From positions 1 to 64,000 of the forward strand of contig CANJRM010000008.1 of assembly GCA_947476645.1 (NCBI GenBank): 64,000 nucleotides of DNA. Direction: 5' to 3'. Position numbers and translations under genes: made by a program. Of the stretch, positions 1 to 64,000 are shown piece after piece. Every line of letters begins with the position of its first letter. The stretch's first letter is position 1. Under the pieces are notes generated by a model that did no database searches, was not told where the DNA came from, and was given only the letters and a program-made list of their open reading frames with translations. This DNA comes from Bacteroidota bacterium. Lineage in GTDB: Bacteria; Bacteroidota; Bacteroidia; Chitinophagales; LD1.

Positions 1-33
1 ATTAAGCGGCAATCAAAAATATTGAAGAGTATA

Positions 34-240
34 TTATTCGCTACGATATAACTTCTTAGCTCCGTAAACTAAACCAGCAGCTAAAAGCATAAAAATCCCC
101 CCATCAATCGGAACCCCTGAACCTGGTGGCGGTGGTGGTGGCGGTGGCGGTGGCGGACCACCTTGAGAAAACGCGGCAAAAGCTATTCCTAGAAAAGCTG
201 CCGATAGCGTAATGTGTAAAAATTTATTCTTCATATGCAA
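34..240 (-). CDS. small secreted poly-proline protein with PID-CTERM-like sorting tail
   Basis: Signal peptide, PPPPPPPPPPP tract, then VPIDGGIFMLLAAGLVYGAKKLYRSE (PID motif, TM helix, basic tail). Confidence 0.7.
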   Translation of the reverse strand: MHMKNKFLHITLSAAFLGIAFAAFSQGGPPPPPPPPPPPGSGVPIDGGIFMLLAAGLVYGAKKLYRSE

Positions 241-338
241 ACTTGGTTTTAAACTCTATGTGATAACAAATATAAACCTCATTTCTAAAAATGCAAGGGG
301 TTGCTCTGGATATTTTGGTGTGAAAATTAGTTAATCAA

Positions 339-746
339 TCAGATGGATAGTTCGGTGGACGGGTTCCAGAATATTTTATCAAAGTTTTTCACCGTATCCT
401 TTTCCACCTTTACTCCTTCTTTTTCTAAGAGTTTCTGCATTAAATCGGGGAGGCCAAAATGATGCTTACCCGTAAGCATCCCGTTCCTATTGAGCACTCT
501 ATGTGCAGGAACAGGTGGAATTTGCGTAGCTGCCGCGTTCATCGCATAGCCAACCATGCGTGCAGATTGCCCAGAGCCAAGATATTTGGCAATTGCTCCA
601 TAGCTGGTTACTCTTCCTCTTGGAATGAGTCGTGCTACTTCATAAACATTTTCGAAAAAGGAGTAACTGTCCTTTCTTTTAGCAATTGGTTTTGAAACAG
701 CCTTCTTAGCTGGCTTTTTCTTACGAACGGCTTTCTTTTTGTTCAT
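339..746 (-). CDS. MGMT-family alkyltransferase-like protein (ATL type, lacks PCHR Cys)
   Basis: IPRGRVTSYGAIAKYLG...SARMVGYAMN...PVPAHRVLNRNG; PAHR in place of PCHR. Confidence 0.85.
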   Translation of the reverse strand: MNKKKAVRKKKPAKKAVSKPIAKRKDSYSFFENVYEVARLIPRGRVTSYGAIAKYLGSGQSARMVGYAMNAAATQIPPVPAHRVLNRNGMLTGKHHFGLPDLMQKLLEKEGVKVEKDTVKNFDKIFWNPSTELSI

Positions 747-1426
747 AATTGAAATTTGAGATAGTTAATCGTTCTTCCGTTTGCTAAATGCGCTTTCTCG
801 TAATAGGTTTGAATATTCAACTCTTCAAAATCTAATGCAGATGCGTAAATGTCTTCTTTATAGTAGAGCGTTTTTAAACCAAATGCATCAATGCTTTCTT
901 TAGTTGAATCGAAAAGTGGTAAGTCATCTGTTTTAAAGTGAACAATTGCCCCTGGCTTGCAAATTTTTTGATACCGCTCCAAAAATCCTTTTGCACTTAA
1001 TCTTCTTTTCGCATCGCCCTTTTTCGGAAACGGGTCTGGAAAAGTAATCCAGATTTCGTCTACTTCTCCTCCTTCAAAAAAGTTGAGAATATTTTCTATT
1101 CGCATGCGAGCAAAAGCAATATTGGGAAGTTTTTTTTCGAGCGCTTGTTTAGCTCCGATAAAAATGCGCGCGCCCTTCGCATCAACTCCAATGTAATTTC
1201 TGTTCGGATATTTTTGTGCCAGTGCGAGCGTGTAGTCTCCTTTGCCACAGGCAAGTTCTAACGTAAGTGGGTTTTCGTTTTTAAAAACATCTTTCTTCCA
1301 CTTGCCTTTCATTTCGAGTTCCTGTTGCAAGTGATTTACAAGTTTCGGATTTGTGAAATGGTGGTTTTGAAAAACATTGGCAAAGGTGCCAATAGAATTT
1401 AACCTAAACGTTTTGTCCTTACCCAT
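743..1426 (-). CDS. trmB: tRNA (guanine-N7)-methyltransferase TrmB
   Basis: LELACGKGDYTLALA, EIWITFPDPFPKK motifs. Confidence 0.93.
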   Translation of the reverse strand: MGKDKTFRLNSIGTFANVFQNHHFTNPKLVNHLQQELEMKGKWKKDVFKNENPLTLELACGKGDYTLALAQKYPNRNYIGVDAKGARIFIGAKQALEKKLPNIAFARMRIENILNFFEGGEVDEIWITFPDPFPKKGDAKRRLSAKGFLERYQKICKPGAIVHFKTDDLPLFDSTKESIDAFGLKTLYYKEDIYASALDFEELNIQTYYEKAHLANGRTINYLKFQL

Positions 1427-1470
1427 AATAGTGTGTGATGTAATTGAAAAGGAGCAGTAACCTCTTCTGC

Positions 1471-2061
1471 TTAATTGTAAGCAGCTACAATTTTTTCAAT
1501 TTCCTGAACATGCTTCTGCTTTTTATTTTCGCGATGTCGCTTGCAAAAAGAAGTATAGTAGTGATGGTTCTTCAAAAAATTAAGCTGAATAATGTTCCAC
1601 TGACGTTCGCTTTCAACCCCCAAATAAATTTTAATTTCTTCAAAAAGCGTTCGTCCGATTCTTTCAAAATCATCCGTTCCCAAATATTCAAGGTCGGCAT
1701 CTGCTATAATGAATTCGAGTTTATTCTTAGGATTCTGTGGAATTTTGGTAGCCATTATCATTCCACAGATAGATTCGATTTCCTTTGTGTTAAATCCGAA
1801 TCTTGGCAAATCTGCTTTTGCCATTTCACAACCGATTTCTTCGTGGTTTCTATATACTTTGATGAACCCTGCATCGTGATAAAGCACCGAAACTTTTAGT
1901 AAAAGCATTTCATGCTCGGTAATTTTTTCGTCCTTGCCAATGAGTTCGGCTGAACGAAGCACATCCATGGTATGATGCAACCCGTGGTAAAAAAGATTGT
2001 TTGGCAAGTCACGTTTAAGAATGCCGATAATATGTTGTTCTACCTCTTTGAAAATTTTCAT
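1471..2061 (-). CDS. HD-domain phosphohydrolase
   Basis: YHGLHHTMDVL ... SVLYHDAGF ... IIADADLEYLG. Confidence 0.8.
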   Translation of the reverse strand: MKIFKEVEQHIIGILKRDLPNNLFYHGLHHTMDVLRSAELIGKDEKITEHEMLLLKVSVLYHDAGFIKVYRNHEEIGCEMAKADLPRFGFNTKEIESICGMIMATKIPQNPKNKLEFIIADADLEYLGTDDFERIGRTLFEEIKIYLGVESERQWNIIQLNFLKNHHYYTSFCKRHRENKKQKHVQEIEKIVAAYN

Positions 2062-2089
2062 CGCTACTCAAATTATCTGTTCCTAAACT

Positions 2090-3373
2090 TTATGCGATTG
2101 CTTTTGAAACGAAATACATGTCAATTTCTCCTTTATTTTTCGCTTCGATTTTGCCGCGATAAACACAGGCAAATCTATCTTTCACTAATTCATAAGTTGC
2201 GCCAGAAATATTGATTTTTCCCGCCTCGCTTGCCTGCTGCATACGCGCAGCCATGTTCACTGTATCTCCCCAAATATCATATGCGAATTTGCGAATACCG
2301 ATTACCCCCGCTACTAATTGCCCGGTATGAATTCCGATTCTAAACTCAAACGGAATTTTTCCCACAGCGGTGCGCTCTCTACGAAGTTTATCTATTTCAT
2401 ACATAAACTCAATAGCCGCCTGAACAACTATATGCGGATTGCCTTCGCTCTTTGTAGGCACACCACCTGCGCACACATATGCATCACCGATGGTTTTTAT
2501 TTTTTCTATATCATATTTTTCGATGACTTTATCGAAACGCTCGAAGTACGCATCTAACCCTTCAATCAAATCATCAGGAGAAAGTTGCTCGCTGATGGTG
2601 GTGAAATCTTTTATGTCGGCAAACAACACAGTAGCTTTTGAATAATTTCTTGCGGTTGTTTTTCCATGCGCTTTTAACTCGTGCATGATTTCTTCAGGCA
2701 AAATATTCAGAAGCAAATCGTCACTTCTTTTTTTCTCCTCCTGAATCACTTTGTTTTTTTCTGCCAGTTCTTTTAATGCTTTTTGTCTTGTAAACAAGAG
2801 CGCGAAAAGCACAACCAATAAAGAAAGTGCAAGGGCTGCTGCAATAATGTAAAGCTGATTTTTTTGCTTTTGTGCATCCAATTCTGTTTGCTGGCTCTTC
2901 AGTTTTAAATCCTGAAACTCCTGTTCCTGTTTTAGCATCGTCACACTATCTTCCTGATGCTGTAATTCTTCTTTGATGCGTTTGTTTACCAATTCAGTTT
3001 CGGTAAGTTGATTACGGGTGGAAATCAATTCTGCTTTCGCAGAGTCTATCAGCGCCTGTGTTGCTTCAAGCTCTCTCATTTTAGATTCAAGAAGTTGTTT
3101 TGCCCTTAAAACATCTTGTTGTGCTTTTTGCGTTTCCTGTTTACTACTTACTATTTCAAAATTCTTTTGCTGGAGTTCCTGATTTTGTTTTTTAATCTCT
3201 TGCTGCGCATCCTGATTGTGCCATTCGTTCTGCATTTTTTGTTCCTCCATCTGCTGTTGCTTCAACAACCTAAGTTGTTCTAACTGTTTTGCTTTTGCAT
3301 CGGATGAAGTTTGAGCAAACAGTACAAAAAACGAAAACTGAATAACGAAAAACGTAAGCAATTTTTTATTCAT
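2090..3373 (-). CDS. class III adenylate/guanylate cyclase with N-terminal coiled coil and one TM helix
   Basis: TVLFADIKDFTTISE, KIKTIGDAYVCAGG, IGIHTGQLVAGVIG, YDIWGDTVNMAARMQ. Confidence 0.92.
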   Translation of the reverse strand: MNKKLLTFFVIQFSFFVLFAQTSSDAKAKQLEQLRLLKQQQMEEQKMQNEWHNQDAQQEIKKQNQELQQKNFEIVSSKQETQKAQQDVLRAKQLLESKMRELEATQALIDSAKAELISTRNQLTETELVNKRIKEELQHQEDSVTMLKQEQEFQDLKLKSQQTELDAQKQKNQLYIIAAALALSLLVVLFALLFTRQKALKELAEKNKVIQEEKKRSDDLLLNILPEEIMHELKAHGKTTARNYSKATVLFADIKDFTTISEQLSPDDLIEGLDAYFERFDKVIEKYDIEKIKTIGDAYVCAGGVPTKSEGNPHIVVQAAIEFMYEIDKLRRERTAVGKIPFEFRIGIHTGQLVAGVIGIRKFAYDIWGDTVNMAARMQQASEAGKINISGATYELVKDRFACVYRGKIEAKNKGEIDMYFVSKAIA

Positions 3374-3418
3374 GGCAATGAAAGTAAAAAAAGAATTAAA
3401 TGGTCAAAAGGAATTGGT

Positions 3419-5326
3419 TTACGACAAAACACCTTCTACAAAGTACATATCAATTTGTCCTTTGTTCTTGGCTTCAATTTTACCACGATGGGTGCACAAA
3501 AATTTATCTTTTATCAATTCATACGTGGTGCCAGAAATATTGATTTTGCCTTCCTCTCCGTGTTGCTCCATTCGCGCGGCTACATTCACTGTATCGCCCC
3601 AAATGTCATAAGCAAACTTACGCAGACCAACTATACCGGCTACTAATGGGCCACTATGAATACCTACCCTTATCTCGAAATAGGTTTCGTTTTTTTTGAT
3701 TCGCTCTTCTTTAACTCGCATTACAAACTCCTGCATTTTCAGCCCAGCAGAAACCACATAGTTGGCGTTGTCTTTATCCGCAAGGGGCAAACCACCAACA
3801 CACAGGTAGGCATCACCTATTGTTTTAATTTTTTCGATTTTATATTTGGAAATTATTTCGTCAAAATTTTTAAAGTAAAAGTCAAGTTCCGTAATTAGTT
3901 TATCGTGTGTCATCTTTTCGGCTGCGCCCGTAAAGTTTTTTATGTCGGCAAACAAAACGGTGGCTCTATCGTAATTTTTTGATTTAGAATGTCCTGTTTC
4001 TTTCAACTCATTTGCTACTTCTTCGGGCAAAATATTAAGAAGCAAGTCATCCGATTTTTTCTTTTCAGCAGCAATTAAACGACTGTCGTTTCGCTTTTGT
4101 ACGAATGCGAAAATTGCAAGCGCGGCAATTACCCCTAACAAACCCAAGCCAATGAAAGATGCTTTCTTCATTAGCTTTTGCCTATCTATTTGCGCATTCA
4201 TTTCTGCTCTTTCTTTATCCTGAATAGCGCGTGTTATCTCTTTTTCCTTTTCAAACTTATCGCGCAACTCCATTTGCGTTAGCTTTTTCGCCAATTCCTC
4301 ATTTTGATTTTTCTGTGATAAATCATAAAACTGAATGTGGTAATCGAGCGCCTTACTTTTATCGCCTTTGTAGAAATAGCAGTAATACAAAACTTCGGTA
4401 GCGTCTTTTTGCAAAGCCAAATCATTTTTTTGTTTTCCCTCCTGCAAACTTGACTTTGCTAAATCAATAGAGAGGTCGTAATCCTTGTCGCTTAGCAAAA
4501 CCAAACTCAACAACAATCTACTTCTGCTGAACGCAGCCATGGCTCCTGTTTGTTGATACAAGTCCATTGCTTGTTGAACAAACTTCATTGCTTCTTTAGA
4601 ATTGTTCTTGTCGTAGTAGATAAGAGCTAACTGATGATAGCAACCCGCTTTGTTATTGAGGTTACCTGCCGCATCAGACTTTTCTGCACTCTCTGTAAAT
4701 TTTAAAATTGCTTCCTCAATGTTTTTGTGTTTGTAAGCCAGATTTCCGAGCGAAGACAACACCGATGGAATCCATTCGGCAAAATTATTTTCAGTTGCAA
4801 TTTTTAATGATTCGCGATACAGACTATCCGCCTTGTCGTCTTCGTTCAACGACTGGTAAATTCCCCCAAGCCCATCTAAACAACGGGCAAGATTTTTTTT
4901 GTCCTTTATGGCAATTGAAATTGCTCTCGCAGCTTCATACTGGTCTAGTGCTTTTGCAAAATCACCTTTGTTTACCTCTAAGTTTCCACTCCAGTAATGC
5001 GCATAAGCAAGCGTTGATGAGTCTCCGGTATTTTGACTGAGTGAAAGGGCTTCGGTGAGAAAAATTTTGGCTTTGTCGTAATTGTCGTGCTTGTAATTTG
5101 CGATGCCTATAATCGTAGTAGCAAGGGCTTTGTTTTTTGCGTCTCCCTTTTGCTCTGCTTTTGATTTCGCTTCTTCTGCTAACCGAATGGCTTCGATAGG
5201 ATTTTGGTTCAACTGTTGTTCTGCCTGCTGATTAAGGGATGTTGACTCAGCACTTGTTTGACAAAACAATGCTGAAACAAAAAAGAGGTGAAAAATAATG
5301 CTGGCTGAAAATTTCCTCATCGACAC
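3419..5326 (-). CDS. TPR-repeat class III adenylate/guanylate cyclase
   Basis: Signal peptide, TPR repeats, TM helix, VLFADIKNFTGAAEK...GDTVNVAARME cyclase domain. Confidence 0.92.
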   Translation of the reverse strand: MSMRKFSASIIFHLFFVSALFCQTSAESTSLNQQAEQQLNQNPIEAIRLAEEAKSKAEQKGDAKNKALATTIIGIANYKHDNYDKAKIFLTEALSLSQNTGDSSTLAYAHYWSGNLEVNKGDFAKALDQYEAARAISIAIKDKKNLARCLDGLGGIYQSLNEDDKADSLYRESLKIATENNFAEWIPSVLSSLGNLAYKHKNIEEAILKFTESAEKSDAAGNLNNKAGCYHQLALIYYDKNNSKEAMKFVQQAMDLYQQTGAMAAFSRSRLLLSLVLLSDKDYDLSIDLAKSSLQEGKQKNDLALQKDATEVLYYCYFYKGDKSKALDYHIQFYDLSQKNQNEELAKKLTQMELRDKFEKEKEITRAIQDKERAEMNAQIDRQKLMKKASFIGLGLLGVIAALAIFAFVQKRNDSRLIAAEKKKSDDLLLNILPEEVANELKETGHSKSKNYDRATVLFADIKNFTGAAEKMTHDKLITELDFYFKNFDEIISKYKIEKIKTIGDAYLCVGGLPLADKDNANYVVSAGLKMQEFVMRVKEERIKKNETYFEIRVGIHSGPLVAGIVGLRKFAYDIWGDTVNVAARMEQHGEEGKINISGTTYELIKDKFLCTHRGKIEAKNKGQIDMYFVEGVLS

Positions 5327-5373
5327 AAACTTTTTTTGAAAATAGATTTTATCTGCAGAAAATCCAATTGCGC

Positions 5374-5889
5374 TTAAATAGGTTTGAATTGCTCAAACCC
5401 TTGTTTGCACGAAAAACAAAAGCGAATTGCGCGGCAAAGTGTTGAACCAAACGCGGAGCGCAAAGTTGTGTCGGTGCTATGGCAATGCGGACAGCGAGCT
5501 CTGTTTAGTTGCTCTACGGTAAGTTCATCATCATTCAACATAACAGGTGGGGCTAAACCAAATTTTTCCAGTTTGATTTTCGCAGATGTTTTCATTCTAT
5601 CACTCGTCCACTTCGTTTCGAAATCAACTTTCACTTCTACTTCATCAAAGCCAAGTTTCAGAATTTCTTCGCGAATGTTTTTTTTGATTACGGCTATCGC
5701 TGGACAGCCAACGAAAGTTGGTGTCATTGTAATAGAGCAGGTCCGAAGTCCAAAGTCCGAAGTCCGAAGTTGAATAGCCGTAATCATTCCCATATCTACT
5801 ACAGAAATCACAGGAATCTCGGGGTCTTTTACAGTTTCAAGTGCAGACCAAATTTGTTGTTCCGTAATTTCCGGTATCTCTACTTGCAT
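5374..5889 (-). CDS. paaD: 1,2-phenylacetyl-CoA epoxidase subunit PaaD
   Basis: Position downstream of paaC; VKDPEIPVISVVDMGM, TPTFVGCPAI, CPHCHSTDT; likely start at MQVEIPEI. Confidence 0.88.
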   Translation of the reverse strand: MQVEIPEITEQQIWSALETVKDPEIPVISVVDMGMITAIQLRTSDFGLRTCSITMTPTFVGCPAIAVIKKNIREEILKLGFDEVEVKVDFETKWTSDRMKTSAKIKLEKFGLAPPVMLNDDELTVEQLNRARCPHCHSTDTTLRSAFGSTLCRAIRFCFSCKQGFEQFKPI

Positions 5890-5902
5890 TTGCGATTTAC
5901 GT

Positions 5903-6658
5903 TTACCACTCGGCATCAATATCCGTTCTTACCACTTCGCACATTTCATCTAAAAGCGGTTTCAGATATTCTGAATGAAAACCTTTTCTTCCTCCATAAA
6001 TTATTTTCGACTCATCGGTTGCTGGAACTTTCAAATTAGCTGCTTCAATAATCGGAGTTGTTTTTTCGAGCCAGCGTTTTTTCAATTCATCTTCTCCGGC
6101 AAAAATATTTTTCGAAATCAATTCGTTTTCAAATTCGCTTTTCTCAAAAATGCCGAGAGCCAAATGCCAGGCATAATTCAAAGACGATTGCAAGCGCGCT
6201 TTGCTTTCTTCTGTTCCATTGCCAAGCTGCTTTACAAAACTATCGGCATGCATTACGTGATATTTTATTTCACCTTTTACCTTTTTCGCCAATTGCGCTA
6301 AGGGTTGAAAAGAACTTTGCGTGAGCATATCATAGCGAATCAATTCTGCATGGTCAAATAAGAACTGACGAACAATACTGAAATCGTATTCACCAATTGG
6401 TTGTTCCACAAACTGGCAACATTTGAATTGTTTTTCTTCTCGCTTAAACGCAAGTGTATCTGCATCTGCTTCTCCCAAAACTTCATTCAGAATTTTGTAA
6501 AGCGCTTGTGCGTGTCCAATTTTATCTTGCGCCATTGAAGAAAATGCGAGGTCTTCTTCCAGCATTGGTCCAATACCCGTCCATTCCGAATTTCTGTGAC
6601 CAATGACAAGCGCATCATCTGCCATTTTGAAAAGTAAATCTTTTAGTGCGTTGCTCAT
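5903..6658 (-). CDS. paaC: 1,2-phenylacetyl-CoA epoxidase subunit PaaC
   Basis: LIGHRNSEWTGIGP, DKIGHAQALY; gene order with paaABD. Confidence 0.9.
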   Translation of the reverse strand: MSNALKDLLFKMADDALVIGHRNSEWTGIGPMLEEDLAFSSMAQDKIGHAQALYKILNEVLGEADADTLAFKREEKQFKCCQFVEQPIGEYDFSIVRQFLFDHAELIRYDMLTQSSFQPLAQLAKKVKGEIKYHVMHADSFVKQLGNGTEESKARLQSSLNYAWHLALGIFEKSEFENELISKNIFAGEDELKKRWLEKTTPIIEAANLKVPATDESKIIYGGRKGFHSEYLKPLLDEMCEVVRTDIDAEW

Positions 6659-6661
6659 TTT

Positions 6662-7024
6662 TCAAACTCTATTCTTGTTCTGAAATTTTTCAATTCTGTC
6701 TCTCACTTTATAATATGCGGGGTCGCGAAAATGTTTTTCGGGGGTGGTTTCAAACATGTCTTCATCTTCCAAACTGAAGGTGTAAACATCGCTTGTCTTC
6801 ACCACCCAAAGGTTTGTCGTCTTGCCTCTTCTGCCAAAAACTTCCTTCGCCATCACCAATGCCATTTCGGGATTTGGTGCGTGAACGATTCCTACGTGCA
6901 TTACATGTTTTCCTCTTTTCTCCTGATGAAAAACTTCGTAGGTAATCAAATGAGAGTTTGTCTTTTCTACATCGGTAGATATTTCTAAAGACAAGCGTTT
7001 TATTCTCGGGTCAAGTGTTTCCAT
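6662..7024 (-). CDS. paaB: 1,2-phenylacetyl-CoA epoxidase subunit PaaB
   Basis: YEVFHQEKRGKHVMHVGIVHAPNPEMAL...LWVVKTSD. Confidence 0.9.
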   Translation of the reverse strand: METLDPRIKRLSLEISTDVEKTNSHLITYEVFHQEKRGKHVMHVGIVHAPNPEMALVMAKEVFGRRGKTTNLWVVKTSDVYTFSLEDEDMFETTPEKHFRDPAYYKVRDRIEKFQNKNRV

Positions 7025-7040
7025 TGTATTTATTTTTGAA

Positions 7041-8027
7041 TTATGCTAAAGGCGCAACATATTTTTCTGTCGGATTCATTAATGCCTGGCGCACCCATCT
7101 TCCCGCTTCTTCTGCAAATTTTCTTACCGCAATTCTTTCAGCATTGCAAGGACCACCACCATTAATTACCCGTTTAAATTCATTCCAATCGGGGTCGCTG
7201 AATTCCCAAAAACCATCGTTATTTTTTTTCAAATTTGGGTCAGGGAAAGTGATATCGAGTTCCCAGATTTTCGGAACGTATTGATCGAGGAACTGATTGC
7301 GCATATCATCGTTGCTTGCCAATTTCACTTTCCACTTCATTAGCTTTTCGCTATGTGCACTCATTTTATCTGGCGGACCAAAAAAATGTAACAGCGGAAT
7401 ATACCACCGGTTGATGGCATCCTGCAAAATTGCGCGCTGATGTTTTGTGCCGGTGGCCAAGTAAACCACATTATCGTGCCCTTGCTTTAAGTGAAAACTC
7501 TCTTCGTAACAAATTCTTTCGAGGGCACGGCAATACGGGCCATAACTTCCTTTGCTATTGATAACCTGATTTACGATTGCTGCACCGTCCACCAGAAAAC
7601 CAATCACTGCAATATCCGCCCATGTATTTGCGGGATAATTAAATACGTTCGAATATTTCGATTTACCACTTAGCAAATCGTTCAGCATTTCTTCGCGGGT
7701 TTTGCCAAGCGTTTCTGCTGCAGAATAAAGCAACTGACCGTGACCGATTTCATCCTGCACTTTTGCAATTAGTGCTAATTTTCTTCTGAAATTCGGAGCG
7801 CGGGTAATCCATGTTCCTTCTGGCAAGGCACCAACAATTTCTGAATGCGCATGTTGCTCAATCATTCGAATCAATTGCTTGCGGTATTCCACCGGCATCC
7901 AATCCTGCGGTTCAATTTTTTCTCCGCGGGCAATGCGCGATTCAAACGCTTCCAATTTCTCGGGGTCTTCCACCGTGGTGTTCATGCGTTTTGCATCTTC
8001 TTCCGATAAGTTTGTGCTTCCGTACAT
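7041..8027 (-). CDS. paaA: 1,2-phenylacetyl-CoA epoxidase subunit PaaA
   Basis: [44 protein letters not shown]. Confidence 0.94.
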
Positions 8028-8030
8028 GTT

Positions 8031-8606
8031 TTATGATTTAAGTCCTTTTAATAGTAAGTCAGAAATATCTTCTGCAATTTCTTCCTGCGATAGTTTTTCG
8101 TTCGAACGATACAATTCATAAGTAGCATTGAGGGCGGAGAAAATAGCGAATGCAATCAGCTTCGAATTCATCTTTTTGAAATCTCCTTTCTTAATTCCTT
8201 TATCAATAATCTCTCGGAACTTCATTTCGTATTCAAAGCGTAGTTTTTTGAATTTCCCCAAATGCGGTTGTTCTAAAAACATCCACTCATTAAAAAACAC
8301 TTCCGATGCTTCGAGGTTTGTTGCAATTACACTGATGTGCGCTTTTATAACCGCTTTCAACTTGCGTGGTGATTTTTCTTCTGTAGTTACTGCTTTATCA
8401 AACGCCACAAAAAAATACTGCGCCATATCAAAACATATTTCGCGCAGCAAATCATCTTTGCTTTTGTAGTGATTATATAAACTCGGAGCCTGAATGCCCA
8501 CTTCTTTTGCGAGCTCTCGCATACCAACAGCAGCATAACCGCGCTCGCGGAAAAGTTTCTGAGCGGTTTGCTTTACTTTCTCTTTGGTGGTTTGTGTTGT
8601 TGCCAT
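8031..8606 (-). CDS. TetR/AcrR family regulator, probably of the paa operon
   Basis: N-terminal HTH: AQKLFRERGYAAVGMRELAKEVGIQAPSLYNHYKSKDDLL. Confidence 0.88.
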   Translation of the reverse strand: MATTQTTKEKVKQTAQKLFRERGYAAVGMRELAKEVGIQAPSLYNHYKSKDDLLREICFDMAQYFFVAFDKAVTTEEKSPRKLKAVIKAHISVIATNLEASEVFFNEWMFLEQPHLGKFKKLRFEYEMKFREIIDKGIKKGDFKKMNSKLIAFAIFSALNATYELYRSNEKLSQEEIAEDISDLLLKGLKS

Positions 8607-8657
8607 AAGCTAACGGTTGTTAGCAAAAGAAAGAAATTCTTTTGAAACTAACAAGTG

Positions 8658-9902
8658 TTAGGATTCTAGGGCTGTATCTGTCTGGGTCAGATAGTCCTGC
8701 CAGTAGCCGGCCTTATAAGGATAACGCTCCAAGTAGAGCTTCTTCACCTTCTGGAAAAGGAGTTCGCGCAAATCGGCAGTGTTTCTGTTTTGGATTGCAG
8801 AGACAAAAATACAGTTGTCGTGAGTTTTTGCCATCCAGCTTTCTTTTAGTTCGGATAACAAACCATTTCTGATTTCATCAGGCAAAAATTCATCAAACTT
8901 CTTTTGTTCGTATAAATCCATTTTGTTGAAAATCACAAGAACCGGCTTGGTTTCACATTTCAAATCTTTCAGAATTTCATTCACCACATTCATCTGGTCT
9001 TCAAAAGCCGTGTGAGAGATATCGACCACATGCAAAAGAATATCCGCTTCAATGGCTTCATCCAACGTTGATTTAAAACTCTCCACTAAATGATGGGGAA
9101 GTTTGCGAATGAACCCAACGGTATCGCTTAGTAAAAACGGAACTGTATTGAAGGTAACTTTACGGACAGTAGTATCAACGGTGGCAAACAATTTATTTTC
9201 GGCAAACACGGTTTCCTTAGCCAGTAAATTCATCAAGGTTGATTTTCCAACATTGGTATAACCAACCAACGCCACACGTATCATTTCGCTGCGATGCTTT
9301 CTGCGTACCATGTTTTGTTTGTCAATCTCTTTCAGTTTGTCCTTAAGCAAAGAGATTTTCTTCTCTGCCATTCGTCTGTCAGTTTCTATTTCTTTTTCAC
9401 CGGCACCGCCACGCGTTCCAGTCCCTCCGCGTTGACGTTCCAAGTGCGTCCACATACCTTTTAAGCGAGGAAGCATGTATTGCAATTGCGCCAAATCAAC
9501 CTGCGTTTTTGCCTGAACAGTTCTTGCGCGTTGCGCGAAGATGTCGAGGATAAGCATACTTCTATCAAGCACTCTTTTCTTAACCACTTCTTCAATATTG
9601 CGTTGCTGTGAAGGAGAAATTTCATCGTCAATCAAAACTAAATCAATGCCTTTGTCTTCTACATACGCTCTTATTTCTTCCAACTTACCTTTACCCACGT
9701 AAGTCTTGTTATCAGGATGCGGTAGCTTTTGCGTGAAGCGTTTCATGGTTTTCACACCATCGGTTTCGGCAAGAAATTCAAGTTCATCTAAATACTCAGT
9801 GGTTTGCTCTTCGCTTTGGTTTTGCGAAACTAAAGCAACAAGCACAGCGGTCTCGACATGCACAGTCGTATTGTCAACTTTAAATTTTGGTTTTTCGCTC
9901 AT
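8658..9902 (-). CDS. hflX: GTPase HflX
   Basis: GYTNVGKSTLMNLL, DTVGFIRKLPHHLVESFKSTLDE, NKMD. Confidence 0.94.
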   Translation of the reverse strand: MSEKPKFKVDNTTVHVETAVLVALVSQNQSEEQTTEYLDELEFLAETDGVKTMKRFTQKLPHPDNKTYVGKGKLEEIRAYVEDKGIDLVLIDDEISPSQQRNIEEVVKKRVLDRSMLILDIFAQRARTVQAKTQVDLAQLQYMLPRLKGMWTHLERQRGGTGTRGGAGEKEIETDRRMAEKKISLLKDKLKEIDKQNMVRRKHRSEMIRVALVGYTNVGKSTLMNLLAKETVFAENKLFATVDTTVRKVTFNTVPFLLSDTVGFIRKLPHHLVESFKSTLDEAIEADILLHVVDISHTAFEDQMNVVNEILKDLKCETKPVLVIFNKMDLYEQKKFDEFLPDEIRNGLLSELKESWMAKTHDNCIFVSAIQNRNTADLRELLFQKVKKLYLERYPYKAGYWQDYLTQTDTALES

Positions 9903-9930
9903 GTTGTTTTGTAAGGGCGTGCAAAATAGA

Positions 9931-9962
9931 AAACGTCCCGCACTAAATGGCGCAGGACGTTT
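9931..9962 (-). terminator. Rho-independent terminator of the DUF3078-like gene
   Basis: AAACGTCC...GGACGTTT stem between genes; T-rich tract on the - strand. Confidence 0.65.
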
Positions 9963-9983
9963 CTCTTATCTGAATTTATTCAA

Positions 9984-11150
9984 TTAAAATTTCACAGAGA
10001 GCCCAAGCCCGAACTGCTCAAAGATTTGAAGTTTGTTGTAGCCCTTCACTGTGTTGCCCGCTAAATCTTTATCGGTAATTCCATCCGGACCCTTTTTGTT
10101 GGTGTCGTTGTTGCGCACATCAATAGGTACCTGGGCATTATATTGATAAACAAATTTGCAGGAGAGTGTTGCGCTGAGCCATTTGTTCACCTTAAACACA
10201 ATATCGTTTTCCCATTTCACCACCGGAATGTGTTTGGTGGTCAGCTTAACGGTATCTGCGCCAACGGTGTTCAATGTAGAATTATACGAAGGCAAATACT
10301 GGTTGTAACTGTCGTTCAAATAAGCTCCGAAAACATTCAAGTGCGATTTCCAGTTTACGTTCTTGACAATGTCTTTTTGAAAAAGCAAGTCCAACTCCCA
10401 TCCCAATTCGCCCATAAAAGCGGAGCCTTTCTTCAAACCGAATCTTGTTTCGTCAACGTTGTTATAGTACACATCCGTAAATTTTCCAGTTGGTAAGGTG
10501 TCCATACTTCTGCCAGGATTGTCTTTTGTTACAAAAGTCATTTTGCCTTCTACCGGAGAGAAAAACAACGTGAAATAATCCTTCGGTTTCCATGTTAAAC
10601 CCGGACCAATGGTCAACACAGCTGGTGCAGCAAATTTTGAAACTGTATATCTTCTGAATCCGCTATTAGTTGTATCGGTCAACGAGTAATCGTAGCTCGG
10701 TGTAATCTGCGTTTCAAATCCAAGTCGTGCAGAAACGTAGAGAGATTTCGAAACCTCATAACCCAAGGATGTTTTAATGGCAAACACATCTATGTTCTTT
10801 TGCAAATTACTCTTCGCAAGGGCTCTGCTTCGGATTAATCCATTAGCTACCATTCCCCATTTCGCATCTAAACTGTTGTCCCAAATCATTTTGCCTTTTT
10901 TATAATTAGCATACAAGCTTGCGTTTAGCAGAAAGGCAAAGTTGTTGTTCCCTCCAGGTCCCCATTGGTAAAGAGCTGTTTGGCTAACGGTAACTCCAAT
11001 AAAGCCGCCAATTCTCCATGTAGAATCGCTGACGTAAATGCCTTCGCCACCCAATATAAACTTTGGTCTTTTTTTAACGTGAGTAGAGTCTTGCGCCATA
11101 GTTGCACCCGCAATCATTAGCAGTGCAGAGAGTAGAATTGTTTTCTTCAT
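9984..11150 (-). CDS. DUF3078-like outer-membrane/beta-barrel protein
   Basis: Signal peptide; WRIGGFIGVTVSQTALYQWGPGGNNNFAFLLNASLYANYKKGKMIWDNSLDAKWG. Confidence 0.75.
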   Translation of the reverse strand: MKKTILLSALLMIAGATMAQDSTHVKKRPKFILGGEGIYVSDSTWRIGGFIGVTVSQTALYQWGPGGNNNFAFLLNASLYANYKKGKMIWDNSLDAKWGMVANGLIRSRALAKSNLQKNIDVFAIKTSLGYEVSKSLYVSARLGFETQITPSYDYSLTDTTNSGFRRYTVSKFAAPAVLTIGPGLTWKPKDYFTLFFSPVEGKMTFVTKDNPGRSMDTLPTGKFTDVYYNNVDETRFGLKKGSAFMGELGWELDLLFQKDIVKNVNWKSHLNVFGAYLNDSYNQYLPSYNSTLNTVGADTVKLTTKHIPVVKWENDIVFKVNKWLSATLSCKFVYQYNAQVPIDVRNNDTNKKGPDGITDKDLAGNTVKGYNKLQIFEQFGLGLSVKF

Positions 11151-11402
11151 AAGAACATATTTTGTTTCGAGTCAAAAATGTTTTTACTGCGTTAAAAACA
11201 CAACCTAGTTTTGAACAAAAACAGGTTTTGGTAGCATATTTTTGAGTACGCATCATTTTATTAAAAATTTTTCCGACTGGAAATCAAACAGTTAAACATG
11301 GACTTTGTAAAAACATAGTAGTGTGTGTTGCATAATACCGTTTAATAGATGTATCATTGCATCGTCAAGTAGTTGATTAAACAAACTCTAAAATAAAATA
11401 TC

Positions 11403-11756
11403 ATGAAAAAAACAATCACCACAACGCTATTCATCACCACTTACTTTTTGTTGATGAGCACATTCGGAATAATTGCAGCCGTTCCGGGTAATGTAGAAAA
11501 AGCAGCTAAAGAAAATGTGCGCAGAGAAATTATGCGCAACATCACTTGTCCTGAATATGTAACCGAAAACAACGAAGCCAACGAAGTAAAAGCCATTGTA
11601 TCGGTTGATGAAAAAGGAAAGGTGAGTTTATATGAAATCAATTCGGCTAATACTCAATTGAAAAATTATGTAGAGCAATCGTTGAAAGAAATGAATTTGA
11701 AAACAGCAGTGCCCACTGAAAAATTTGTACTCGTGGTGAAGTTTCGTGTAGTGTAA
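11403..11756 (+). CDS. small secreted hypothetical protein
   Basis: Signal peptide, coding-like composition, followed by terminator. Confidence 0.65.
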   Translation: MKKTITTTLFITTYFLLMSTFGIIAAVPGNVEKAAKENVRREIMRNITCPEYVTENNEANEVKAIVSVDEKGKVSLYEINSANTQLKNYVEQSLKEMNLKTAVPTEKFVLVVKFRVV

Positions 11757-11768
11757 ATCAAAAGCACG

Positions 11769-11801
11769 CGGAGCTGGCATGAACCGGCTCCGCAATTTTT
11801 A
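11769..11801 (+). terminator. Rho-independent terminator
   Basis: GCGGAGC TGGCATGAACCG GCTCCGC AATTTTT. Confidence 0.75.
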
Positions 11802-11825
11802 AACAAAAACTAAAATCAAAACAGC

Positions 11826-12167
11826 ATGAACATAGAAAACACAAAAGCGCAAATGCGTAAAGGAGTGCTTGAGTTCTGCATTCTCTCAATTATGTCGGAT
11901 GGTGAGCATTACCCGACAGAAATTATCGAACGCATGAAGAAAGCCGAGTTGTTAGTAGTGGAAGGAACGTTGTATCCTCTTCTTACCCGATTGAAGAATG
12001 ACGGATTGCTTTCGTACCGTTGGGAAGAATCTACTTCGGGTCCTCCAAGAAAATATTTTACCCTGACAGAAGAGGGCAAAAAATTTCTGGTAGAACTTTT
12101 AGCAAGCTGGAAAGAGCTGACCGATTCGGTAAACGACATTATTAAACAAACCAACAAAAACTTATAA
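11826..12167 (+). CDS. PadR family transcriptional regulator
   Basis: RKGVLEFCILSIMSDGEHYPTEIIERM...EGTLYPLLTRLKNDGLLSYRWEES..GPPRKYFTLTEEG. Confidence 0.92.
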   Translation: MNIENTKAQMRKGVLEFCILSIMSDGEHYPTEIIERMKKAELLVVEGTLYPLLTRLKNDGLLSYRWEESTSGPPRKYFTLTEEGKKFLVELLASWKELTDSVNDIIKQTNKNL

Positions 12168-12170
12168 GCG

Positions 12171-13991
12171 ATGAGAAAGACATTAAACATAAACTTAGGC
12201 GGCATTGCATTTATCATTGATGAAAATGCCTTCGAACTGCTTCATAATTATTTAGAAGCTTTGAAAGCAAAATTCAAAAGCGAAACGGAACGCGATGAAA
12301 TCATCAACGATATTGAAGCGCGTATTGCTGAAATGCTCAATCAGAAATTAGGTGACCGCAAAGAAGTGGTGAGTATTGATGATGTGCAATATGTAACCAG
12401 TCAAATGGGAAGACCTGAAGACATTGCAGGTGAAGAAAGTTCTGCCACTGAAAACACTTCTGGCAACACAAGTACTTCAACAACTTATACTTCAAACGCT
12501 CCGGTTAAGAGAAGATTATTCCGCGACCCGGATGATGCGAAGGTGGGTGGAGTTATTTCGGGCTTGTGCCATTACTTTGGTATCAACGACCCTGTTTGGG
12601 TTCGCTTAGCAGTAGTCATTCTTTGCTTCGTGAGTTTCGGAACTATGATTCTGATTTATTTTCTGCTCTTGATTGTAATTCCTAAAGCATATACATCGGC
12701 TGAAAAGTTACAGATGAAAGGTGAGCCGGTAAATATTTCGACCATTGAAAAAGAAATTAAAGATGCGGCCCACCGCACTGGTGAGTCGCTAAATAATTTG
12801 AGAAATGAGGACGGCTTTCTTTCTAAAATCGGTCATCTTATTGTTACCCTATTCACAGTATTCGCAAAAATAGTTGCAGGCTTTATCATCTTCATAGGGC
12901 TGGTGGTTTTGTTTGCGCTCATTGCCGGAATGCTGGGGGTTTCTATTGCGGGGAATGTTTTGTTTACCGAAGCGCCTAAGCTTTTAGTAGATAATCCGCA
13001 CACGATCACGCTCTTTTATATTGGCATTGTGCTCTTTATTGCAGCACCGGTTATTGCAATTATTTACGCAGCTCTTCGCGCTATACTTGGAGGAAGAGGA
13101 AGAGCGCCCTGGTTGAAATGGACTTTACTTGGTGCGTGGTGGATTGGTGTTTTCTTAATTGGTTATGCGGTAATTGAAAACATTGGAAACTTTGGTTCGT
13201 CAGGAACTAAGCTCGACCGCTTTGCTTTAATGCAGCCAACCAATGGAAATATACAGGTGCAGTTGACCGATTCGGTGGGTAATCCCATTTTGCCCGAGGA
13301 AGATGAAACCGACCAGGATGTGCAAGTTGGTTTTCACGGAGTGTTTATTAATGGCGTTGACTTTAAAGATGCGGCAAGTATTAATGTAGGTAAACCCGAA
13401 TTGCAATTAGCCGCTTCGCCAAACGATTCTTTTTATGTAGATAAAATAATTACCAGCCGTGGCAAGTCGAAAACCGATGCGATTAAAAACACAGAATATG
13501 TGCGTTATAATTTCAGCCAAAAAGATTCTGTATTGAATTTGCCTGCGGTAGCGTGGTTAGATAAAACCGGAAAATACCGTGCGCAGAATGTGCGCATACG
13601 TTTGTCAATTCCCGAAGGAAAGCATTTGAGTTTTGGTGATAATATTGACAAGTGGGTAGCTACTGTAAAGGGTGATAGAAATTATGACGACACTTATTTT
13701 GCGCACACTACCTGGACAACCGAAGGCGGAAAGGTAAAATGCCTGGTTGGTGAAAATCACTTTAACGGGGAGAAAGATGAGGTGCTTACTGAAGACATAA
13801 GTTCTGAGGAGAAAGATGGCAAGAAGCTGAAGAAGCAAGTGAGAATACTAAAAGAGAAAAGTGACGAGCTGCAACATGAGGCCGATAAGTTACAGGAAGA
13901 TGCCGACAAGCAAGTGAAGAAAGGCGAGAAGAAAATCATTAAAATTGAAAAGCATTTAGACGATAAAGACAAGTCGAAAGAAGATTATTAA
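12171..13991 (+). CDS. PspC domain membrane protein
   Basis: RRLFRDPDDAKVGGVISGLCHYFGINDPVWVRLAVVIL; multiple TM helices; overlaps PadR operon. Confidence 0.9.
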   Translation: MRKTLNINLGGIAFIIDENAFELLHNYLEALKAKFKSETERDEIINDIEARIAEMLNQKLGDRKEVVSIDDVQYVTSQMGRPEDIAGEESSATENTSGNTSTSTTYTSNAPVKRRLFRDPDDAKVGGVISGLCHYFGINDPVWVRLAVVILCFVSFGTMILIYFLLLIVIPKAYTSAEKLQMKGEPVNISTIEKEIKDAAHRTGESLNNLRNEDGFLSKIGHLIVTLFTVFAKIVAGFIIFIGLVVLFALIAGMLGVSIAGNVLFTEAPKLLVDNPHTITLFYIGIVLFIAAPVIAIIYAALRAILGGRGRAPWLKWTLLGAWWIGVFLIGYAVIENIGNFGSSGTKLDRFALMQPTNGNIQVQLTDSVGNPILPEEDETDQDVQVGFHGVFINGVDFKDAASINVGKPELQLAASPNDSFYVDKIITSRGKSKTDAIKNTEYVRYNFSQKDSVLNLPAVAWLDKTGKYRAQNVRIRLSIPEGKHLSFGDNIDKWVATVKGDRNYDDTYFAHTTWTTEGGKVKCLVGENHFNGEKDEVLTEDISSEEKDGKKLKKQVRILKEKSDELQHEADKLQEDADKQVKKGEKKIIKIEKHLDDKDKSKEDY

Positions 13992-14010
13992 ATAACCAAT
14001 CCCAACTAAC

Positions 14011-14742
14011 ATGAAATTTTTAATAGCCATTTTAATTATAGCAGCTATCTCTGCCATTGTAGCGGTATCTGCCTGCAACGGTTGCAACGGAAAGCGCGGC
14101 AACGGACATGTAATTAAGCAGGACCGCCCCATTACTTCATTCAGCAAAATTTCTATTGAAGGAATTTTTCCGGTGGTGCTTTCGCAAGATGGAGGACCGG
14201 AGTTTGTAAAAGTAGAAGCCGATGAAAATTTGCAGGAGTATATTCTTGTGCGAAACGATGGCGATGAGCTGGTTGTAGAAACCGAAGACAATGTTTCGAT
14301 TCGCAAATCGAAAAAGTTGAAGGTGTTTATCAATTTGAAAAACATAAGCGAGCTCAACTATAAATCGGTGGGCAGTTTAACTACCTCCGGAAAACTGAAG
14401 CTCGATTCGCTCGAAATAAATTCTGAATCGGTGGGCAAAGTTGATTTAGATATTGATGCAAAATTTTTGCGCGCAAATTTGAACTCAGTTGGTGTTACTA
14501 ATTTGCAAGGCATCGTTACCGAAGCTCGCATCAACAACAAAAGTGTGGGCGCGCTCAACGCTTACGATTTGAAAACACAAACCATCATGTTGCACAACAC
14601 TGCCCTGGGCAGTGCCGAAATTTATGCCGACAGTGCTTTCTTTATTCGGTCTTCGGCTATTGGCAATGTTTATTACAAAGGCAATGGTGAAGTGAAAGAA
14701 CTGAAGAGTGAAGGAATTGGGAAAGTGCAGAAGGCTGAATGA
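14011..14742 (+). CDS. DUF2807 / GIN-domain putative adhesin head protein
   Basis: ITSFSKISIEGIFPVVLSQDG...VETEDNV...beta-solenoid SVGxLxxxGKLK repeats. Confidence 0.82.
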   Translation: MKFLIAILIIAAISAIVAVSACNGCNGKRGNGHVIKQDRPITSFSKISIEGIFPVVLSQDGGPEFVKVEADENLQEYILVRNDGDELVVETEDNVSIRKSKKLKVFINLKNISELNYKSVGSLTTSGKLKLDSLEINSESVGKVDLDIDAKFLRANLNSVGVTNLQGIVTEARINNKSVGALNAYDLKTQTIMLHNTALGSAEIYADSAFFIRSSAIGNVYYKGNGEVKELKSEGIGKVQKAE

Positions 14743-14769
14743 TTTACCCTTTAGCAAACTAAAAAGGCA

Positions 14770-14831
14770 TTGTCATGCTGAGCTTGTCGAAGCATTTCCT
14801 TGAGGGAACCCTTCGACAAGCTCAGGGTGAC
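14770..14831. repeat. dispersed palindromic element, copy 1
   Basis: TGTCATGCTGAGCTTGTCGAAGCAT...CCCTTCGACAAGCTCAGGGTGACA; more copies at 17299, 34018, 42940. Confidence 0.9.
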
Positions 14832-14883
14832 ATGCGATGTCTATCAATAAAATTATTGCAAGAGTTTCTCTGTTAGTTGGTTG

Positions 14884-14916
14884 GTCCCTCGTACTTTTCA
14901 TACGGGGGACTTTTTT
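14884..14916 (+). terminator. Rho-independent terminator of PadR/PspC/DUF2807 operon
   Basis: GTCCCTCGTA cttttca TACGGGGGAC TTTTTT. Confidence 0.8.
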
Positions 14917-14924
14917 ATTTGCGC

Positions 14925-16466
14925 TTACCTTAACCCCTTTCTCCAGTCCACTTTCTCGCTCACCACTTCTTTCAATTTCTCAATCGAAATTCTTTCCTGC
15001 TGCATGGTATCGCGCTCGCGAATGGTAACGGTGTTGTCTTCTAAAGTCTGGTGGTCAATGGTAATGCAGTAAGGTGTGCCGAGTGCATCCTGTCTGCGGT
15101 AGCGTTTGCCTATGTTGTCTTTCTCTTCGTAGAAACATTTGAAATCCCACTTGAGCGAGTTAAACACTTCGTATGCTTTTTCACCCAGCCCGTCTTTTTT
15201 CATCAACGGAAAAACAGCAATTTGAACCGGTGCTAAAAATGGCGGAATAGAAAGCACTACACGCTCACTGCCATCTTCGAGCTTTTCATTTTTATAAGCA
15301 TTGCAAAGCACCGCCAAAATTGTGCGGTTCAATCCCACAGATGTTTCCACCACATAAGGAATATAACTCTCGTTGGTTTCGGGGTCGAAGTATTGCAACT
15401 TTTTGCCCGAAAACTCCTGATGGTTTTTCAAATCAAAATCGGTGCGGCTGTGTATGCCTTCAATTTCTTTAAACCCGAATGGGAAATTAAATTGAATGTC
15501 TACGGCAGCATCGGCATAGTGCGCCAGTTTTATATGATCGAAAAATTTCAAGCTCTCCTGCGCAAAACCCAATGAGCGATGCCACTTCATACGCGCTTCT
15601 TTCCAGGTATCGTACCATTCTTTCTGTGTGCCGGGACGCACAAAAAACTGCATTTCCATTTGCTCAAACTCGCGCGTGCGGAAAATAAACTGGCGCGCCA
15701 CAATTTCATTTCTGAATGCTTTACCCACCTGCGCAATTCCGAAAGGAATTTTTTTGCGCGAAGTTTTTTGCACTTGTAAAAAGTTGACGAAAATTCCCTG
15801 TGCTGTTTCAGGACGCAGATAAATGGTAGAGCTGTCTTCTGCCAGTGAGCCTACTTCGGTGCTGAACATTAAATTAAACTGACGAACCTCCGTCCAGTTT
15901 TTACTGCCCGAAACTTCGCAGGCAATTTCCAAATCAACAATGATTTGTTTCAGCTCTTCGAGGTTGTTATCTTCCAATGCTTTTTTGAAACGTGTTTCAA
16001 AAGCAACTAATTTTTCTTTACTGCGAATTACATTGGGATTAGTAGCCAGAAATTTTTCTTTGTCAAAAGCATCACCAAATTTCTTTTGTGCCTTTTCAGC
16101 TTCCTTTTCAATCTTGTCTTCAATTTTTGCAAGCGCATCTTCAATCAACACATCGGCACGATATCTTCTCTTCGAATCTTTGTTATCAATCAGCGGATCC
16201 ATAAACGCATCTATGTGTCCGCTCGCCTTCCACGTTTTTGGGTGCATAAAAATTGCAGCATCAAGCCCCACAATATTTTCATGCAGTTGTGTCATTGCCT
16301 TCCACCAGTATTCCTGAATATTTTTTTTCAGCTCCACACCGTATGGACCATAATCATACACAGCGCTTAAGCCGTCATAAATTTCACTCGATGGAAAAAC
16401 GAAACCGTATTCCTTACAGTGCGAAATAATTTCCTGAAACAGGTTTTGCGTATTCTCTTTACTCAT
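14925..16466 (-). CDS. glyS: glycyl-tRNA synthetase
   Basis: CKEYGFVFPSSEIYDGLSAVYDYGPYGVELK...LRPETAQGIFVNF...RREFEQMEMQFF. Confidence 0.95.
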   Translation of the reverse strand: MSKENTQNLFQEIISHCKEYGFVFPSSEIYDGLSAVYDYGPYGVELKKNIQEYWWKAMTQLHENIVGLDAAIFMHPKTWKASGHIDAFMDPLIDNKDSKRRYRADVLIEDALAKIEDKIEKEAEKAQKKFGDAFDKEKFLATNPNVIRSKEKLVAFETRFKKALEDNNLEELKQIIVDLEIACEVSGSKNWTEVRQFNLMFSTEVGSLAEDSSTIYLRPETAQGIFVNFLQVQKTSRKKIPFGIAQVGKAFRNEIVARQFIFRTREFEQMEMQFFVRPGTQKEWYDTWKEARMKWHRSLGFAQESLKFFDHIKLAHYADAAVDIQFNFPFGFKEIEGIHSRTDFDLKNHQEFSGKKLQYFDPETNESYIPYVVETSVGLNRTILAVLCNAYKNEKLEDGSERVVLSIPPFLAPVQIAVFPLMKKDGLGEKAYEVFNSLKWDFKCFYEEKDNIGKRYRRQDALGTPYCITIDHQTLEDNTVTIRERDTMQQERISIEKLKEVVSEKVDWRKGLR

Positions 16467-16536
16467 GGGCGCGAATATAAAAGATGAATCAGCATGTTAG
16501 AAAACAGAAGGTGCGCGTCTTTACTGCAATAAAAAA

Positions 16537-16560
16537 TCCGACCCAAATAAATGAGTCGGA
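16537..16560 (-). terminator. Rho-independent terminator
   Basis: TCCGAC..GTCGGA stem, T-run (AAAAAA on + strand) 3' on - strand. Confidence 0.75.
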
Positions 16561-16595
16561 CTTTCAAATTCCACTTTTCTTTAGGTGCTCAGTGC

Positions 16596-17096
16596 TTACT
16601 GCATTTTAATCACCATCGTATTGAATGGGTCATCGCCCATAATATATTTAATGCTCGCGTTGCTCTTTTCATCGCTTTCCATTGGCTGCAGAAAAATATC
16701 TGCATCTAAGTAAGTAGCCTGCTTATCAATATTCTTCACCACATAACGCTTATAGCCCGCTACTTTAAAAATTACGCGAACAGGTTCGCCCAATTCTTTT
16801 TTGTTTAAAGCAATGGCATAATTGCCCGCCTTGTCAACCGATGCCTGAATCAACTCCTCACCAAAACGGTCGAAATTAATTTTCGCATTGCCTATAGCTT
16901 TTCCTGTGGTAGCATCCACAATCTTTCCCGTTATCACTAACACATCGGGGTTAGTTACTGCGTGATTAGTTACTGCCTGCGGTCCCGCAGTCAAATTGTT
17001 TTCGCCTGTTGTTGACTTGTCTTGTGCTGAAACATTTCCAAACACAAAAACCAACAGGATGCCAACGCTGAGCGCTAGAATTGTTTTTGTTTTCAT
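16596..17096 (-). CDS. secreted protein with carboxypeptidase-regulatory-like fold
   Basis: Signal peptide; ITGKIVDATTGKAIGNAKINF...DKAGNYAIAL. Confidence 0.65.
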   Translation of the reverse strand: MKTKTILALSVGILLVFVFGNVSAQDKSTTGENNLTAGPQAVTNHAVTNPDVLVITGKIVDATTGKAIGNAKINFDRFGEELIQASVDKAGNYAIALNKKELGEPVRVIFKVAGYKRYVVKNIDKQATYLDADIFLQPMESDEKSNASIKYIMGDDPFNTMVIKMQ

Positions 17097-17298
17097 GACG
17101 TCCTCCTTTATTAAATGGTTATAAAATCAGGTAAGTAAAAATTTGTTGTGGAAACCCCTCCTGCAATGTTCAACCGCGAATTTCCTTATCCAGCGAATTT
17201 TCGCAACAAATATATACTAATAAAAACGCACGAAGCAGAAAAAGATTGTATTGCCGTTGTTAAAAAATGAAAAAACAAATTTGGTGGTGGTTGAAGAG

Positions 17299-17356
17299 AT
17301 GCTTCGACAAGCTCAGCATGACAAGCTACACTGTCACCCTGAGCTTGTCGAAGGGT
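17299..17356. repeat. dispersed palindromic element, copy 2 (arms in everted order)
   Basis: ATGCTTCGACAAGCTCAGCATGACAAGCTACACTGTCACCCTGAGCTTGTCGAAGGGTT. Confidence 0.9.
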
Positions 17357-17370
17357 TGTATTGACGAGTC

Positions 17371-19251
17371 TTAAAACGCCTGTAACTCTACCAGCTTTTT
17401 GTAGATGCCGTTCTTAGCCATTAAGCCAATGTGGTTGCCGCGCTCAGAGATATGACCGTCCTGCATCACAATAATTTCATCGGCATACTGAATGGTGGAA
17501 AGGCGATGTGCTACTATGATAGTGGTTCTTCCTTTCATTAGTTTTGTCAACGCATCCTGTACCGATTTTTCGGAGTTGGAATCAAGTGACGATGTAGCTT
17601 CATCCAAAATCAATATCGGTGGATTTTTTAGAACAGCACGCGCAATTGTCAATCGTTGGCGCTCACCACCGCTTAGCTTTCCTCCTCTGTCACCAATGGT
17701 GGAATCGTAACCATTCTCCATTTTCATAACGAAATCATGTGCGTTAGCAATTTTTGCCGCATCCATTACTTCTTCACGTGTAGCACCTTCCATTCCAAAA
17801 GCAATATTGTTGAGCACCGAATCGTTGAAGAGAATTGACTCCTGCGAAACCATTCCGAACAAACCACGCAAATCGTTCAGTTTATAATCGCGAATGTTTT
17901 TGCCGTCAATTAAAATTTCGCCTTCGCTTACATCATAAAAGCGCGGCAGCAAATCAACCATCGTTGTTTTTCCTGCACCTGATTGCCCAACAAGCGCAAC
18001 CACTTTGCCTTTGGTTATTTTCAAGTTTATAGCCTGAAGAATTTTTTTGTTGTCGTAGTTGTGATAGGAAAAGCCTACTGAACGATATTCAATTTCATTT
18101 TTGAATTCTTTAATAGCACTCGCATTTTCTTTTTCTGCAATTTTCACTTCTGCATCCAGCACTTCAAAAATTCGTTGTGCAGAAGCCAATCCTTTTCGAA
18201 TGTTGTACGAAGCCGATGAAAAATTTTTTGCAGGTGGAATCAACTGCGCAAACAAAACCATGAAGGCAATGAAAGTTTCCGCCTCTAAATTTTTCTGCAA
18301 CACAAGCGTTCCTCCAAAATAAAGCACCGTGCAAACAACCACCATCGCTAAAAACTCGGTAAGCGGGGAAGACAATTCTCTGCGCGTGGTGATTTCTCTG
18401 CTCAGTGAAAAAAATTCTGCATTCACTTTATCAAATTGTTTACGCATGAAGTTTTCTGCGTTGAACGCATGAATAATTCTCAAGCCGCTAAGCGTTTCAT
18501 CTATAATAGAAAGCAAACGACCCGAAACAGATTGCGCTTCCATAGATTGCCTCTTTAAACTTTTGCCCACTCTCCCAATGATTAAACCGGTAACCAACAA
18601 ATTGATTAAAACAAAGGCGGTAAGCTGCGGACTCAGCAAAAGCAGCGCACCTAAAAAGATGATAATGTTCAGCGGCTCTCGAACGGTTACCTCAATGAAA
18701 CTGATGATGCTGATTTCCACTTCTTTCACATCGTCCGTAAGGCGCGAAATCAAATCGCCTTTGCGCTCTTTAGAATAATATGAAAGCGGAAGCGACAAAA
18801 TTTTTGCATAAAGCTCATTGCGAATATCGCGCACCGAGCCGCTGCGAATGGGAGAAAGAAAATAAAGCGCAAGAAACCGAAACAGATTTTTTAGAAAAAA
18901 CAGAATAGCAATAGCTGCGCAAAATTTTATCAGTGCAACAACCTGTCCGCTATTCATTATCTCTTCGCTCAAAACATATTTCATGTAATCAATAAACCAG
19001 GTTGCGCTTAAGTGTAGTTCCGGCTTCGTTACAACTTTCGGAATTTTGTTGAACAGCAATTGCAAAAACGGAATTATCATCACTACAGAAAACAGGGAAA
19101 ACAAAACGGTGAGCACGTTGAACACAATGTTCAACAGCGCAAACGAAGAGTACTTGCGAACGTAAGAGAGAATGCGGAGAAGATTCTTCATGTGCTCAAA
19201 TATAGAATGATGAATGAAACGCGTGAAGGAGAAAAATATTTCGCCCGCCAT
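17371..19251 (-). CDS. ABC transporter ATP-binding/permease (MsbA-like)
   Basis: TM domain plus VALVGQSGAGKTTMVDLLPRFYD, LSGGERQRLTIARAVLKNPPILILDEATSSLD. Confidence 0.93.
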   Translation of the reverse strand: MAGEIFFSFTRFIHHSIFEHMKNLLRILSYVRKYSSFALLNIVFNVLTVLFSLFSVVMIIPFLQLLFNKIPKVVTKPELHLSATWFIDYMKYVLSEEIMNSGQVVALIKFCAAIAILFFLKNLFRFLALYFLSPIRSGSVRDIRNELYAKILSLPLSYYSKERKGDLISRLTDDVKEVEISIISFIEVTVREPLNIIIFLGALLLLSPQLTAFVLINLLVTGLIIGRVGKSLKRQSMEAQSVSGRLLSIIDETLSGLRIIHAFNAENFMRKQFDKVNAEFFSLSREITTRRELSSPLTEFLAMVVVCTVLYFGGTLVLQKNLEAETFIAFMVLFAQLIPPAKNFSSASYNIRKGLASAQRIFEVLDAEVKIAEKENASAIKEFKNEIEYRSVGFSYHNYDNKKILQAINLKITKGKVVALVGQSGAGKTTMVDLLPRFYDVSEGEILIDGKNIRDYKLNDLRGLFGMVSQESILFNDSVLNNIAFGMEGATREEVMDAAKIANAHDFVMKMENGYDSTIGDRGGKLSGGERQRLTIARAVLKNPPILILDEATSSLDSNSEKSVQDALTKLMKGRTTIIVAHRLSTIQYADEIIVMQDGHISERGNHIGLMAKNGIYKKLVELQAF

Positions 19252-19281
19252 TGTTTTTTACTTTTACCAAAAATTGAAAAC

Positions 19282-19737
19282 ATGGATTCGCGCAGACAAT
19301 TGAAAGTAGGTTCTGAAATTCAAAAAGCTTTTTCTGAAATACTAACCCGTGATGGCAAAGCTATTTACGGTAAAGCATTTGTAACCTTGACCAAAGTACG
19401 GGTAACTTCCGATTTAGGTTTAGCGCGTTTTTACCTCAGCGTTTTCAATACCGAAAACCCGGATGAGGTAGTTGAAAAATTCAACGAGCGCAAATTTGAA
19501 CTGAAAAGAAAACTGGTTGAAAAACTTCGCCATCAGCTGCGCGTAACCCCCGAAATAGAATTTTTCAGAGACGAAACGCTTGACTACGCTTTTCACATGG
19601 ATGAAGTTTTTAAGAAAGTGCATGAAGACGATGAGAGAATAAAGTTAGAAGCGAGTAGTGCGAAGCCCGAAGTAAAACCAAAGGCAAAACGGGTTACCAC
19701 AAAAACTAAAACTCCAACTAAACGAGTAAAGAAGTAA
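19282..19737 (+). CDS. rbfA: 30S ribosome-binding factor RbfA with basic C-terminal extension
   Basis: DSRRQLKVGSEIQKAFSEIL...VTLTKVRVTSDLGLARFYLSVF; start chosen at MDSRRQ. Confidence 0.88.
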   Translation: MDSRRQLKVGSEIQKAFSEILTRDGKAIYGKAFVTLTKVRVTSDLGLARFYLSVFNTENPDEVVEKFNERKFELKRKLVEKLRHQLRVTPEIEFFRDETLDYAFHMDEVFKKVHEDDERIKLEASSAKPEVKPKAKRVTTKTKTPTKRVKK

Positions 19738-19755
19738 CCAACTGTAAAACGGCAC

Positions 19756-20979
19756 ATGCTTGCATTCAGAATTGCATTACGCTACATCTTCTCGAAAAAA
19801 TCCACCAATGCCATTAATGTGATTTCACGCGTGAGCATGTTGGGTATGGGTGTAGGTGCGTTTGCCTTGATTGTAGTGCTCTCAGTGTTCAACGGCTTTG
19901 AAGGATTGGTGCTTTCGCTCTACAATTCTTTCTATCCCGATTTAGAAATTCGCGCGGTGCAGGGAAAAACATTTGAAGATGATTCGCTGTTCCGTTCTAA
20001 AATTTTACAGCTCAACGGCATTGCATCGCTATCGCAAACGCTTGAAGAAAACGCCTATCTCGAATACGGAGAAGAAGCGCAACTCGCCACTATAAAAGGC
20101 GTAGATGAAAATTACAACTCGGTTACTACTGTAAAAAATTATGTGCGCGATGGAAAATTTTTACTGCGCGACACTTCGATGAATTACGCAGTGATAGGCG
20201 CAAACATCAGCTATCCGATGAACATAGATGTGAAGCGCGGAGCCGAGCCGCTGCGCATTACCGTGCCGCGCAAGGGAGTGAAAACCGCTTTCGCGCCCGA
20301 AGATGCATTCAATACTATGTCGGTGATTCCTGCGGGAGTTTTTTCTATTCAGCAGGAGTTTGATTCCAAATATATTTTTGTGAATCTGAATTTTGCGCGC
20401 GAGTTACTTGGCGAAGAGAATCGCGTTTCGGCTTATGAAATAAAACTGAAACCCGAAGCCGACATTGAAGCCACAAAAAAACAACTGGCGCAATTAGCCG
20501 GAAAAGATTTTGCGGTGCGCACGCGCTACGAGCAAAAAGCTGAAACCTATCAGGTGATGCTGATTGAGCGGTGGGTGACCACCGCCATTCTTGGCTTTAT
20601 CATTCTTATTATTTCGTTCAACATTATCGGTTCACTCTCTATGCTCGTGCTCGAAAAATCAAAAGACATTTCTATTTTAAAAGCAATGGGCAGCAATGCG
20701 CAGCAGGTAAAAAAGATTTATCTGCTCAATGGCATGTTGTCTTCGCTCATTGGTGCACTTACAGGTTTAGTGCTCGGTTATTCAGTAGTGCTGCTTCAAA
20801 TGAAATTTCATTTTCTGAAATTAGGCGGAGCTGACTCGAGTTTCGTAATCAACTATTATCCTGTAAAATTAAAGTGGCTCGACCCTGTGGTAACCATGCT
20901 GATTATAGTTTCGGTAAGCTTGTTAGCGGCTTATTTTCCCGCGAAAAGAGCGAGTGAAAGTGAAATGAGTTTTAAGTAA
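19756..20979 (+). CDS. LolE/LolC-like ABC transporter permease (FtsX domain)
   Basis: ALRYIFSKKSTNAINVISRVSMLGMGVGAFALIVVLSVFNGFEGLV; C-terminal FtsX TM region. Confidence 0.9.
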   Translation: MLAFRIALRYIFSKKSTNAINVISRVSMLGMGVGAFALIVVLSVFNGFEGLVLSLYNSFYPDLEIRAVQGKTFEDDSLFRSKILQLNGIASLSQTLEENAYLEYGEEAQLATIKGVDENYNSVTTVKNYVRDGKFLLRDTSMNYAVIGANISYPMNIDVKRGAEPLRITVPRKGVKTAFAPEDAFNTMSVIPAGVFSIQQEFDSKYIFVNLNFARELLGEENRVSAYEIKLKPEADIEATKKQLAQLAGKDFAVRTRYEQKAETYQVMLIERWVTTAILGFIILIISFNIIGSLSMLVLEKSKDISILKAMGSNAQQVKKIYLLNGMLSSLIGALTGLVLGYSVVLLQMKFHFLKLGGADSSFVINYYPVKLKWLDPVVTMLIIVSVSLLAAYFPAKRASESEMSFK

Positions 20980-20993
20980 AACCCCTAAAAAAG

Positions 20994-21956
20994 ATGTTTA
21001 TGAAAAACATTCTACTTGTCTTTAGTTTTCTAACTCTGATACAGTTGGGATTTTCTCAGACGCGCGACACGATCATTGTCAATGGAGATACGGTTGTTGT
21101 CCTTCGCGATGCCTTAACACCCGCGGATAGTTTAAGACAAATCGGAGATTTAAAAGGAGCTATAGAATCTTTTAAAAATGCTTACGAAATCGAGGGCACC
21201 AATTTTAATGAACTCTATAATTATGCCTGTGCCCTCTCACTTGATGACCAAATTGACTCTGCATTCAAATATTTATTAATTGCCGCAACAAAGGACACTT
21301 CACCATTTATGTTATGTGATCCGGATCTTTTGAATTTACGAAAAGACAATCGTTGGGGTGATTTCGAAACAAACCTTATAGCAGCTATTCAGAAAAAATA
21401 TAATCATCGCTATAAAGATATTGAGTACGCCAAAAAGCTTTGGTATATGCATGTGACAGACCAAGCATATTATGATTGTATTTTCCTTGCTGAAGATAAA
21501 ATTGGCAAGGGTTCTATAGTGGTAAAAGCATTATGGAAAATAAAAGAGTCTCTCAATCTCGAAAATCAAAAAGAACTTGAGCGTCTCATAGACAAAAAGG
21601 GCTGGCCTAAAAACTCACAAGTAGGTAAAGAGGCAGCACAATCTGCGTTTTTGGTTATTCAACATTCCGATGCAGAGAAGCAAAAAAAATATTTGCCAAC
21701 GATAGAAAAGCTTTGTAAAGATAAAGAAGCGGATTGGGAAAGCTATGCGCTGATGTATGACCGAGTGCAGATAAGCGATAATAAGCCTCAAAAATTTGGT
21801 TCACAGATTCGTTTCAATCCTCAAACAAGTAAGTATGAACTTTTTCCTCTCTTAGATGAAAGTAAAGTTGAGCAATGGCGGCAAGAAGTAGGGTTGGGTT
21901 CGCTGGCGAAGTATGTGGCTCAATGGGATATAAAGTTTGAACCGAATAAAAAGTAA
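20994..21956 (+). CDS. secreted hypothetical with TPR-like segment
   Basis: Signal peptide and coding composition; no family recognised with certainty. Confidence 0.65.
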   Translation: MFMKNILLVFSFLTLIQLGFSQTRDTIIVNGDTVVVLRDALTPADSLRQIGDLKGAIESFKNAYEIEGTNFNELYNYACALSLDDQIDSAFKYLLIAATKDTSPFMLCDPDLLNLRKDNRWGDFETNLIAAIQKKYNHRYKDIEYAKKLWYMHVTDQAYYDCIFLAEDKIGKGSIVVKALWKIKESLNLENQKELERLIDKKGWPKNSQVGKEAAQSAFLVIQHSDAEKQKKYLPTIEKLCKDKEADWESYALMYDRVQISDNKPQKFGSQIRFNPQTSKYELFPLLDESKVEQWRQEVGLGSLAKYVAQWDIKFEPNKK

Positions 21957-21974
21957 TTCGCAACAACGGCTTTA

Positions 21975-23066
21975 CTATCCCAAATACACCGCCCCAGCAC
22001 AAGTATCTTTCCTCGCACCTGTTACACTTTTCAGCACATTTACTTCGTTGCGTTTGCGCAACACACCCATAAATGCAATTACAAGAGCTTCTTTAAACTT
22101 CACCAATTCTTCATTGGGAATTTCAATGGTGAGTTTGGTTTGTGCTTTTATTCTTTCGAGTAAGAATGTATTGAACGCTCCGCCACCTGTTACCAAGATT
22201 TTGTCTTCGGGCGATAAAGTGATTTTTTCTTTTTTGACAATTCGCTGAATGTGATTTGCAATTTGAACGGCTATATGCTCCACATAAGTTCTCATTTTAT
22301 CTTCTACCGAAATTCCAAATTCCTCCAACAGCGGCAGAATTATCTCGCGCGAAAAACTATTGTCTAAAGATTTCGGAAAGGGCTGCGAACAAAATTTCAC
22401 TTCGTTCAGTCTTGCTAACAATTCTGCATTCAATTCTCCGCTCGCTGCAATTTCTCCGGCAGCATCGTATTCTTTGTCAAAAGTATTTGCAAGAAAATTC
22501 AACACCTGATTTGCAGCACAAATATCAAAAGCAACAATTTCTGTTTCGGATTTACAACTGATATTTGCAATGCCGCCTATGTTCAAGCAAAGTTTGTAGT
22601 CAGCAAAAAGAAGTTTGTCGCCAATAGGAACAATAGGTGTTCCCTGTCCGCCATTCGCCATATCAGCCGAACGAAAATCACAAACCACAGGAAGATTTGT
22701 TTGTGCGGCTATTGCCGCACCATTTCCTATTTGTGTTGTAAATCCCTTTTCGGGAAAATGAAAAATAGTGTGCCCATGTGAAGCAATGAAGTCAACTTTA
22801 TTTTGCAACGAATTTTTCTGAATGAATTCATGCACACATTTGCCGAAATAATTTCCAAGCGAAGTGTGCGCTTGTGCAATTTCTTTTGCCGTGGAAGTTG
22901 GCAATGATTTTATTCTCAGAATGCCTTCGGCAGAAAACTCCACCACTTCGGTTTGCAGAATTTTAAAATTCCACGTTTCGTTTTCATAGGTAAATTCACA
23001 ATAGGCAATATCAAGCCCGTCAAGAGAACTTCCCGACATCAATCCAATTGCGCGATAATGATTCAT
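21975..23066 (-). CDS. anmK: anhydro-N-acetylmuramic acid kinase
   Basis: AIGLMSGSSLDGLDIAYCEF, ASHGHTIFHFP, LNIGGIANIS, FDICAANQ, VTGGGAFN. Confidence 0.93.
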   Translation of the reverse strand: MNHYRAIGLMSGSSLDGLDIAYCEFTYENETWNFKILQTEVVEFSAEGILRIKSLPTSTAKEIAQAHTSLGNYFGKCVHEFIQKNSLQNKVDFIASHGHTIFHFPEKGFTTQIGNGAAIAAQTNLPVVCDFRSADMANGGQGTPIVPIGDKLLFADYKLCLNIGGIANISCKSETEIVAFDICAANQVLNFLANTFDKEYDAAGEIAASGELNAELLARLNEVKFCSQPFPKSLDNSFSREIILPLLEEFGISVEDKMRTYVEHIAVQIANHIQRIVKKEKITLSPEDKILVTGGGAFNTFLLERIKAQTKLTIEIPNEELVKFKEALVIAFMGVLRKRNEVNVLKSVTGARKDTCAGAVYLG

Positions 23067-23068
23067 GA

Positions 23069-23386
23069 TTACTTGTTGTGCCAGCCTACAATCAAGTCGG
23101 CTACTGCAGAAATTTCTGCGGTGCTCAATTTATCTTGAAACGCAGGCATGTGACCTTTGCCGTTTGTGATGCTGTTTACCAATCCTGCTTTGTCTAAAGC
23201 AATGGTATGAAGGTTAGGTGTGCGGCTGTCTTTAATTCCATCGGCACCGTGGCAACCTTTGCAATTACTTGCGAATACAAGCGCCCCATCTACAGCTGTT
23301 TCTTTAGCGGCAGTAGGAGCTGATTTTTTTGAGCACGATGCAATTGAAATTACAATAACAACAAAGGCGAACATAATTTTCTTCAT
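23069..23386 (-). CDS. cytochrome c lipoprotein
   Basis: Lipobox-like SIASCS; CKGCHGADG haem motif; GKGHMPAF. Confidence 0.88.
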   Translation of the reverse strand: MKKIMFAFVVIVISIASCSKKSAPTAAKETAVDGALVFASNCKGCHGADGIKDSRTPNLHTIALDKAGLVNSITNGKGHMPAFQDKLSTAEISAVADLIVGWHNK

Positions 23387-23420
23387 GAGTAAATATTTTT
23401 TGTAAATCTAAGTGAAAAAT

Positions 23421-26400
23421 TTAGCGCACCAACGTTACGTTTCCTCTGCGTGTAATTTCTTCGGGGTCTTTTGTTTCGGCAATAATTTGCCAAACATAAA
23501 CACCCATTTCCTGTTCTATGTTTCTGAATTTTCCGTTCCAGCCTTCTTCAATATCATTGGTAGAAAAAACTTTTTCACCCCAACGATTCCACACCGAAAA
23601 TTCTTTCAGCTTGCCTATGTTGAGGTAGCGAAGAATTCTGAAAACATCATTCACGCCATCGCCATTTGGTGAGAAAGCCGTGGGCACTAAAAGAAGATTG
23701 TTGGTTTCGACCGTAATGATGATTGAGTCGCTATTCACACAACCGAAATCATTTTCTACGTACAGCACATACGCTTGCGTCTTGGTAATATCGGCAGAAG
23801 TTTGTAGTGACTGATAGCTGTGCAGAAAAGTTTTTGGCGACCAAAAATATTTCGAAGCATCTGTTGAGCCATCAAGAAATGCTTTGGTGTCTTTCCAAAT
23901 CAAGGTGTCGTTTCCTGCGTTCACAATCGGCAACTGAACCACATTGATGAAAGTAGAATCGTAATTCGTGCAGCCGTTAATGTCAGTTGCGGTTACATAA
24001 TAAAACTGCGAAGTATCTGGCCATGCAAATGGATTTGAAATGTTGAGCGCGCTCAACGTGTTATCAAAATTCCATTGGTAAACCTGCGCTCCGTTTGCAA
24101 AAATTTGCAACGTATCGCCTACGCATACAGAATCTTTTTGCGTAAACGATAACGTAGGTAATGGAAGAACAACAATCAAAATATCATCGCTCTTTGTATA
24201 ACAATAATTAGAAACAGTGAGCGTGTAAGTTGTGTTTATGGCGGGATAAAATCCCGGGCTGTAAGAATTCGGATTCACTAAAAACTGATTCGGTGTCCAC
24301 ACATAATTCGATGCGCCTTGGCTGGTAACATTCGCGTAAACCGTATCGCCAATGCAAACATTTTTTGTAGCGTCAATAATCACATTGATGTTCGGGTCTA
24401 GCACATACACGGTAACCGAATCAAATGCCGCACAACCATTCGCATCGGTTCCCATTACTAAATAAGTTGTGTTGGTCAGCGGTCGAGCAATAGGGTTTTG
24501 AATAAATGCAGAATTAAGTGAGAACGATGGCATCCATTGATAACTAAACGCACCAATCGCATTCAACTGCACACTGTCTTTAAAATTCGCACCACTTAAA
24601 CAAACCGAAGTATCAATGCCTGCAAAAACATTTGGTGGTGCAAAAAACAAAATCGTAACAGCATCGCTTGCGCTACATTGAAATGCATTAACCGCAGTAA
24701 CATTGTAAGTAATTGATGAAGGTGGCACAGGTGTAGAAACCGGATTTGCCAATGTTGAATCATTCAAATAAAGCGCAGGGCTCCAGGTGTAAACAGAACC
24801 CCCGCTTGCATGCAACTGCACCGATTGCCCGGGACAAATTGCTGTATCGTTATTCGCCACCACAGGAACAGGATTTACAGTAATTGATTTTGTAATCGTA
24901 TCGCTGCAACCAGCAGAAGCAACAATTAAATCAACGTTGAAATTTCCAACGGTGTTGTAAGTAGTTGTTGGATTCGCTTGCGTATCGCTTGCTCCATTTC
25001 CAAACTGCCATGCGTAAGCAGTAATTGTTCCTGTGCTGTTGTCGGTAAAATTCACAGGCGAATTCACGCACGTTTGTGCGAAAGAAAAATCGGCAACGGG
25101 TGTGGAGTAAATCGTAATTGGTTTTACAATCGTATCTCTACAGCCCAAATCATTACCACCAACGAGCGTAACATTATACGTGCCGGATGTAGTGTATAAA
25201 TGCGTAGGGTTGCTTGCGCCAGATGTATTTCCATCGCCAAAATTCCAGTTCCATTGATTTACATTTCCTACGGTAGAAATACTTTGGTCGGTAAAATTTG
25301 CACTTGTTCCTTCGCAAACATTTGCTGTTGTAAAATCTGAATGATGCGTTGGATAAATGTAAACGAAAGCGTAAGTAGTGTCAATACATGCCTGTAATCC
25401 TGTACCCTTAGTTGCAATCAGTGTAACAAAATAAGTTCCCGTATCCGGGTAATCATAAAACGGAACAGGCTGATTAGAAACATCGGTTGTAATTCCAGGA
25501 ACACCAAAATCCCAATTGTAAGTAATCGGCACACCTACGGGTGGTGGGTTGTAAGAAGTATTTTGAAACACCACGTGCAGATTGCTGCAATTGATAATGT
25601 AGGTTCCTACTCCGGTTCCCGGATTAATATCTGTACTCGGAATATCCGCCACAGGAATATTACACGGAGTTACGTTGAATTGAAAATCGCGCAGATACGT
25701 TGCTATTAAAACCCCGCCTCTGTATTCGCTCACACAAATGCCCACTACAAATTGTCCTTGTGCATTCGGTGTGCCCGTTAGAAAACCTGTGTTCGGGTCA
25801 ATTTGCAATGAATTATTTCCAAGCGGATTTATTGCACTGTATCCTGTTTCCCAATACACATCTTGAAACGGTGGTCCCGCAGGACTAAGAGGAGCCGGAT
25901 CCATAGTATCTCCTCCTAATTGAGGAGAACACAACGAATAGGTCAACACATCTCCATTGGCATCAGAGGCGGAGTGGTCAAATCTCAATGGCGCGTTTAA
26001 GCAAATAAAGGTTGGAGGAAATTGATTGAACTCAGGACTGCTATTGTGATAAGTGGCAGTAGGAGGAATGTATGCCGAGTAAGTTCCGCCTTGTGAACCG
26101 GGTGTCATAATGTTGTCGATAGAACCATTGCGGCAACAACGCACATAAGCTATGGTATATCCCTGCACATCACTTGGCAAAGTATAGGTAATGGTATAAA
26201 CTCCTTCTTCCACACAAACTCCGCTTGTATTAGTTAAACAAGGATTATCAATTGGAGGGTCAATGTTTGTAACAGTAGGGGCATCTAAATCAATAGTTGT
26301 AACGAGCGAACCAAAGTTGTCGTAAACAAAAATATGACCCGCTCTTACCATTCCATTGGCATCGGGCAATCCATCAAAAACAGTTTGCGAATTACAGTCA

Positions 26401-26540
26401 CGATAAATTTTGAGTTTAATATTGTATGTACTGGTTGTTCCTGCAACATAAGAGTACGAGATAAAGCCGCCAACAATATGCGTGGCCATTGCTGTAAAAA
26501 CAGCAACAAGAAAAAGCGCAGAGGAAATTATTTTTTTCAT
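23421..26540 (-). CDS. large PKD-domain protein with gliding-type (T9SS type B) C-terminal domain
   Basis: Multiple PKD repeats (WNFGDGNTSGASNPTHLYTTSGTYNVTL); VPTAFSPNGDGVNDVFRI...FSVWNRWGEKVF. Confidence 0.92.
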   Translation of the reverse strand: MKKIISSALFLVAVFTAMATHIVGGFISYSYVAGTTSTYNIKLKIYRDCNSQTVFDGLPDANGMVRAGHIFVYDNFGSLVTTIDLDAPTVTNIDPPIDNPCLTNTSGVCVEEGVYTITYTLPSDVQGYTIAYVRCCRNGSIDNIMTPGSQGGTYSAYIPPTATYHNSSPEFNQFPPTFICLNAPLRFDHSASDANGDVLTYSLCSPQLGGDTMDPAPLSPAGPPFQDVYWETGYSAINPLGNNSLQIDPNTGFLTGTPNAQGQFVVGICVSEYRGGVLIATYLRDFQFNVTPCNIPVADIPSTDINPGTGVGTYIINCSNLHVVFQNTSYNPPPVGVPITYNWDFGVPGITTDVSNQPVPFYDYPDTGTYFVTLIATKGTGLQACIDTTYAFVYIYPTHHSDFTTANVCEGTSANFTDQSISTVGNVNQWNWNFGDGNTSGASNPTHLYTTSGTYNVTLVGGNDLGCRDTIVKPITIYSTPVADFSFAQTCVNSPVNFTDNSTGTITAYAWQFGNGASDTQANPTTTYNTVGNFNVDLIVASAGCSDTITKSITVNPVPVVANNDTAICPGQSVQLHASGGSVYTWSPALYLNDSTLANPVSTPVPPSSITYNVTAVNAFQCSASDAVTILFFAPPNVFAGIDTSVCLSGANFKDSVQLNAIGAFSYQWMPSFSLNSAFIQNPIARPLTNTTYLVMGTDANGCAAFDSVTVYVLDPNINVIIDATKNVCIGDTVYANVTSQGASNYVWTPNQFLVNPNSYSPGFYPAINTTYTLTVSNYCYTKSDDILIVVLPLPTLSFTQKDSVCVGDTLQIFANGAQVYQWNFDNTLSALNISNPFAWPDTSQFYYVTATDINGCTNYDSTFINVVQLPIVNAGNDTLIWKDTKAFLDGSTDASKYFWSPKTFLHSYQSLQTSADITKTQAYVLYVENDFGCVNSDSIIITVETNNLLLVPTAFSPNGDGVNDVFRILRYLNIGKLKEFSVWNRWGEKVFSTNDIEEGWNGKFRNIEQEMGVYVWQIIAETKDPEEITRRGNVTLVR

Positions 26541-26651
26541 GTTCTTTAGAAACGGAAGACGAAGATAATTTTAAATTGATTTTCTGTTTATAAAACGAGC
26601 GAAGTTCTAAATGCGTTGTATGGAGTCAATTTAAACCGAAGCTAAGTCTAC

Positions 26652-29600
26652 GTGAAAAGTAAAATTCTATTTTCACTCACTCAAAAAATTTTTCTCATGC
26701 GCAAACTCCTATTCTGTATTTGTCTGTTGTTTAATATCTGCCGTTTGACCTCTCAAGAGACAACTTTCAAAACCAACGGACCCGATGACTACCGCGAAGG
26801 CATTCATGCATTTACGAATGCGACTATCTGGAAAAACTACAACACCAAAATTGATTCGGCAACGCTGATTATCCGCGATGGTAAAATTGTAGATGGCGGT
26901 AAAAATATTTCCATTCCAAAGGGAGCAATCATTCACGACCTGAAAGGCAAGTTCATCTATCCGAGTTTCATTGATGTTTTTTCTGATTACGGAATGCCTG
27001 AAATTCAAAAGCCAAAAAATTCTGAAGACCCGCAACTCGAATCGAATATCAAAGGCGCATATGGATGGAATCAAGCTATACACACCGATTTTCATGCCGA
27101 CAGAAATTTTACGGTGAACGATGGTAAGGCAGATGAGCTTCGCAAGATTGGTTTTGGCTCTGTACTTACTAATAAAAAAGACGGCATTGCACGTGGCACA
27201 AGTGCTGTGGTTACCTTGAACAACGACAAAGAAAATTTTGTGTTAGTGAAAGCAGATGCAAGTGCAAACTACTCTTTCAATAAAGGAAGCTCTACGCAGG
27301 ACTATCCTTCATCTCTGATGGGCTCAATCGCATTGATTCGCCAAACGTATTACGATGCGCAGTGGTATAAATCTGCTACCGATAAAAAAGAGTTCAACAT
27401 CAACCTTGAAGAATGGAATAAGGAGCAAAGCGTTCCGCAGATTTTCGATGCCGGTGGCGATTGGCAAAAAGTTTTGCGTGCTGATAAAGTAGGCGATGAG
27501 TTCAACGTGCAATACATCATCAAAGCAAAAGGTGATGAGTACAAACGCATTGATGAAATAAAAAAGAGCAATGCAAAAATTATCACTTCATTAAATTTTC
27601 CGAAAGCGTTTGATGTCGAAGACCCTTACAAGGCCAACTGGGTTTCTCTGGAAGAGATGAAGAATTGGGAATTGGCTCCAACCAATTGTGCAGCTCTTTC
27701 AAAAGCAGGAATTGATTTCTCACTTACTACTTCCGATTTAGAGAAGAAAGAAGATTTCCTCAGCAACCTTCGCAAAGCAGTTAAGTATGGTTTAGATTCA
27801 ACAGTAGCTTTGAAAGCACTCACTTACAATCCGGCTTCGTTCATTAATGCGTATGACAAAGTTGGTTCTCTCGAAACAGGAAAGCTTGCCAACTTCTTCG
27901 TTACATCAAAACCTCTGTTTGATGATAAGTGCGAGATAAACGAAAACTGGATTCAGGGAAAGCGCTATGAGATAAAGGCATTTGACCAGAAAGACATTCG
28001 TGGAGAATACTCGCTGAATGTTTTTGTGAATGCTCCGGCACAAACATTTAAGTTGAAAGTAAGTGGTGAAGCAACTTCTCCGAAAGCACAAATTATTTTG
28101 AGCGACACCATAAAACTTGATGCTAAACTTTCTTATAAGGATAATGACATCAGCCTTTCCTTTTCTCCTGACAAAAAAACTACCGGCAAAATTCGCCTGA
28201 GCGGAACTATTAACTACTCTGAAAAATCGTGGGGTGGTAAAGGAGAATATCCTGATGGAGGTTGGGTTGCATGGAACGCCACTCAAACCAAAGGACCGGA
28301 TGCGGATACTTCAAAACCAAAGAAAGATACCATTGATGTAACGAAGAATTTAGGTAAAGTAGTTTTCCCTTTCATGGCTTATGGCAATGAGCAGGTACCT
28401 GTGCAGGAAAATTTTTTGATTAAAAATGGAACCGTTTGGACAAACGAAGCAGAGGGTGTTTTACAAAACACCGATGTAATTATTCGCGCAGGAAAAATTT
28501 CTGCTATTGGAAAAAATCTTGCTTGTGCCGATTGCAAAACAATTGATGCCACAAACAAGTTTGTAACCGCAGGAATTATTGATGAACACAATCACATTGC
28601 TATTCAGGAAGGTGTGAATGAAGGAAGCGAGGCAAGCAGCGCGGAAGTTCGTATTGGTGATGTGGTGAGTTGCGATGACATTAATATTTACCGTCAGCTT
28701 GCCGGTGGAGTTATTGGTGCGCAGTTGCTGCACGGCTCGGCAAATCCTATTGGCGGACAAAGCGCACTGGTGAAATTCCGTTGGGGATACACACCGGAGA
28801 AAATGAAAATTGAAGGAGCTGATGGCTTCATCAAATTCGCGTTGGGAGAAAATGTGAAGCAATCAAACTGGGGCGACCATAACCGGATTCGCTATCCGCA
28901 AACACGCATGGGTGTTGAGCAGACTTACTACAATTATTTTACGAAGGCGAGAGAATACAGCAAAGCGTGGAACGTATACAACCTTGCAAAAACAAAAGGC
29001 GTTTCTCCACGCAGAGATATTGAACTTGATGCACTCGCTGAAATTTTGAACAAGAAAAGATTTATCACCTGCCACAGTTATGTGCAGAGCGAAATAAATA
29101 TGCTGATGCATGTGGCTGATTCATTCAACTTTAGAGTTAACACGTTCACGCATATTCTTGAAGGTTACAAAGTGGCTGATAAAATGAAAGCACACGGAGT
29201 GAACGCTTCAACCTTTGCTGACTGGTGGGCTTATAAGTATGAAGTGATTGATGCTATTCCGTACAACGCGGCAATTCTTACCAAAGTAGGTATTAACACC
29301 GCAATAAATTCTGATGATGCAGAAATGGCGCGCAGATTAAATCAGGAAGCAGCGAAGTCAATTAAGTATGGCGGACTTACCGAAGAGCAAGCATGGAAAC
29401 TCTGCACGCTCAACCCTGCGAAGATGCTGCACTTAGATAGTCGCACCGGTTCTATTAAAGTTGGAAAAGATGCAGACGTTGTAGTATGGAGCGCGAACCC
29501 GCTTTCTATTTATGCCAAAGCAGAAAAAACTTTTGTAGACGGAATTTTATTCTTCGACATTGAACGCGATGCATTGAAGCGCGAAGAAATACGTAAGGAG

Positions 29601-29708
29601 CGTGCGCGCTTAATTCAAAAAATGCTGGAAGAAAAGAAAGGCGGTGGTGCCACACAAGAGCCCTCACCTAAAGGAAACAAGGAATATTCATGTGGTGATA
29701 ATGACTAA
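26652..29708 (+). CDS. amidohydrolase family protein (large secreted)
   Basis: IDEHNHIAIQEG, ITCHSYVQSEINMLMHVAD, INSDDAEMARRLNQEA, GKDADVVVWSANPLS; likely start MRKLLFCICLLF. Confidence 0.9.
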   Translation: MKSKILFSLTQKIFLMRKLLFCICLLFNICRLTSQETTFKTNGPDDYREGIHAFTNATIWKNYNTKIDSATLIIRDGKIVDGGKNISIPKGAIIHDLKGKFIYPSFIDVFSDYGMPEIQKPKNSEDPQLESNIKGAYGWNQAIHTDFHADRNFTVNDGKADELRKIGFGSVLTNKKDGIARGTSAVVTLNNDKENFVLVKADASANYSFNKGSSTQDYPSSLMGSIALIRQTYYDAQWYKSATDKKEFNINLEEWNKEQSVPQIFDAGGDWQKVLRADKVGDEFNVQYIIKAKGDEYKRIDEIKKSNAKIITSLNFPKAFDVEDPYKANWVSLEEMKNWELAPTNCAALSKAGIDFSLTTSDLEKKEDFLSNLRKAVKYGLDSTVALKALTYNPASFINAYDKVGSLETGKLANFFVTSKPLFDDKCEINENWIQGKRYEIKAFDQKDIRGEYSLNVFVNAPAQTFKLKVSGEATSPKAQIILSDTIKLDAKLSYKDNDISLSFSPDKKTTGKIRLSGTINYSEKSWGGKGEYPDGGWVAWNATQTKGPDADTSKPKKDTIDVTKNLGKVVFPFMAYGNEQVPVQENFLIKNGTVWTNEAEGVLQNTDVIIRAGKISAIGKNLACADCKTIDATNKFVTAGIIDEHNHIAIQEGVNEGSEASSAEVRIGDVVSCDDINIYRQLAGGVIGAQLLHGSANPIGGQSALVKFRWGYTPEKMKIEGADGFIKFALGENVKQSNWGDHNRIRYPQTRMGVEQTYYNYFTKAREYSKAWNVYNLAKTKGVSPRRDIELDALAEILNKKRFITCHSYVQSEINMLMHVADSFNFRVNTFTHILEGYKVADKMKAHGVNASTFADWWAYKYEVIDAIPYNAAILTKVGINTAINSDDAEMARRLNQEAAKSIKYGGLTEEQAWKLCTLNPAKMLHLDSRTGSIKVGKDADVVVWSANPLSIYAKAEKTFVDGILFFDIERDALKREEIRKERARLIQKMLEEKKGGGATQEPSPKGNKEYSCGDND

Positions 29709-29777
29709 ATCGGAAAGTGAGAATTAGCGAATTAGCTAATGAAGCTAAACGCGAATGCTCACCGTAAAACAAAAAAT

Positions 29778-31085
29778 ATGACAAACAAAAAATTCATCCA
29801 TTCGCTAATTCTCACATTCGCTAATTCGCTAATTGTATTGACTGTGTTTTCACAATCCGATGTGCCTGCACCGGCAGCTAAACAATCGCAAAGCATTTAC
29901 TTAACCCATGCTACTGTTCATGTTGGCAATGGAAAGATTTTGAATAATGCCACCATCGGTTTTGAAAACGGTAAAATTATTTTCCTTGAAGAAAACCCTT
30001 CGTTCAAAACAGATGAGACCATGGGCAAGGTGATTGACTGCACCGGTAAACAAATTTACCCCGGCATTATTGCCGCTAACACAAAAGTCGGTCTCGATGA
30101 AATTGAGGCGGTTCGGGCTACAAATGATTATGCCGAAGTTGGGAATTACAATCCTGATGCACGCGCAATTATTGCTTACAATACCGACTCGCGCGTAACA
30201 CCTACTGTTCGAAGCAATGGCGTTTTATATGCGCAAAGCACTCCGCTGTATGGAACAGTTTCTGGAACTTCTGCTGTTGTTCAACTCGATGCCTGGAACT
30301 GGGAAGATGCGCTGGTAAAAGAAGATGGCATTTGGCTCAACTGGCCCAACATGAGAGGTTGGGATAATGAATTATGGGCACCAAAAGTGAACAAAGATTA
30401 CGACAAACAGGTGAACGCTCTCAAAGATTATTTCAGCGATGCAAAAAGTTATGCCGAAGCCGGTGCGCACGACAAAACAAATCTTCGCTTCGAAGCCATG
30501 AGCGGGTTGTTTACAAAAACTAAAACGCTTTACATCAACGTTGACCGCGTGAAAGAAATGCAACACGCTATTGCCTTTGCCGAAGAATTCGGTTTGCGTT
30601 TAGTGATTAGCGGAGGCGAAGAAAGCTGGATGATTGCCGATGAGCTGGCGAAGAAAAACGTTGCAGTTATCCTTGGTAAAACGCATGAGCTTCCTTCCGG
30701 TGACGATGCAGATATTGACCAGCCGTTTAAAACTCCGGCTGTTTTGCAAAAAGCAGGCGTGTTGTTTTGCCTGAGTATTCCCGGTGGTTTTTGGCAGGAA
30801 AGAAATTTGGCCTTCAATGCAGGTAGCGCGGTTACTTACGGCTTAACTAAAGAAGAAGCACTCGCGGCTATCACATCAAACACCGCAAAAATTCTCGGAG
30901 TAGATACGCAAATAGGTTCTTTGGAAAAAGGGAAAGAGGCATCGCTGATTGTTTCCACCGGTGATGTGCTCGACATGAAAACTTCCAATATAGAATATGC
31001 GTTCATCAGTGGAAGACAAATTGATTTGAACAATAAGCAAAAGGAATTGAACGTGAAGTTCAGTAAGAAGTATGGAGTGAATTAA
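29778..31085 (+). CDS. amidohydrolase family protein, paralogue of upstream gene
   Basis: YPGIIAANTKVGLDEIEAVRATNDYAEVG; NTAKILGVDTQIGSLEKGKEASLIVSTGD; start chosen at MTNKKF. Confidence 0.88.
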   Translation: MTNKKFIHSLILTFANSLIVLTVFSQSDVPAPAAKQSQSIYLTHATVHVGNGKILNNATIGFENGKIIFLEENPSFKTDETMGKVIDCTGKQIYPGIIAANTKVGLDEIEAVRATNDYAEVGNYNPDARAIIAYNTDSRVTPTVRSNGVLYAQSTPLYGTVSGTSAVVQLDAWNWEDALVKEDGIWLNWPNMRGWDNELWAPKVNKDYDKQVNALKDYFSDAKSYAEAGAHDKTNLRFEAMSGLFTKTKTLYINVDRVKEMQHAIAFAEEFGLRLVISGGEESWMIADELAKKNVAVILGKTHELPSGDDADIDQPFKTPAVLQKAGVLFCLSIPGGFWQERNLAFNAGSAVTYGLTKEEALAAITSNTAKILGVDTQIGSLEKGKEASLIVSTGDVLDMKTSNIEYAFISGRQIDLNNKQKELNVKFSKKYGVN

Positions 31086-32824
31086 AATTTCACTTCGGCA
31101 TCTAAATCCCAGCCGCCTTTGAGTTGGTAGCTTTCTTTGTAAGTGAATATTTTTTCGGGTTGCTTTTTGTTTTTGAACTCTCCCGTATCCCACACTCCGT
31201 TTTTATTAGTGTCTTCAATCACCACAAATTTATAGCTACCGGCTAAAATATTTTCTGCACTAACTTTTCTTTCACCGTTGCCGGTAAAGAAAAATTCCTG
31301 AACCGTAGTGTTGCTTGCATCAAGCAGTTTTATCACGTAATAATTTTCGGGGTGTTGAGTTTTGAGTGTGATGTGCAAATTGCCGTAACTGTTTTTTGCA
31401 TTCGTAATAAATTTGTAAACGAGTTTACTATTCCACTTTCCAAAAATATCCTGCACCGTTGAATCAGGAATTTCAATACTGTATTTTGTGTTTTCCTTTT
31501 TCTGAAAATCTACAGCGATACTCTGTTTTGTTTTTTCATCTACCGTAAATTTCAACTCCGAATAATTTGTGCTTGAATCTTCGAATAAATGAAGGCGTTT
31601 TGTTTCGTTTATATTGATGCATGGTCGGGTAAGATTTATTTTAACCGCTTTATTAAACTCCTGAAAAAGAAAATCAACCCGTTTAGCGGTGTCTTCTTTG
31701 CTTCTATTTGGTTGATTTGCAGCGCCCGACAAAATATTGTTCCGCGTGAAGAGAGAATCTTTCTTCACAAACTTCAATTCCAACCTCACGGTATCAAGAA
31801 TGGTGTCGTTTGCGCTCAGAAAAAAGCTGTCTTTTTGAATGTAATATTTTGAATACCAGTATATTATAGTGTCATTGGTAGGATAAATATAGGCGAAGTC
31901 TTCTTTCGAAAATCCTTTCCAGTCTAGTTTGAAATTTGATATAGGTCGATTATAACTAATTTGTAGTTGTCCCGGACTTAAAGACTTCACAGCATCCAGT
32001 TGTGCCTTCTTTTTGTTTTCATCAAACAGAAAAAGCTTGACTTCATCGTTTACCGAATCGGTCAGGTCAAGAATTGAATCTGAAAAGGCAATTAACTCGT
32101 TTGGCTGGTCGTAGATGTAGTTATAGTTCTGGTCCTTGAGTGCATAGACCAAATATTTTCCCGCTTTGATATTTTCAATTTTGAATTGCCCGGCTTTATC
32201 TGTCTTTGCAAAGTAAAATGGCTTAGACCTTAAGATACCATCTACCGAATCCTTCGGATAAAGTGACACTACGATGCCCTCCTGATTCGTATTGTCCTTT
32301 GCCAACACCACTGAGCCCGACACTTTTTGAGAATCTATGAAATCTCCGGTAGAGAAAACATAAGTAAAGTTGCTCGCAACGTTTCCTTCGTTTAAATCCT
32401 TTACATCATCAGCAAAGTTGATGGTGTAAGTGGTGCTATCGCGCAGCGGGCTCTTTAATTTTATAGTAAGCGTTCTTCCCTCAACATGAAATTCGGGTCT
32501 TTTGTTGAGCGGTGGAGAGATAAGCGTTTGCGCAAATCCACCATCCTTTAAAAATTCGTTGAAGGTTATTTTTATTTGTGTGCTGGTGAAGTGAAGCGAC
32601 TTATTGGGCGGTGAAATCTTCTTAGCTTCGGGTGGTTTTTCGTCTTTCTTACCTCCGGTGGGAACGCTTTCGTTGGCGCAGTGCGTGAGTATTAGGCAGG
32701 AAAGCAAAAGAATTGCGCATGATACAACTCTATTGTTTTTATTTGCTTTTTGGATAAATGGATGAATGGATGAATGGATGAATCCACTTCCTTTATCCAC
32801 TATTCCATTATTCCAACCTTCCAT
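31082..32824 (-). CDS. Ig-like (SbsA/Big_5 type) domain lipoprotein
   Basis: LLSCLILTHCANES lipobox; STQIKITFNEFLKDG...LKSPLRDSTTYTINFADDVKDLNEGN. Confidence 0.82.
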   Translation of the reverse strand: MEGWNNGIVDKGSGFIHSSIHPFIQKANKNNRVVSCAILLLSCLILTHCANESVPTGGKKDEKPPEAKKISPPNKSLHFTSTQIKITFNEFLKDGGFAQTLISPPLNKRPEFHVEGRTLTIKLKSPLRDSTTYTINFADDVKDLNEGNVASNFTYVFSTGDFIDSQKVSGSVVLAKDNTNQEGIVVSLYPKDSVDGILRSKPFYFAKTDKAGQFKIENIKAGKYLVYALKDQNYNYIYDQPNELIAFSDSILDLTDSVNDEVKLFLFDENKKKAQLDAVKSLSPGQLQISYNRPISNFKLDWKGFSKEDFAYIYPTNDTIIYWYSKYYIQKDSFFLSANDTILDTVRLELKFVKKDSLFTRNNILSGAANQPNRSKEDTAKRVDFLFQEFNKAVKINLTRPCININETKRLHLFEDSSTNYSELKFTVDEKTKQSIAVDFQKKENTKYSIEIPDSTVQDIFGKWNSKLVYKFITNAKNSYGNLHITLKTQHPENYYVIKLLDASNTTVQEFFFTGNGERKVSAENILAGSYKFVVIEDTNKNGVWDTGEFKNKKQPEKIFTYKESYQLKGGWDLDAEVKF

Positions 32825-32833
32825 TCTATTAAT

Positions 32834-34789
32834 TTATCTTCCCATGTGCACCAGCAATACCGAAACATCTGCGGGAGATACTCCGCTGATTCGGCTTGCC
32901 TGCCCTAGGGAAGTGGGTTTAATTTTAGCTAATTTTTGTCGCGCTTCAATACTCAATGATTTCAATTTGCTGTAATCATAATCCGCCTGCAGTTTAATGT
33001 CCTCCAGCTTGCCCATCTTCTGCACCAGGTCCATTTCCTTTTCAATATAGGCATCGTATTTCATTACTATTTCGGCTGACTCAATAAAGTCCTTATCGTA
33101 TTTATTCAGGAATTCATCGAGCGCCTTTACTCCCTTGCGCAGAATTTCCATGTTCACCTGAGGACGCATAAGCACCTTATCCAACTTTACCTTTTGGTTT
33201 AACTCTGCGGTTCCTGCTTCGCTCAGGGTGGCATTTATTTCGGCTGGCTCCACTCCGTATTGGGTAAAGAACTCTCGTATTTCTTTCAGGGCTTCTTTCT
33301 TTTGCTTCACCCGCTCGTATCGCTCATTATCTGCCAATCCGATGCCGTAACCGAGTTCGGTGAGGCGAAGGTCGGCATTGTCCTGACGAAGCAGAATACG
33401 ATACTCTGCGCGGCTCGTAAACATACGATACGGCTCTTCAGTTCCCTTGTTGATGAGGTCGTCTATCAATACTCCGATATAAGCATCAGAACGTTTGAGA
33501 ACAACAGGCTCTTCTTCCTTGGCAGAACGATGTGCATTGATACCCGCCATTAAGCCCTGACAGGCGGCTTCTTCATAACCTGTGGTGCCGTTTATTTGCC
33601 CCGCAAAGAACAATCCCTTAATCAACTTTGTTTCGAGAGAGTGACTCAACTGCGTAGGCGGAAAATAATCATACTCTATAGCATAGCCGGGGCGAAACAT
33701 CTTTACGTTTTCGAGACCCGGAACTTGCTGCAGGGCTTTGTATTGAACATCCTCGGGAAGCGAGGTGGAAAACCCATTGAGGTAAATCTCCACCGTGTTC
33801 CATCCTTCGGGCTCTACGAATAATTGATGCCTTTCTTTATCGGCAAAGCGGTCAATCTTATCTTCCACACTTGGACAATAACGAGGACCAAGTCCTTTTA
33901 TTCTTCCGCTAAACATCGGACTTTTATCGAAACCTGTGCGAAGGATGTCGTGGACTTTCTGGTTGGTGTAAGTGATATGGCAACTCAGTTGACGGTTGAC
34001 AGTTGTCAGGGGCTGGTTGTCATGCTGAGCTTGTCGAAGCATTTCTTCTTTACCCTTCGACAGGCTCAGGGTGACATTGTCTTTAGAGAAAGGGTTGACG
34101 CCCTTCTTGAAAGAAAAACCCGTTACTTCTTCGTCACCGAATTGCTCTTCCATTTTGGAGTAGTCGAGACTTCTTCCATCTAACCTTGGCGGTGTTCCTG
34201 TTTTCATTCTGCCCGCTTCAAAGCCGAGTTCTACCAATTGCTCGGTAATGCCATGAGCCGCTTTTTCTCCTGCTCTGCCCCCACCAAAGTTCTTTTCACC
34301 GATATGAATAAGTCCGTTGAGGAAGGTTCCGTTGGTTAAAACCACAGATTTAGACGGAATCTTTATCCCCATTGAAGTGCGGATTCCGCACACCTTTCCG
34401 TCCCTTATCAACAGCCCGCCAACCATATCCTGCCAGAAATCCACATTTTTGGTCTCCTCCAACATGGTTCTCCACACGGTTGCAAACATCATTCTATCGT
34501 TCTGAGTGCGGGGACTCCACATAGCCGGACCCTTACTTCTATTCAGCATACGGAACTGCACCATGCTCTTATCGCTTACCATTCCCGAGTAGCCACCGAG
34601 GGCATCAATTTCACGAACGATTTGTCCTTTAGCTATTCCACCCATGGCTGGGTTGCAGCTCATTTGTGCAATGGTTTGCATGTTCATAGTAACGAGCAAC
34701 ACACTGCTGCTCATATTGGCGGCAGCTGCAGCGGCTTCGCAACCTGCGTGACCGGCACCTACTACTATAACATCATACTCTTTGAACAT
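32834..34789 (-). CDS. mnmG: tRNA uridine-5-carboxymethylaminomethyl enzyme MnmG (GidA), carrying a repeat-derived insertion
   Basis: DVIVVGAGHAGCEAAAAAA, CNPAMGGIAKGQIVREIDALGG, GPRYCPSVEDKI, INGTTGYEEAACQGLMAGINA. Confidence 0.95.
   Translation of the reverse strand: MFKEYDVIVVGAGHAGCEAAAAAANMSSSVLLVTMNMQTIAQMSCNPAMGGIAKGQIVREIDALGGYSGMVSDKSMVQFRMLNRSKGPAMWSPRTQNDRMMFATVWRTMLEETKNVDFWQDMVGGLLIRDGKVCGIRTSMGIKIPSKSVVLTNGTFLNGLIHIGEKNFGGGRAGEKAAHGITEQLVELGFEAGRMKTGTPPRLDGRSLDYSKMEEQFGDEEVTGFSFKKGVNPFSKDNVTLSLSKGKEEMLRQAQHDNQPLTTVNRQLSCHITYTNQKVHDILRTGFDKSPMFSGRIKGLGPRYCPSVEDKIDRFADKERHQLFVEPEGWNTVEIYLNGFSTSLPEDVQYKALQQVPGLENVKMFRPGYAIEYDYFPPTQLSHSLETKLIKGLFFAGQINGTTGYEEAACQGLMAGINAHRSAKEEEPVVLKRSDAYIGVLIDDLINKGTEEPYRMFTSRAEYRILLRQDNADLRLTELGYGIGLADNERYERVKQKKEALKEIREFFTQYGVEPAEINATLSEAGTAELNQKVKLDKVLMRPQVNMEILRKGVKALDEFLNKYDKDFIESAEIVMKYDAYIEKEMDLVQKMGKLEDIKLQADYDYSKLKSLSIEARQKLAKIKPTSLGQASRISGVSPADVSVLLVHMGR
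34018..34076. repeat. dispersed palindromic element, copy 3, inside mnmG
   Basis: TGTCATGCTGAGCTTGTCGAAGCATTTCTTCTTTACCCTTCGACAGGCTCAGGGTGACA. Confidence 0.9.
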
Positions 34790-34828
34790 GGCGCGAATTT
34801 AATGCGGAATGCGGATTATAAAATAAGT

Positions 34829-34844
34829 TGTGCCACGTGGAACA
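34829..34844. promoter_or_regulatory. parS-like palindrome 1
   Basis: TGTGCCACGTGGAACA, one mismatch to TGTTCCACGTGGAACA. Confidence 0.55.
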
Positions 34845-34894
34845 GGGATAGTTTAAAGTTCAAGGTTTCTCTGGGTTTAATGCAGTTGTTGGAT

Positions 34895-34910
34895 TGTGCC
34901 ACGTGGAATG
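34895..34910. promoter_or_regulatory. parS-like palindrome 2
   Basis: TGTGCCACGTGGAATG, direct copy of TTGTGCCACGTGGAA 66 bp from site 1. Confidence 0.45.
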
Positions 34911-34936
34911 AAAAGGGTTTAAATTCATCCACCTCC

Positions 34937-34986
34937 GTCTCGCACAAAGCCGCGAGACACCTCCGCCTTACGGCTGCCTGCGGAGG
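34937..34986. repeat. pair of palindromes between mnmG and ybeY
   Basis: GTCTCGCACAAAGCCGCGAGAC followed by CCTCCGCCTTACGGCTGCCTGCGGAGG. Confidence 0.6.
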
Positions 34987-34999
34987 ACAAATACACCCT

Positions 35000-35509
35000 T
35001 TACTTCCTTTGCTTTTTCTCTTTTGCTGCAATATCTTTACTGCTATAGATCGAAAACTGATTTATCCATTTATCTTCCATTTTCCTCATTATCAATTTAT
35101 TAGCCTCTGTTTTGTCTTTATATCCTAAGAGATGGAGCATCCCGTGGAAGATAACCCGGTGGAGTTCCATTTCAAATTGCGAATTGCGAATTGCCGATTT
35201 CGGATTGGGCTGCAAACTTTGAACCTTAAACTTTAAACTATTCTCTTTAACTCTATCAACGCTTATATAAATCTCTGCTTGCAATTTTTCTTTGGTTTGA
35301 ACGAGAGGAAAGGTGATGATGTCGGTATAGGAATCGTGGTTGAGGAATTGCTTGTTGATGGCTAAGAGGTACTCATCGGAGCAAAAGATAAAAGAGACAT
35401 TGATGTGCTGATTTGATGATGCGCTGATTTGGTGGTGCAGGAATTTCTTGAGCGCAGTGCGATTGCGCAGTGAGAATTTAATATCGGCTGTGTGGAAGGT
35501 GATAGGCAT
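35000..35509 (-). CDS. ybeY: endoribonuclease YbeY with repeat-derived insertion
   Basis: YLLAINKQFLNHDSYTDIITFPL...ELHRVIFHGMLHLLGYKDKTE. Confidence 0.92.
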   Translation of the reverse strand: MPITFHTADIKFSLRNRTALKKFLHHQISASSNQHINVSFIFCSDEYLLAINKQFLNHDSYTDIITFPLVQTKEKLQAEIYISVDRVKENSLKFKVQSLQPNPKSAIRNSQFEMELHRVIFHGMLHLLGYKDKTEANKLIMRKMEDKWINQFSIYSSKDIAAKEKKQRK

Positions 35510-35686
35510 AATAAGTTTGTTGGCAGCAGTATGCGCAGCAGTAAATACAAAATACAGTGCGGCAAATTTGAGAAAATATTTGTTCTTCTGATTTTTTGCT
35601 CTGAACGGGAGTATTAAACTGTGTTATTTTCAATTTCGGTTCTTAGCTTCGTTATGATTATTTTTTATGAAACTAAATCCTTGACC

Positions 35687-37642
35687 ATGAAAAAAGTTTT
35701 CTCTTCTGTTCTATTGCTGTGCGTGCTTTTTACTGCTAACACACTTAATGCCCAACAAAATTATCATCGCTGTTCTACTGCTGAACATTTGCAGGAACAA
35801 TTGGCGGCTGACCCCGGTCTTGCTGAAAGAATGCAGGACATAGAAAGACAAACCGAAACATTTATTCAGGATGGCGGCACAGGTGGCGCGCGCGCTGCTG
35901 TAACTATACCTGTTGTAGTTCATGTGGTTTATAATACTGCCGCACAAAATATTTCTGATGTTTTAATTCTTGCACAGATTAATCAATTGAATTTAGACTA
36001 CGCAAAATTAAACAGCGATGCTTTGAGTGTGCCTTCGGCATTTGCAGGAATGGCGGCTAATACCAATGTGCAGTTTTGTTTGGCGCAGCGCGACCCGAGT
36101 GGAAATGCTTCTACAGGAATTGTTCGCAAGTCTACAACGGTTACTTCTTTTTCAACTAACGATGCCGTTAAGAAAAATGCCAACGGTGGTGATGCTGCAT
36201 GGGATGCTACTAAATATTTAAACCTTTGGGTTTGTAATTTGGGTGGTGGCTTGCTTGGCTATGCGCAGTTTCCGGGAGGAAGTGCAACGACAGACGGTGT
36301 CGTAGTTTTATATTCTTCGGTGGGAAGTATGACAACACCGGGCACTGCTGCTCCTTATAATTTTGGAAGAACAGCTACGCACGAAGTTGGGCACTGGTTA
36401 AATCTCTATCACATTTGGGGCGATGACGGCACTGCCTGCACCGGTACCGATAATGTAGGCGATACGCCTAACCAAGCCGGAGAGAATTATGGTTGCCCTG
36501 CTTTTCCGACTACTGATGGCTGCTCTGCTTCTTCACCTGGTGTAATGTTTATGAATTACATGGACTATACTGATGATGGTTGTATGAATATGTTTACCGC
36601 AGGGCAAGCATCACGCATGAACGCTTTGTTTGCAACAGGTGGCTCGCGTGTTGGATTACTCACATCGTTAGGTTGCCAGGCGCCTGTGGCGGGTGCTTGT
36701 AATGTGGCTGCAGGATTAAATGCTACTTCTATTACTACTACTACGGCTACGCTTAACTGGGCGGCTGTATCGGGTGCGGCAAGTTACAATGTGCAATACC
36801 GCACAGTAGGTGCTGCCACGTGGAACAGCGCTAACACTACTTCGGTTTCGTATGCTATAAGTGGTTTGACACAGGGAACCAGCTATGAGTTTCAGGTGCA
36901 AACTGTTTGCGCTTCGGCTTCAGCAGCGTTTAGTGCTTCAGCAACATTTACTACTTCGGTGCCTTCAAGCTGCACCGATATTTATGAATCGAACAATAGT
37001 TCTTCGACTGCAAAAACTCCTGCGTTGAATGCAAACCTCACGGGTTTTATTACACCAAGCACCGATGTGGATTGGTTTAAATTTACCACTACCACCGCTG
37101 GCGGAATTAAAATAAAAGTAGACCTTACTAATTTGCCTGCCGACTATGATGTGGTGCTTTACAAGTCGAATGCCTCTACCAAATTGGCTACGGGCGCAAA
37201 CAGCGGCACTACGAGTGAGAGCATTAAATACAATGCTACAGCCACGGGAACTTATTATGTGAAGGTGTATGGTTACAACGGTGCTACGAGTGCTACGTCT
37301 TGTTACACGCTTAAGATTTCTACTTCTTCTGTGGCGTTTAGAACAGGAGATAACACCGATGGTAGTATTACTGCCGAAGCAATGGCCGAGCCGGTGCTGA
37401 AATTATTTCCGAACCCTGCGTGTGATAAACTGAATGTAGAATATTTAAGCGCGGTTGCAGGTGCTGCTAAGTTGAGCGTTTATAATTTGAGTGGACAGCG
37501 TGTTTTGTTTACCGAAGGCGAAGCTGCTGAAGGATTGAACACTCAAAGCATAAACACAAACACGTTGAGCAATGGTGTTTATATTTTTGAAGTAAATACC
37601 AATGGCGAAACACAGCGCATGAAGTTTACGATTGCGAAGTAA
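35687..37642 (+). CDS. M43-type zinc metalloprotease with FN3 and pre-peptidase-like domains, T9SS sorted
   Basis: RTATHEVGHWLNLYHIWGDD...GVMFMNYMDYTDDGCMNMFTAGQASRM; LKLFPNPACDKLNVEY CTD. Confidence 0.92.
   Translation: MKKVFSSVLLLCVLFTANTLNAQQNYHRCSTAEHLQEQLAADPGLAERMQDIERQTETFIQDGGTGGARAAVTIPVVVHVVYNTAAQNISDVLILAQINQLNLDYAKLNSDALSVPSAFAGMAANTNVQFCLAQRDPSGNASTGIVRKSTTVTSFSTNDAVKKNANGGDAAWDATKYLNLWVCNLGGGLLGYAQFPGGSATTDGVVVLYSSVGSMTTPGTAAPYNFGRTATHEVGHWLNLYHIWGDDGTACTGTDNVGDTPNQAGENYGCPAFPTTDGCSASSPGVMFMNYMDYTDDGCMNMFTAGQASRMNALFATGGSRVGLLTSLGCQAPVAGACNVAAGLNATSITTTTATLNWAAVSGAASYNVQYRTVGAATWNSANTTSVSYAISGLTQGTSYEFQVQTVCASASAAFSASATFTTSVPSSCTDIYESNNSSSTAKTPALNANLTGFITPSTDVDWFKFTTTTAGGIKIKVDLTNLPADYDVVLYKSNASTKLATGANSGTTSESIKYNATATGTYYVKVYGYNGATSATSCYTLKISTSSVAFRTGDNTDGSITAEAMAEPVLKLFPNPACDKLNVEYLSAVAGAAKLSVYNLSGQRVLFTEGEAAEGLNTQSINTNTLSNGVYIFEVNTNGETQRMKFTIAK
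36812..36827. promoter_or_regulatory. parS-like palindrome 3 (inside CDS)
   Basis: GCTGCCACGTGGAACA within M43 protease FN3 region. Confidence 0.3.
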
Positions 37643-37678
37643 CGGAGGTAAGAGTTAAAATTGAAGATTGAAGATTTG

Positions 37679-37712
37679 AACAGCCAGCAATATTTTGTTG
37701 GCTGTTTTGTTT
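37679..37712 (+). terminator. Rho-independent terminator of M43 protease gene
   Basis: AACAGCCAGCAA tatt TTGTTGGCTGTT TTGTTT. Confidence 0.75.
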
Positions 37713-37749
37713 ATACCCTCCCCGACTCTGCTTCGCGGAACAAGGGGTA

Positions 37750-37828
37750 CAAAAAAAGGGGGCGTTCTGCTACCCACAGAGACGCCCCGACACAAACACC
37801 CAAAGTTGGGACTTGCCATATCTTTTTG
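37750..37828 (-). ncRNA. candidate small RNA ending in strong terminator hairpin
   Basis: - strand TACATTTG (-7-like, 37842-37835), then about 80 nt ending GGGGCGTCTCTGTGGGTAGCAGAACGCCCCCTTTTTTT; no convincing ORF. Confidence 0.45.
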
Positions 37829-37991
37829 ACTGTGCAAATGTAAGGTGCGCAGACGAATTTTCCAATGATTTATATCAGCTTAACAATAAGATAAGCGGTG
37901 TTAAAATAATTCATTCTCTTCCGCACAACATTCCCCCGCTGCCTCCACCTTTAGCAGAGGCATAAAAGTATATCTCTCTTCACTTTAACCC

Positions 37992-38393
37992 CTACTCCTT
38001 CTTCTTTTTGCGCTCCTCAATTTTCTTTTTGCGTTCCTCCAGTTCCTCTTCATACAGCTTCTTCATTAGCTCTTCTGCCTTTTTAATGTTTTTGAGAGAA
38101 AGTTTGCCATTGATGTAGTTGAGGTCGGGCATTGGCTGGCCGCTGCGTATTTCCTGCAAGGGATGGTTGGCAATGTCGCGGTTTTTTGAATCGGGTTGCC
38201 ATATAAAAATATCGCTGGGCAGTAAATAACCCGTGTAGCATATTATTTCTAAATGCTCGAGCGAAATATATTTTCGCTTGGGGTTAAGCAGCTTTTTTGA
38301 AGTATCATCTGCTATGCCTGCTTTTTTTAACCATGCTTTTGGTTCATCAATACCTTTGCCTGTAAGCACGTTTCTTAAGTTTAAAACTAACAT
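37992..38393 (-). CDS. small HTH (Cro/C1-like) protein with charged C-terminal tail
   Basis: NLRNVLTGKGIDEPKAWLKKAGIADDTSKKLLNPKRKYISLEHLEIICYTGYLLPSDIFIW resembles an XRE-like HTH; tail EERKKKIEERKKKKE. Confidence 0.6.
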   Translation of the reverse strand: MLVLNLRNVLTGKGIDEPKAWLKKAGIADDTSKKLLNPKRKYISLEHLEIICYTGYLLPSDIFIWQPDSKNRDIANHPLQEIRSGQPMPDLNYINGKLSLKNIKKAEELMKKLYEEELEERKKKIEERKKKKE

Positions 38394-38466
38394 AAGGGTT
38401 GTGTTTATGGTTATAAAATATTTAACAGAGCTAATTTAATAAGCATGTATCTTTAACCAAATATTG

Positions 38467-38676
38467 AAACAGCACCAACTTATCATAAAACAGCCCCACG
38501 TAATAACTAAACGGCTCTAATGTGTAATCAAATAGACCCGGCAGATTAGCAAACGACCCTCTGCTGTAACCAAACTATACCCGTCAATAACATAACTGCA
38601 CCTGAAAGTCTGATAACGACACCACATTGTGCGCAAACCGCACCAATAGCCCGCTGAACAAGGGTTTTGCTATTGC
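38467..38676. repeat. degenerate tandem array with exact 21-bp period (9 clear units plus one weak unit)
   Basis: Units start at 38467, 38488, 38509, 38530, 38551, 38572, 38593, 38614, 38635, (38656); consensus WAACNRCMCY-N6-TMANN. Confidence 0.85.
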
Positions 38677-38702
38677 ACACCCTGCCCTTCACTTTATTTT
38701 TG
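38672..38702 (+). promoter_or_regulatory. Bacteroidota-type promoter candidate just downstream of the 21-bp array
   Basis: ATTG (38672-38675), N19, TATTTTTG (38695-38702) fits TTTG-N19-TANNTTTG with one mismatch in the first box. Confidence 0.45.
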
Positions 38703-38741
38703 TGTCATCAAAATTTTTAAACCAACAAAAAATTAAAAACC

Positions 38742-39696
38742 ATGGATGACAAACAACTGAACAAGCTGAGCATGTTTATTAAAACTGCCGATTTTCTTGA
38801 CGATAACTCGGGCGACCTGGCGGGGGTAACGCAAATAGCAGGCATTAAAACCGCTATTGACAGCGGCATTGAAGGTATTGTAGATGCCGATGGCGATGCC
38901 GACAGCGACACCAGCGGCTTTACCATTCAAAAAACTGAAGAGCGCACCACGGTGGAGCAGCTAAGCATTAAGGTAAGCCGCGCTATGGCGGCTTATGGTT
39001 TATCTATTAATAACCCCGGTTTGGTAAAGCTTGCCGACTATGTGCCGAGCGAACTCGAAAGCAAACGCGATAATGATTTGTATGTAAAGGCAAAAAAAAC
39101 TTTGGGACCGTGCCGACCCGGTGAAGGCATCGCTCAGCAACTTTAACAGCGGCCCTACAGATGTCAATAATTTGAACACGGCTTTGCAGGATTTTTATGC
39201 CGTTATTCAACTGCCCGAAGAAAAACGCGGGCAAAAGAAAGTAAGCGGTATGAAGGTAGACCGTTTGTTTGGTGAAGTGGACGGGCAATTGGCGCAACTC
39301 GATATTTACATGGCAACGTTTGCGGGAGTAAATGAAGACCTCTATGCGCTGTATTTAACCTCGCGCGCTATAGATGAAAGCGGAGGTGGAAGCCAGAATA
39401 TTAAAAGCGGCAATGCAGGGGTAAATGCTGTGGTGAATGTGCCCTTTGCCGAAGGTAAAATAGATGCCGATACGGTATTGAAATTAGTGAACCGAACCGC
39501 CACAGGCGAGCTTCGTTTCTATTTCAGCGATTCGCCAACAGGAGGCGAAGGCACAGCTACATTACATTACATAGTTAATCCCGATTCGACTATGAATCTA
39601 GTGGCGGGCAGCTCGGGCTTTGATGTAACACACGTTTACTTAAATCTGTTTAACCCCAATGCTTTTGAGGGCAAATGGCGGGTGGAGATTTTGTAA
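38742..39696 (+). CDS. unknown protein, split by apparent frameshift at A8 run (ORFs 38742-39146 and 39121-39696)
   Basis: Frame 1 ends shortly after GCAAAAAAAACT; the +1 frame continues KLWDRADPVKASLSNFNSGPTDVNNLN; removing one A joins them. Confidence 0.7.
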
Positions 39697-39745
39697 AACT
39701 AACAGCCGTTAGTATTGCCCTGCTTGCAGGAAAGCGGGGTGAGTA

Positions 39746-40969
39746 TTAAAACAAGTGCACCAGCTTCTTTGTTACCTCTCCAATTCTTAGAAAATAAATG
39801 CCTGTACTAAATTCCGAAAACGGAATAGTGGTGAGATTTGTGTTGATGGTTTCGGCAAAAACAATTCTGCCTTCGGTACTAACTACTGTAAGTTTTTGCC
39901 CAAGTAAACCATCATTTATTTTTACCTGAAGGTTTTCGGCATGCACAGGATTGGGATAAATTTCAAAAGCAGTTTCTTCTTTGTTTACTTCATTAACCGC
40001 GCTTGGAGTTTCCACAGCCGCCAGCCAAATAGTAGTGTTAAGCAATAGCACGCGGTGGTTGCCGTTTGCTTCGCCTGTGTAACTAAAATATAAGTTGTCG
40101 TTAGGGTCGCCTGTGCCGTCATCGGGTGGCGATGAGTCGGTCAATGCTGCCACCTTACCCGTGCCAAAGCGGGCGCGCGCAAAAAAGGCGTTAGTACTTC
40201 CGCTGTTGCTGGCTCCTGTTTTGTAAATCAAACCTCTTACCGAATTGTTTTGCGAAGTAGAAAGCGTAAGGGTGGAGCCGCCCGAAATTTTTATTTGAGT
40301 TACATTACCAATGGCTGCATTGTGCAGGCACGAATCGCTTGGCAGGTTAGCCACATTGCTGCTGGTTTGCGAGTAGTCGGTGCTGTCAAAACTCATTCCG
40401 AAAGGATGAACCTGCACCGTGTTGTTGTTCATGAGGTCGTTCCATATTTGTGGCGAGTCGAAGCCGTCAAAATTTCTGTCGCTGCCCGTGTGGTCGCCTA
40501 TCATAAAAAGTCCGCCACCGTTTTGCACAAACTGCATAAAAGCCGTTTTTTCGGCTGCCGAAAAAAGAATGTTGGGTTCATCGCTTATAAAAACTTTGTA
40601 GTTAGAAAGGTCTTGTGCATTTGAGGTGTTGCCGTAAGTAATGGTTTTATTGTAAGGCAAAGTCTCCACGGTGTAACCCAGCTTTACCAAATCAACCGCC
40701 CAGGCAGAAAGGGCTCCGTCCCAATAAGTTTCGGGAGTTGATTGTGTAATACCCGATTGAGCAGGAGTAGGTGTTTTTGCAGGATTGGCTTCGTTACTTT
40801 GCCCAGCCTGCATAATGCCTCCGCTTCCTAAACCCAGGTTAAACACATCGGCATCAATTACCCAGTCGGCATTGCTGCACATTTGTGCTTTATTGGCATC
40901 GAACAAAATTTTGGTTTGCGCAAAACCCGAAACACTGATAAACAAAAAGGCAAAACGAATGATTTTCAT
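39746..40969 (-). CDS. T9SS-sorted secreted protein with glutamine-amidotransferase-like segment
   Basis: Signal peptide MKIIRFAFLFISVSGFAQ; LSNYKVFISDEPNILFSAAEKTAFMQFVQNGGGLFMIGDHTGS; FEIYPNPVHAENLQVKI CTD. Confidence 0.75.
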   Translation of the reverse strand: MKIIRFAFLFISVSGFAQTKILFDANKAQMCSNADWVIDADVFNLGLGSGGIMQAGQSNEANPAKTPTPAQSGITQSTPETYWDGALSAWAVDLVKLGYTVETLPYNKTITYGNTSNAQDLSNYKVFISDEPNILFSAAEKTAFMQFVQNGGGLFMIGDHTGSDRNFDGFDSPQIWNDLMNNNTVQVHPFGMSFDSTDYSQTSSNVANLPSDSCLHNAAIGNVTQIKISGGSTLTLSTSQNNSVRGLIYKTGASNSGSTNAFFARARFGTGKVAALTDSSPPDDGTGDPNDNLYFSYTGEANGNHRVLLLNTTIWLAAVETPSAVNEVNKEETAFEIYPNPVHAENLQVKINDGLLGQKLTVVSTEGRIVFAETINTNLTTIPFSEFSTGIYFLRIGEVTKKLVHLF

Positions 40970-41245
40970 GCAGCAAGAATAACCATAAGATAAACGCCAA
41001 GTGCTGTTTATTTTAGCTGATGGAATGAGGGGAATAAGCACAGCGTGTAAATTATTTATTTCTCCTATGAAAATTCGAAACTTTTATAGGTGTATTACCG
41101 TATACTAAAGCATGAACACAACGGCTAAAAATAGAAGCAACAACGGGCTGAAAATAGAGGTCGAAAATATTTTGAGAAAAATTTTGAAACCATGTAACAA
41201 AAATGAAACCCCTGCGTATACTTAAGAAACAGGCATAAAAAAAGA

Positions 41246-41260
41246 GGAGCTACAAGCTCC
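41246..41260 (-). terminator. Rho-independent terminator
   Basis: GGAGCTACAAGCTCC stem; T-run follows on - strand. Confidence 0.75.
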
Positions 41261-41289
41261 CCTTCAAACCTAAAACAAGAAGACAGGGA

Positions 41290-42816
41290 TTAGTTATTAG
41301 AAACGAACATTTTTTTAGAAAAGATTTGAGAGCCGGCTGCTACTACAGTATTGTAGGTACCATTAGCCAACAAAGAAACATTGAAGTCAATCGTATTGGC
41401 TCCTGAAAATAAAGTATAAGAAGAAGAAGAAATCTCGCGACCAATCATATCTACCATCTTAACGGTAATATCACGAGAAACAGAAGTAGTAATAACCAAT
41501 TTGCTACTATTTACGGCAGGATTAGGCATAGGTTCGCTGATAGTGAACACAGCTCCGCCATCGTTAACTCCACTTACGGACAAAGCAGAAGAATTAGAAG
41601 AAGAAGAACCGCTGCTCATAGAAAAATGAGTATTCATTCCTGCATATATACCTCCCGGAACTCCATCGCCATTGTAACAGGTTCCGCTATTGCGCGAGTA
41701 TTGCAACAAATCTGTAGAAGCAGAAACACTATCCATAAAACCATTCCATACTTCAGCCGAAGGATTGTAACCGTAAGCCGCATCGTATTTAATAGTTCTC
41801 ATTAAATCAACACTTGCATTGGCATTCGAAAAAGAATTAGGGAAAGTTTCAACTACATAAGTGTAGCTTTTCTCGTTAGTGTCAGCCGCAAAACTCCAGT
41901 AGCCGTGGTCGGTAATGCTGTTAGAAGCAGTAAACCATGCCGGTGAGCCGCTGCAAGGGCTTGCCGAAAAATAATTGCTGTATCCTCTGTCGTCAGGCGA
42001 AGGATTGCCGGTGGTACAACCAGTGCATTGTTGTGTAATTACTCCCGCAAAGCCGTTCATGTTGTCAGTGCCATCATTAAATTTCCCGCGCACAAAGCCA
42101 CCTCCGGCAGGAATGGTTTTAAAGTTTACTCGCACACCGTTGAAACCGTTCTCTTCGGTACCTATAGGAAAATCGTAAGCGGTAGTTTTTCTTATTCTGC
42201 GCTCCACTCCTCCTTCGCTGCTGCCGCGATTGCCCTTTGTAAGAATATAAGCGGTAGTCGGGTTGTCGTTAATAGACATAGCTGCTGCACCCGCTATTGC
42301 ATCGCTTGCTCCGTTTTTAATAGAAAGCAAATATTCGGTTGAGCCGCTGTACGTTTTAAGCATGCCCTTGTTGTTGTGGTTGGTTTGCGGGGTATTGCTG
42401 GCATAAGTAGCTGCAACTGTATTTGTTCCGAAAATTAAAGAGCCGGTTACACTAACCGGAGTTTGCATCACTACTTCCGAAGTAGCCGATGCTTTATCAA
42501 TTACCAGATTGTAGAACGGAGAGTTAGTGAAGTCACCCTTGATAGTTTGTATACCGCTGCCGGTAAATTTTACCGCGCGCTCTTTTGACATTACATCGGT
42601 ATGCGTTCCAAAAACCGAACCTACTCTGTTTTCAAAATCGCCATCAATTTCAATAATGCCGTCATTTTTCACCGTGCCCTGGTCATTGGTAAAGCTGCCT
42701 TCTACATGAAGCAAAGCGCCTTTCTGTAAATAGAGGTCGCCCCCGTTAATAAACTCGTTTTGTGCAAAGCTGATGGCAGGAATCAGCGCGATAGTCAGGT
42801 GAAGTAATTTTTTCAT
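41290..42816 (-). CDS. T9SS-sorted secreted hypothetical protein
   Basis: Signal peptide; NGGDLYLQKGALLHVEGSFTNDQGTVKNDGIIEIDGDF; C-terminal MPNPAVNSSKLVITTS. Confidence 0.8.
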   Translation of the reverse strand: MKKLLHLTIALIPAISFAQNEFINGGDLYLQKGALLHVEGSFTNDQGTVKNDGIIEIDGDFENRVGSVFGTHTDVMSKERAVKFTGSGIQTIKGDFTNSPFYNLVIDKASATSEVVMQTPVSVTGSLIFGTNTVAATYASNTPQTNHNNKGMLKTYSGSTEYLLSIKNGASDAIAGAAAMSINDNPTTAYILTKGNRGSSEGGVERRIRKTTAYDFPIGTEENGFNGVRVNFKTIPAGGGFVRGKFNDGTDNMNGFAGVITQQCTGCTTGNPSPDDRGYSNYFSASPCSGSPAWFTASNSITDHGYWSFAADTNEKSYTYVVETFPNSFSNANASVDLMRTIKYDAAYGYNPSAEVWNGFMDSVSASTDLLQYSRNSGTCYNGDGVPGGIYAGMNTHFSMSSGSSSSNSSALSVSGVNDGGAVFTISEPMPNPAVNSSKLVITTSVSRDITVKMVDMIGREISSSSYTLFSGANTIDFNVSLLANGTYNTVVAAGSQIFSKKMFVSNN

Positions 42817-42939
42817 TCAGAGTGCTTTGTAGTAACATACTCGATTACGTGGCAGTAGTCAATAGCAAAACACCTTATTTTGTCACAAACAATGCAGGTT
42901 TTGTGATGGAGCGAGGAAGATTTGAAACAAAAAGAGAAT

Positions 42940-43022
42940 TGTCATGCTGAGCTTGTCCCCGCCTGACCAGACGGGCAGGGAAGCATTTTCTCGACAAACC
43001 TTTCGACAAGCTCAGGGTGACA
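42940..43022. repeat. dispersed palindromic element, copy 4, interrupted by a second palindrome
   Basis: TGTCATGCTGAGCTTGTC-CCCGCCTGACCAGACGGGCAGGG-AAGCATTTTC...CTTTCGACAAGCTCAGGGTGACA. Confidence 0.9.
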
Positions 43023-43047
43023 TACCTCAACTGTATTCAGCGGGCAC

Positions 43048-43515
43048 TTACTTCTCCGCGTTCTGTTTCACCGATTTTTCGTTCATGGCTTTCAGACGCT
43101 TGCAAAGGGTTTTAATAATCCCCTTTGCCACTTCAATGCGGCTTTCCATCAGTTCGTAGAAAGGTTCCTGGTCAATTTTTAAAAGAAAGGTTTCGGCAGA
43201 AGCGGTAGCACTTGCCGAGCGGGTTTCGGTATCGAGCATAGAAAGCTCCCCAAAAAAGTCGCTCTCCTTCAAAACAGCGAAGGTATGGTCGCCTTTGTGA
43301 ATGCGCACCTCGCCTTTAAAAATAATGTACATGCAATGCGCTTCCTCCCCTGCGTTGAAAATGTTTTGTCCTTTTTCAAATTCTTCCTCTTCCAGAATTT
43401 CGGCTAATTCGGCCAAAACCGTTTCGGGCGTTTCCTCAAAAATCGAAAGCGATTTAAGGAGAAGAACTTTTTCGATGAGTAAGAGGCGTTGTTCCGCTTG
43501 GTTGTTGGTTGACAT
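43048..43515 (-). CDS. cyclic nucleotide-binding domain protein
   Basis: FNAGEEAHCMYIIFKGEVRIHKGDHTFAVLKESDFFGELSMLDTETRSASATA. Confidence 0.9.
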   Translation of the reverse strand: MSTNNQAEQRLLLIEKVLLLKSLSIFEETPETVLAELAEILEEEEFEKGQNIFNAGEEAHCMYIIFKGEVRIHKGDHTFAVLKESDFFGELSMLDTETRSASATASAETFLLKIDQEPFYELMESRIEVAKGIIKTLCKRLKAMNEKSVKQNAEK

Positions 43516-43517
43516 TC

Positions 43518-46280
43518 TTATTTCATTTCAAACAGCACCTTTTCTGCTGTTTCGGTGAGCAATATATCATTTTCGTTTTTCAACTTCTCCAACCATCTTC
43601 GCTTTTCTGTGCCTTTATAAAAAATAACCGAGTGTAAAGCCGCGGCTTTTGTCCAGCGGTGAAAATGGTGATGATGGTTGTTCAGAATATCATCAATAAT
43701 TATTTCGTACGTCAAATGCTCTTTGAAATCAAACTGCATAGCGTTGCATTTTTCCGAAACCGAACCCGGCTCAAAAAGTTTGTTGAACTTCAAAGAGATT
43801 TCTTTGGGCACTTCAATTTCAATTACCTCAAGTGCATTCGCAATGCTTTCTTTCTTCTTCATGTTGAAGGCGCTTTTTGCTTTTATCATTTTCTCTTTAT
43901 CGTACACAAACGAAAAAAGCAACAGAAGCGAATCGCGAATTTCATTGAGTTCCAACAAAAGCGCATCGGCTAAAACCTTCGTGGTTTTTTTGTTTTCAGT
44001 TTCTTGAACCATAAACAAAATGCGTGTGGCAGCATGAATATAATGATTCATAAGGTCCACATGCTGTGCCCGATTATGCAAATGCAGTTTAAACTCGCAA
44101 AGGTGAAGCGCGTGAAAAATATCGGAGCGCAGGGCTGGTGTTTTCCAAACCAACTCATCCAGAATTTTTGTTGCCTGCTCTGAACCAATTCGCCCGCACA
44201 GCAAAATAAATTTTGATTGTTGTTGACGTGTAAGTTGTTCGTGCGTTAACGCCCGTTTAATTTCTTTTAAGCACATATCTCCCGCTTCGTAAAACGCATC
44301 TACAATCAGCTTTTGATTTTTGTGCTTCAAAAACATTTGCATGAGCGGCTGCATCAATCGTTCGTTTTTCACCCTGCCCGAAGCATCAATAGCGGCTCTC
44401 ACTACTTCATCGTTCTCATCTTTCAATAATTCAAGCAGTGGTTTGTAGAAAGACTGTACTCCCAGTTCGCCAATTATTTCAGCAGCCATTTTTCGTTCGG
44501 TAAAAACAGATGAAGAGATAAGTTGAAGCAAACGTTGGCCGGCTGTAACCACAGCACTAATTCCTCCGCTGATCATTAATCCTGTGATGGCAGATTTCAT
44601 TAGGCGGTGATCTTTGTCTTGCACAAACTCATCGAGGTATTCCAATTCATCGGCCTGCAACATGCACTTGGCTTTTACCGCTTCGGGCAATAGTTCAATA
44701 TCGGTTCGCGCGTCAATCAGCGCTTCAATTTGCGGAAGCGCTGCTAGAATTTTTTTGCGCTCTGCCAATTGAATGGCTTCCATGCGCACTTCTTTTGCGG
44801 GATGTTGTATGGCTTTCAACACCAAGTCCTGTTGTTCATCCGAATATTTTTTTTCAATCAAATTCAGAATATAGATGGCTTCGCCTCGTTCGCCATTCGA
44901 AATTTTTTGAAGCAAAACATCTTTTGTTTTTTCATCGCTCAAATCAATTTCATTTCCAACAGAGTAGCGTTTATCGAGCGCTGTAACTAACGTACGTATG
45001 TATTCTCTGTCCACCACAAAAATCATAATTACCCAAACAATGATGAGTGTGAAAAGCAAATAGCTGAGCAAAAACAAGTCAACCTTTCCAGAAAGCTTTA
45101 CCAATGAAAAAAGCATGAAGCCGCTGAACGCAAGCGCGAACGGGTCCATCACTCCTTTCACAATGGTGTGGCCTTTCAATCTTAAATTTGAAGACAGCGG
45201 CTGCATGAGCGAAAGAAAAACAGGGTCCTGCAAACTCGTTTTTAAAACTTCGGTGATGATGGCCATGAGACCAAAAAAATAAAGCACCACATGATGGTCG
45301 TGTGTAAAAAACGGCAGCACCATAATGCTGATGAGAAACAGAAATAAAATAATAGGACTGATAAGCAACGAACCTTTTGTGCCGAGAATATTGGTGAGCC
45401 TGCCTGTAAGAATCAAGCGAATGAAAATGGCAAAGATTCTTCCGCCTGCATAAAACATGGCTATAAAACTAGCGAGTTGTTCATCGCTGTGCATCTCGTG
45501 TTTTATTTCAGAATAAAACGAAAAACTGATGATGGTAACACAAACAACAACAATGAAAGAAAGCAAGGCAACGAAGGCAATCATTCGATTGCCGAAAAAA
45601 CTTTTTACAATGTCGCGAACGTTTTCGGTTGCGTGTTCGTGTGTGTGCGCGTGTGCATGTTCATGCGCCACCTGCACATCCATTTTGCCCGCAGCTCTTA
45701 ACCGGAAATAAAAAATAAGCGAACACAAAATGGACACGCCCGAAAACACCAACATGTTTTCGTTATTGAAAAACTTAATGAGCACCGGCACTGCCGAGTA
45801 ACCAATCAACTTAGCAGGAATATCTCCCGCGCCAATCATTCCGAACAGTCTTTTGCTTTGTCGAATATCAAATTGCAAAGCGGCAAGTCCCCAAAATTCA
45901 AGATTGCTCAACAGGTAAATAACATAGTACCAACTGAACATGAGAAATAAAAACCACGGACTGTTGTTGGGAGAAAACTGAAAGCGGAACAGAAAAATGC
46001 TACCCGCCACAAACGAAATAATAAGCGGCACTAAATGTTTTATAGAAAGCGCGTGCTCTACTTTGCTGTAAACAAAGCCTGCCACCCAAAGCAAAAGCGC
46101 AGCAAACAAATACACCTTCGGCAATTCGAGCACATCAAATTTTTCAAGAAAAAGTGCAAAGGCAACGGTATTGAAAATGGCAACTCCAACTCCCTGAAAA
46201 AATTGCAGCCAAAAAAGATTGGTGACTAACCACGCTTCATCAGTTCGAATATTTAAAAGTCGGAGAAGACGGTTTTTCAT
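43518..46280 (-). CDS. Npt1/Npt2 (ATP/ADP translocase-like) transporter fused to HEAT-repeat domain
   Basis: About 12 N-terminal TM helices with His-rich loop, then HEAT-type repeats (EVRMEAIQLAERKKI, EVVRAAIDASGRV). Confidence 0.75.
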   Translation of the reverse strand: MKNRLLRLLNIRTDEAWLVTNLFWLQFFQGVGVAIFNTVAFALFLEKFDVLELPKVYLFAALLLWVAGFVYSKVEHALSIKHLVPLIISFVAGSIFLFRFQFSPNNSPWFLFLMFSWYYVIYLLSNLEFWGLAALQFDIRQSKRLFGMIGAGDIPAKLIGYSAVPVLIKFFNNENMLVFSGVSILCSLIFYFRLRAAGKMDVQVAHEHAHAHTHEHATENVRDIVKSFFGNRMIAFVALLSFIVVVCVTIISFSFYSEIKHEMHSDEQLASFIAMFYAGGRIFAIFIRLILTGRLTNILGTKGSLLISPIILFLFLISIMVLPFFTHDHHVVLYFFGLMAIITEVLKTSLQDPVFLSLMQPLSSNLRLKGHTIVKGVMDPFALAFSGFMLFSLVKLSGKVDLFLLSYLLFTLIIVWVIMIFVVDREYIRTLVTALDKRYSVGNEIDLSDEKTKDVLLQKISNGERGEAIYILNLIEKKYSDEQQDLVLKAIQHPAKEVRMEAIQLAERKKILAALPQIEALIDARTDIELLPEAVKAKCMLQADELEYLDEFVQDKDHRLMKSAITGLMISGGISAVVTAGQRLLQLISSSVFTERKMAAEIIGELGVQSFYKPLLELLKDENDEVVRAAIDASGRVKNERLMQPLMQMFLKHKNQKLIVDAFYEAGDMCLKEIKRALTHEQLTRQQQSKFILLCGRIGSEQATKILDELVWKTPALRSDIFHALHLCEFKLHLHNRAQHVDLMNHYIHAATRILFMVQETENKKTTKVLADALLLELNEIRDSLLLLFSFVYDKEKMIKAKSAFNMKKKESIANALEVIEIEVPKEISLKFNKLFEPGSVSEKCNAMQFDFKEHLTYEIIIDDILNNHHHHFHRWTKAAALHSVIFYKGTEKRRWLEKLKNENDILLTETAEKVLFEMK

Positions 46281-46334
46281 CAGCGGGTTGTGAAGTGGCT
46301 AATTTATAATTTTGAAACCGTTGTTCAGCATCTC

Positions 46335-46844
46335 TCAAACTTTTCTTGCCTCTAGCTTCTTCTTATAAAATTCTTTACTCGCTACGTAAACTGTTTTGGT
46401 AAACGTGGCGTACACTCTTCCTTCTTCATCTTCATACTTCAGCGGCAATTCAAAAATGTATTCGCCTTGTTCAACAACTTTTTGCTTTACTGTTTCCACC
46501 AATTCATCAGTAATCAGGAATTGACATTTCACTTTATCTAAAATAGGACGAACGAATTTCATGCTCGCGCCTTTGTCCCACACCACATAATTTTTACCAA
46601 GCACTTCCATCAATAGCAACATAAAGTAAGGGTCAACCGAAGAATAAATACTTCCTCCGTAAACTGTGCCTACACGATTACGCGTGCGGATGTTCAATTT
46701 CAAACTCACATGCAGTTCTTTAAAATCGCCTGCAATGAATTCTACTTTTCCTCCCGTGCACCAAATGCATGGCCAGAAGTTGAAAGCCCTTCGCATGTAT
46801 TTTGATTTCTTCGATTCGGTTTTGTCTGTTGGGTATTGTTTCAT
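46335..46844 (-). CDS. DUF4442 / hotdog-fold thioesterase-like protein
   Basis: GGKVEFIAGDFKELHVSLKLNIRTRNRVGTVYGGSIYSSVDPYFMLLLMEVLG. Confidence 0.8.
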   Translation of the reverse strand: MKQYPTDKTESKKSKYMRRAFNFWPCIWCTGGKVEFIAGDFKELHVSLKLNIRTRNRVGTVYGGSIYSSVDPYFMLLLMEVLGKNYVVWDKGASMKFVRPILDKVKCQFLITDELVETVKQKVVEQGEYIFELPLKYEDEEGRVYATFTKTVYVASKEFYKKKLEARKV

Positions 46845-46895
46845 GCGCTGATATGTTGAAGTTTATATTTTCGACACCGCTAAAAAACAAAGTCT

Positions 46896-48002
46896 ATGTC
46901 GAACCTGATTCGGGAAAAATATGCGAAGCTCTTAGTCAACTATTGTTTGGCTGTAAAGAAGGATGATAAAGTTTATATCAACTCATCCTATCTCGCAGAA
47001 CCGCTGCTGCGCGAAGTAGCGAAAGAAATTTACATCGCAGGTGGCATTCCTGTTTTCAATATTGAATTGCAAGGCGTGAACGATTTGGTTTTGCAGTTTG
47101 GCGAAGAGCATCAACTCTCCTGGGTGAATCCGATGAAGAAATACATCATGGAGAATTTCGATTGCTACTTAAACATTCGCGCGCCATTCGAAAAAGGCGA
47201 TGATGAAAAAGAAGCCGCTGATGTAACCAAGTTCAAACTCCATCAAAAAGCACAACAGGAAATCAATAAAATTTATTTCGAGCGCACAGGAAACGGAAGT
47301 ATGCGCAGATGTTTGTGTCAGTATCCCACACAAGCCGGTGCCGATGATGCTCGCATGACAATGGAAGAATACGAACACTTCGTTTATCAAAGTTGTAATT
47401 TGTTTGAAGAAAATCCGGTTGACAAATGGTTGGATGTTCGCAAAACACAGCAAGTGTATGTGGACTATTTCAACAAAGCTGACAAGGTTCAATACCTCGG
47501 CAACAACATTGATATTTCATTTTCGGTGAGGGGAAGAACATGGATTAACAGCGATGGCCGCGCCAACATGCCAAGCGGTGAAGTTTTTTCTGCGCCTATC
47601 GAAGACAGCGTAAACGGAAAAATTTATTTCAACTACCCAACAATTTATATGGGCAAAGATGTTGGCGGTGTTTCGCTCGAAGTGAAAGACGGAGAAGTTA
47701 TTTCGTGGAATGCCGAAGTAGGAAACGAAGTGCTCGACAAAGTTTTTTCTATAGAAGGCGCGCGTAGATTTGGTGAAGTGGCGGTTGGAACCAACTACAA
47801 CATTCAGCGCACGTCAAGAAATATTCTGTTCGATGAAAAAATTGGTGGCAGTATTCACATGGCTGTGGGGCAAAGTTATCATCAGTGCGGAGGCAAGAAT
47901 GAATCAACCGTTCATTGGGATATGATTACCGATATGAAAAATGGCGGACAGATTATTGCCGATGGTGTGAAGATTTATGAGAATGGAAAATTCCTGATTT
48001 AA
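46896..48002 (+). CDS. M29 family aminopeptidase
   Basis: REKYAKLLVNYCLAVKKDDKVYINS...RANMPSGEVFSAPIEDSVNGKI...HMAVGQSY. Confidence 0.92.
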   Translation: MSNLIREKYAKLLVNYCLAVKKDDKVYINSSYLAEPLLREVAKEIYIAGGIPVFNIELQGVNDLVLQFGEEHQLSWVNPMKKYIMENFDCYLNIRAPFEKGDDEKEAADVTKFKLHQKAQQEINKIYFERTGNGSMRRCLCQYPTQAGADDARMTMEEYEHFVYQSCNLFEENPVDKWLDVRKTQQVYVDYFNKADKVQYLGNNIDISFSVRGRTWINSDGRANMPSGEVFSAPIEDSVNGKIYFNYPTIYMGKDVGGVSLEVKDGEVISWNAEVGNEVLDKVFSIEGARRFGEVAVGTNYNIQRTSRNILFDEKIGGSIHMAVGQSYHQCGGKNESTVHWDMITDMKNGGQIIADGVKIYENGKFLI

Positions 48003-48004
48003 AC

Positions 48005-48445
48005 TTAATCCATTCGCGTAAGTTCCGCTTCCAGCCTATCAAAGTTTTGCTCATTGCTTGGAATACAAATTGGTTTTAGCTGATTACAAAGTTCTTCAAT
48101 TGCAAAAATCATTCGGAAACCAAATTTTGTTTTTTCTTCTGCTTCTTCAAATGTTATAACCATTTGAAACAACGGATTAACGATATGATTAAAAATAATC
48201 CGTTCGTTCTGCACTATTTCTACAAACTCACTTTCATTTTCGTAGTTAGCTCCATCGGGTCCATGCATGGTAAATTTCCATTTGCCACCTGCGCGCAAAT
48301 CAAATTCATAAAATGTATTGGTAAAACCATTTGGACCCCACCAGTTTTTCAAATGCTGTGGATTGGTAAATGCACGAAAAGTTTTTGCGCATGGTGCATT
48401 AATAATTCGCGTTGAAATAATTTCGTTAGCAGAAGTAGTTGACAT
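48005..48445 (-). CDS. SRPBCC / AHSA1-like protein
   Basis: ISTRIINAPCAKTFRAFTNPQHLKNWWGPNGFTNTFYEFDLRAGGKWKFTMHGPDGANY. Confidence 0.9.
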   Translation of the reverse strand: MSTTSANEIISTRIINAPCAKTFRAFTNPQHLKNWWGPNGFTNTFYEFDLRAGGKWKFTMHGPDGANYENESEFVEIVQNERIIFNHIVNPLFQMVITFEEAEEKTKFGFRMIFAIEELCNQLKPICIPSNEQNFDRLEAELTRMD

Positions 48446-48455
48446 ATTGCTGTGT

Positions 48456-49042
48456 TTATTTTTCGAGTTCGTTAATGGCTCGCTCAATATTTTTATCGGG
48501 CACCAGCCACGCACCCGAAAGTGCAAGCAAACAAATTGCAGAGAAGATTGGATTGACATACGCCAGCGGCATAGCCAAAATTGCCATAGTCGTAGAAAAA
48601 ATAACTTTCGGTGTTTGCTTACGAATAGCCATAGTCAATTTGTCGTTAGGGTCTGAACACTGTAAAATTATTTTTTGCAAAATGGTGTACGCGATTCCAC
48701 AGAACATGCAAATGGTAGCATAGAACACAATCGTGTTTGGCGCAAAATTATTCTCTCCCATCCATCCTGTTGCAAAGGGCATAAGCGAAAGCCAAAACAG
48801 CAAATGCAAATTTGCCACAAAATTCCGCTCGAAACTTTTTTAATCGTGTGCAGTAAGTGATGATGATTTCCCCAGTAAATTCCTACAAACAAAAAGCTGA
48901 TGACATAACTAATTGTAAGAGGAATGAGTTCTTGCAAAGAACTCCACTCCGCACCATGCGGCACTTTTATTTCCAACACCATAATAGTGATGATGATGGC
49001 GAGCACTCCATCGCTAAATGCTTCAAGGCGCGTTTTGTTCAT
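48456..49042 (-). pseudogene. TMEM175-family (DUF1211) protein, frameshifted
   Basis: MNKTRLEAFSDGVLAIIITIMVLEIKVPHG...HTIKKVSSGILW joins ANLHLLFWLSLMPFATGWMGEN in another frame if one G is added near 48815. Confidence 0.8.
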
Positions 49043-49045
49043 GCG

Positions 49046-50500
49046 TTATTGCTTTACAAATTTCTTTGCAATGTTTCCAATCTTTACAAAGTAAATTCCG
49101 GAAGAGATTTTAGATGTTAGACAATAGAAACTAGGCTGAACAATTTTTTCGCTCAAATTTTTTCTTCCACTTAAATCAAACATCGAAATTTCTTCACCTA
49201 CTAATTCTTCAGGAACAGAAATATTCAAATTATCGGATGTTGGATTTGGCTGTATTTTAAAATCTAAAATCTCACTTCTAAAATCTAAAATACTTGTGGG
49301 TATCGCGCACTGATAATTAAAAAACTCCAACGTACGTTTATCATAATCACAAAAAAACTGGTGGGCAGAATACATCACATCTATCTGAGTAGCCATAAAA
49401 AGTTTATCGGTAGCCGCCAGCGTAAGATACTGCGGGTACGAAGTCGGTGAAGCAAGAATTCTTGCACCAATAGTATCGGTTGCATACAGCAAATACTTAT
49501 CGGCACTCAACAGATTGTTGTTCTGCAATTCGAGAAAAAGATTGTTCGACTTGGTTTGCGTAACCGTAGGACTCCGCATAAACCGCTGCGGGTACATAGG
49601 TGAATGGTCGAATAAAAAATAGCGCGAACAAATACCTCGGCTTACCAGCGTGTTGTGATTAGCCAGTGCTTCGGCATTGCCAGCCACGCCCACGTTGGGG
49701 TGATTATCATACTTAGCCATGCACCATTGTATAGGTACGGTAGTTATGCTTGCCAGCAAATTGCCCGCCTGCGCGCAATACGAAACCGCTGCTGTCCAGT
49801 TAAAGTAGGTAGCCGCAGTAGCCGAGAAGGCACCTCCGTTGCTCATCCCCACTGAAAAATAATTGGTAGAAGCATTAGTAATGCCGCGCTGCTTAAACGT
49901 GTCAATCAGTGCTTGAATATTGGCAAAATCTACATTGGTAGAATCATAAGGCGCGTAGTTCCATTGGTTGGTTTTTCCATTTCCGTTCAAATCAATTTGT
50001 TTAGTGGTTTCTTCCGATTCAGTAATAATGAAAGCGAAAGTATCAGCTGCGGCATCGTGCAAAAATTGCACATAGTCGAACAGCGTTGTCCAGTTAGAAG
50101 CCTGACCTCCGGTGCCGTGAAAACAAAAAATTACTCCTTTAAAGTTTGGCGGAAAATACGAGTACACTTCTTTCAACGTATCGCGACCGCGAATACTTTC
50201 GTGATTAATAGTGAACGAACCAATGGTGCGTGTATGACCGGTTACCGAAATATTTTGCGAAGGCATTATTACTGTAGTGTGCCACTCATCGGCATATTCC
50301 AAAAACTGCACATCACCTGTCCATTTATCAAAAACATCTGTTGCCGGAAATTCTTTGCTCCAGACATTTATAGTATCACCAGCGTTGTAAGTTCCGCTTC
50401 CATAACCATTGGAAACGGTAAGGGTGAATTGCGCAGAGCTGACATGAAACACAAGACACAAGACACAAGACAATACAAGTATAAGTAGCGGTTTTTTCAT
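49046..50500 (-). CDS. T9SS-sorted alpha/beta hydrolase (PHB depolymerase/esterase-like)
   Basis: GVIFCFHGTGGQASNW, YFSVGMSNGGAFSATAATYF; IQPNPTSDNLNISV CTD. Confidence 0.8.
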   Translation of the reverse strand: MKKPLLILVLSCVLCLVFHVSSAQFTLTVSNGYGSGTYNAGDTINVWSKEFPATDVFDKWTGDVQFLEYADEWHTTVIMPSQNISVTGHTRTIGSFTINHESIRGRDTLKEVYSYFPPNFKGVIFCFHGTGGQASNWTTLFDYVQFLHDAAADTFAFIITESEETTKQIDLNGNGKTNQWNYAPYDSTNVDFANIQALIDTFKQRGITNASTNYFSVGMSNGGAFSATAATYFNWTAAVSYCAQAGNLLASITTVPIQWCMAKYDNHPNVGVAGNAEALANHNTLVSRGICSRYFLFDHSPMYPQRFMRSPTVTQTKSNNLFLELQNNNLLSADKYLLYATDTIGARILASPTSYPQYLTLAATDKLFMATQIDVMYSAHQFFCDYDKRTLEFFNYQCAIPTSILDFRSEILDFKIQPNPTSDNLNISVPEELVGEEISMFDLSGRKNLSEKIVQPSFYCLTSKISSGIYFVKIGNIAKKFVKQ

Positions 50501-50901
50501 GTGGTAAAATTAGTGTTAGTTGATTGTATGCTTTTTTGTAAGCCAATAAGGATGTAAAATAAAATAAGCGCTTTTGCAATTAGCACAAAGCCCGAAGAAA
50601 AAATTCCTGCATCGGGATTGTTTTTGAAATAACCATCGAATTGTCCATACAAACTCAACGTTAATCCGCCTACGGCAGCACCCCATGCGGCAATTAAATA
50701 TAGTGTGGCGTTATGTTTTTGTTTCCAAACTAAAAATGCTGCGTACAAAAGCACAGCACCCAATATATAATCATCGAACCAGCGAAAGAAATTTTCGAAG
50801 GCAAGCACTTCGTGTATTCTTCGAACGGTTTCTGCCAACGGCAAAAATATTCCGAGCGCAACCGCCATGCGCATGCTTGTGAGAAGAGCTTTGTTTTTCA
50901 T
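50497..50901 (-). CDS. small integral membrane protein, unknown
   Basis: About 4 TM helices, abuts downstream gene. Confidence 0.65.
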   Translation of the reverse strand: MKNKALLTSMRMAVALGIFLPLAETVRRIHEVLAFENFFRWFDDYILGAVLLYAAFLVWKQKHNATLYLIAAWGAAVGGLTLSLYGQFDGYFKNNPDAGIFSSGFVLIAKALILFYILIGLQKSIQSTNTNFTT

Positions 50902-50911
50902 TCAAACAAAT

Positions 50912-53080
50912 TTACTCTTTCACAAATTTCTTCCCTTCGTTTTTTACGCGCAGAAAATAAACTCCTGAAGCGAGCGTACTCACATTCGCTTCTGAAATAT
51001 GATTCGAAATTATTTGCGATGAAATTTTTCTGCCGCTCATGTCAAACAAATTCATTTCTGAATTCAAAAGCGCATCATTACATATCACTGAAATAGTTTC
51101 ATGTGCAGGATTCGGGAAGACAGAAAACTGAATATCGTTTTCGATTTCTGAAATTCCAGTTACGCAAGTCAGACCTGTATTAATCAACACGCGCGAATAG
51201 TAAGGCGACAACACTAAACTTCCGCACACAATATTGCTGTCTAAATCGAGATAAAGATTTTGGAGTTGAACGGTGGTATCATTGTCTGTAGCATTCACAA
51301 ATAATTCGGGAATCATTGTTCCTGTGCTGTAATTCGCAAATGCATTTTTTGAATGCGCATCCTGCCCGCTGAAACTTTGCCAATCGTTCAGCGATAAATT
51401 TTGTTGTCCTCCTCCGGGACGCGACACTACATGGGTTACATCATAAGGCTGGAAATAATAATTGCTGTCATGCGCGCCTTGTGTAAAACCATTCGGATTA
51501 AAATAATCTACTTGCCTCAACGGATAGCCAGAAGAATTAGCCGCGCACAAAACATTTCGTTTCACTTCAATTCCGTTGAGCGTGTCGTTTACCTGAAATC
51601 CTCCATTAATGTCGAGCCCAACGGCACTGCCGAAAATTACATTACCCAAAATGTAGTTGTTAGAACTGCCACTGTTCTGAAAAATTCCTTTCTGCGAAAT
51701 GTTGTAGCAGGTATTGTTTTCAAACGTGTTGTTGTTTACATAGTTGTCGAAATAAAATCCCGGTGTTTGAAATGTGCCGTTAAAATTTCCTTCTGTATTT
51801 CCTTGCGTATCATGCGCAATGTTATTTCTGAAAACAGAATGATGTGAAAGCGCACCAAACGCTTTGAACGGTGCGCCATCGTTATTCAGCAACATGCAAT
51901 GCGAAGCAATGTTGCATTCAACAATACAATACGCGCCATCGCAACTAATGCCGCAGTAGCCGGTGCTGTCAATTACATTATGATGCAGCCAACAGCTATC
52001 AGCAAAGTTTACTGCAATGGCCGAACAATTTGCTTGTCCGCCAATGCCGCTGTTGCGAAACTGCCCTATGTTTTTGAAAGTGCAATGACTCACTTCAGCA
52101 TTGCCGCCCTGGTTCATATCAATGCCATGTCCGTCCACTTCTTCAAAGCTACAGTTCTGAATCAAATGATATTTGCCGCGCGTTTGAATGCCGTGGTTGT
52201 ATTGCCCAAAAAATTCGCAGTTGTAAATGGTTACATGCTTTGATTGATTGCCCAGCACAATACCAACGTTGCTTTGCTTTTCGAAACGGATATTGCTGAT
52301 AGAAACATACGAAGCTGTATTCTGAAATAAAATTCCAGATGCCCGTGAACTCACTTCACACAAAAATGAATTCGGGTTTCCACTCTGCGGAATAAAATAC
52401 AAACTCGAATTGATGCTGTCGTAATACCATTCCTTGGCAGCGTTCAAACACGAATCTTTGTTGTAGAAGAAGTAGCCGAATTTAGAAAGAGCAGCAAGTG
52501 AAAGCGGTGATGAATAATCTACTTTGCCATTCTGATAATTCGACACAGAAGATTTTTCCCAGCACCACTGCGCTGTGTGCACACAAATTTTTGCTCCGTT
52601 CCAATATCCGTTTGGTTGAGTAAGGTCGGCATCTTTCAAATAAGTGGTTTGTGCAGAATCTAGTTGGTAGTAAGTTCCCTCATCAGGTGTGCGCGCAACA
52701 ACTTGTTCTTTGTTGTTGGCGAAAAAATTTCCAACGCTTCCCGTAACGGTTGCATAAAATTTATTTCCGTCCTGTGTCCAGTTCTGAACAGTATCTGCTC
52801 CACTGATAATTGGTTTTGCTCCATTTCCGTAAGAAGTAAAAACAAGGTTTGCGCCTGCGTTTCCTACAGCAAAAAGTGAAATTGATTCACGGAACAAACT
52901 TCCGCATTCTAAAAAAACGGTATCGCCTGCTGCAAGTGCTGTTAGTTGCGAAAGGTTTTTGTACGCATTGCCTTGTGTGCCCGTTCCGCTTGTGCTTCCG
53001 TTTATTGAAGACACGTATCGATTGGCTGCAGAAAGATTTATTGCACACAGCAGCAGTAAAATTGTTTTGAGCGTTTTCAT
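50912..53080 (-). CDS. T9SS-sorted right-handed beta-helix protein
   Basis: NRYVSSINGSTSGTGTQGNAYKNLSQL; repeated VTIYNCEFFGQYNHGIQTRG; FSVFPNPAHETISV CTD. Confidence 0.88.
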   Translation of the reverse strand: MKTLKTILLLLCAINLSAANRYVSSINGSTSGTGTQGNAYKNLSQLTALAAGDTVFLECGSLFRESISLFAVGNAGANLVFTSYGNGAKPIISGADTVQNWTQDGNKFYATVTGSVGNFFANNKEQVVARTPDEGTYYQLDSAQTTYLKDADLTQPNGYWNGAKICVHTAQWCWEKSSVSNYQNGKVDYSSPLSLAALSKFGYFFYNKDSCLNAAKEWYYDSINSSLYFIPQSGNPNSFLCEVSSRASGILFQNTASYVSISNIRFEKQSNVGIVLGNQSKHVTIYNCEFFGQYNHGIQTRGKYHLIQNCSFEEVDGHGIDMNQGGNAEVSHCTFKNIGQFRNSGIGGQANCSAIAVNFADSCWLHHNVIDSTGYCGISCDGAYCIVECNIASHCMLLNNDGAPFKAFGALSHHSVFRNNIAHDTQGNTEGNFNGTFQTPGFYFDNYVNNNTFENNTCYNISQKGIFQNSGSSNNYILGNVIFGSAVGLDINGGFQVNDTLNGIEVKRNVLCAANSSGYPLRQVDYFNPNGFTQGAHDSNYYFQPYDVTHVVSRPGGGQQNLSLNDWQSFSGQDAHSKNAFANYSTGTMIPELFVNATDNDTTVQLQNLYLDLDSNIVCGSLVLSPYYSRVLINTGLTCVTGISEIENDIQFSVFPNPAHETISVICNDALLNSEMNLFDMSGRKISSQIISNHISEANVSTLASGVYFLRVKNEGKKFVKE

Positions 53081-53090
53081 GTTTCCGGGT

Positions 53091-54314
53091 TTATTGCTTT
53101 ACAAATCTGCTCGTTACGTTTCCTGCTTTCACAAAATAAATTCCGTTAACCAAGTTTGAAGTTTCCAGTTTAAAGTTTGTAGTTGAAACAGTCGCGCCTA
53201 AAACTTTTCTGCCCGCTAAATCGAACACAGAAATTTCTTCGCCAATAAAATTTTCAGAAACAGAAACAGTCAATTCGCCAGAAGTTGGATTTGGGTTCAG
53301 TCTAAAATCTATTGTCTCCAATCTATTGTCTTGTATTCCCGTTGGCAAACCAATCACGGTATTGTAATCGCAGTCAACAATAAACGGAACGCTATCGTAA
53401 GTACTTTTCCAGTAATCGTGAATTTCGGAAAGGTGCGCCCACTGCAATTTGCCTTGCGCCACCAACAGATTTACCGAATCAATCATTTGCGTTATGAAGG
53501 GAATAAAATAGCCTTGCTTCATTTTCCCTTCATTCATCATTATCTCCTGCGTGTAAATTCCATTTGCCAGAAGTGTAGCGTTATCTACCGCATCAACCAA
53601 GCGATGAATCACGCTCATGTTGTAGGCAATGGTTGATGTATCATCACATTTTATGGTGCAGCCGGTGCCAACGAGTGTGAGATGTTTTGATGCATCATGC
53701 ACATTTATTTCTGCCATTGACTTGGGTTTGTAGCAGCCGTAATAATTCAAATCATCTAAGTGATTTGGTGAACCACCACCCCACAACACTTTCGGATACC
53801 AGGTGTAAGCCGGAAAAGAATCGCCCTGAATTCCGTCTTCATAATCTTCCCAATTGTTTCCGTTTTGTAATTGCCCAAAAAGAAATCCGCTGATGTTTCC
53901 GCTTGGGATTACACCAAGTTGATTCATGAAATACGCATCGTCTCCGTAGTTGTATGTGCTTTCGTGACAATGCGGATCACATTCAACACCCATGTCTTCG
54001 CTCATCCATCGGCACAGATTTTTTCCGTTTGTGGTTGTGTTAGTGATTCCCGTATCATACTTTGCAATAGCGCGTAACGCAATATGGTCGCTGCCCCAAT
54101 TTTGTTTTGCTCCTTTTGCTTTAGTAAGTGTTGCCAACTGAACTAAAGCAGCGCGAGTACTGATGTAATTGTTGTGCCCTCCGATAACATTGAGATAACC
54201 AATGTTGTCTTCGTTGTGGCTATTGAGATAAATAAAGATTTTGCCTTGTGCAGAAATCAAATTAGCGGTAAGCAACAGGGCAGAAACGAATAGTGCGTGT
54301 AATGTTTGCTTCAT
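53091..54314 (-). CDS. T9SS-sorted protein, possible polysaccharide-deacetylase-like fold
   Basis: IFIYLNSHNEDNIG..WMSEDMGVECDPHCHESTYNYGD; LNPNPTSGELTVSV CTD. Confidence 0.68.
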   Translation of the reverse strand: MKQTLHALFVSALLLTANLISAQGKIFIYLNSHNEDNIGYLNVIGGHNNYISTRAALVQLATLTKAKGAKQNWGSDHIALRAIAKYDTGITNTTTNGKNLCRWMSEDMGVECDPHCHESTYNYGDDAYFMNQLGVIPSGNISGFLFGQLQNGNNWEDYEDGIQGDSFPAYTWYPKVLWGGGSPNHLDDLNYYGCYKPKSMAEINVHDASKHLTLVGTGCTIKCDDTSTIAYNMSVIHRLVDAVDNATLLANGIYTQEIMMNEGKMKQGYFIPFITQMIDSVNLLVAQGKLQWAHLSEIHDYWKSTYDSVPFIVDCDYNTVIGLPTGIQDNRLETIDFRLNPNPTSGELTVSVSENFIGEEISVFDLAGRKVLGATVSTTNFKLETSNLVNGIYFVKAGNVTSRFVKQ

Positions 54315-54380
54315 AGAAATATTTTAGTGAAAAATATTTCGGTAGGATGTATTACAGTGGAAAAAGTTTAACGGACGAAC

Positions 54381-54737
54381 TTATTCAATCGAAGTTTCTG
54401 TCCACTCGTTGAACAGTTCGTTGATGAAAATATTTTCTTCTTCTGTAATTTTTCTGTCTGCTTTAGCGAGTTTGATGGCATATTCAATCAACTCCAACCT
54501 TTCTTCCTCGGTGCTGTCCTCATAAAAATCGGCCATGCACTTTTGAAAATGCACCATGTAGTCATCTTCTTTCAACGCACTCAATTCATCTGCTTCCTTA
54601 TCTAAGTTAACGCGCAAGGGAAATTCCTGCTCCAGCCATTGCTCAATAATTAAGTCTTCTTTGAAATTAAATTTTCCGTCCACTGCCGAAAGTATCATCA
54701 AGAGGTGGTACCCTGCTATTGGTTTATTCTTTTTCAT
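54381..54737 (-). CDS. TerB-like helical protein
   Basis: LLMILSAVDGKFNFKEDLIIEQWL...ELIEYAIKLAKADRKITEEENIFINEL. Confidence 0.65.
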   Translation of the reverse strand: MKKNKPIAGYHLLMILSAVDGKFNFKEDLIIEQWLEQEFPLRVNLDKEADELSALKEDDYMVHFQKCMADFYEDSTEEERLELIEYAIKLAKADRKITEEENIFINELFNEWTETSIE

Positions 54738-54840
54738 ACGCTGCTATTTTTCATTTTAATAAATGTATAATTTTTTTCGAAACACAATTTCGCTTTTTTC
54801 ATCACAACAGTTTTATCTTTATTCCGTAAACTCACTAACC

Positions 54841-55305
54841 ATGAAAACAAGAACCCATTTCAAAATATTTTTTGCACTGTTGCTTTTTGCTGCGCAAAAT
54901 TCTTTTGCGCAAAATAGTTTCGAAGGCAATGGTCTTGTTTCCTTTCTTGGAAAAACTTCTTCGAGTTCTGATTTGAAAGATTTGAAAGCCAATTACAAAT
55001 GCGAAATGGCAAATGAGTTGCACTATCTTTCGCGTGGCGGCATTGAATTGATTTTAAAAAACAATGCGCTCAACGAAATTCATTTGTATGGAAGCAGTGC
55101 CGTGTATGGAAAATTTTCGGGCGCGCTTCCCAATAAATTAAAATTCGGAATGGTATCGGGTGAAGTGAAAAGATTATTGGGTAAACCTGTGGTGAGTTAC
55201 AACTCCGGCTACTGCGAATACGAATTTCAAAATTACATTCTCTCCTGCTGGTTCGATGGCGGCACGCTTAGCCAGGTGGGCATTGCGGTAAAGTCGCCTC
55301 TCTGA
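54841..55305 (+). CDS. secreted hypothetical protein
   Basis: Signal peptide MKTRTHFKIFFALLLFAAQNSFAQ. Confidence 0.7.
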   Translation: MKTRTHFKIFFALLLFAAQNSFAQNSFEGNGLVSFLGKTSSSSDLKDLKANYKCEMANELHYLSRGGIELILKNNALNEIHLYGSSAVYGKFSGALPNKLKFGMVSGEVKRLLGKPVVSYNSGYCEYEFQNYILSCWFDGGTLSQVGIAVKSPL

Positions 55306-55307
55306 TT

Positions 55308-56306
55308 TTACGAATACAGCTTCAACATTTTCTTTGCGTTGGCTTTCATTTCATCAGCTAGTTTTTTTGGCTGAAGCACCTTTACGTTTTCACAGTAACT
55401 GAGCAATTGCATTTTCAATTCGTGATTAATAACAAGCTCTAAAGAAATTTTTAGTTCCGCTTTTGTCTCTTTCAAAATTTGTTGTGAGTGGTGAATAGGA
55501 ATGGTCTTGACATACTTTCCTTGCAATGGCGAAAACGACAAAACAACTTTCTCGGGTTTGCCTTCGCCTAATGTTACACCAACAACATTCTTGAAAAAAT
55601 TTTTCTTGTCGAGTTTCGTCTCGCTAAAAACTTCTTCTGTCAATTGCATATCGTGAATGCGGTCGAGCGCAAACGTGAGAATCTTTTGTTCCTTTTTGTT
55701 GATGCGCTTGCCCACTACATACCAAAAGTTTTTCGCCTCGCGAATCAAATACGGCTCTAAATAATTCTGTGAAATCTCTTCGCTCCCGTGTTTTTGATAA
55801 GTGAATTTCAAAACTCTTCTTTTTGAAATAGCTTTAAGAATTGGCTCTACAAATTCAATTCCCTTTATAATAAACGGAGTATCCAACTGAATGTGGTCGC
55901 TTTCACCGCGCGCTTCTTTATTCATTTTTACAGTAGAAGCAATTTTTCTAATCGCGTCTTCAAATTCTTTTATAGCGGGCAAATGTTTGAACTGGCCAAG
56001 AATGCTAATCGCAAAATCCAATCCATGCAATTCATCTGCCGATACCGGCAAGGTGCTGATGGAAAAATTTTTATCGCTGTAGCTATAACTCTTGTCGCTC
56101 TTGTTGAAAACGATAGGCGCATTAAAACCAAGCGCGGTGTTGTAGCGCATCTCCTGTAAATCTAATTGCACGGTTCGTTTCGAAATTCGCTTATCCAGTT
56201 TCTCAGTCAAATACCAAATCAATTCCTCCAAATGCGGATGCGGCTTTTTGCGCAGTCGCGCATCAATCAATCGGTAACGGGAGTAAGCATCTTTGTTCAG
56301 CGCCAT
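55308..56306 (-). CDS. WYL-domain transcriptional regulator
   Basis: N-terminal HTH region; AISKRRVLKFTYQKHGSEE...LEPYLIREAKNFWYVVGKRINKKEQKILTFALDRI. Confidence 0.88.
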   Translation of the reverse strand: MALNKDAYSRYRLIDARLRKKPHPHLEELIWYLTEKLDKRISKRTVQLDLQEMRYNTALGFNAPIVFNKSDKSYSYSDKNFSISTLPVSADELHGLDFAISILGQFKHLPAIKEFEDAIRKIASTVKMNKEARGESDHIQLDTPFIIKGIEFVEPILKAISKRRVLKFTYQKHGSEEISQNYLEPYLIREAKNFWYVVGKRINKKEQKILTFALDRIHDMQLTEEVFSETKLDKKNFFKNVVGVTLGEGKPEKVVLSFSPLQGKYVKTIPIHHSQQILKETKAELKISLELVINHELKMQLLSYCENVKVLQPKKLADEMKANAKKMLKLYS

Positions 56307-56408
56307 AGGTAAAATCGGTTTTGTCGCAAGTTGAATTTTTTTTTCTTACGCGCAAATAGGTTGCGTTCTGCGCAGGCATGTTTGCCTCATCATTAAAACA
56401 TAAATGCT

Positions 56409-56825
56409 ATGAACAATCAACCAACAAACGGCTTTGCCAAACACGAAATTTTCGTGAACGAAATTGTTTTCTACTCGAAGAAAAGTATTTCTCTCTTCGG
56501 CTTTCTGCATCACGATGCTGCGTTTCTGCCGACAGAATATGTGATTACCCGCGAGGATTTACGAACGCTGTTGAGCCAAAACAAAACAGGAATAGAAATT
56601 CTTTGGCACATCGAAAATCTTTTTGTGCTGCCCCACGAAGTTCCCGCAAGCATCAATCTTCTTAACCTGTTTGGGATGACTCAGGTTTTCGAAGCGGGCA
56701 GTATTGCCTTGCAGCATTCCTATTACGAAGACGAAAACGGTGAGCTCCATCCGCGCGAAGACAACAAACTGTTTTTCATAGAAGAGGTAATTCCGTTTCC
56801 CTCTGCACGCAAAAATTCTTTTTAA
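56409..56825 (+). CDS. hypothetical protein
   Basis: Coding-like ORF followed by 56845 ORF in same orientation. Confidence 0.6.
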   Translation: MNNQPTNGFAKHEIFVNEIVFYSKKSISLFGFLHHDAAFLPTEYVITREDLRTLLSQNKTGIEILWHIENLFVLPHEVPASINLLNLFGMTQVFEAGSIALQHSYYEDENGELHPREDNKLFFIEEVIPFPSARKNSF

Positions 56826-56844
56826 ACATTTTAAAGCAAAACAC

Positions 56845-57042
56845 ATGAACAACTTCAAATACAACCTCATCAACGGACCTAAAAAAACTGTGAACGATTA
56901 TTTGCAAACACTCAACAATGATGACCTGCAAACTATGTACAGCTCGTCTTTTTTCTACGATTTAAAAATGCCCGAACTGATTAAAAAAATGCAGGGCGAA
57001 TTGCAGAAACGCAAGATGGCTACGCAGCCGCTGTTGTTTTAA
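56845..57042 (+). CDS. small hypothetical protein
   Basis: Follows 56409 gene closely, precedes terminator. Confidence 0.55.
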   Translation: MNNFKYNLINGPKKTVNDYLQTLNNDDLQTMYSSSFFYDLKMPELIKKMQGELQKRKMATQPLLF

Positions 57043-57140
57043 AATACTCTCGCAGAAGTCGCTGTTAACGCAGATAAAGACAAAGCCATCTGCGTATTCC
57101 GCGAAATCTGCGAAACCAAATTTCTTTTTTGTTGTCCTCA

Positions 57141-57170
57141 AGCCCTGTGTGTTAGTGCGCACGGGGCTTT
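57141..57170 (+). terminator. Rho-independent terminator
   Basis: AGCCCTGTGTG..CGCACGGGGCT TT, two G-U pairs. Confidence 0.55.
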
Positions 57171-57199
57171 ATATTTCGGCTTCGTATATTGCACTTGCT

Positions 57200-58582
57200 A
57201 TGAGCCTCCTCTCCGATTTTTTACGCACCCTCAAGGACGAAGAAATTTCTTCGCTCAAAAAAATTTCTTTTACCGATAGAGACCATGATGCATTTTTGAA
57301 AACTGTTTTGTTCGTTGGGCAAAAGAATTTTGCTGATGCTGCCTTGCAACAGGAATTAAAAATGACCAAGGCGCATTTCGATAAAATAAATTCGGTGCTT
57401 TTAGATAAAGTGTATTCGCATCACACTGGTGGAGAAGATTCCAAAGTGTTGTATTTACTTTGGGAGAAAGGTTTGTATAACCACTTATATCACGAAGCAC
57501 GTGTGCGTGAACGCAGGTACTTGAAGCTGACAGACAAGAAAAAGATTTCCGTGTTTTTCCGTTTAGTCTTTGGCATTTCGCTGCGTCTTCCTGTAACAGA
57601 AAATAAAATTGAACGTGCCGACCTGTATGCAAAGAAATATTTAGCTACACTCAAAAAGCCAAGCGAAGAAGAGTTGTGGGAAATAGAAGTGATGAAGTTC
57701 TGGAACACCATTTTCTATAACTCAGCACATGGAAAAATGAAAGAGTATGAACCAGTCGTTCTTTCAACCTTGAAGAAATGGGAAAAGAAATTGGTAGGGA
57801 AAAAATATTCGGCTTGTTCGTTTTTTTATTGGTTAAGCTGGTCAACTTACTATGAATACTATACGCACAATTTTAATGGCTGGTCTACTGCGTTGCGCAA
57901 TGCGCTTCGCGAATTTGATAACAGCAAAAAAGATTTAGGAGAAAATTATCGTGTGTTTGTGGTTACAAAATTGGCAACCGCTTATTGCCAGGGAAGCTTT
58001 TTCAAAGAGTCGTTACAAATGTACCGCGAAGCATTTGCGAAACATGAAAAACAATTGTTGCGCAATCTTTATCATCCGTTGATGTATTCCATCATTGCCA
58101 TTATCAATCACGAATTTGATGATGCCGAAAAAATGTTGCTTGCGCATTTGATTCCCAGGCTCTACAAATTTCCGGATGAGAGCTTAAATTTTGACATAGA
58201 GCGCAACTGCGCTATTTTATACATGCAAAAAAGCGATTACGAAAAAGCTGCGCATTATCTTCAGCTTGGTCAGCAGTGGGATAAAACGCAAATCACTTTA
58301 TTGGGAGATATTTTACAACGAATGGTTCACAACATTCACTTTCTTTTGGTGAAAGATTTTGAAACTGCCGCTGCTTTGCTTCGCAAAAACAAAAAATTTC
58401 TCAGCTCAAAACAGAAAGATGCAATGGTGATGGAGTATGCCGCGGTGTTTACTTTGATAGGAGAAATTATCCGCTACAAGCAAGGAAAAAAATTGCCGCA
58501 AGATTTTCAGCTGCGATTGCATGCGCTGCAAACAGGCATTATGAAATTGTATGGTGGCTTGCTGATTAAAGCAATTGCCTGA
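57200..58582 (+). CDS. large cytoplasmic helical protein (TPR-like), unknown
   Basis: Start at MSLLSDFLRTLKDEE; ERNCAILYMQKSDYEKAAHYLQLGQQWD. Confidence 0.75.
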   Translation: MSLLSDFLRTLKDEEISSLKKISFTDRDHDAFLKTVLFVGQKNFADAALQQELKMTKAHFDKINSVLLDKVYSHHTGGEDSKVLYLLWEKGLYNHLYHEARVRERRYLKLTDKKKISVFFRLVFGISLRLPVTENKIERADLYAKKYLATLKKPSEEELWEIEVMKFWNTIFYNSAHGKMKEYEPVVLSTLKKWEKKLVGKKYSACSFFYWLSWSTYYEYYTHNFNGWSTALRNALREFDNSKKDLGENYRVFVVTKLATAYCQGSFFKESLQMYREAFAKHEKQLLRNLYHPLMYSIIAIINHEFDDAEKMLLAHLIPRLYKFPDESLNFDIERNCAILYMQKSDYEKAAHYLQLGQQWDKTQITLLGDILQRMVHNIHFLLVKDFETAAALLRKNKKFLSSKQKDAMVMEYAAVFTLIGEIIRYKQGKKLPQDFQLRLHALQTGIMKLYGGLLIKAIA

Positions 58583-58583
58583 T

Positions 58584-59822
58584 TTACATTTTCAACTTTC
58601 TCATCTTCGGAGCAAACAAAAATGTGGTGCTCACTACAACAAGTGTCATACATCCGCCAAAAATTACAGAAGGAATGGTGCCGAATAATTTTGCGGCAAG
58701 CCCGCTTTCGAACGCTCCGATTTCATTCGATGATGCAATGAAAATCTGATTTACGGCACTTACTCTTCCGCGCATGTTATCGGGTGTCATGGTTTGTAAA
58801 ATAGTTTGACGAATCACCACACTCACGTTGTCGAATGCGCCCGTAAGAAATAGCATACAAAAAGACAACAAGAAGTTTTCAGAAAAAGCAAAAGCAATTG
58901 TTGCTAAACCGAAACCTGTTACTGCTACCAATAAATTTCTTCCTGCATTTACTGTTGGCGGATAGTAAGCAAGAAACAATCCCATCACCACACTTCCGAA
59001 AAACGGAGAAGCGCGCAATATTCCTAAACCTTCGGGCCCCACATGCAAAATATCGCTGGCAAAAACAGGGAGTAGCGCAACCGCACCACCAAACAAGACC
59101 GCAAATAAATCGAGCGAAATTGCAGAAAGCATCTCCTGTTTATTAAAAACAAATCGCAAACCTGCAGTAAGCGATTGATAAAGCGTTTCTGTTTTTTCTT
59201 TGGGAGGTGTTTCTTTTATAGGCACGCGCAGAAAAACGAAAAACGAAAGAAGCATGATGACAACTGCAAAAGCAAATGAAAATTCAACATTGGAGTATCC
59301 GTAAATAATTCCTCCGAGTGCGGGTCCTAGAACTGCCGCAGTTTGCCATGCGTTACTTCCCCAGGTAGCGGCATTCGGATAAAGTTCCCGCGGAATCAAT
59401 TGCGGAAAAATGCTTTGATAAGCTGGTGCCATAAAACCGCGGATAATTCCGCTGATACCAATGATTAAATAAATAGGAAGTGCTCCGTAAAGTTTAAAGA
59501 GCGTTGCATCGCCACTCAAAATAATTCCAATCACTGCAAAGCAAATCGTGATGCCCAGAATTGTTCTTCGTGCAATTTTGTAGCGGTTAAATAAATCAGC
59601 CGCGTGTCCGCCATAAAAAGAGGTGATAATAAATGGAAGCGCTTCACTTAAACCAAGCAAACCAAGAGCAAGTTTGTCGTGCGTGAGTTCGTAAATTTTC
59701 CAAGCAATAATTGTCTCTGCCATTTGCACGGCAAACGTGAGCATGAATCTCGATAGCTGAAAATTTCTGAAGGCTGCAATCTTCAATGCTGCATAAGCGT
59801 CCTTCTTTTCTTTCTGTTCCAT
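58584..59822 (-). CDS. MFS transporter (EntS-like)
   Basis: FRNFQLSRFMLTFAVQMAETIIAWKIYELTHDKLALGLLGLSEALPFI; MRGRVSAVNQIFI. Confidence 0.9.
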   Translation of the reverse strand: MEQKEKKDAYAALKIAAFRNFQLSRFMLTFAVQMAETIIAWKIYELTHDKLALGLLGLSEALPFIITSFYGGHAADLFNRYKIARRTILGITICFAVIGIILSGDATLFKLYGALPIYLIIGISGIIRGFMAPAYQSIFPQLIPRELYPNAATWGSNAWQTAAVLGPALGGIIYGYSNVEFSFAFAVVIMLLSFFVFLRVPIKETPPKEKTETLYQSLTAGLRFVFNKQEMLSAISLDLFAVLFGGAVALLPVFASDILHVGPEGLGILRASPFFGSVVMGLFLAYYPPTVNAGRNLLVAVTGFGLATIAFAFSENFLLSFCMLFLTGAFDNVSVVIRQTILQTMTPDNMRGRVSAVNQIFIASSNEIGAFESGLAAKLFGTIPSVIFGGCMTLVVVSTTFLFAPKMRKLKM

Positions 59823-60616
59823 TATTTATCTCCTCTTTGTCGCACCGCTTCGAATAAAAGTATTCCTGCACTCACGCTCACATTGAGCGAATCAATTTCT
59901 CCGAGCATCGGTATTTTTATTTTCTCGTCAGCAGCATTCAACCATTCACTACTTAATCCTGTTGCTTCTGTTCCTACAACTATGGCTGTTGCGTTTTTAA
60001 AGTTTTGTTCGTAGTAAAATTTCGTTGCGCTTAATTCTGCCGCATAAGTAGTGATGCTGTTCTTGTTCAAAAACTCAATGGCGCCTTTCGTTTCACACAC
60101 TGCAATTTGATTAGTAAAAACCGTTCCTATGCTCGAGCGAATTACATTCGGATTGTAGATATCGGTTTTTGCATCGCAAATAATTACTGCATCAACTCCG
60201 GCTGCATCACAATTGCGCAACATGGCTCCGAGGTTGCCTGGCTTTTCAACCGCTTCGATTACAAGTATGAGTGAATTACTTTTGAGGGAAATGCTTTCAG
60301 GTGAATGGCTTTTCGGTTTTGCTGTGACAATAATTCCTTCGGTTGTTTCGCGGTAAGCGAGCGAATCGTAAACAGCTCTTGAAATAGAGAACTGTTGGTT
60401 GATTGCTTTTAATTCTTTGAATGGATATTCTTTCGAATCGGTGAAAATTTCTTCGCAAACAAAAAGCGATTCTATTTCGTAGCCCGCGCGATGTGCCAAA
60501 ACGATTTCACGCAAACCTTCAATCAAAATCAAATTTTGTTCTCTGCGCTCGCTCGTTTTTTCGAGCTTCTTCAGGTTTTTAATTTTAGGATTTTGTGGAC
60601 TTGTGATTCTTTCCAT
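59822..60616 (-). CDS. SpoU/TrmH family RNA 2'-O-methyltransferase
   Basis: ITSPQNPKIKNLKKL; EKPGNLGAMLRNCDAAGVDAVI; VVGTEATGLS; LNVSVSAGILLFEA. Confidence 0.92.
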   Translation of the reverse strand: MERITSPQNPKIKNLKKLEKTSERREQNLILIEGLREIVLAHRAGYEIESLFVCEEIFTDSKEYPFKELKAINQQFSISRAVYDSLAYRETTEGIIVTAKPKSHSPESISLKSNSLILVIEAVEKPGNLGAMLRNCDAAGVDAVIICDAKTDIYNPNVIRSSIGTVFTNQIAVCETKGAIEFLNKNSITTYAAELSATKFYYEQNFKNATAIVVGTEATGLSSEWLNAADEKIKIPMLGEIDSLNVSVSAGILLFEAVRQRGDK

Positions 60617-60657
60617 CGCGCACGAATCTATCAGTTATTATTATTTTGCGCAGCGCA

Positions 60658-61680
60658 ATGGCTACCGATTCAAAATCGAAAATTTCTTTTTACCACTACA
60701 ACGAAAGCGAATTCATATACGAAGAAACAGCTTCGCTGCAAGCCAGCGCTTTAAAAGATAAAAGCGCGCATGTCAACTGGGTCAACATTTTAGGTATAGA
60801 AGACAAAGAAATGCTACGGCAGGCAGCAGAACTTTACAATTTGCACCCGCTTGTTCTGGAAGATATTCAAAATCCGAATCAGCGGGCAAAAATTGAGGAC
60901 TATAATGATTCCTTGTATGTGGTGTTGCGCATGTTTTCGCTGGTAAATGGTGAAGTACAAGACCAGCAAGTGAGTTTAGTGCTACGCGATAATGTGTTGC
61001 TTAGTTTTCGAGAAAAGGAGTTTGGTGTTTTTAAAAAATTAGTTGGAGACAAGCTGACCAATAACACCGGCAACATTCGAAAGAAAGGCGAAGATTATCT
61101 GCTTTATACTTTGCTCGATACTATAATTGACCAGTATTTTTTAGTGATAGAGGATGTAGAAGTACGCGTGGAAAAGTTGGAGCAGGAAATTTTTTCTAAT
61201 TCTAACGATTCACAATTACTTACCTTACAACAATTAAAAAGCGAAGTGCTTTACATGCGCAAAAACATTGTGCCCGTTCGCGACCTTATTACGAATTTAA
61301 TTCGCAATGAAATTGAATACTTCGAAGCCGACAATAAATATTACCTGCGCGATTTGCAAGACCACATGACTCGTAATGTGGAAGAGCTCGATTTTTTGCG
61401 CGACCAATTAAGTGGTTTGATGGATTTATATTACTCGCTGCAAAACCACAAGATGAACAACGTAATGAAAACATTGACCGGTGTTTCGTTTGTGTTGCTG
61501 CCGTTGAATTTTATCGCCAGCATTTACGGTATGAACTTTACACACATACCACACACCGATGATATAAACGGCTTTTGGGAGTTAGTGGCTGCCATGGCAT
61601 TTATTGCTGTGATACTTACCTATTTTGCCTTTAAGCGCAACTGGCTTTCTACAAAAGATTTTGACAACAACTCCAAATGA
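60658..61680 (+). CDS. corA: magnesium/cobalt transporter CorA
   Basis: C-terminal SFVLLPLNFIASIYGMNF; KIEDYNDSLYVVLRMF. Confidence 0.92.
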   Translation: MATDSKSKISFYHYNESEFIYEETASLQASALKDKSAHVNWVNILGIEDKEMLRQAAELYNLHPLVLEDIQNPNQRAKIEDYNDSLYVVLRMFSLVNGEVQDQQVSLVLRDNVLLSFREKEFGVFKKLVGDKLTNNTGNIRKKGEDYLLYTLLDTIIDQYFLVIEDVEVRVEKLEQEIFSNSNDSQLLTLQQLKSEVLYMRKNIVPVRDLITNLIRNEIEYFEADNKYYLRDLQDHMTRNVEELDFLRDQLSGLMDLYYSLQNHKMNNVMKTLTGVSFVLLPLNFIASIYGMNFTHIPHTDDINGFWELVAAMAFIAVILTYFAFKRNWLSTKDFDNNSK

Positions 61681-62252
61681 AAATCGGTCTCTTCTTCGGC
61701 TCGTTTAATCCGGTTCACAATGGTCATTTGATTATTGCCAACTATGTTTGTGAGACAACGGAGTTGCAAAAGGTTTGGTTGGTGGTGAGTCCGCAAAATC
61801 CATTGAAGCAAAAAGAAACTTTGCTTCGCGAATACGACCGATTGCATTTAATCAACCTCGCTATTGAAGACAACAAAAACCTAAAGGCATCGAACATTGA
61901 GTTTAAATTGCCGAAGCCGAGCTATACCATTGATACGCTCACTTATCTCCAAGAAAAATATCCGCAACATGAGTTCTCTTTAATTATGGGTAGCGATAAT
62001 TTGGAAACACTTCATAAATGGAAGAACTATGAATTGATTTTACAGAACTACCCTATTTATGTTTACCGCAGAAGAAATGCCGACACAAATCCTTTTCCCA
62101 AGAACAAGAAGATTTATTTTCTAGAATTTCCATTTCTCGATATTTCCGCCACTTTCATTAGAGAGAATTTAAAGAACGGAATTTCGATGCAGTATTTTCT
62201 TCCTGAGCCGGTTTGGAAATACATTGACGAAATGAAGCTTTATAATAAGTAA
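61677..62252 (+). CDS. nadD: nicotinate-nucleotide adenylyltransferase
   Basis: IGLFFGSFNPVHNGHLIIANYV; SLIMGSDNLETLHKWKNYE; DISATFIRENLKNG. Confidence 0.94.
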   Translation: MKIGLFFGSFNPVHNGHLIIANYVCETTELQKVWLVVSPQNPLKQKETLLREYDRLHLINLAIEDNKNLKASNIEFKLPKPSYTIDTLTYLQEKYPQHEFSLIMGSDNLETLHKWKNYELILQNYPIYVYRRRNADTNPFPKNKKIYFLEFPFLDISATFIRENLKNGISMQYFLPEPVWKYIDEMKLYNK

Positions 62253-62257
62253 AATCG

Positions 62258-62645
62258 CTTTCCACACCTACCCTGTTAATTAAGGTTGAAAACTGTGGGT
62301 AAGTAGCTTGCAACTATTTTTGGTTTAGCCGATTTAAAACACGTCCGTTTCTTCATTCTTTTTTTCTTGGAAATGTTTTAGGTAATCCACACAGTAATCC
62401 ACACGATGTTAGCGTAAACTTATGCAGTTTCTTATGTCAACATCACTATCCACAGCTTGTGAATAAACCTGCACTTTTGAGGATTGGCGCACTTCTCCAA
62501 GTAACACTGGGTGTGAATTGGTGTTTATCTTCTTTTGAAAACGGTTAATCAAAATTTTAAAGAAGAAAGTTTATCTAACAATTCACAGCCCTAATAATAA
62601 GGGCTATAAATTTTATTTAACCATTTACAATTAATACAGGGTGTT
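62258..62645. promoter_or_regulatory. oriC: candidate replication origin (oriC): DnaA-box cluster plus AT-rich segment
   Basis: CTTTCCACA 62258, TGTGGGTAA 62294, TAATCCACA 62383, TAATCCACA 62395, CTATCCACA 62446, TGTGAATAA 62458; AT-rich 62605-62635. Confidence 0.65.
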
Positions 62646-62751
62646 GATGGTGTAAAAAACAAATCTTTCCCGAAACCCATTTTACCTTTGTGCCGTATAT
62701 AATTTGAACATTGCGTTGCAATAAAGGAACCAAAAGAAGCGTTATCTGTTC

Positions 62752-63537
62752 ATGAAAGGAATGAAGGTTGTCTTTCTCTTACTTGTTTTTGCTATTACCT
62801 CGGCATTTATGCCGGGCAATTTATCGTTTGAGGATATGCAGAAAAATTTTGAGCGCGTGAATGATGCCTATTCGCGCAAGGAAGAATACTTTAAAATGAA
62901 ATGTCGTTCAAAGGAAATTCCAGAGGAAACTTTCGGCAATATGTTTTTGAGGGTGTTTAAGCAGGAAGCTATTATGGAAGTTTGGGTGCAGAAGCCAGAT
63001 GGAAAATATGTTTTGTTTAATCAGTTTGGAATTTATTCAATGAGTGGAAGCCTGGGACCAAAACGCCAGCAGGGCGATTGTCAGGTGCCCGAAGGTTTTT
63101 ATTACATCAACGATTTTAACCCACAGAGCAATTATCATTTGTCGTTAGGGGTAAGTTATCCGAACGAATCGGATATGCGATTGAGCAATGCGCCACGTAA
63201 AGGTGGTGATATTTATATTCATGGCGGGCAGGCGAGTGCGGGATGTATGGCTATGAGTAATTACTACATCGAAGATATTTACATCTGTGCGGTGAAAGCA
63301 AAAACAAACGGACAGCAGAAAATTCCGGTGCAGATTTTTCCTTTTAAACCGACAGTAATCAACATGGAATATTATTCGCGTTTCAGAGAGTTTGCTATCA
63401 ATTCAAAGCTCTGGAAAAATTTACAACAGGGTTACCAAATGTTTGAAAGAACAAATCGCTTACCCGAAGTTTATGTGGGCGCAAATGGTTACTACCTGTT
63501 TATTGACCCGGCTTCTGCTTCTGCCTCTACAAAATAA
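62752..63537 (+). CDS. L,D-transpeptidase (YkuD-like) family protein
   Basis: GPKRQQGDCQVPEGFYYINDFNP...SNAPRKGGDIYIHGGQASAGCMAMSN. Confidence 0.88.
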   Translation: MKGMKVVFLLLVFAITSAFMPGNLSFEDMQKNFERVNDAYSRKEEYFKMKCRSKEIPEETFGNMFLRVFKQEAIMEVWVQKPDGKYVLFNQFGIYSMSGSLGPKRQQGDCQVPEGFYYINDFNPQSNYHLSLGVSYPNESDMRLSNAPRKGGDIYIHGGQASAGCMAMSNYYIEDIYICAVKAKTNGQQKIPVQIFPFKPTVINMEYYSRFREFAINSKLWKNLQQGYQMFERTNRLPEVYVGANGYYLFIDPASASASTK

Positions 63538-63574
63538 TTTCAACAACTCTTCTCTCTTCTTTTAGTTTCGCAGT

Positions 63575-64000
63575 ATGAAAATTGTGAAGCGAAGTTTAAT
63601 TGCCATTCTAGCTATATCTGTTTTAATGTTTGCTTATTACCAGTTTTGGTTTTTGCGGCAGCCGGCAAGAAATATTCCAAACAACGATTCTGTTTTCGTG
63701 GCACCGGCAAATGGCGTTGTGGTTTCAGTAAATAAATGGAACACAGCAAGTCTTACTATTTTGAAAAAGGAATTCGGAACTATCAACGTGTGGACAAAGG
63801 ATGTTGATACAGCCGGAACAATTGTTTCGATACAAATGGATCCAACCAACGTTCACTTTCAGCGAGCACCAACTGCCGGAAAAGTAATGTCAGAAATATA
63901 TACCAAAGGAAGTTTTAATAATGCTGTGGTGATGAGTAACCGGTTCGGTATTCGTTTCGAGAATGAGCACAATGAGTTTTTAATGGAAACCACCACGGGC
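63575..64000 (+). CDS. phosphatidylserine decarboxylase-related protein, truncated by window end
   Basis: MKIVKRSLIAILAISVLMFAYYQFWFLRQPARNIPNNDSVFVAPANGVVV...MDPTNVHFQRAPTAGKV. Confidence 0.8.
   Translation, partial: MKIVKRSLIAILAISVLMFAYYQFWFLRQPARNIPNNDSVFVAPANGVVVSVNKWNTASLTILKKEFGTINVWTKDVDTAGTIVSIQMDPTNVHFQRAPTAGKVMSEIYTKGSFNNAVVMSNRFGIRFENEHNEFLMETTTG

Follow-up and report, generated by a model that had tools for sequence, protein, structure and literature searches.

A predicted chromosomal replication origin between nadD and an L,D-transpeptidase gene in an uncultured Bacteroidota bacterium

The intergenic gap between nadD and a gene for an L,D-transpeptidase is predicted, with a probability of about 0.9, to be the chromosomal origin of replication (oriC) of an uncultured Bacteroidota bacterium. 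The gap lies in a 64,000-nucleotide stretch of one contig (the window), and the assembly to which it belongs (G000) comprises 201 contigs and 3.56 Mb and is about 90% complete. An earlier note had proposed a replication origin here, and this proposal is supported by the conservation of DnaA boxes and trios, a core that occurs once per genome, nearby parS sites, a box cluster that follows parS and mnmG, and a V-shaped GC skew in a same-family relative. The element is of an ordinary kind; what is new is its location and refined anatomy. The prediction would place the origin of a genus in which it is not next to dnaA and cannot be recognized from the skew, which is too scrambled. The motif, together with the parS/mnmG landmark, could also locate origins in fragmented assemblies of relatives, for instance when growth rates are to be estimated from read depth.

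Box cluster and candidate unwinding core

Both neighboring genes are those named in the earlier note, and the noncoding gap, given there as 500 bp, measures 499 bp (Table 1). All six matches or near matches to the DnaA box that it had listed were recovered where it had placed them. A search of a plasmid collection returned no match to the element, and there is thus no sign of a plasmid origin.

In the window, it is only the clustering of one-mismatch boxes that is unusual, not their number: 14 were seen and 15 are expected, which is chance level, but 5 of the 14 fall within 173 bp. Genome-wide, there are 620 such sites in 3.56 Mb, so that about 0.0002 clusters of at least five in 300 bp would be expected by chance. 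None of 3,000 dinucleotide shuffles of the gap reached five boxes (maximum, 3). With the relaxed box NWWTNCACA, the gap has 7 sites in 400 bp versus 0.33 expected and is the densest place on the contig; the noncoding cluster is thus above chance by each of these measures.

We infer that the central boxes form two three-site modules (+,+,−) with 12-bp steps, offset by exactly 51 bp (starts at 62383/62395/62407 and 62434/62446/62458); in the window itself, two of the six are weak boxes. The two copies of TAATCCACA, 12 bp apart, have one mismatch each, as do CTATCCACA and TTATTCACA, and G009 has a strong box (GAATCCACA) at the reverse site of module A. Box-to-box spacings of 12, 51, 63, and 75 bp rank with the most frequent across the genome set. 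The 51/12/12-bp spacing is also kept in G004 (185234, 185285, and 185297, followed by TTACCCACA at 185309), where the flanking genes differ.

Downstream of the modules is a conserved element that the earlier note had missed, CAATTCACA-GCC-CTAATAATA, followed by AT-rich DNA. The corresponding pattern, MAATNCACANNNYTAATAA, occurs once in the genome studied and was found in 15 of 41 relatives, in most of them precisely where the boxes cluster; it lies inside the cluster in G001, G003, G004, G007, G014, G016, G017, G018, G019, G021, G027, and G033. Members lacking the strict pattern have sequences close to it, among them CAATTAACA...CTAATAAT and AAATTCACA...CTAGTAATAA. The core recurs at the cluster across the order, but only 40 of 299 genomes of the order have the strict pattern, some of these matches probably being due to chance, and it is therefore not universal there. 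The AT-rich stretch that had been claimed beside the boxes is there but is modest: at 62601 to 62640, the AT content is 75% versus 59% for the window. It is not exceptional, which counts against an oriC. An additional tandem box upstream of the core (TTATCTAAC, 62571) is not claimed, as it has three mismatches and a 1-bp overlap with the next box and the abutting 9 bp (62570 to 62578) are only 0.77 conserved. A short GC inverted repeat, GCCCTAATAATAAGGGC (62588 to 62604), encloses the trios here and in G014 and G015; a similar arrangement is found in G018 but not in most members of the genus.

The gap DNA matches 8 of 17 same-genus genomes with E values of 1e-192 to 1e-8 and 2 more (G007 and G013) weakly. 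In an alignment of 13 genomes, the box and trio columns average 0.85 in conservation and the remaining gap columns 0.66 (Mann-Whitney P = 3e-15, a value that overstates the strength of the difference because of the dependence between neighboring columns and between related genomes). The best-conserved stretches are those at 62383 (0.96) and 62458 (0.92), the core box at 62579 (0.93), and the trios at 62591 to 62599 (0.96).

Table 1. Features of the predicted oriC and its surroundings (window positions)
Feature	Position	Strand	Remarks
mnmG (gidA), gene beside parS	32834..34789	−	Pfam PF01134
parS-like site TGTGCCACGTGGAACA, upstream of mnmG	34829..34844		1 mismatch to TGTTCCACGTGGAACA
Second, weaker parS-like site TGTGCCACGTGGAATG	34895..34910		3 mismatches
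nadD, flanking gene	61677..62252	+	Pfam PF01467
Intergenic region with predicted oriC	62253..62751		No ORF of ≥80 aa in ORF scan; kept within genus
DnaA box CTTTCCACA	62258..62266	+	2 mismatches
DnaA box TTACCCACA	62294..62302	−	1 mismatch
Box module A: TAATCCACA, TAATCCACA, weak reverse TGTTAGCGT	62383..62415		Starts 62383 (+), 62395 (+), 62407; 12-bp steps
Box module B: weak ATGTCAACA, CTATCCACA, TTATTCACA	62434..62466		Starts 62434, 62446 (+), 62458 (−); layout of module A, 51 bp downstream
Weak DnaA box CAATTCACA	62512..62520	−	
Candidate unwinding core: box CAATTCACA, 3-bp spacer GCC, trios CTA-ATA-ATA	62579..62599	+	Once in own genome; conserved columns
AT-rich stretch, putative duplex unwinding, adjoining trios	62600..62640		75% AT over 62601 to 62640
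L,D-transpeptidase (YkuD), flanking gene	62752..63537	+	Pfam PF03734

Proposed initiation and known origins

A basal unwinding system (BUS) consists of a DnaA box, a short spacer, and NAN trios, as in incC of Bacillus subtilis (PMC6669920, PMC8287927). The published rule calls for at least three NAN trios within 16 bp of a DnaA box and for no more than two mismatches to TTATCCACA in the proximal box (PMC8287927). Here, the trios CTA-ATA-ATA start 3 bp past CAATTCACA, but this box has three mismatches to the Escherichia coli consensus TTATCCACA and exceeds the limit of two. Thus, the core probably works like a BUS but is not one under the published rule; the equivalent box CAATCCACA in G004, G019, and G026 has two mismatches and is within the limit. 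The gap resembles incC in its clustered boxes, in a box adjoining a short spacer and NAN repeats with AT-rich DNA beyond, and in having parS in the neighborhood. It differs in that the trio-side box is weak, the spacer is 3 bp long rather than in the reported peak range of 10 to 13 bp (PMC6669920, PMC8287927), and dnaA is not alongside.

In the initiation that we envisage, DnaA would bind the array made up of the two modules and the outlying boxes and, from CAATTCACA at 62579, would extend as a filament onto the trios (3′-GAT-TAT-TAT-5′ on the other strand). The filament would melt the AT-rich DNA at about 62600 to 62640, admitting the DnaB helicase, and the new origins would be segregated by ParB bound 27.6 kb away, at the two parS sites upstream of mnmG. 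We tentatively suggest, at somewhat less than even odds, a lineage-specific oriC architecture in which the two 12/12-bp three-site modules, 51 bp apart, feed a core of weak box, 3-bp spacer, and CTAATAAT, with the whole unit staying near parS and mnmG while nadD and the L,D-transpeptidase gene come and go. The oriC of E. coli lies beside gidA/mnmG and contains an array of DnaA sites. Like that origin, the gap does not adjoin dnaA, combines close strong and weak DnaA sites, and has mnmG in its region, whereas here mnmG is 27.5 kb away, the three-site module is repeated at 51 bp, and parS sites are present.

parS linkage and GC skew

The parS search was noisy in the genus with the TGTTTCACGTGAAACA form, whereas the TGTTCCACGTGGAACA form worked. 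In the window, parS is 27.6 kb from the box cluster, a distance that counts against an oriC. Sites near the cluster or the adjacent transpeptidase gene were nonetheless found in G000, G004, and G019, in G006, G008, G009, G012, G013, G014, G015, and G017 (usually paired, 9.5 to 25 kb from the transpeptidase gene), and in G018, G021, G024, G027, and G033 (about 0.5 to 31 kb from it). A nearby parS thus recurs in at least three families and in most of the relatives checked, and we estimate the chance of a parS within 30 kb to be about 2% per genome. A box cluster near parS was not found in G020, G023, G032, and G034. The genome studied has parB. In 12 genomes (G000, G004, G006, G008, G014, G015, G017, G018, G019, G021, G027, and G033), dnaA and the cluster are on different contigs, indicating that the origin is not beside dnaA. 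The parS-like pair (34829 to 34910) sits in the mnmG-ybeY gap, and its left half in the genus is often TGTGCC instead of TGTTCC; parS therefore seems to have drifted together with its ParB.

GC skew is informative in G018, a relative in the same family, where the 320-kb contig C4 has a V-shaped skew: all 14 bins on the left (to 140 kb) are negative and 15 of the 16 on the right are positive. The flat minimum at 133 to 145 kb contains the core, at 143.6 kb. Same-genus contigs have no skew minimum at the cluster, the minimum being 29 kb off in G017 and 49 kb off in G008 and the curve being flat in G006; the G004 contig has no clear minimum at the locus, and G019 is likewise ambiguous. GC skew is scrambled in the genus and is of no use for placing the origin. 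We read the missing minimum as rearranged or weak skew, and it counts against the oriC case.

Relocated clusters and alternative explanations

The transpeptidase gene directly follows the cluster in most members of the genus, as well as in G021, G024, G027, and G033, as would be expected if the cluster were a DnaA-regulated promoter of that gene (or a regulatory site linked to nadD) tying expression of a neighbor to the cell cycle. However, G004, G018, and G019 are natural REARRANGEMENTS in which the cluster is parted from its flanking gene or genes. In G004, the transpeptidase gene is on C11 with only one isolated one-mismatch site upstream, and no parS was found in the 225 kb of C11 examined; the cluster and core are on C49, adjoining the gene next after mnmG, with parS at a distance of 4 kb. 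G018 has no cluster at the transpeptidase gene (116 kb); in that genome, the cluster and core are at 143.3 to 143.7 kb, 4 kb from parS (147.5 kb). The G019 cluster adjoins nadD and is 1.6 to 10 kb from parS; a transpeptidase orthologue was not detected in G019. In G010, G013, and G008, it is nadD that is not adjacent. The unit is thus conserved in relatives independently of its flanking genes; the cluster stays with parS and mnmG when nadD, the transpeptidase gene, or both have moved and is therefore not a promoter element of either. Nothing argues more strongly against a promoter role than these relocated cases, which largely refute it; we consider such a role very improbable.

Clustered DnaA boxes also occur at loci that titrate or recharge DnaA, and in the genus the origin cannot be read off the skew, so that the cluster might be a datA- or DARS-like locus near an oriC located elsewhere in this region. 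An unwinding core with adjoining AT-rich DNA is not expected at titration sites, though, and the cluster is the densest in the parS-region stretches of G000, G004, G006, G008 (tied with one other place), G017, and G018; such a locus is just as improbable as the promoter. It is less probable still that oriC lies at one of three other places: at a tandem pair of exact TTATCCACA boxes on contig C39, beside dnaA, or at a group of boxes inside mnmG (34363 to 34476) that is 350 bp from parS. The C39 site is rejected since it has only two boxes, no match to the core, and no parS within the examined part of the contig. The dnaA contig has a single box, and the mnmG group is discounted as it lies within coding sequence.

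The C39 pair (G000:C39:23368-23387) consists of two boxes 11 bp apart in the gap upstream of a gene for a small secreted protein and may serve as a DnaA-regulated promoter or a titration site; the whole genome has only five exact DnaA boxes. We also found, in several relatives, second, short proteins with the C-terminal (box-binding) domain of DnaA, encoded by ORFs of about 94 to 151 aa (G018:C2:632272, G021:C7:47860, G034:C354:2581, and G020:C2:66362).
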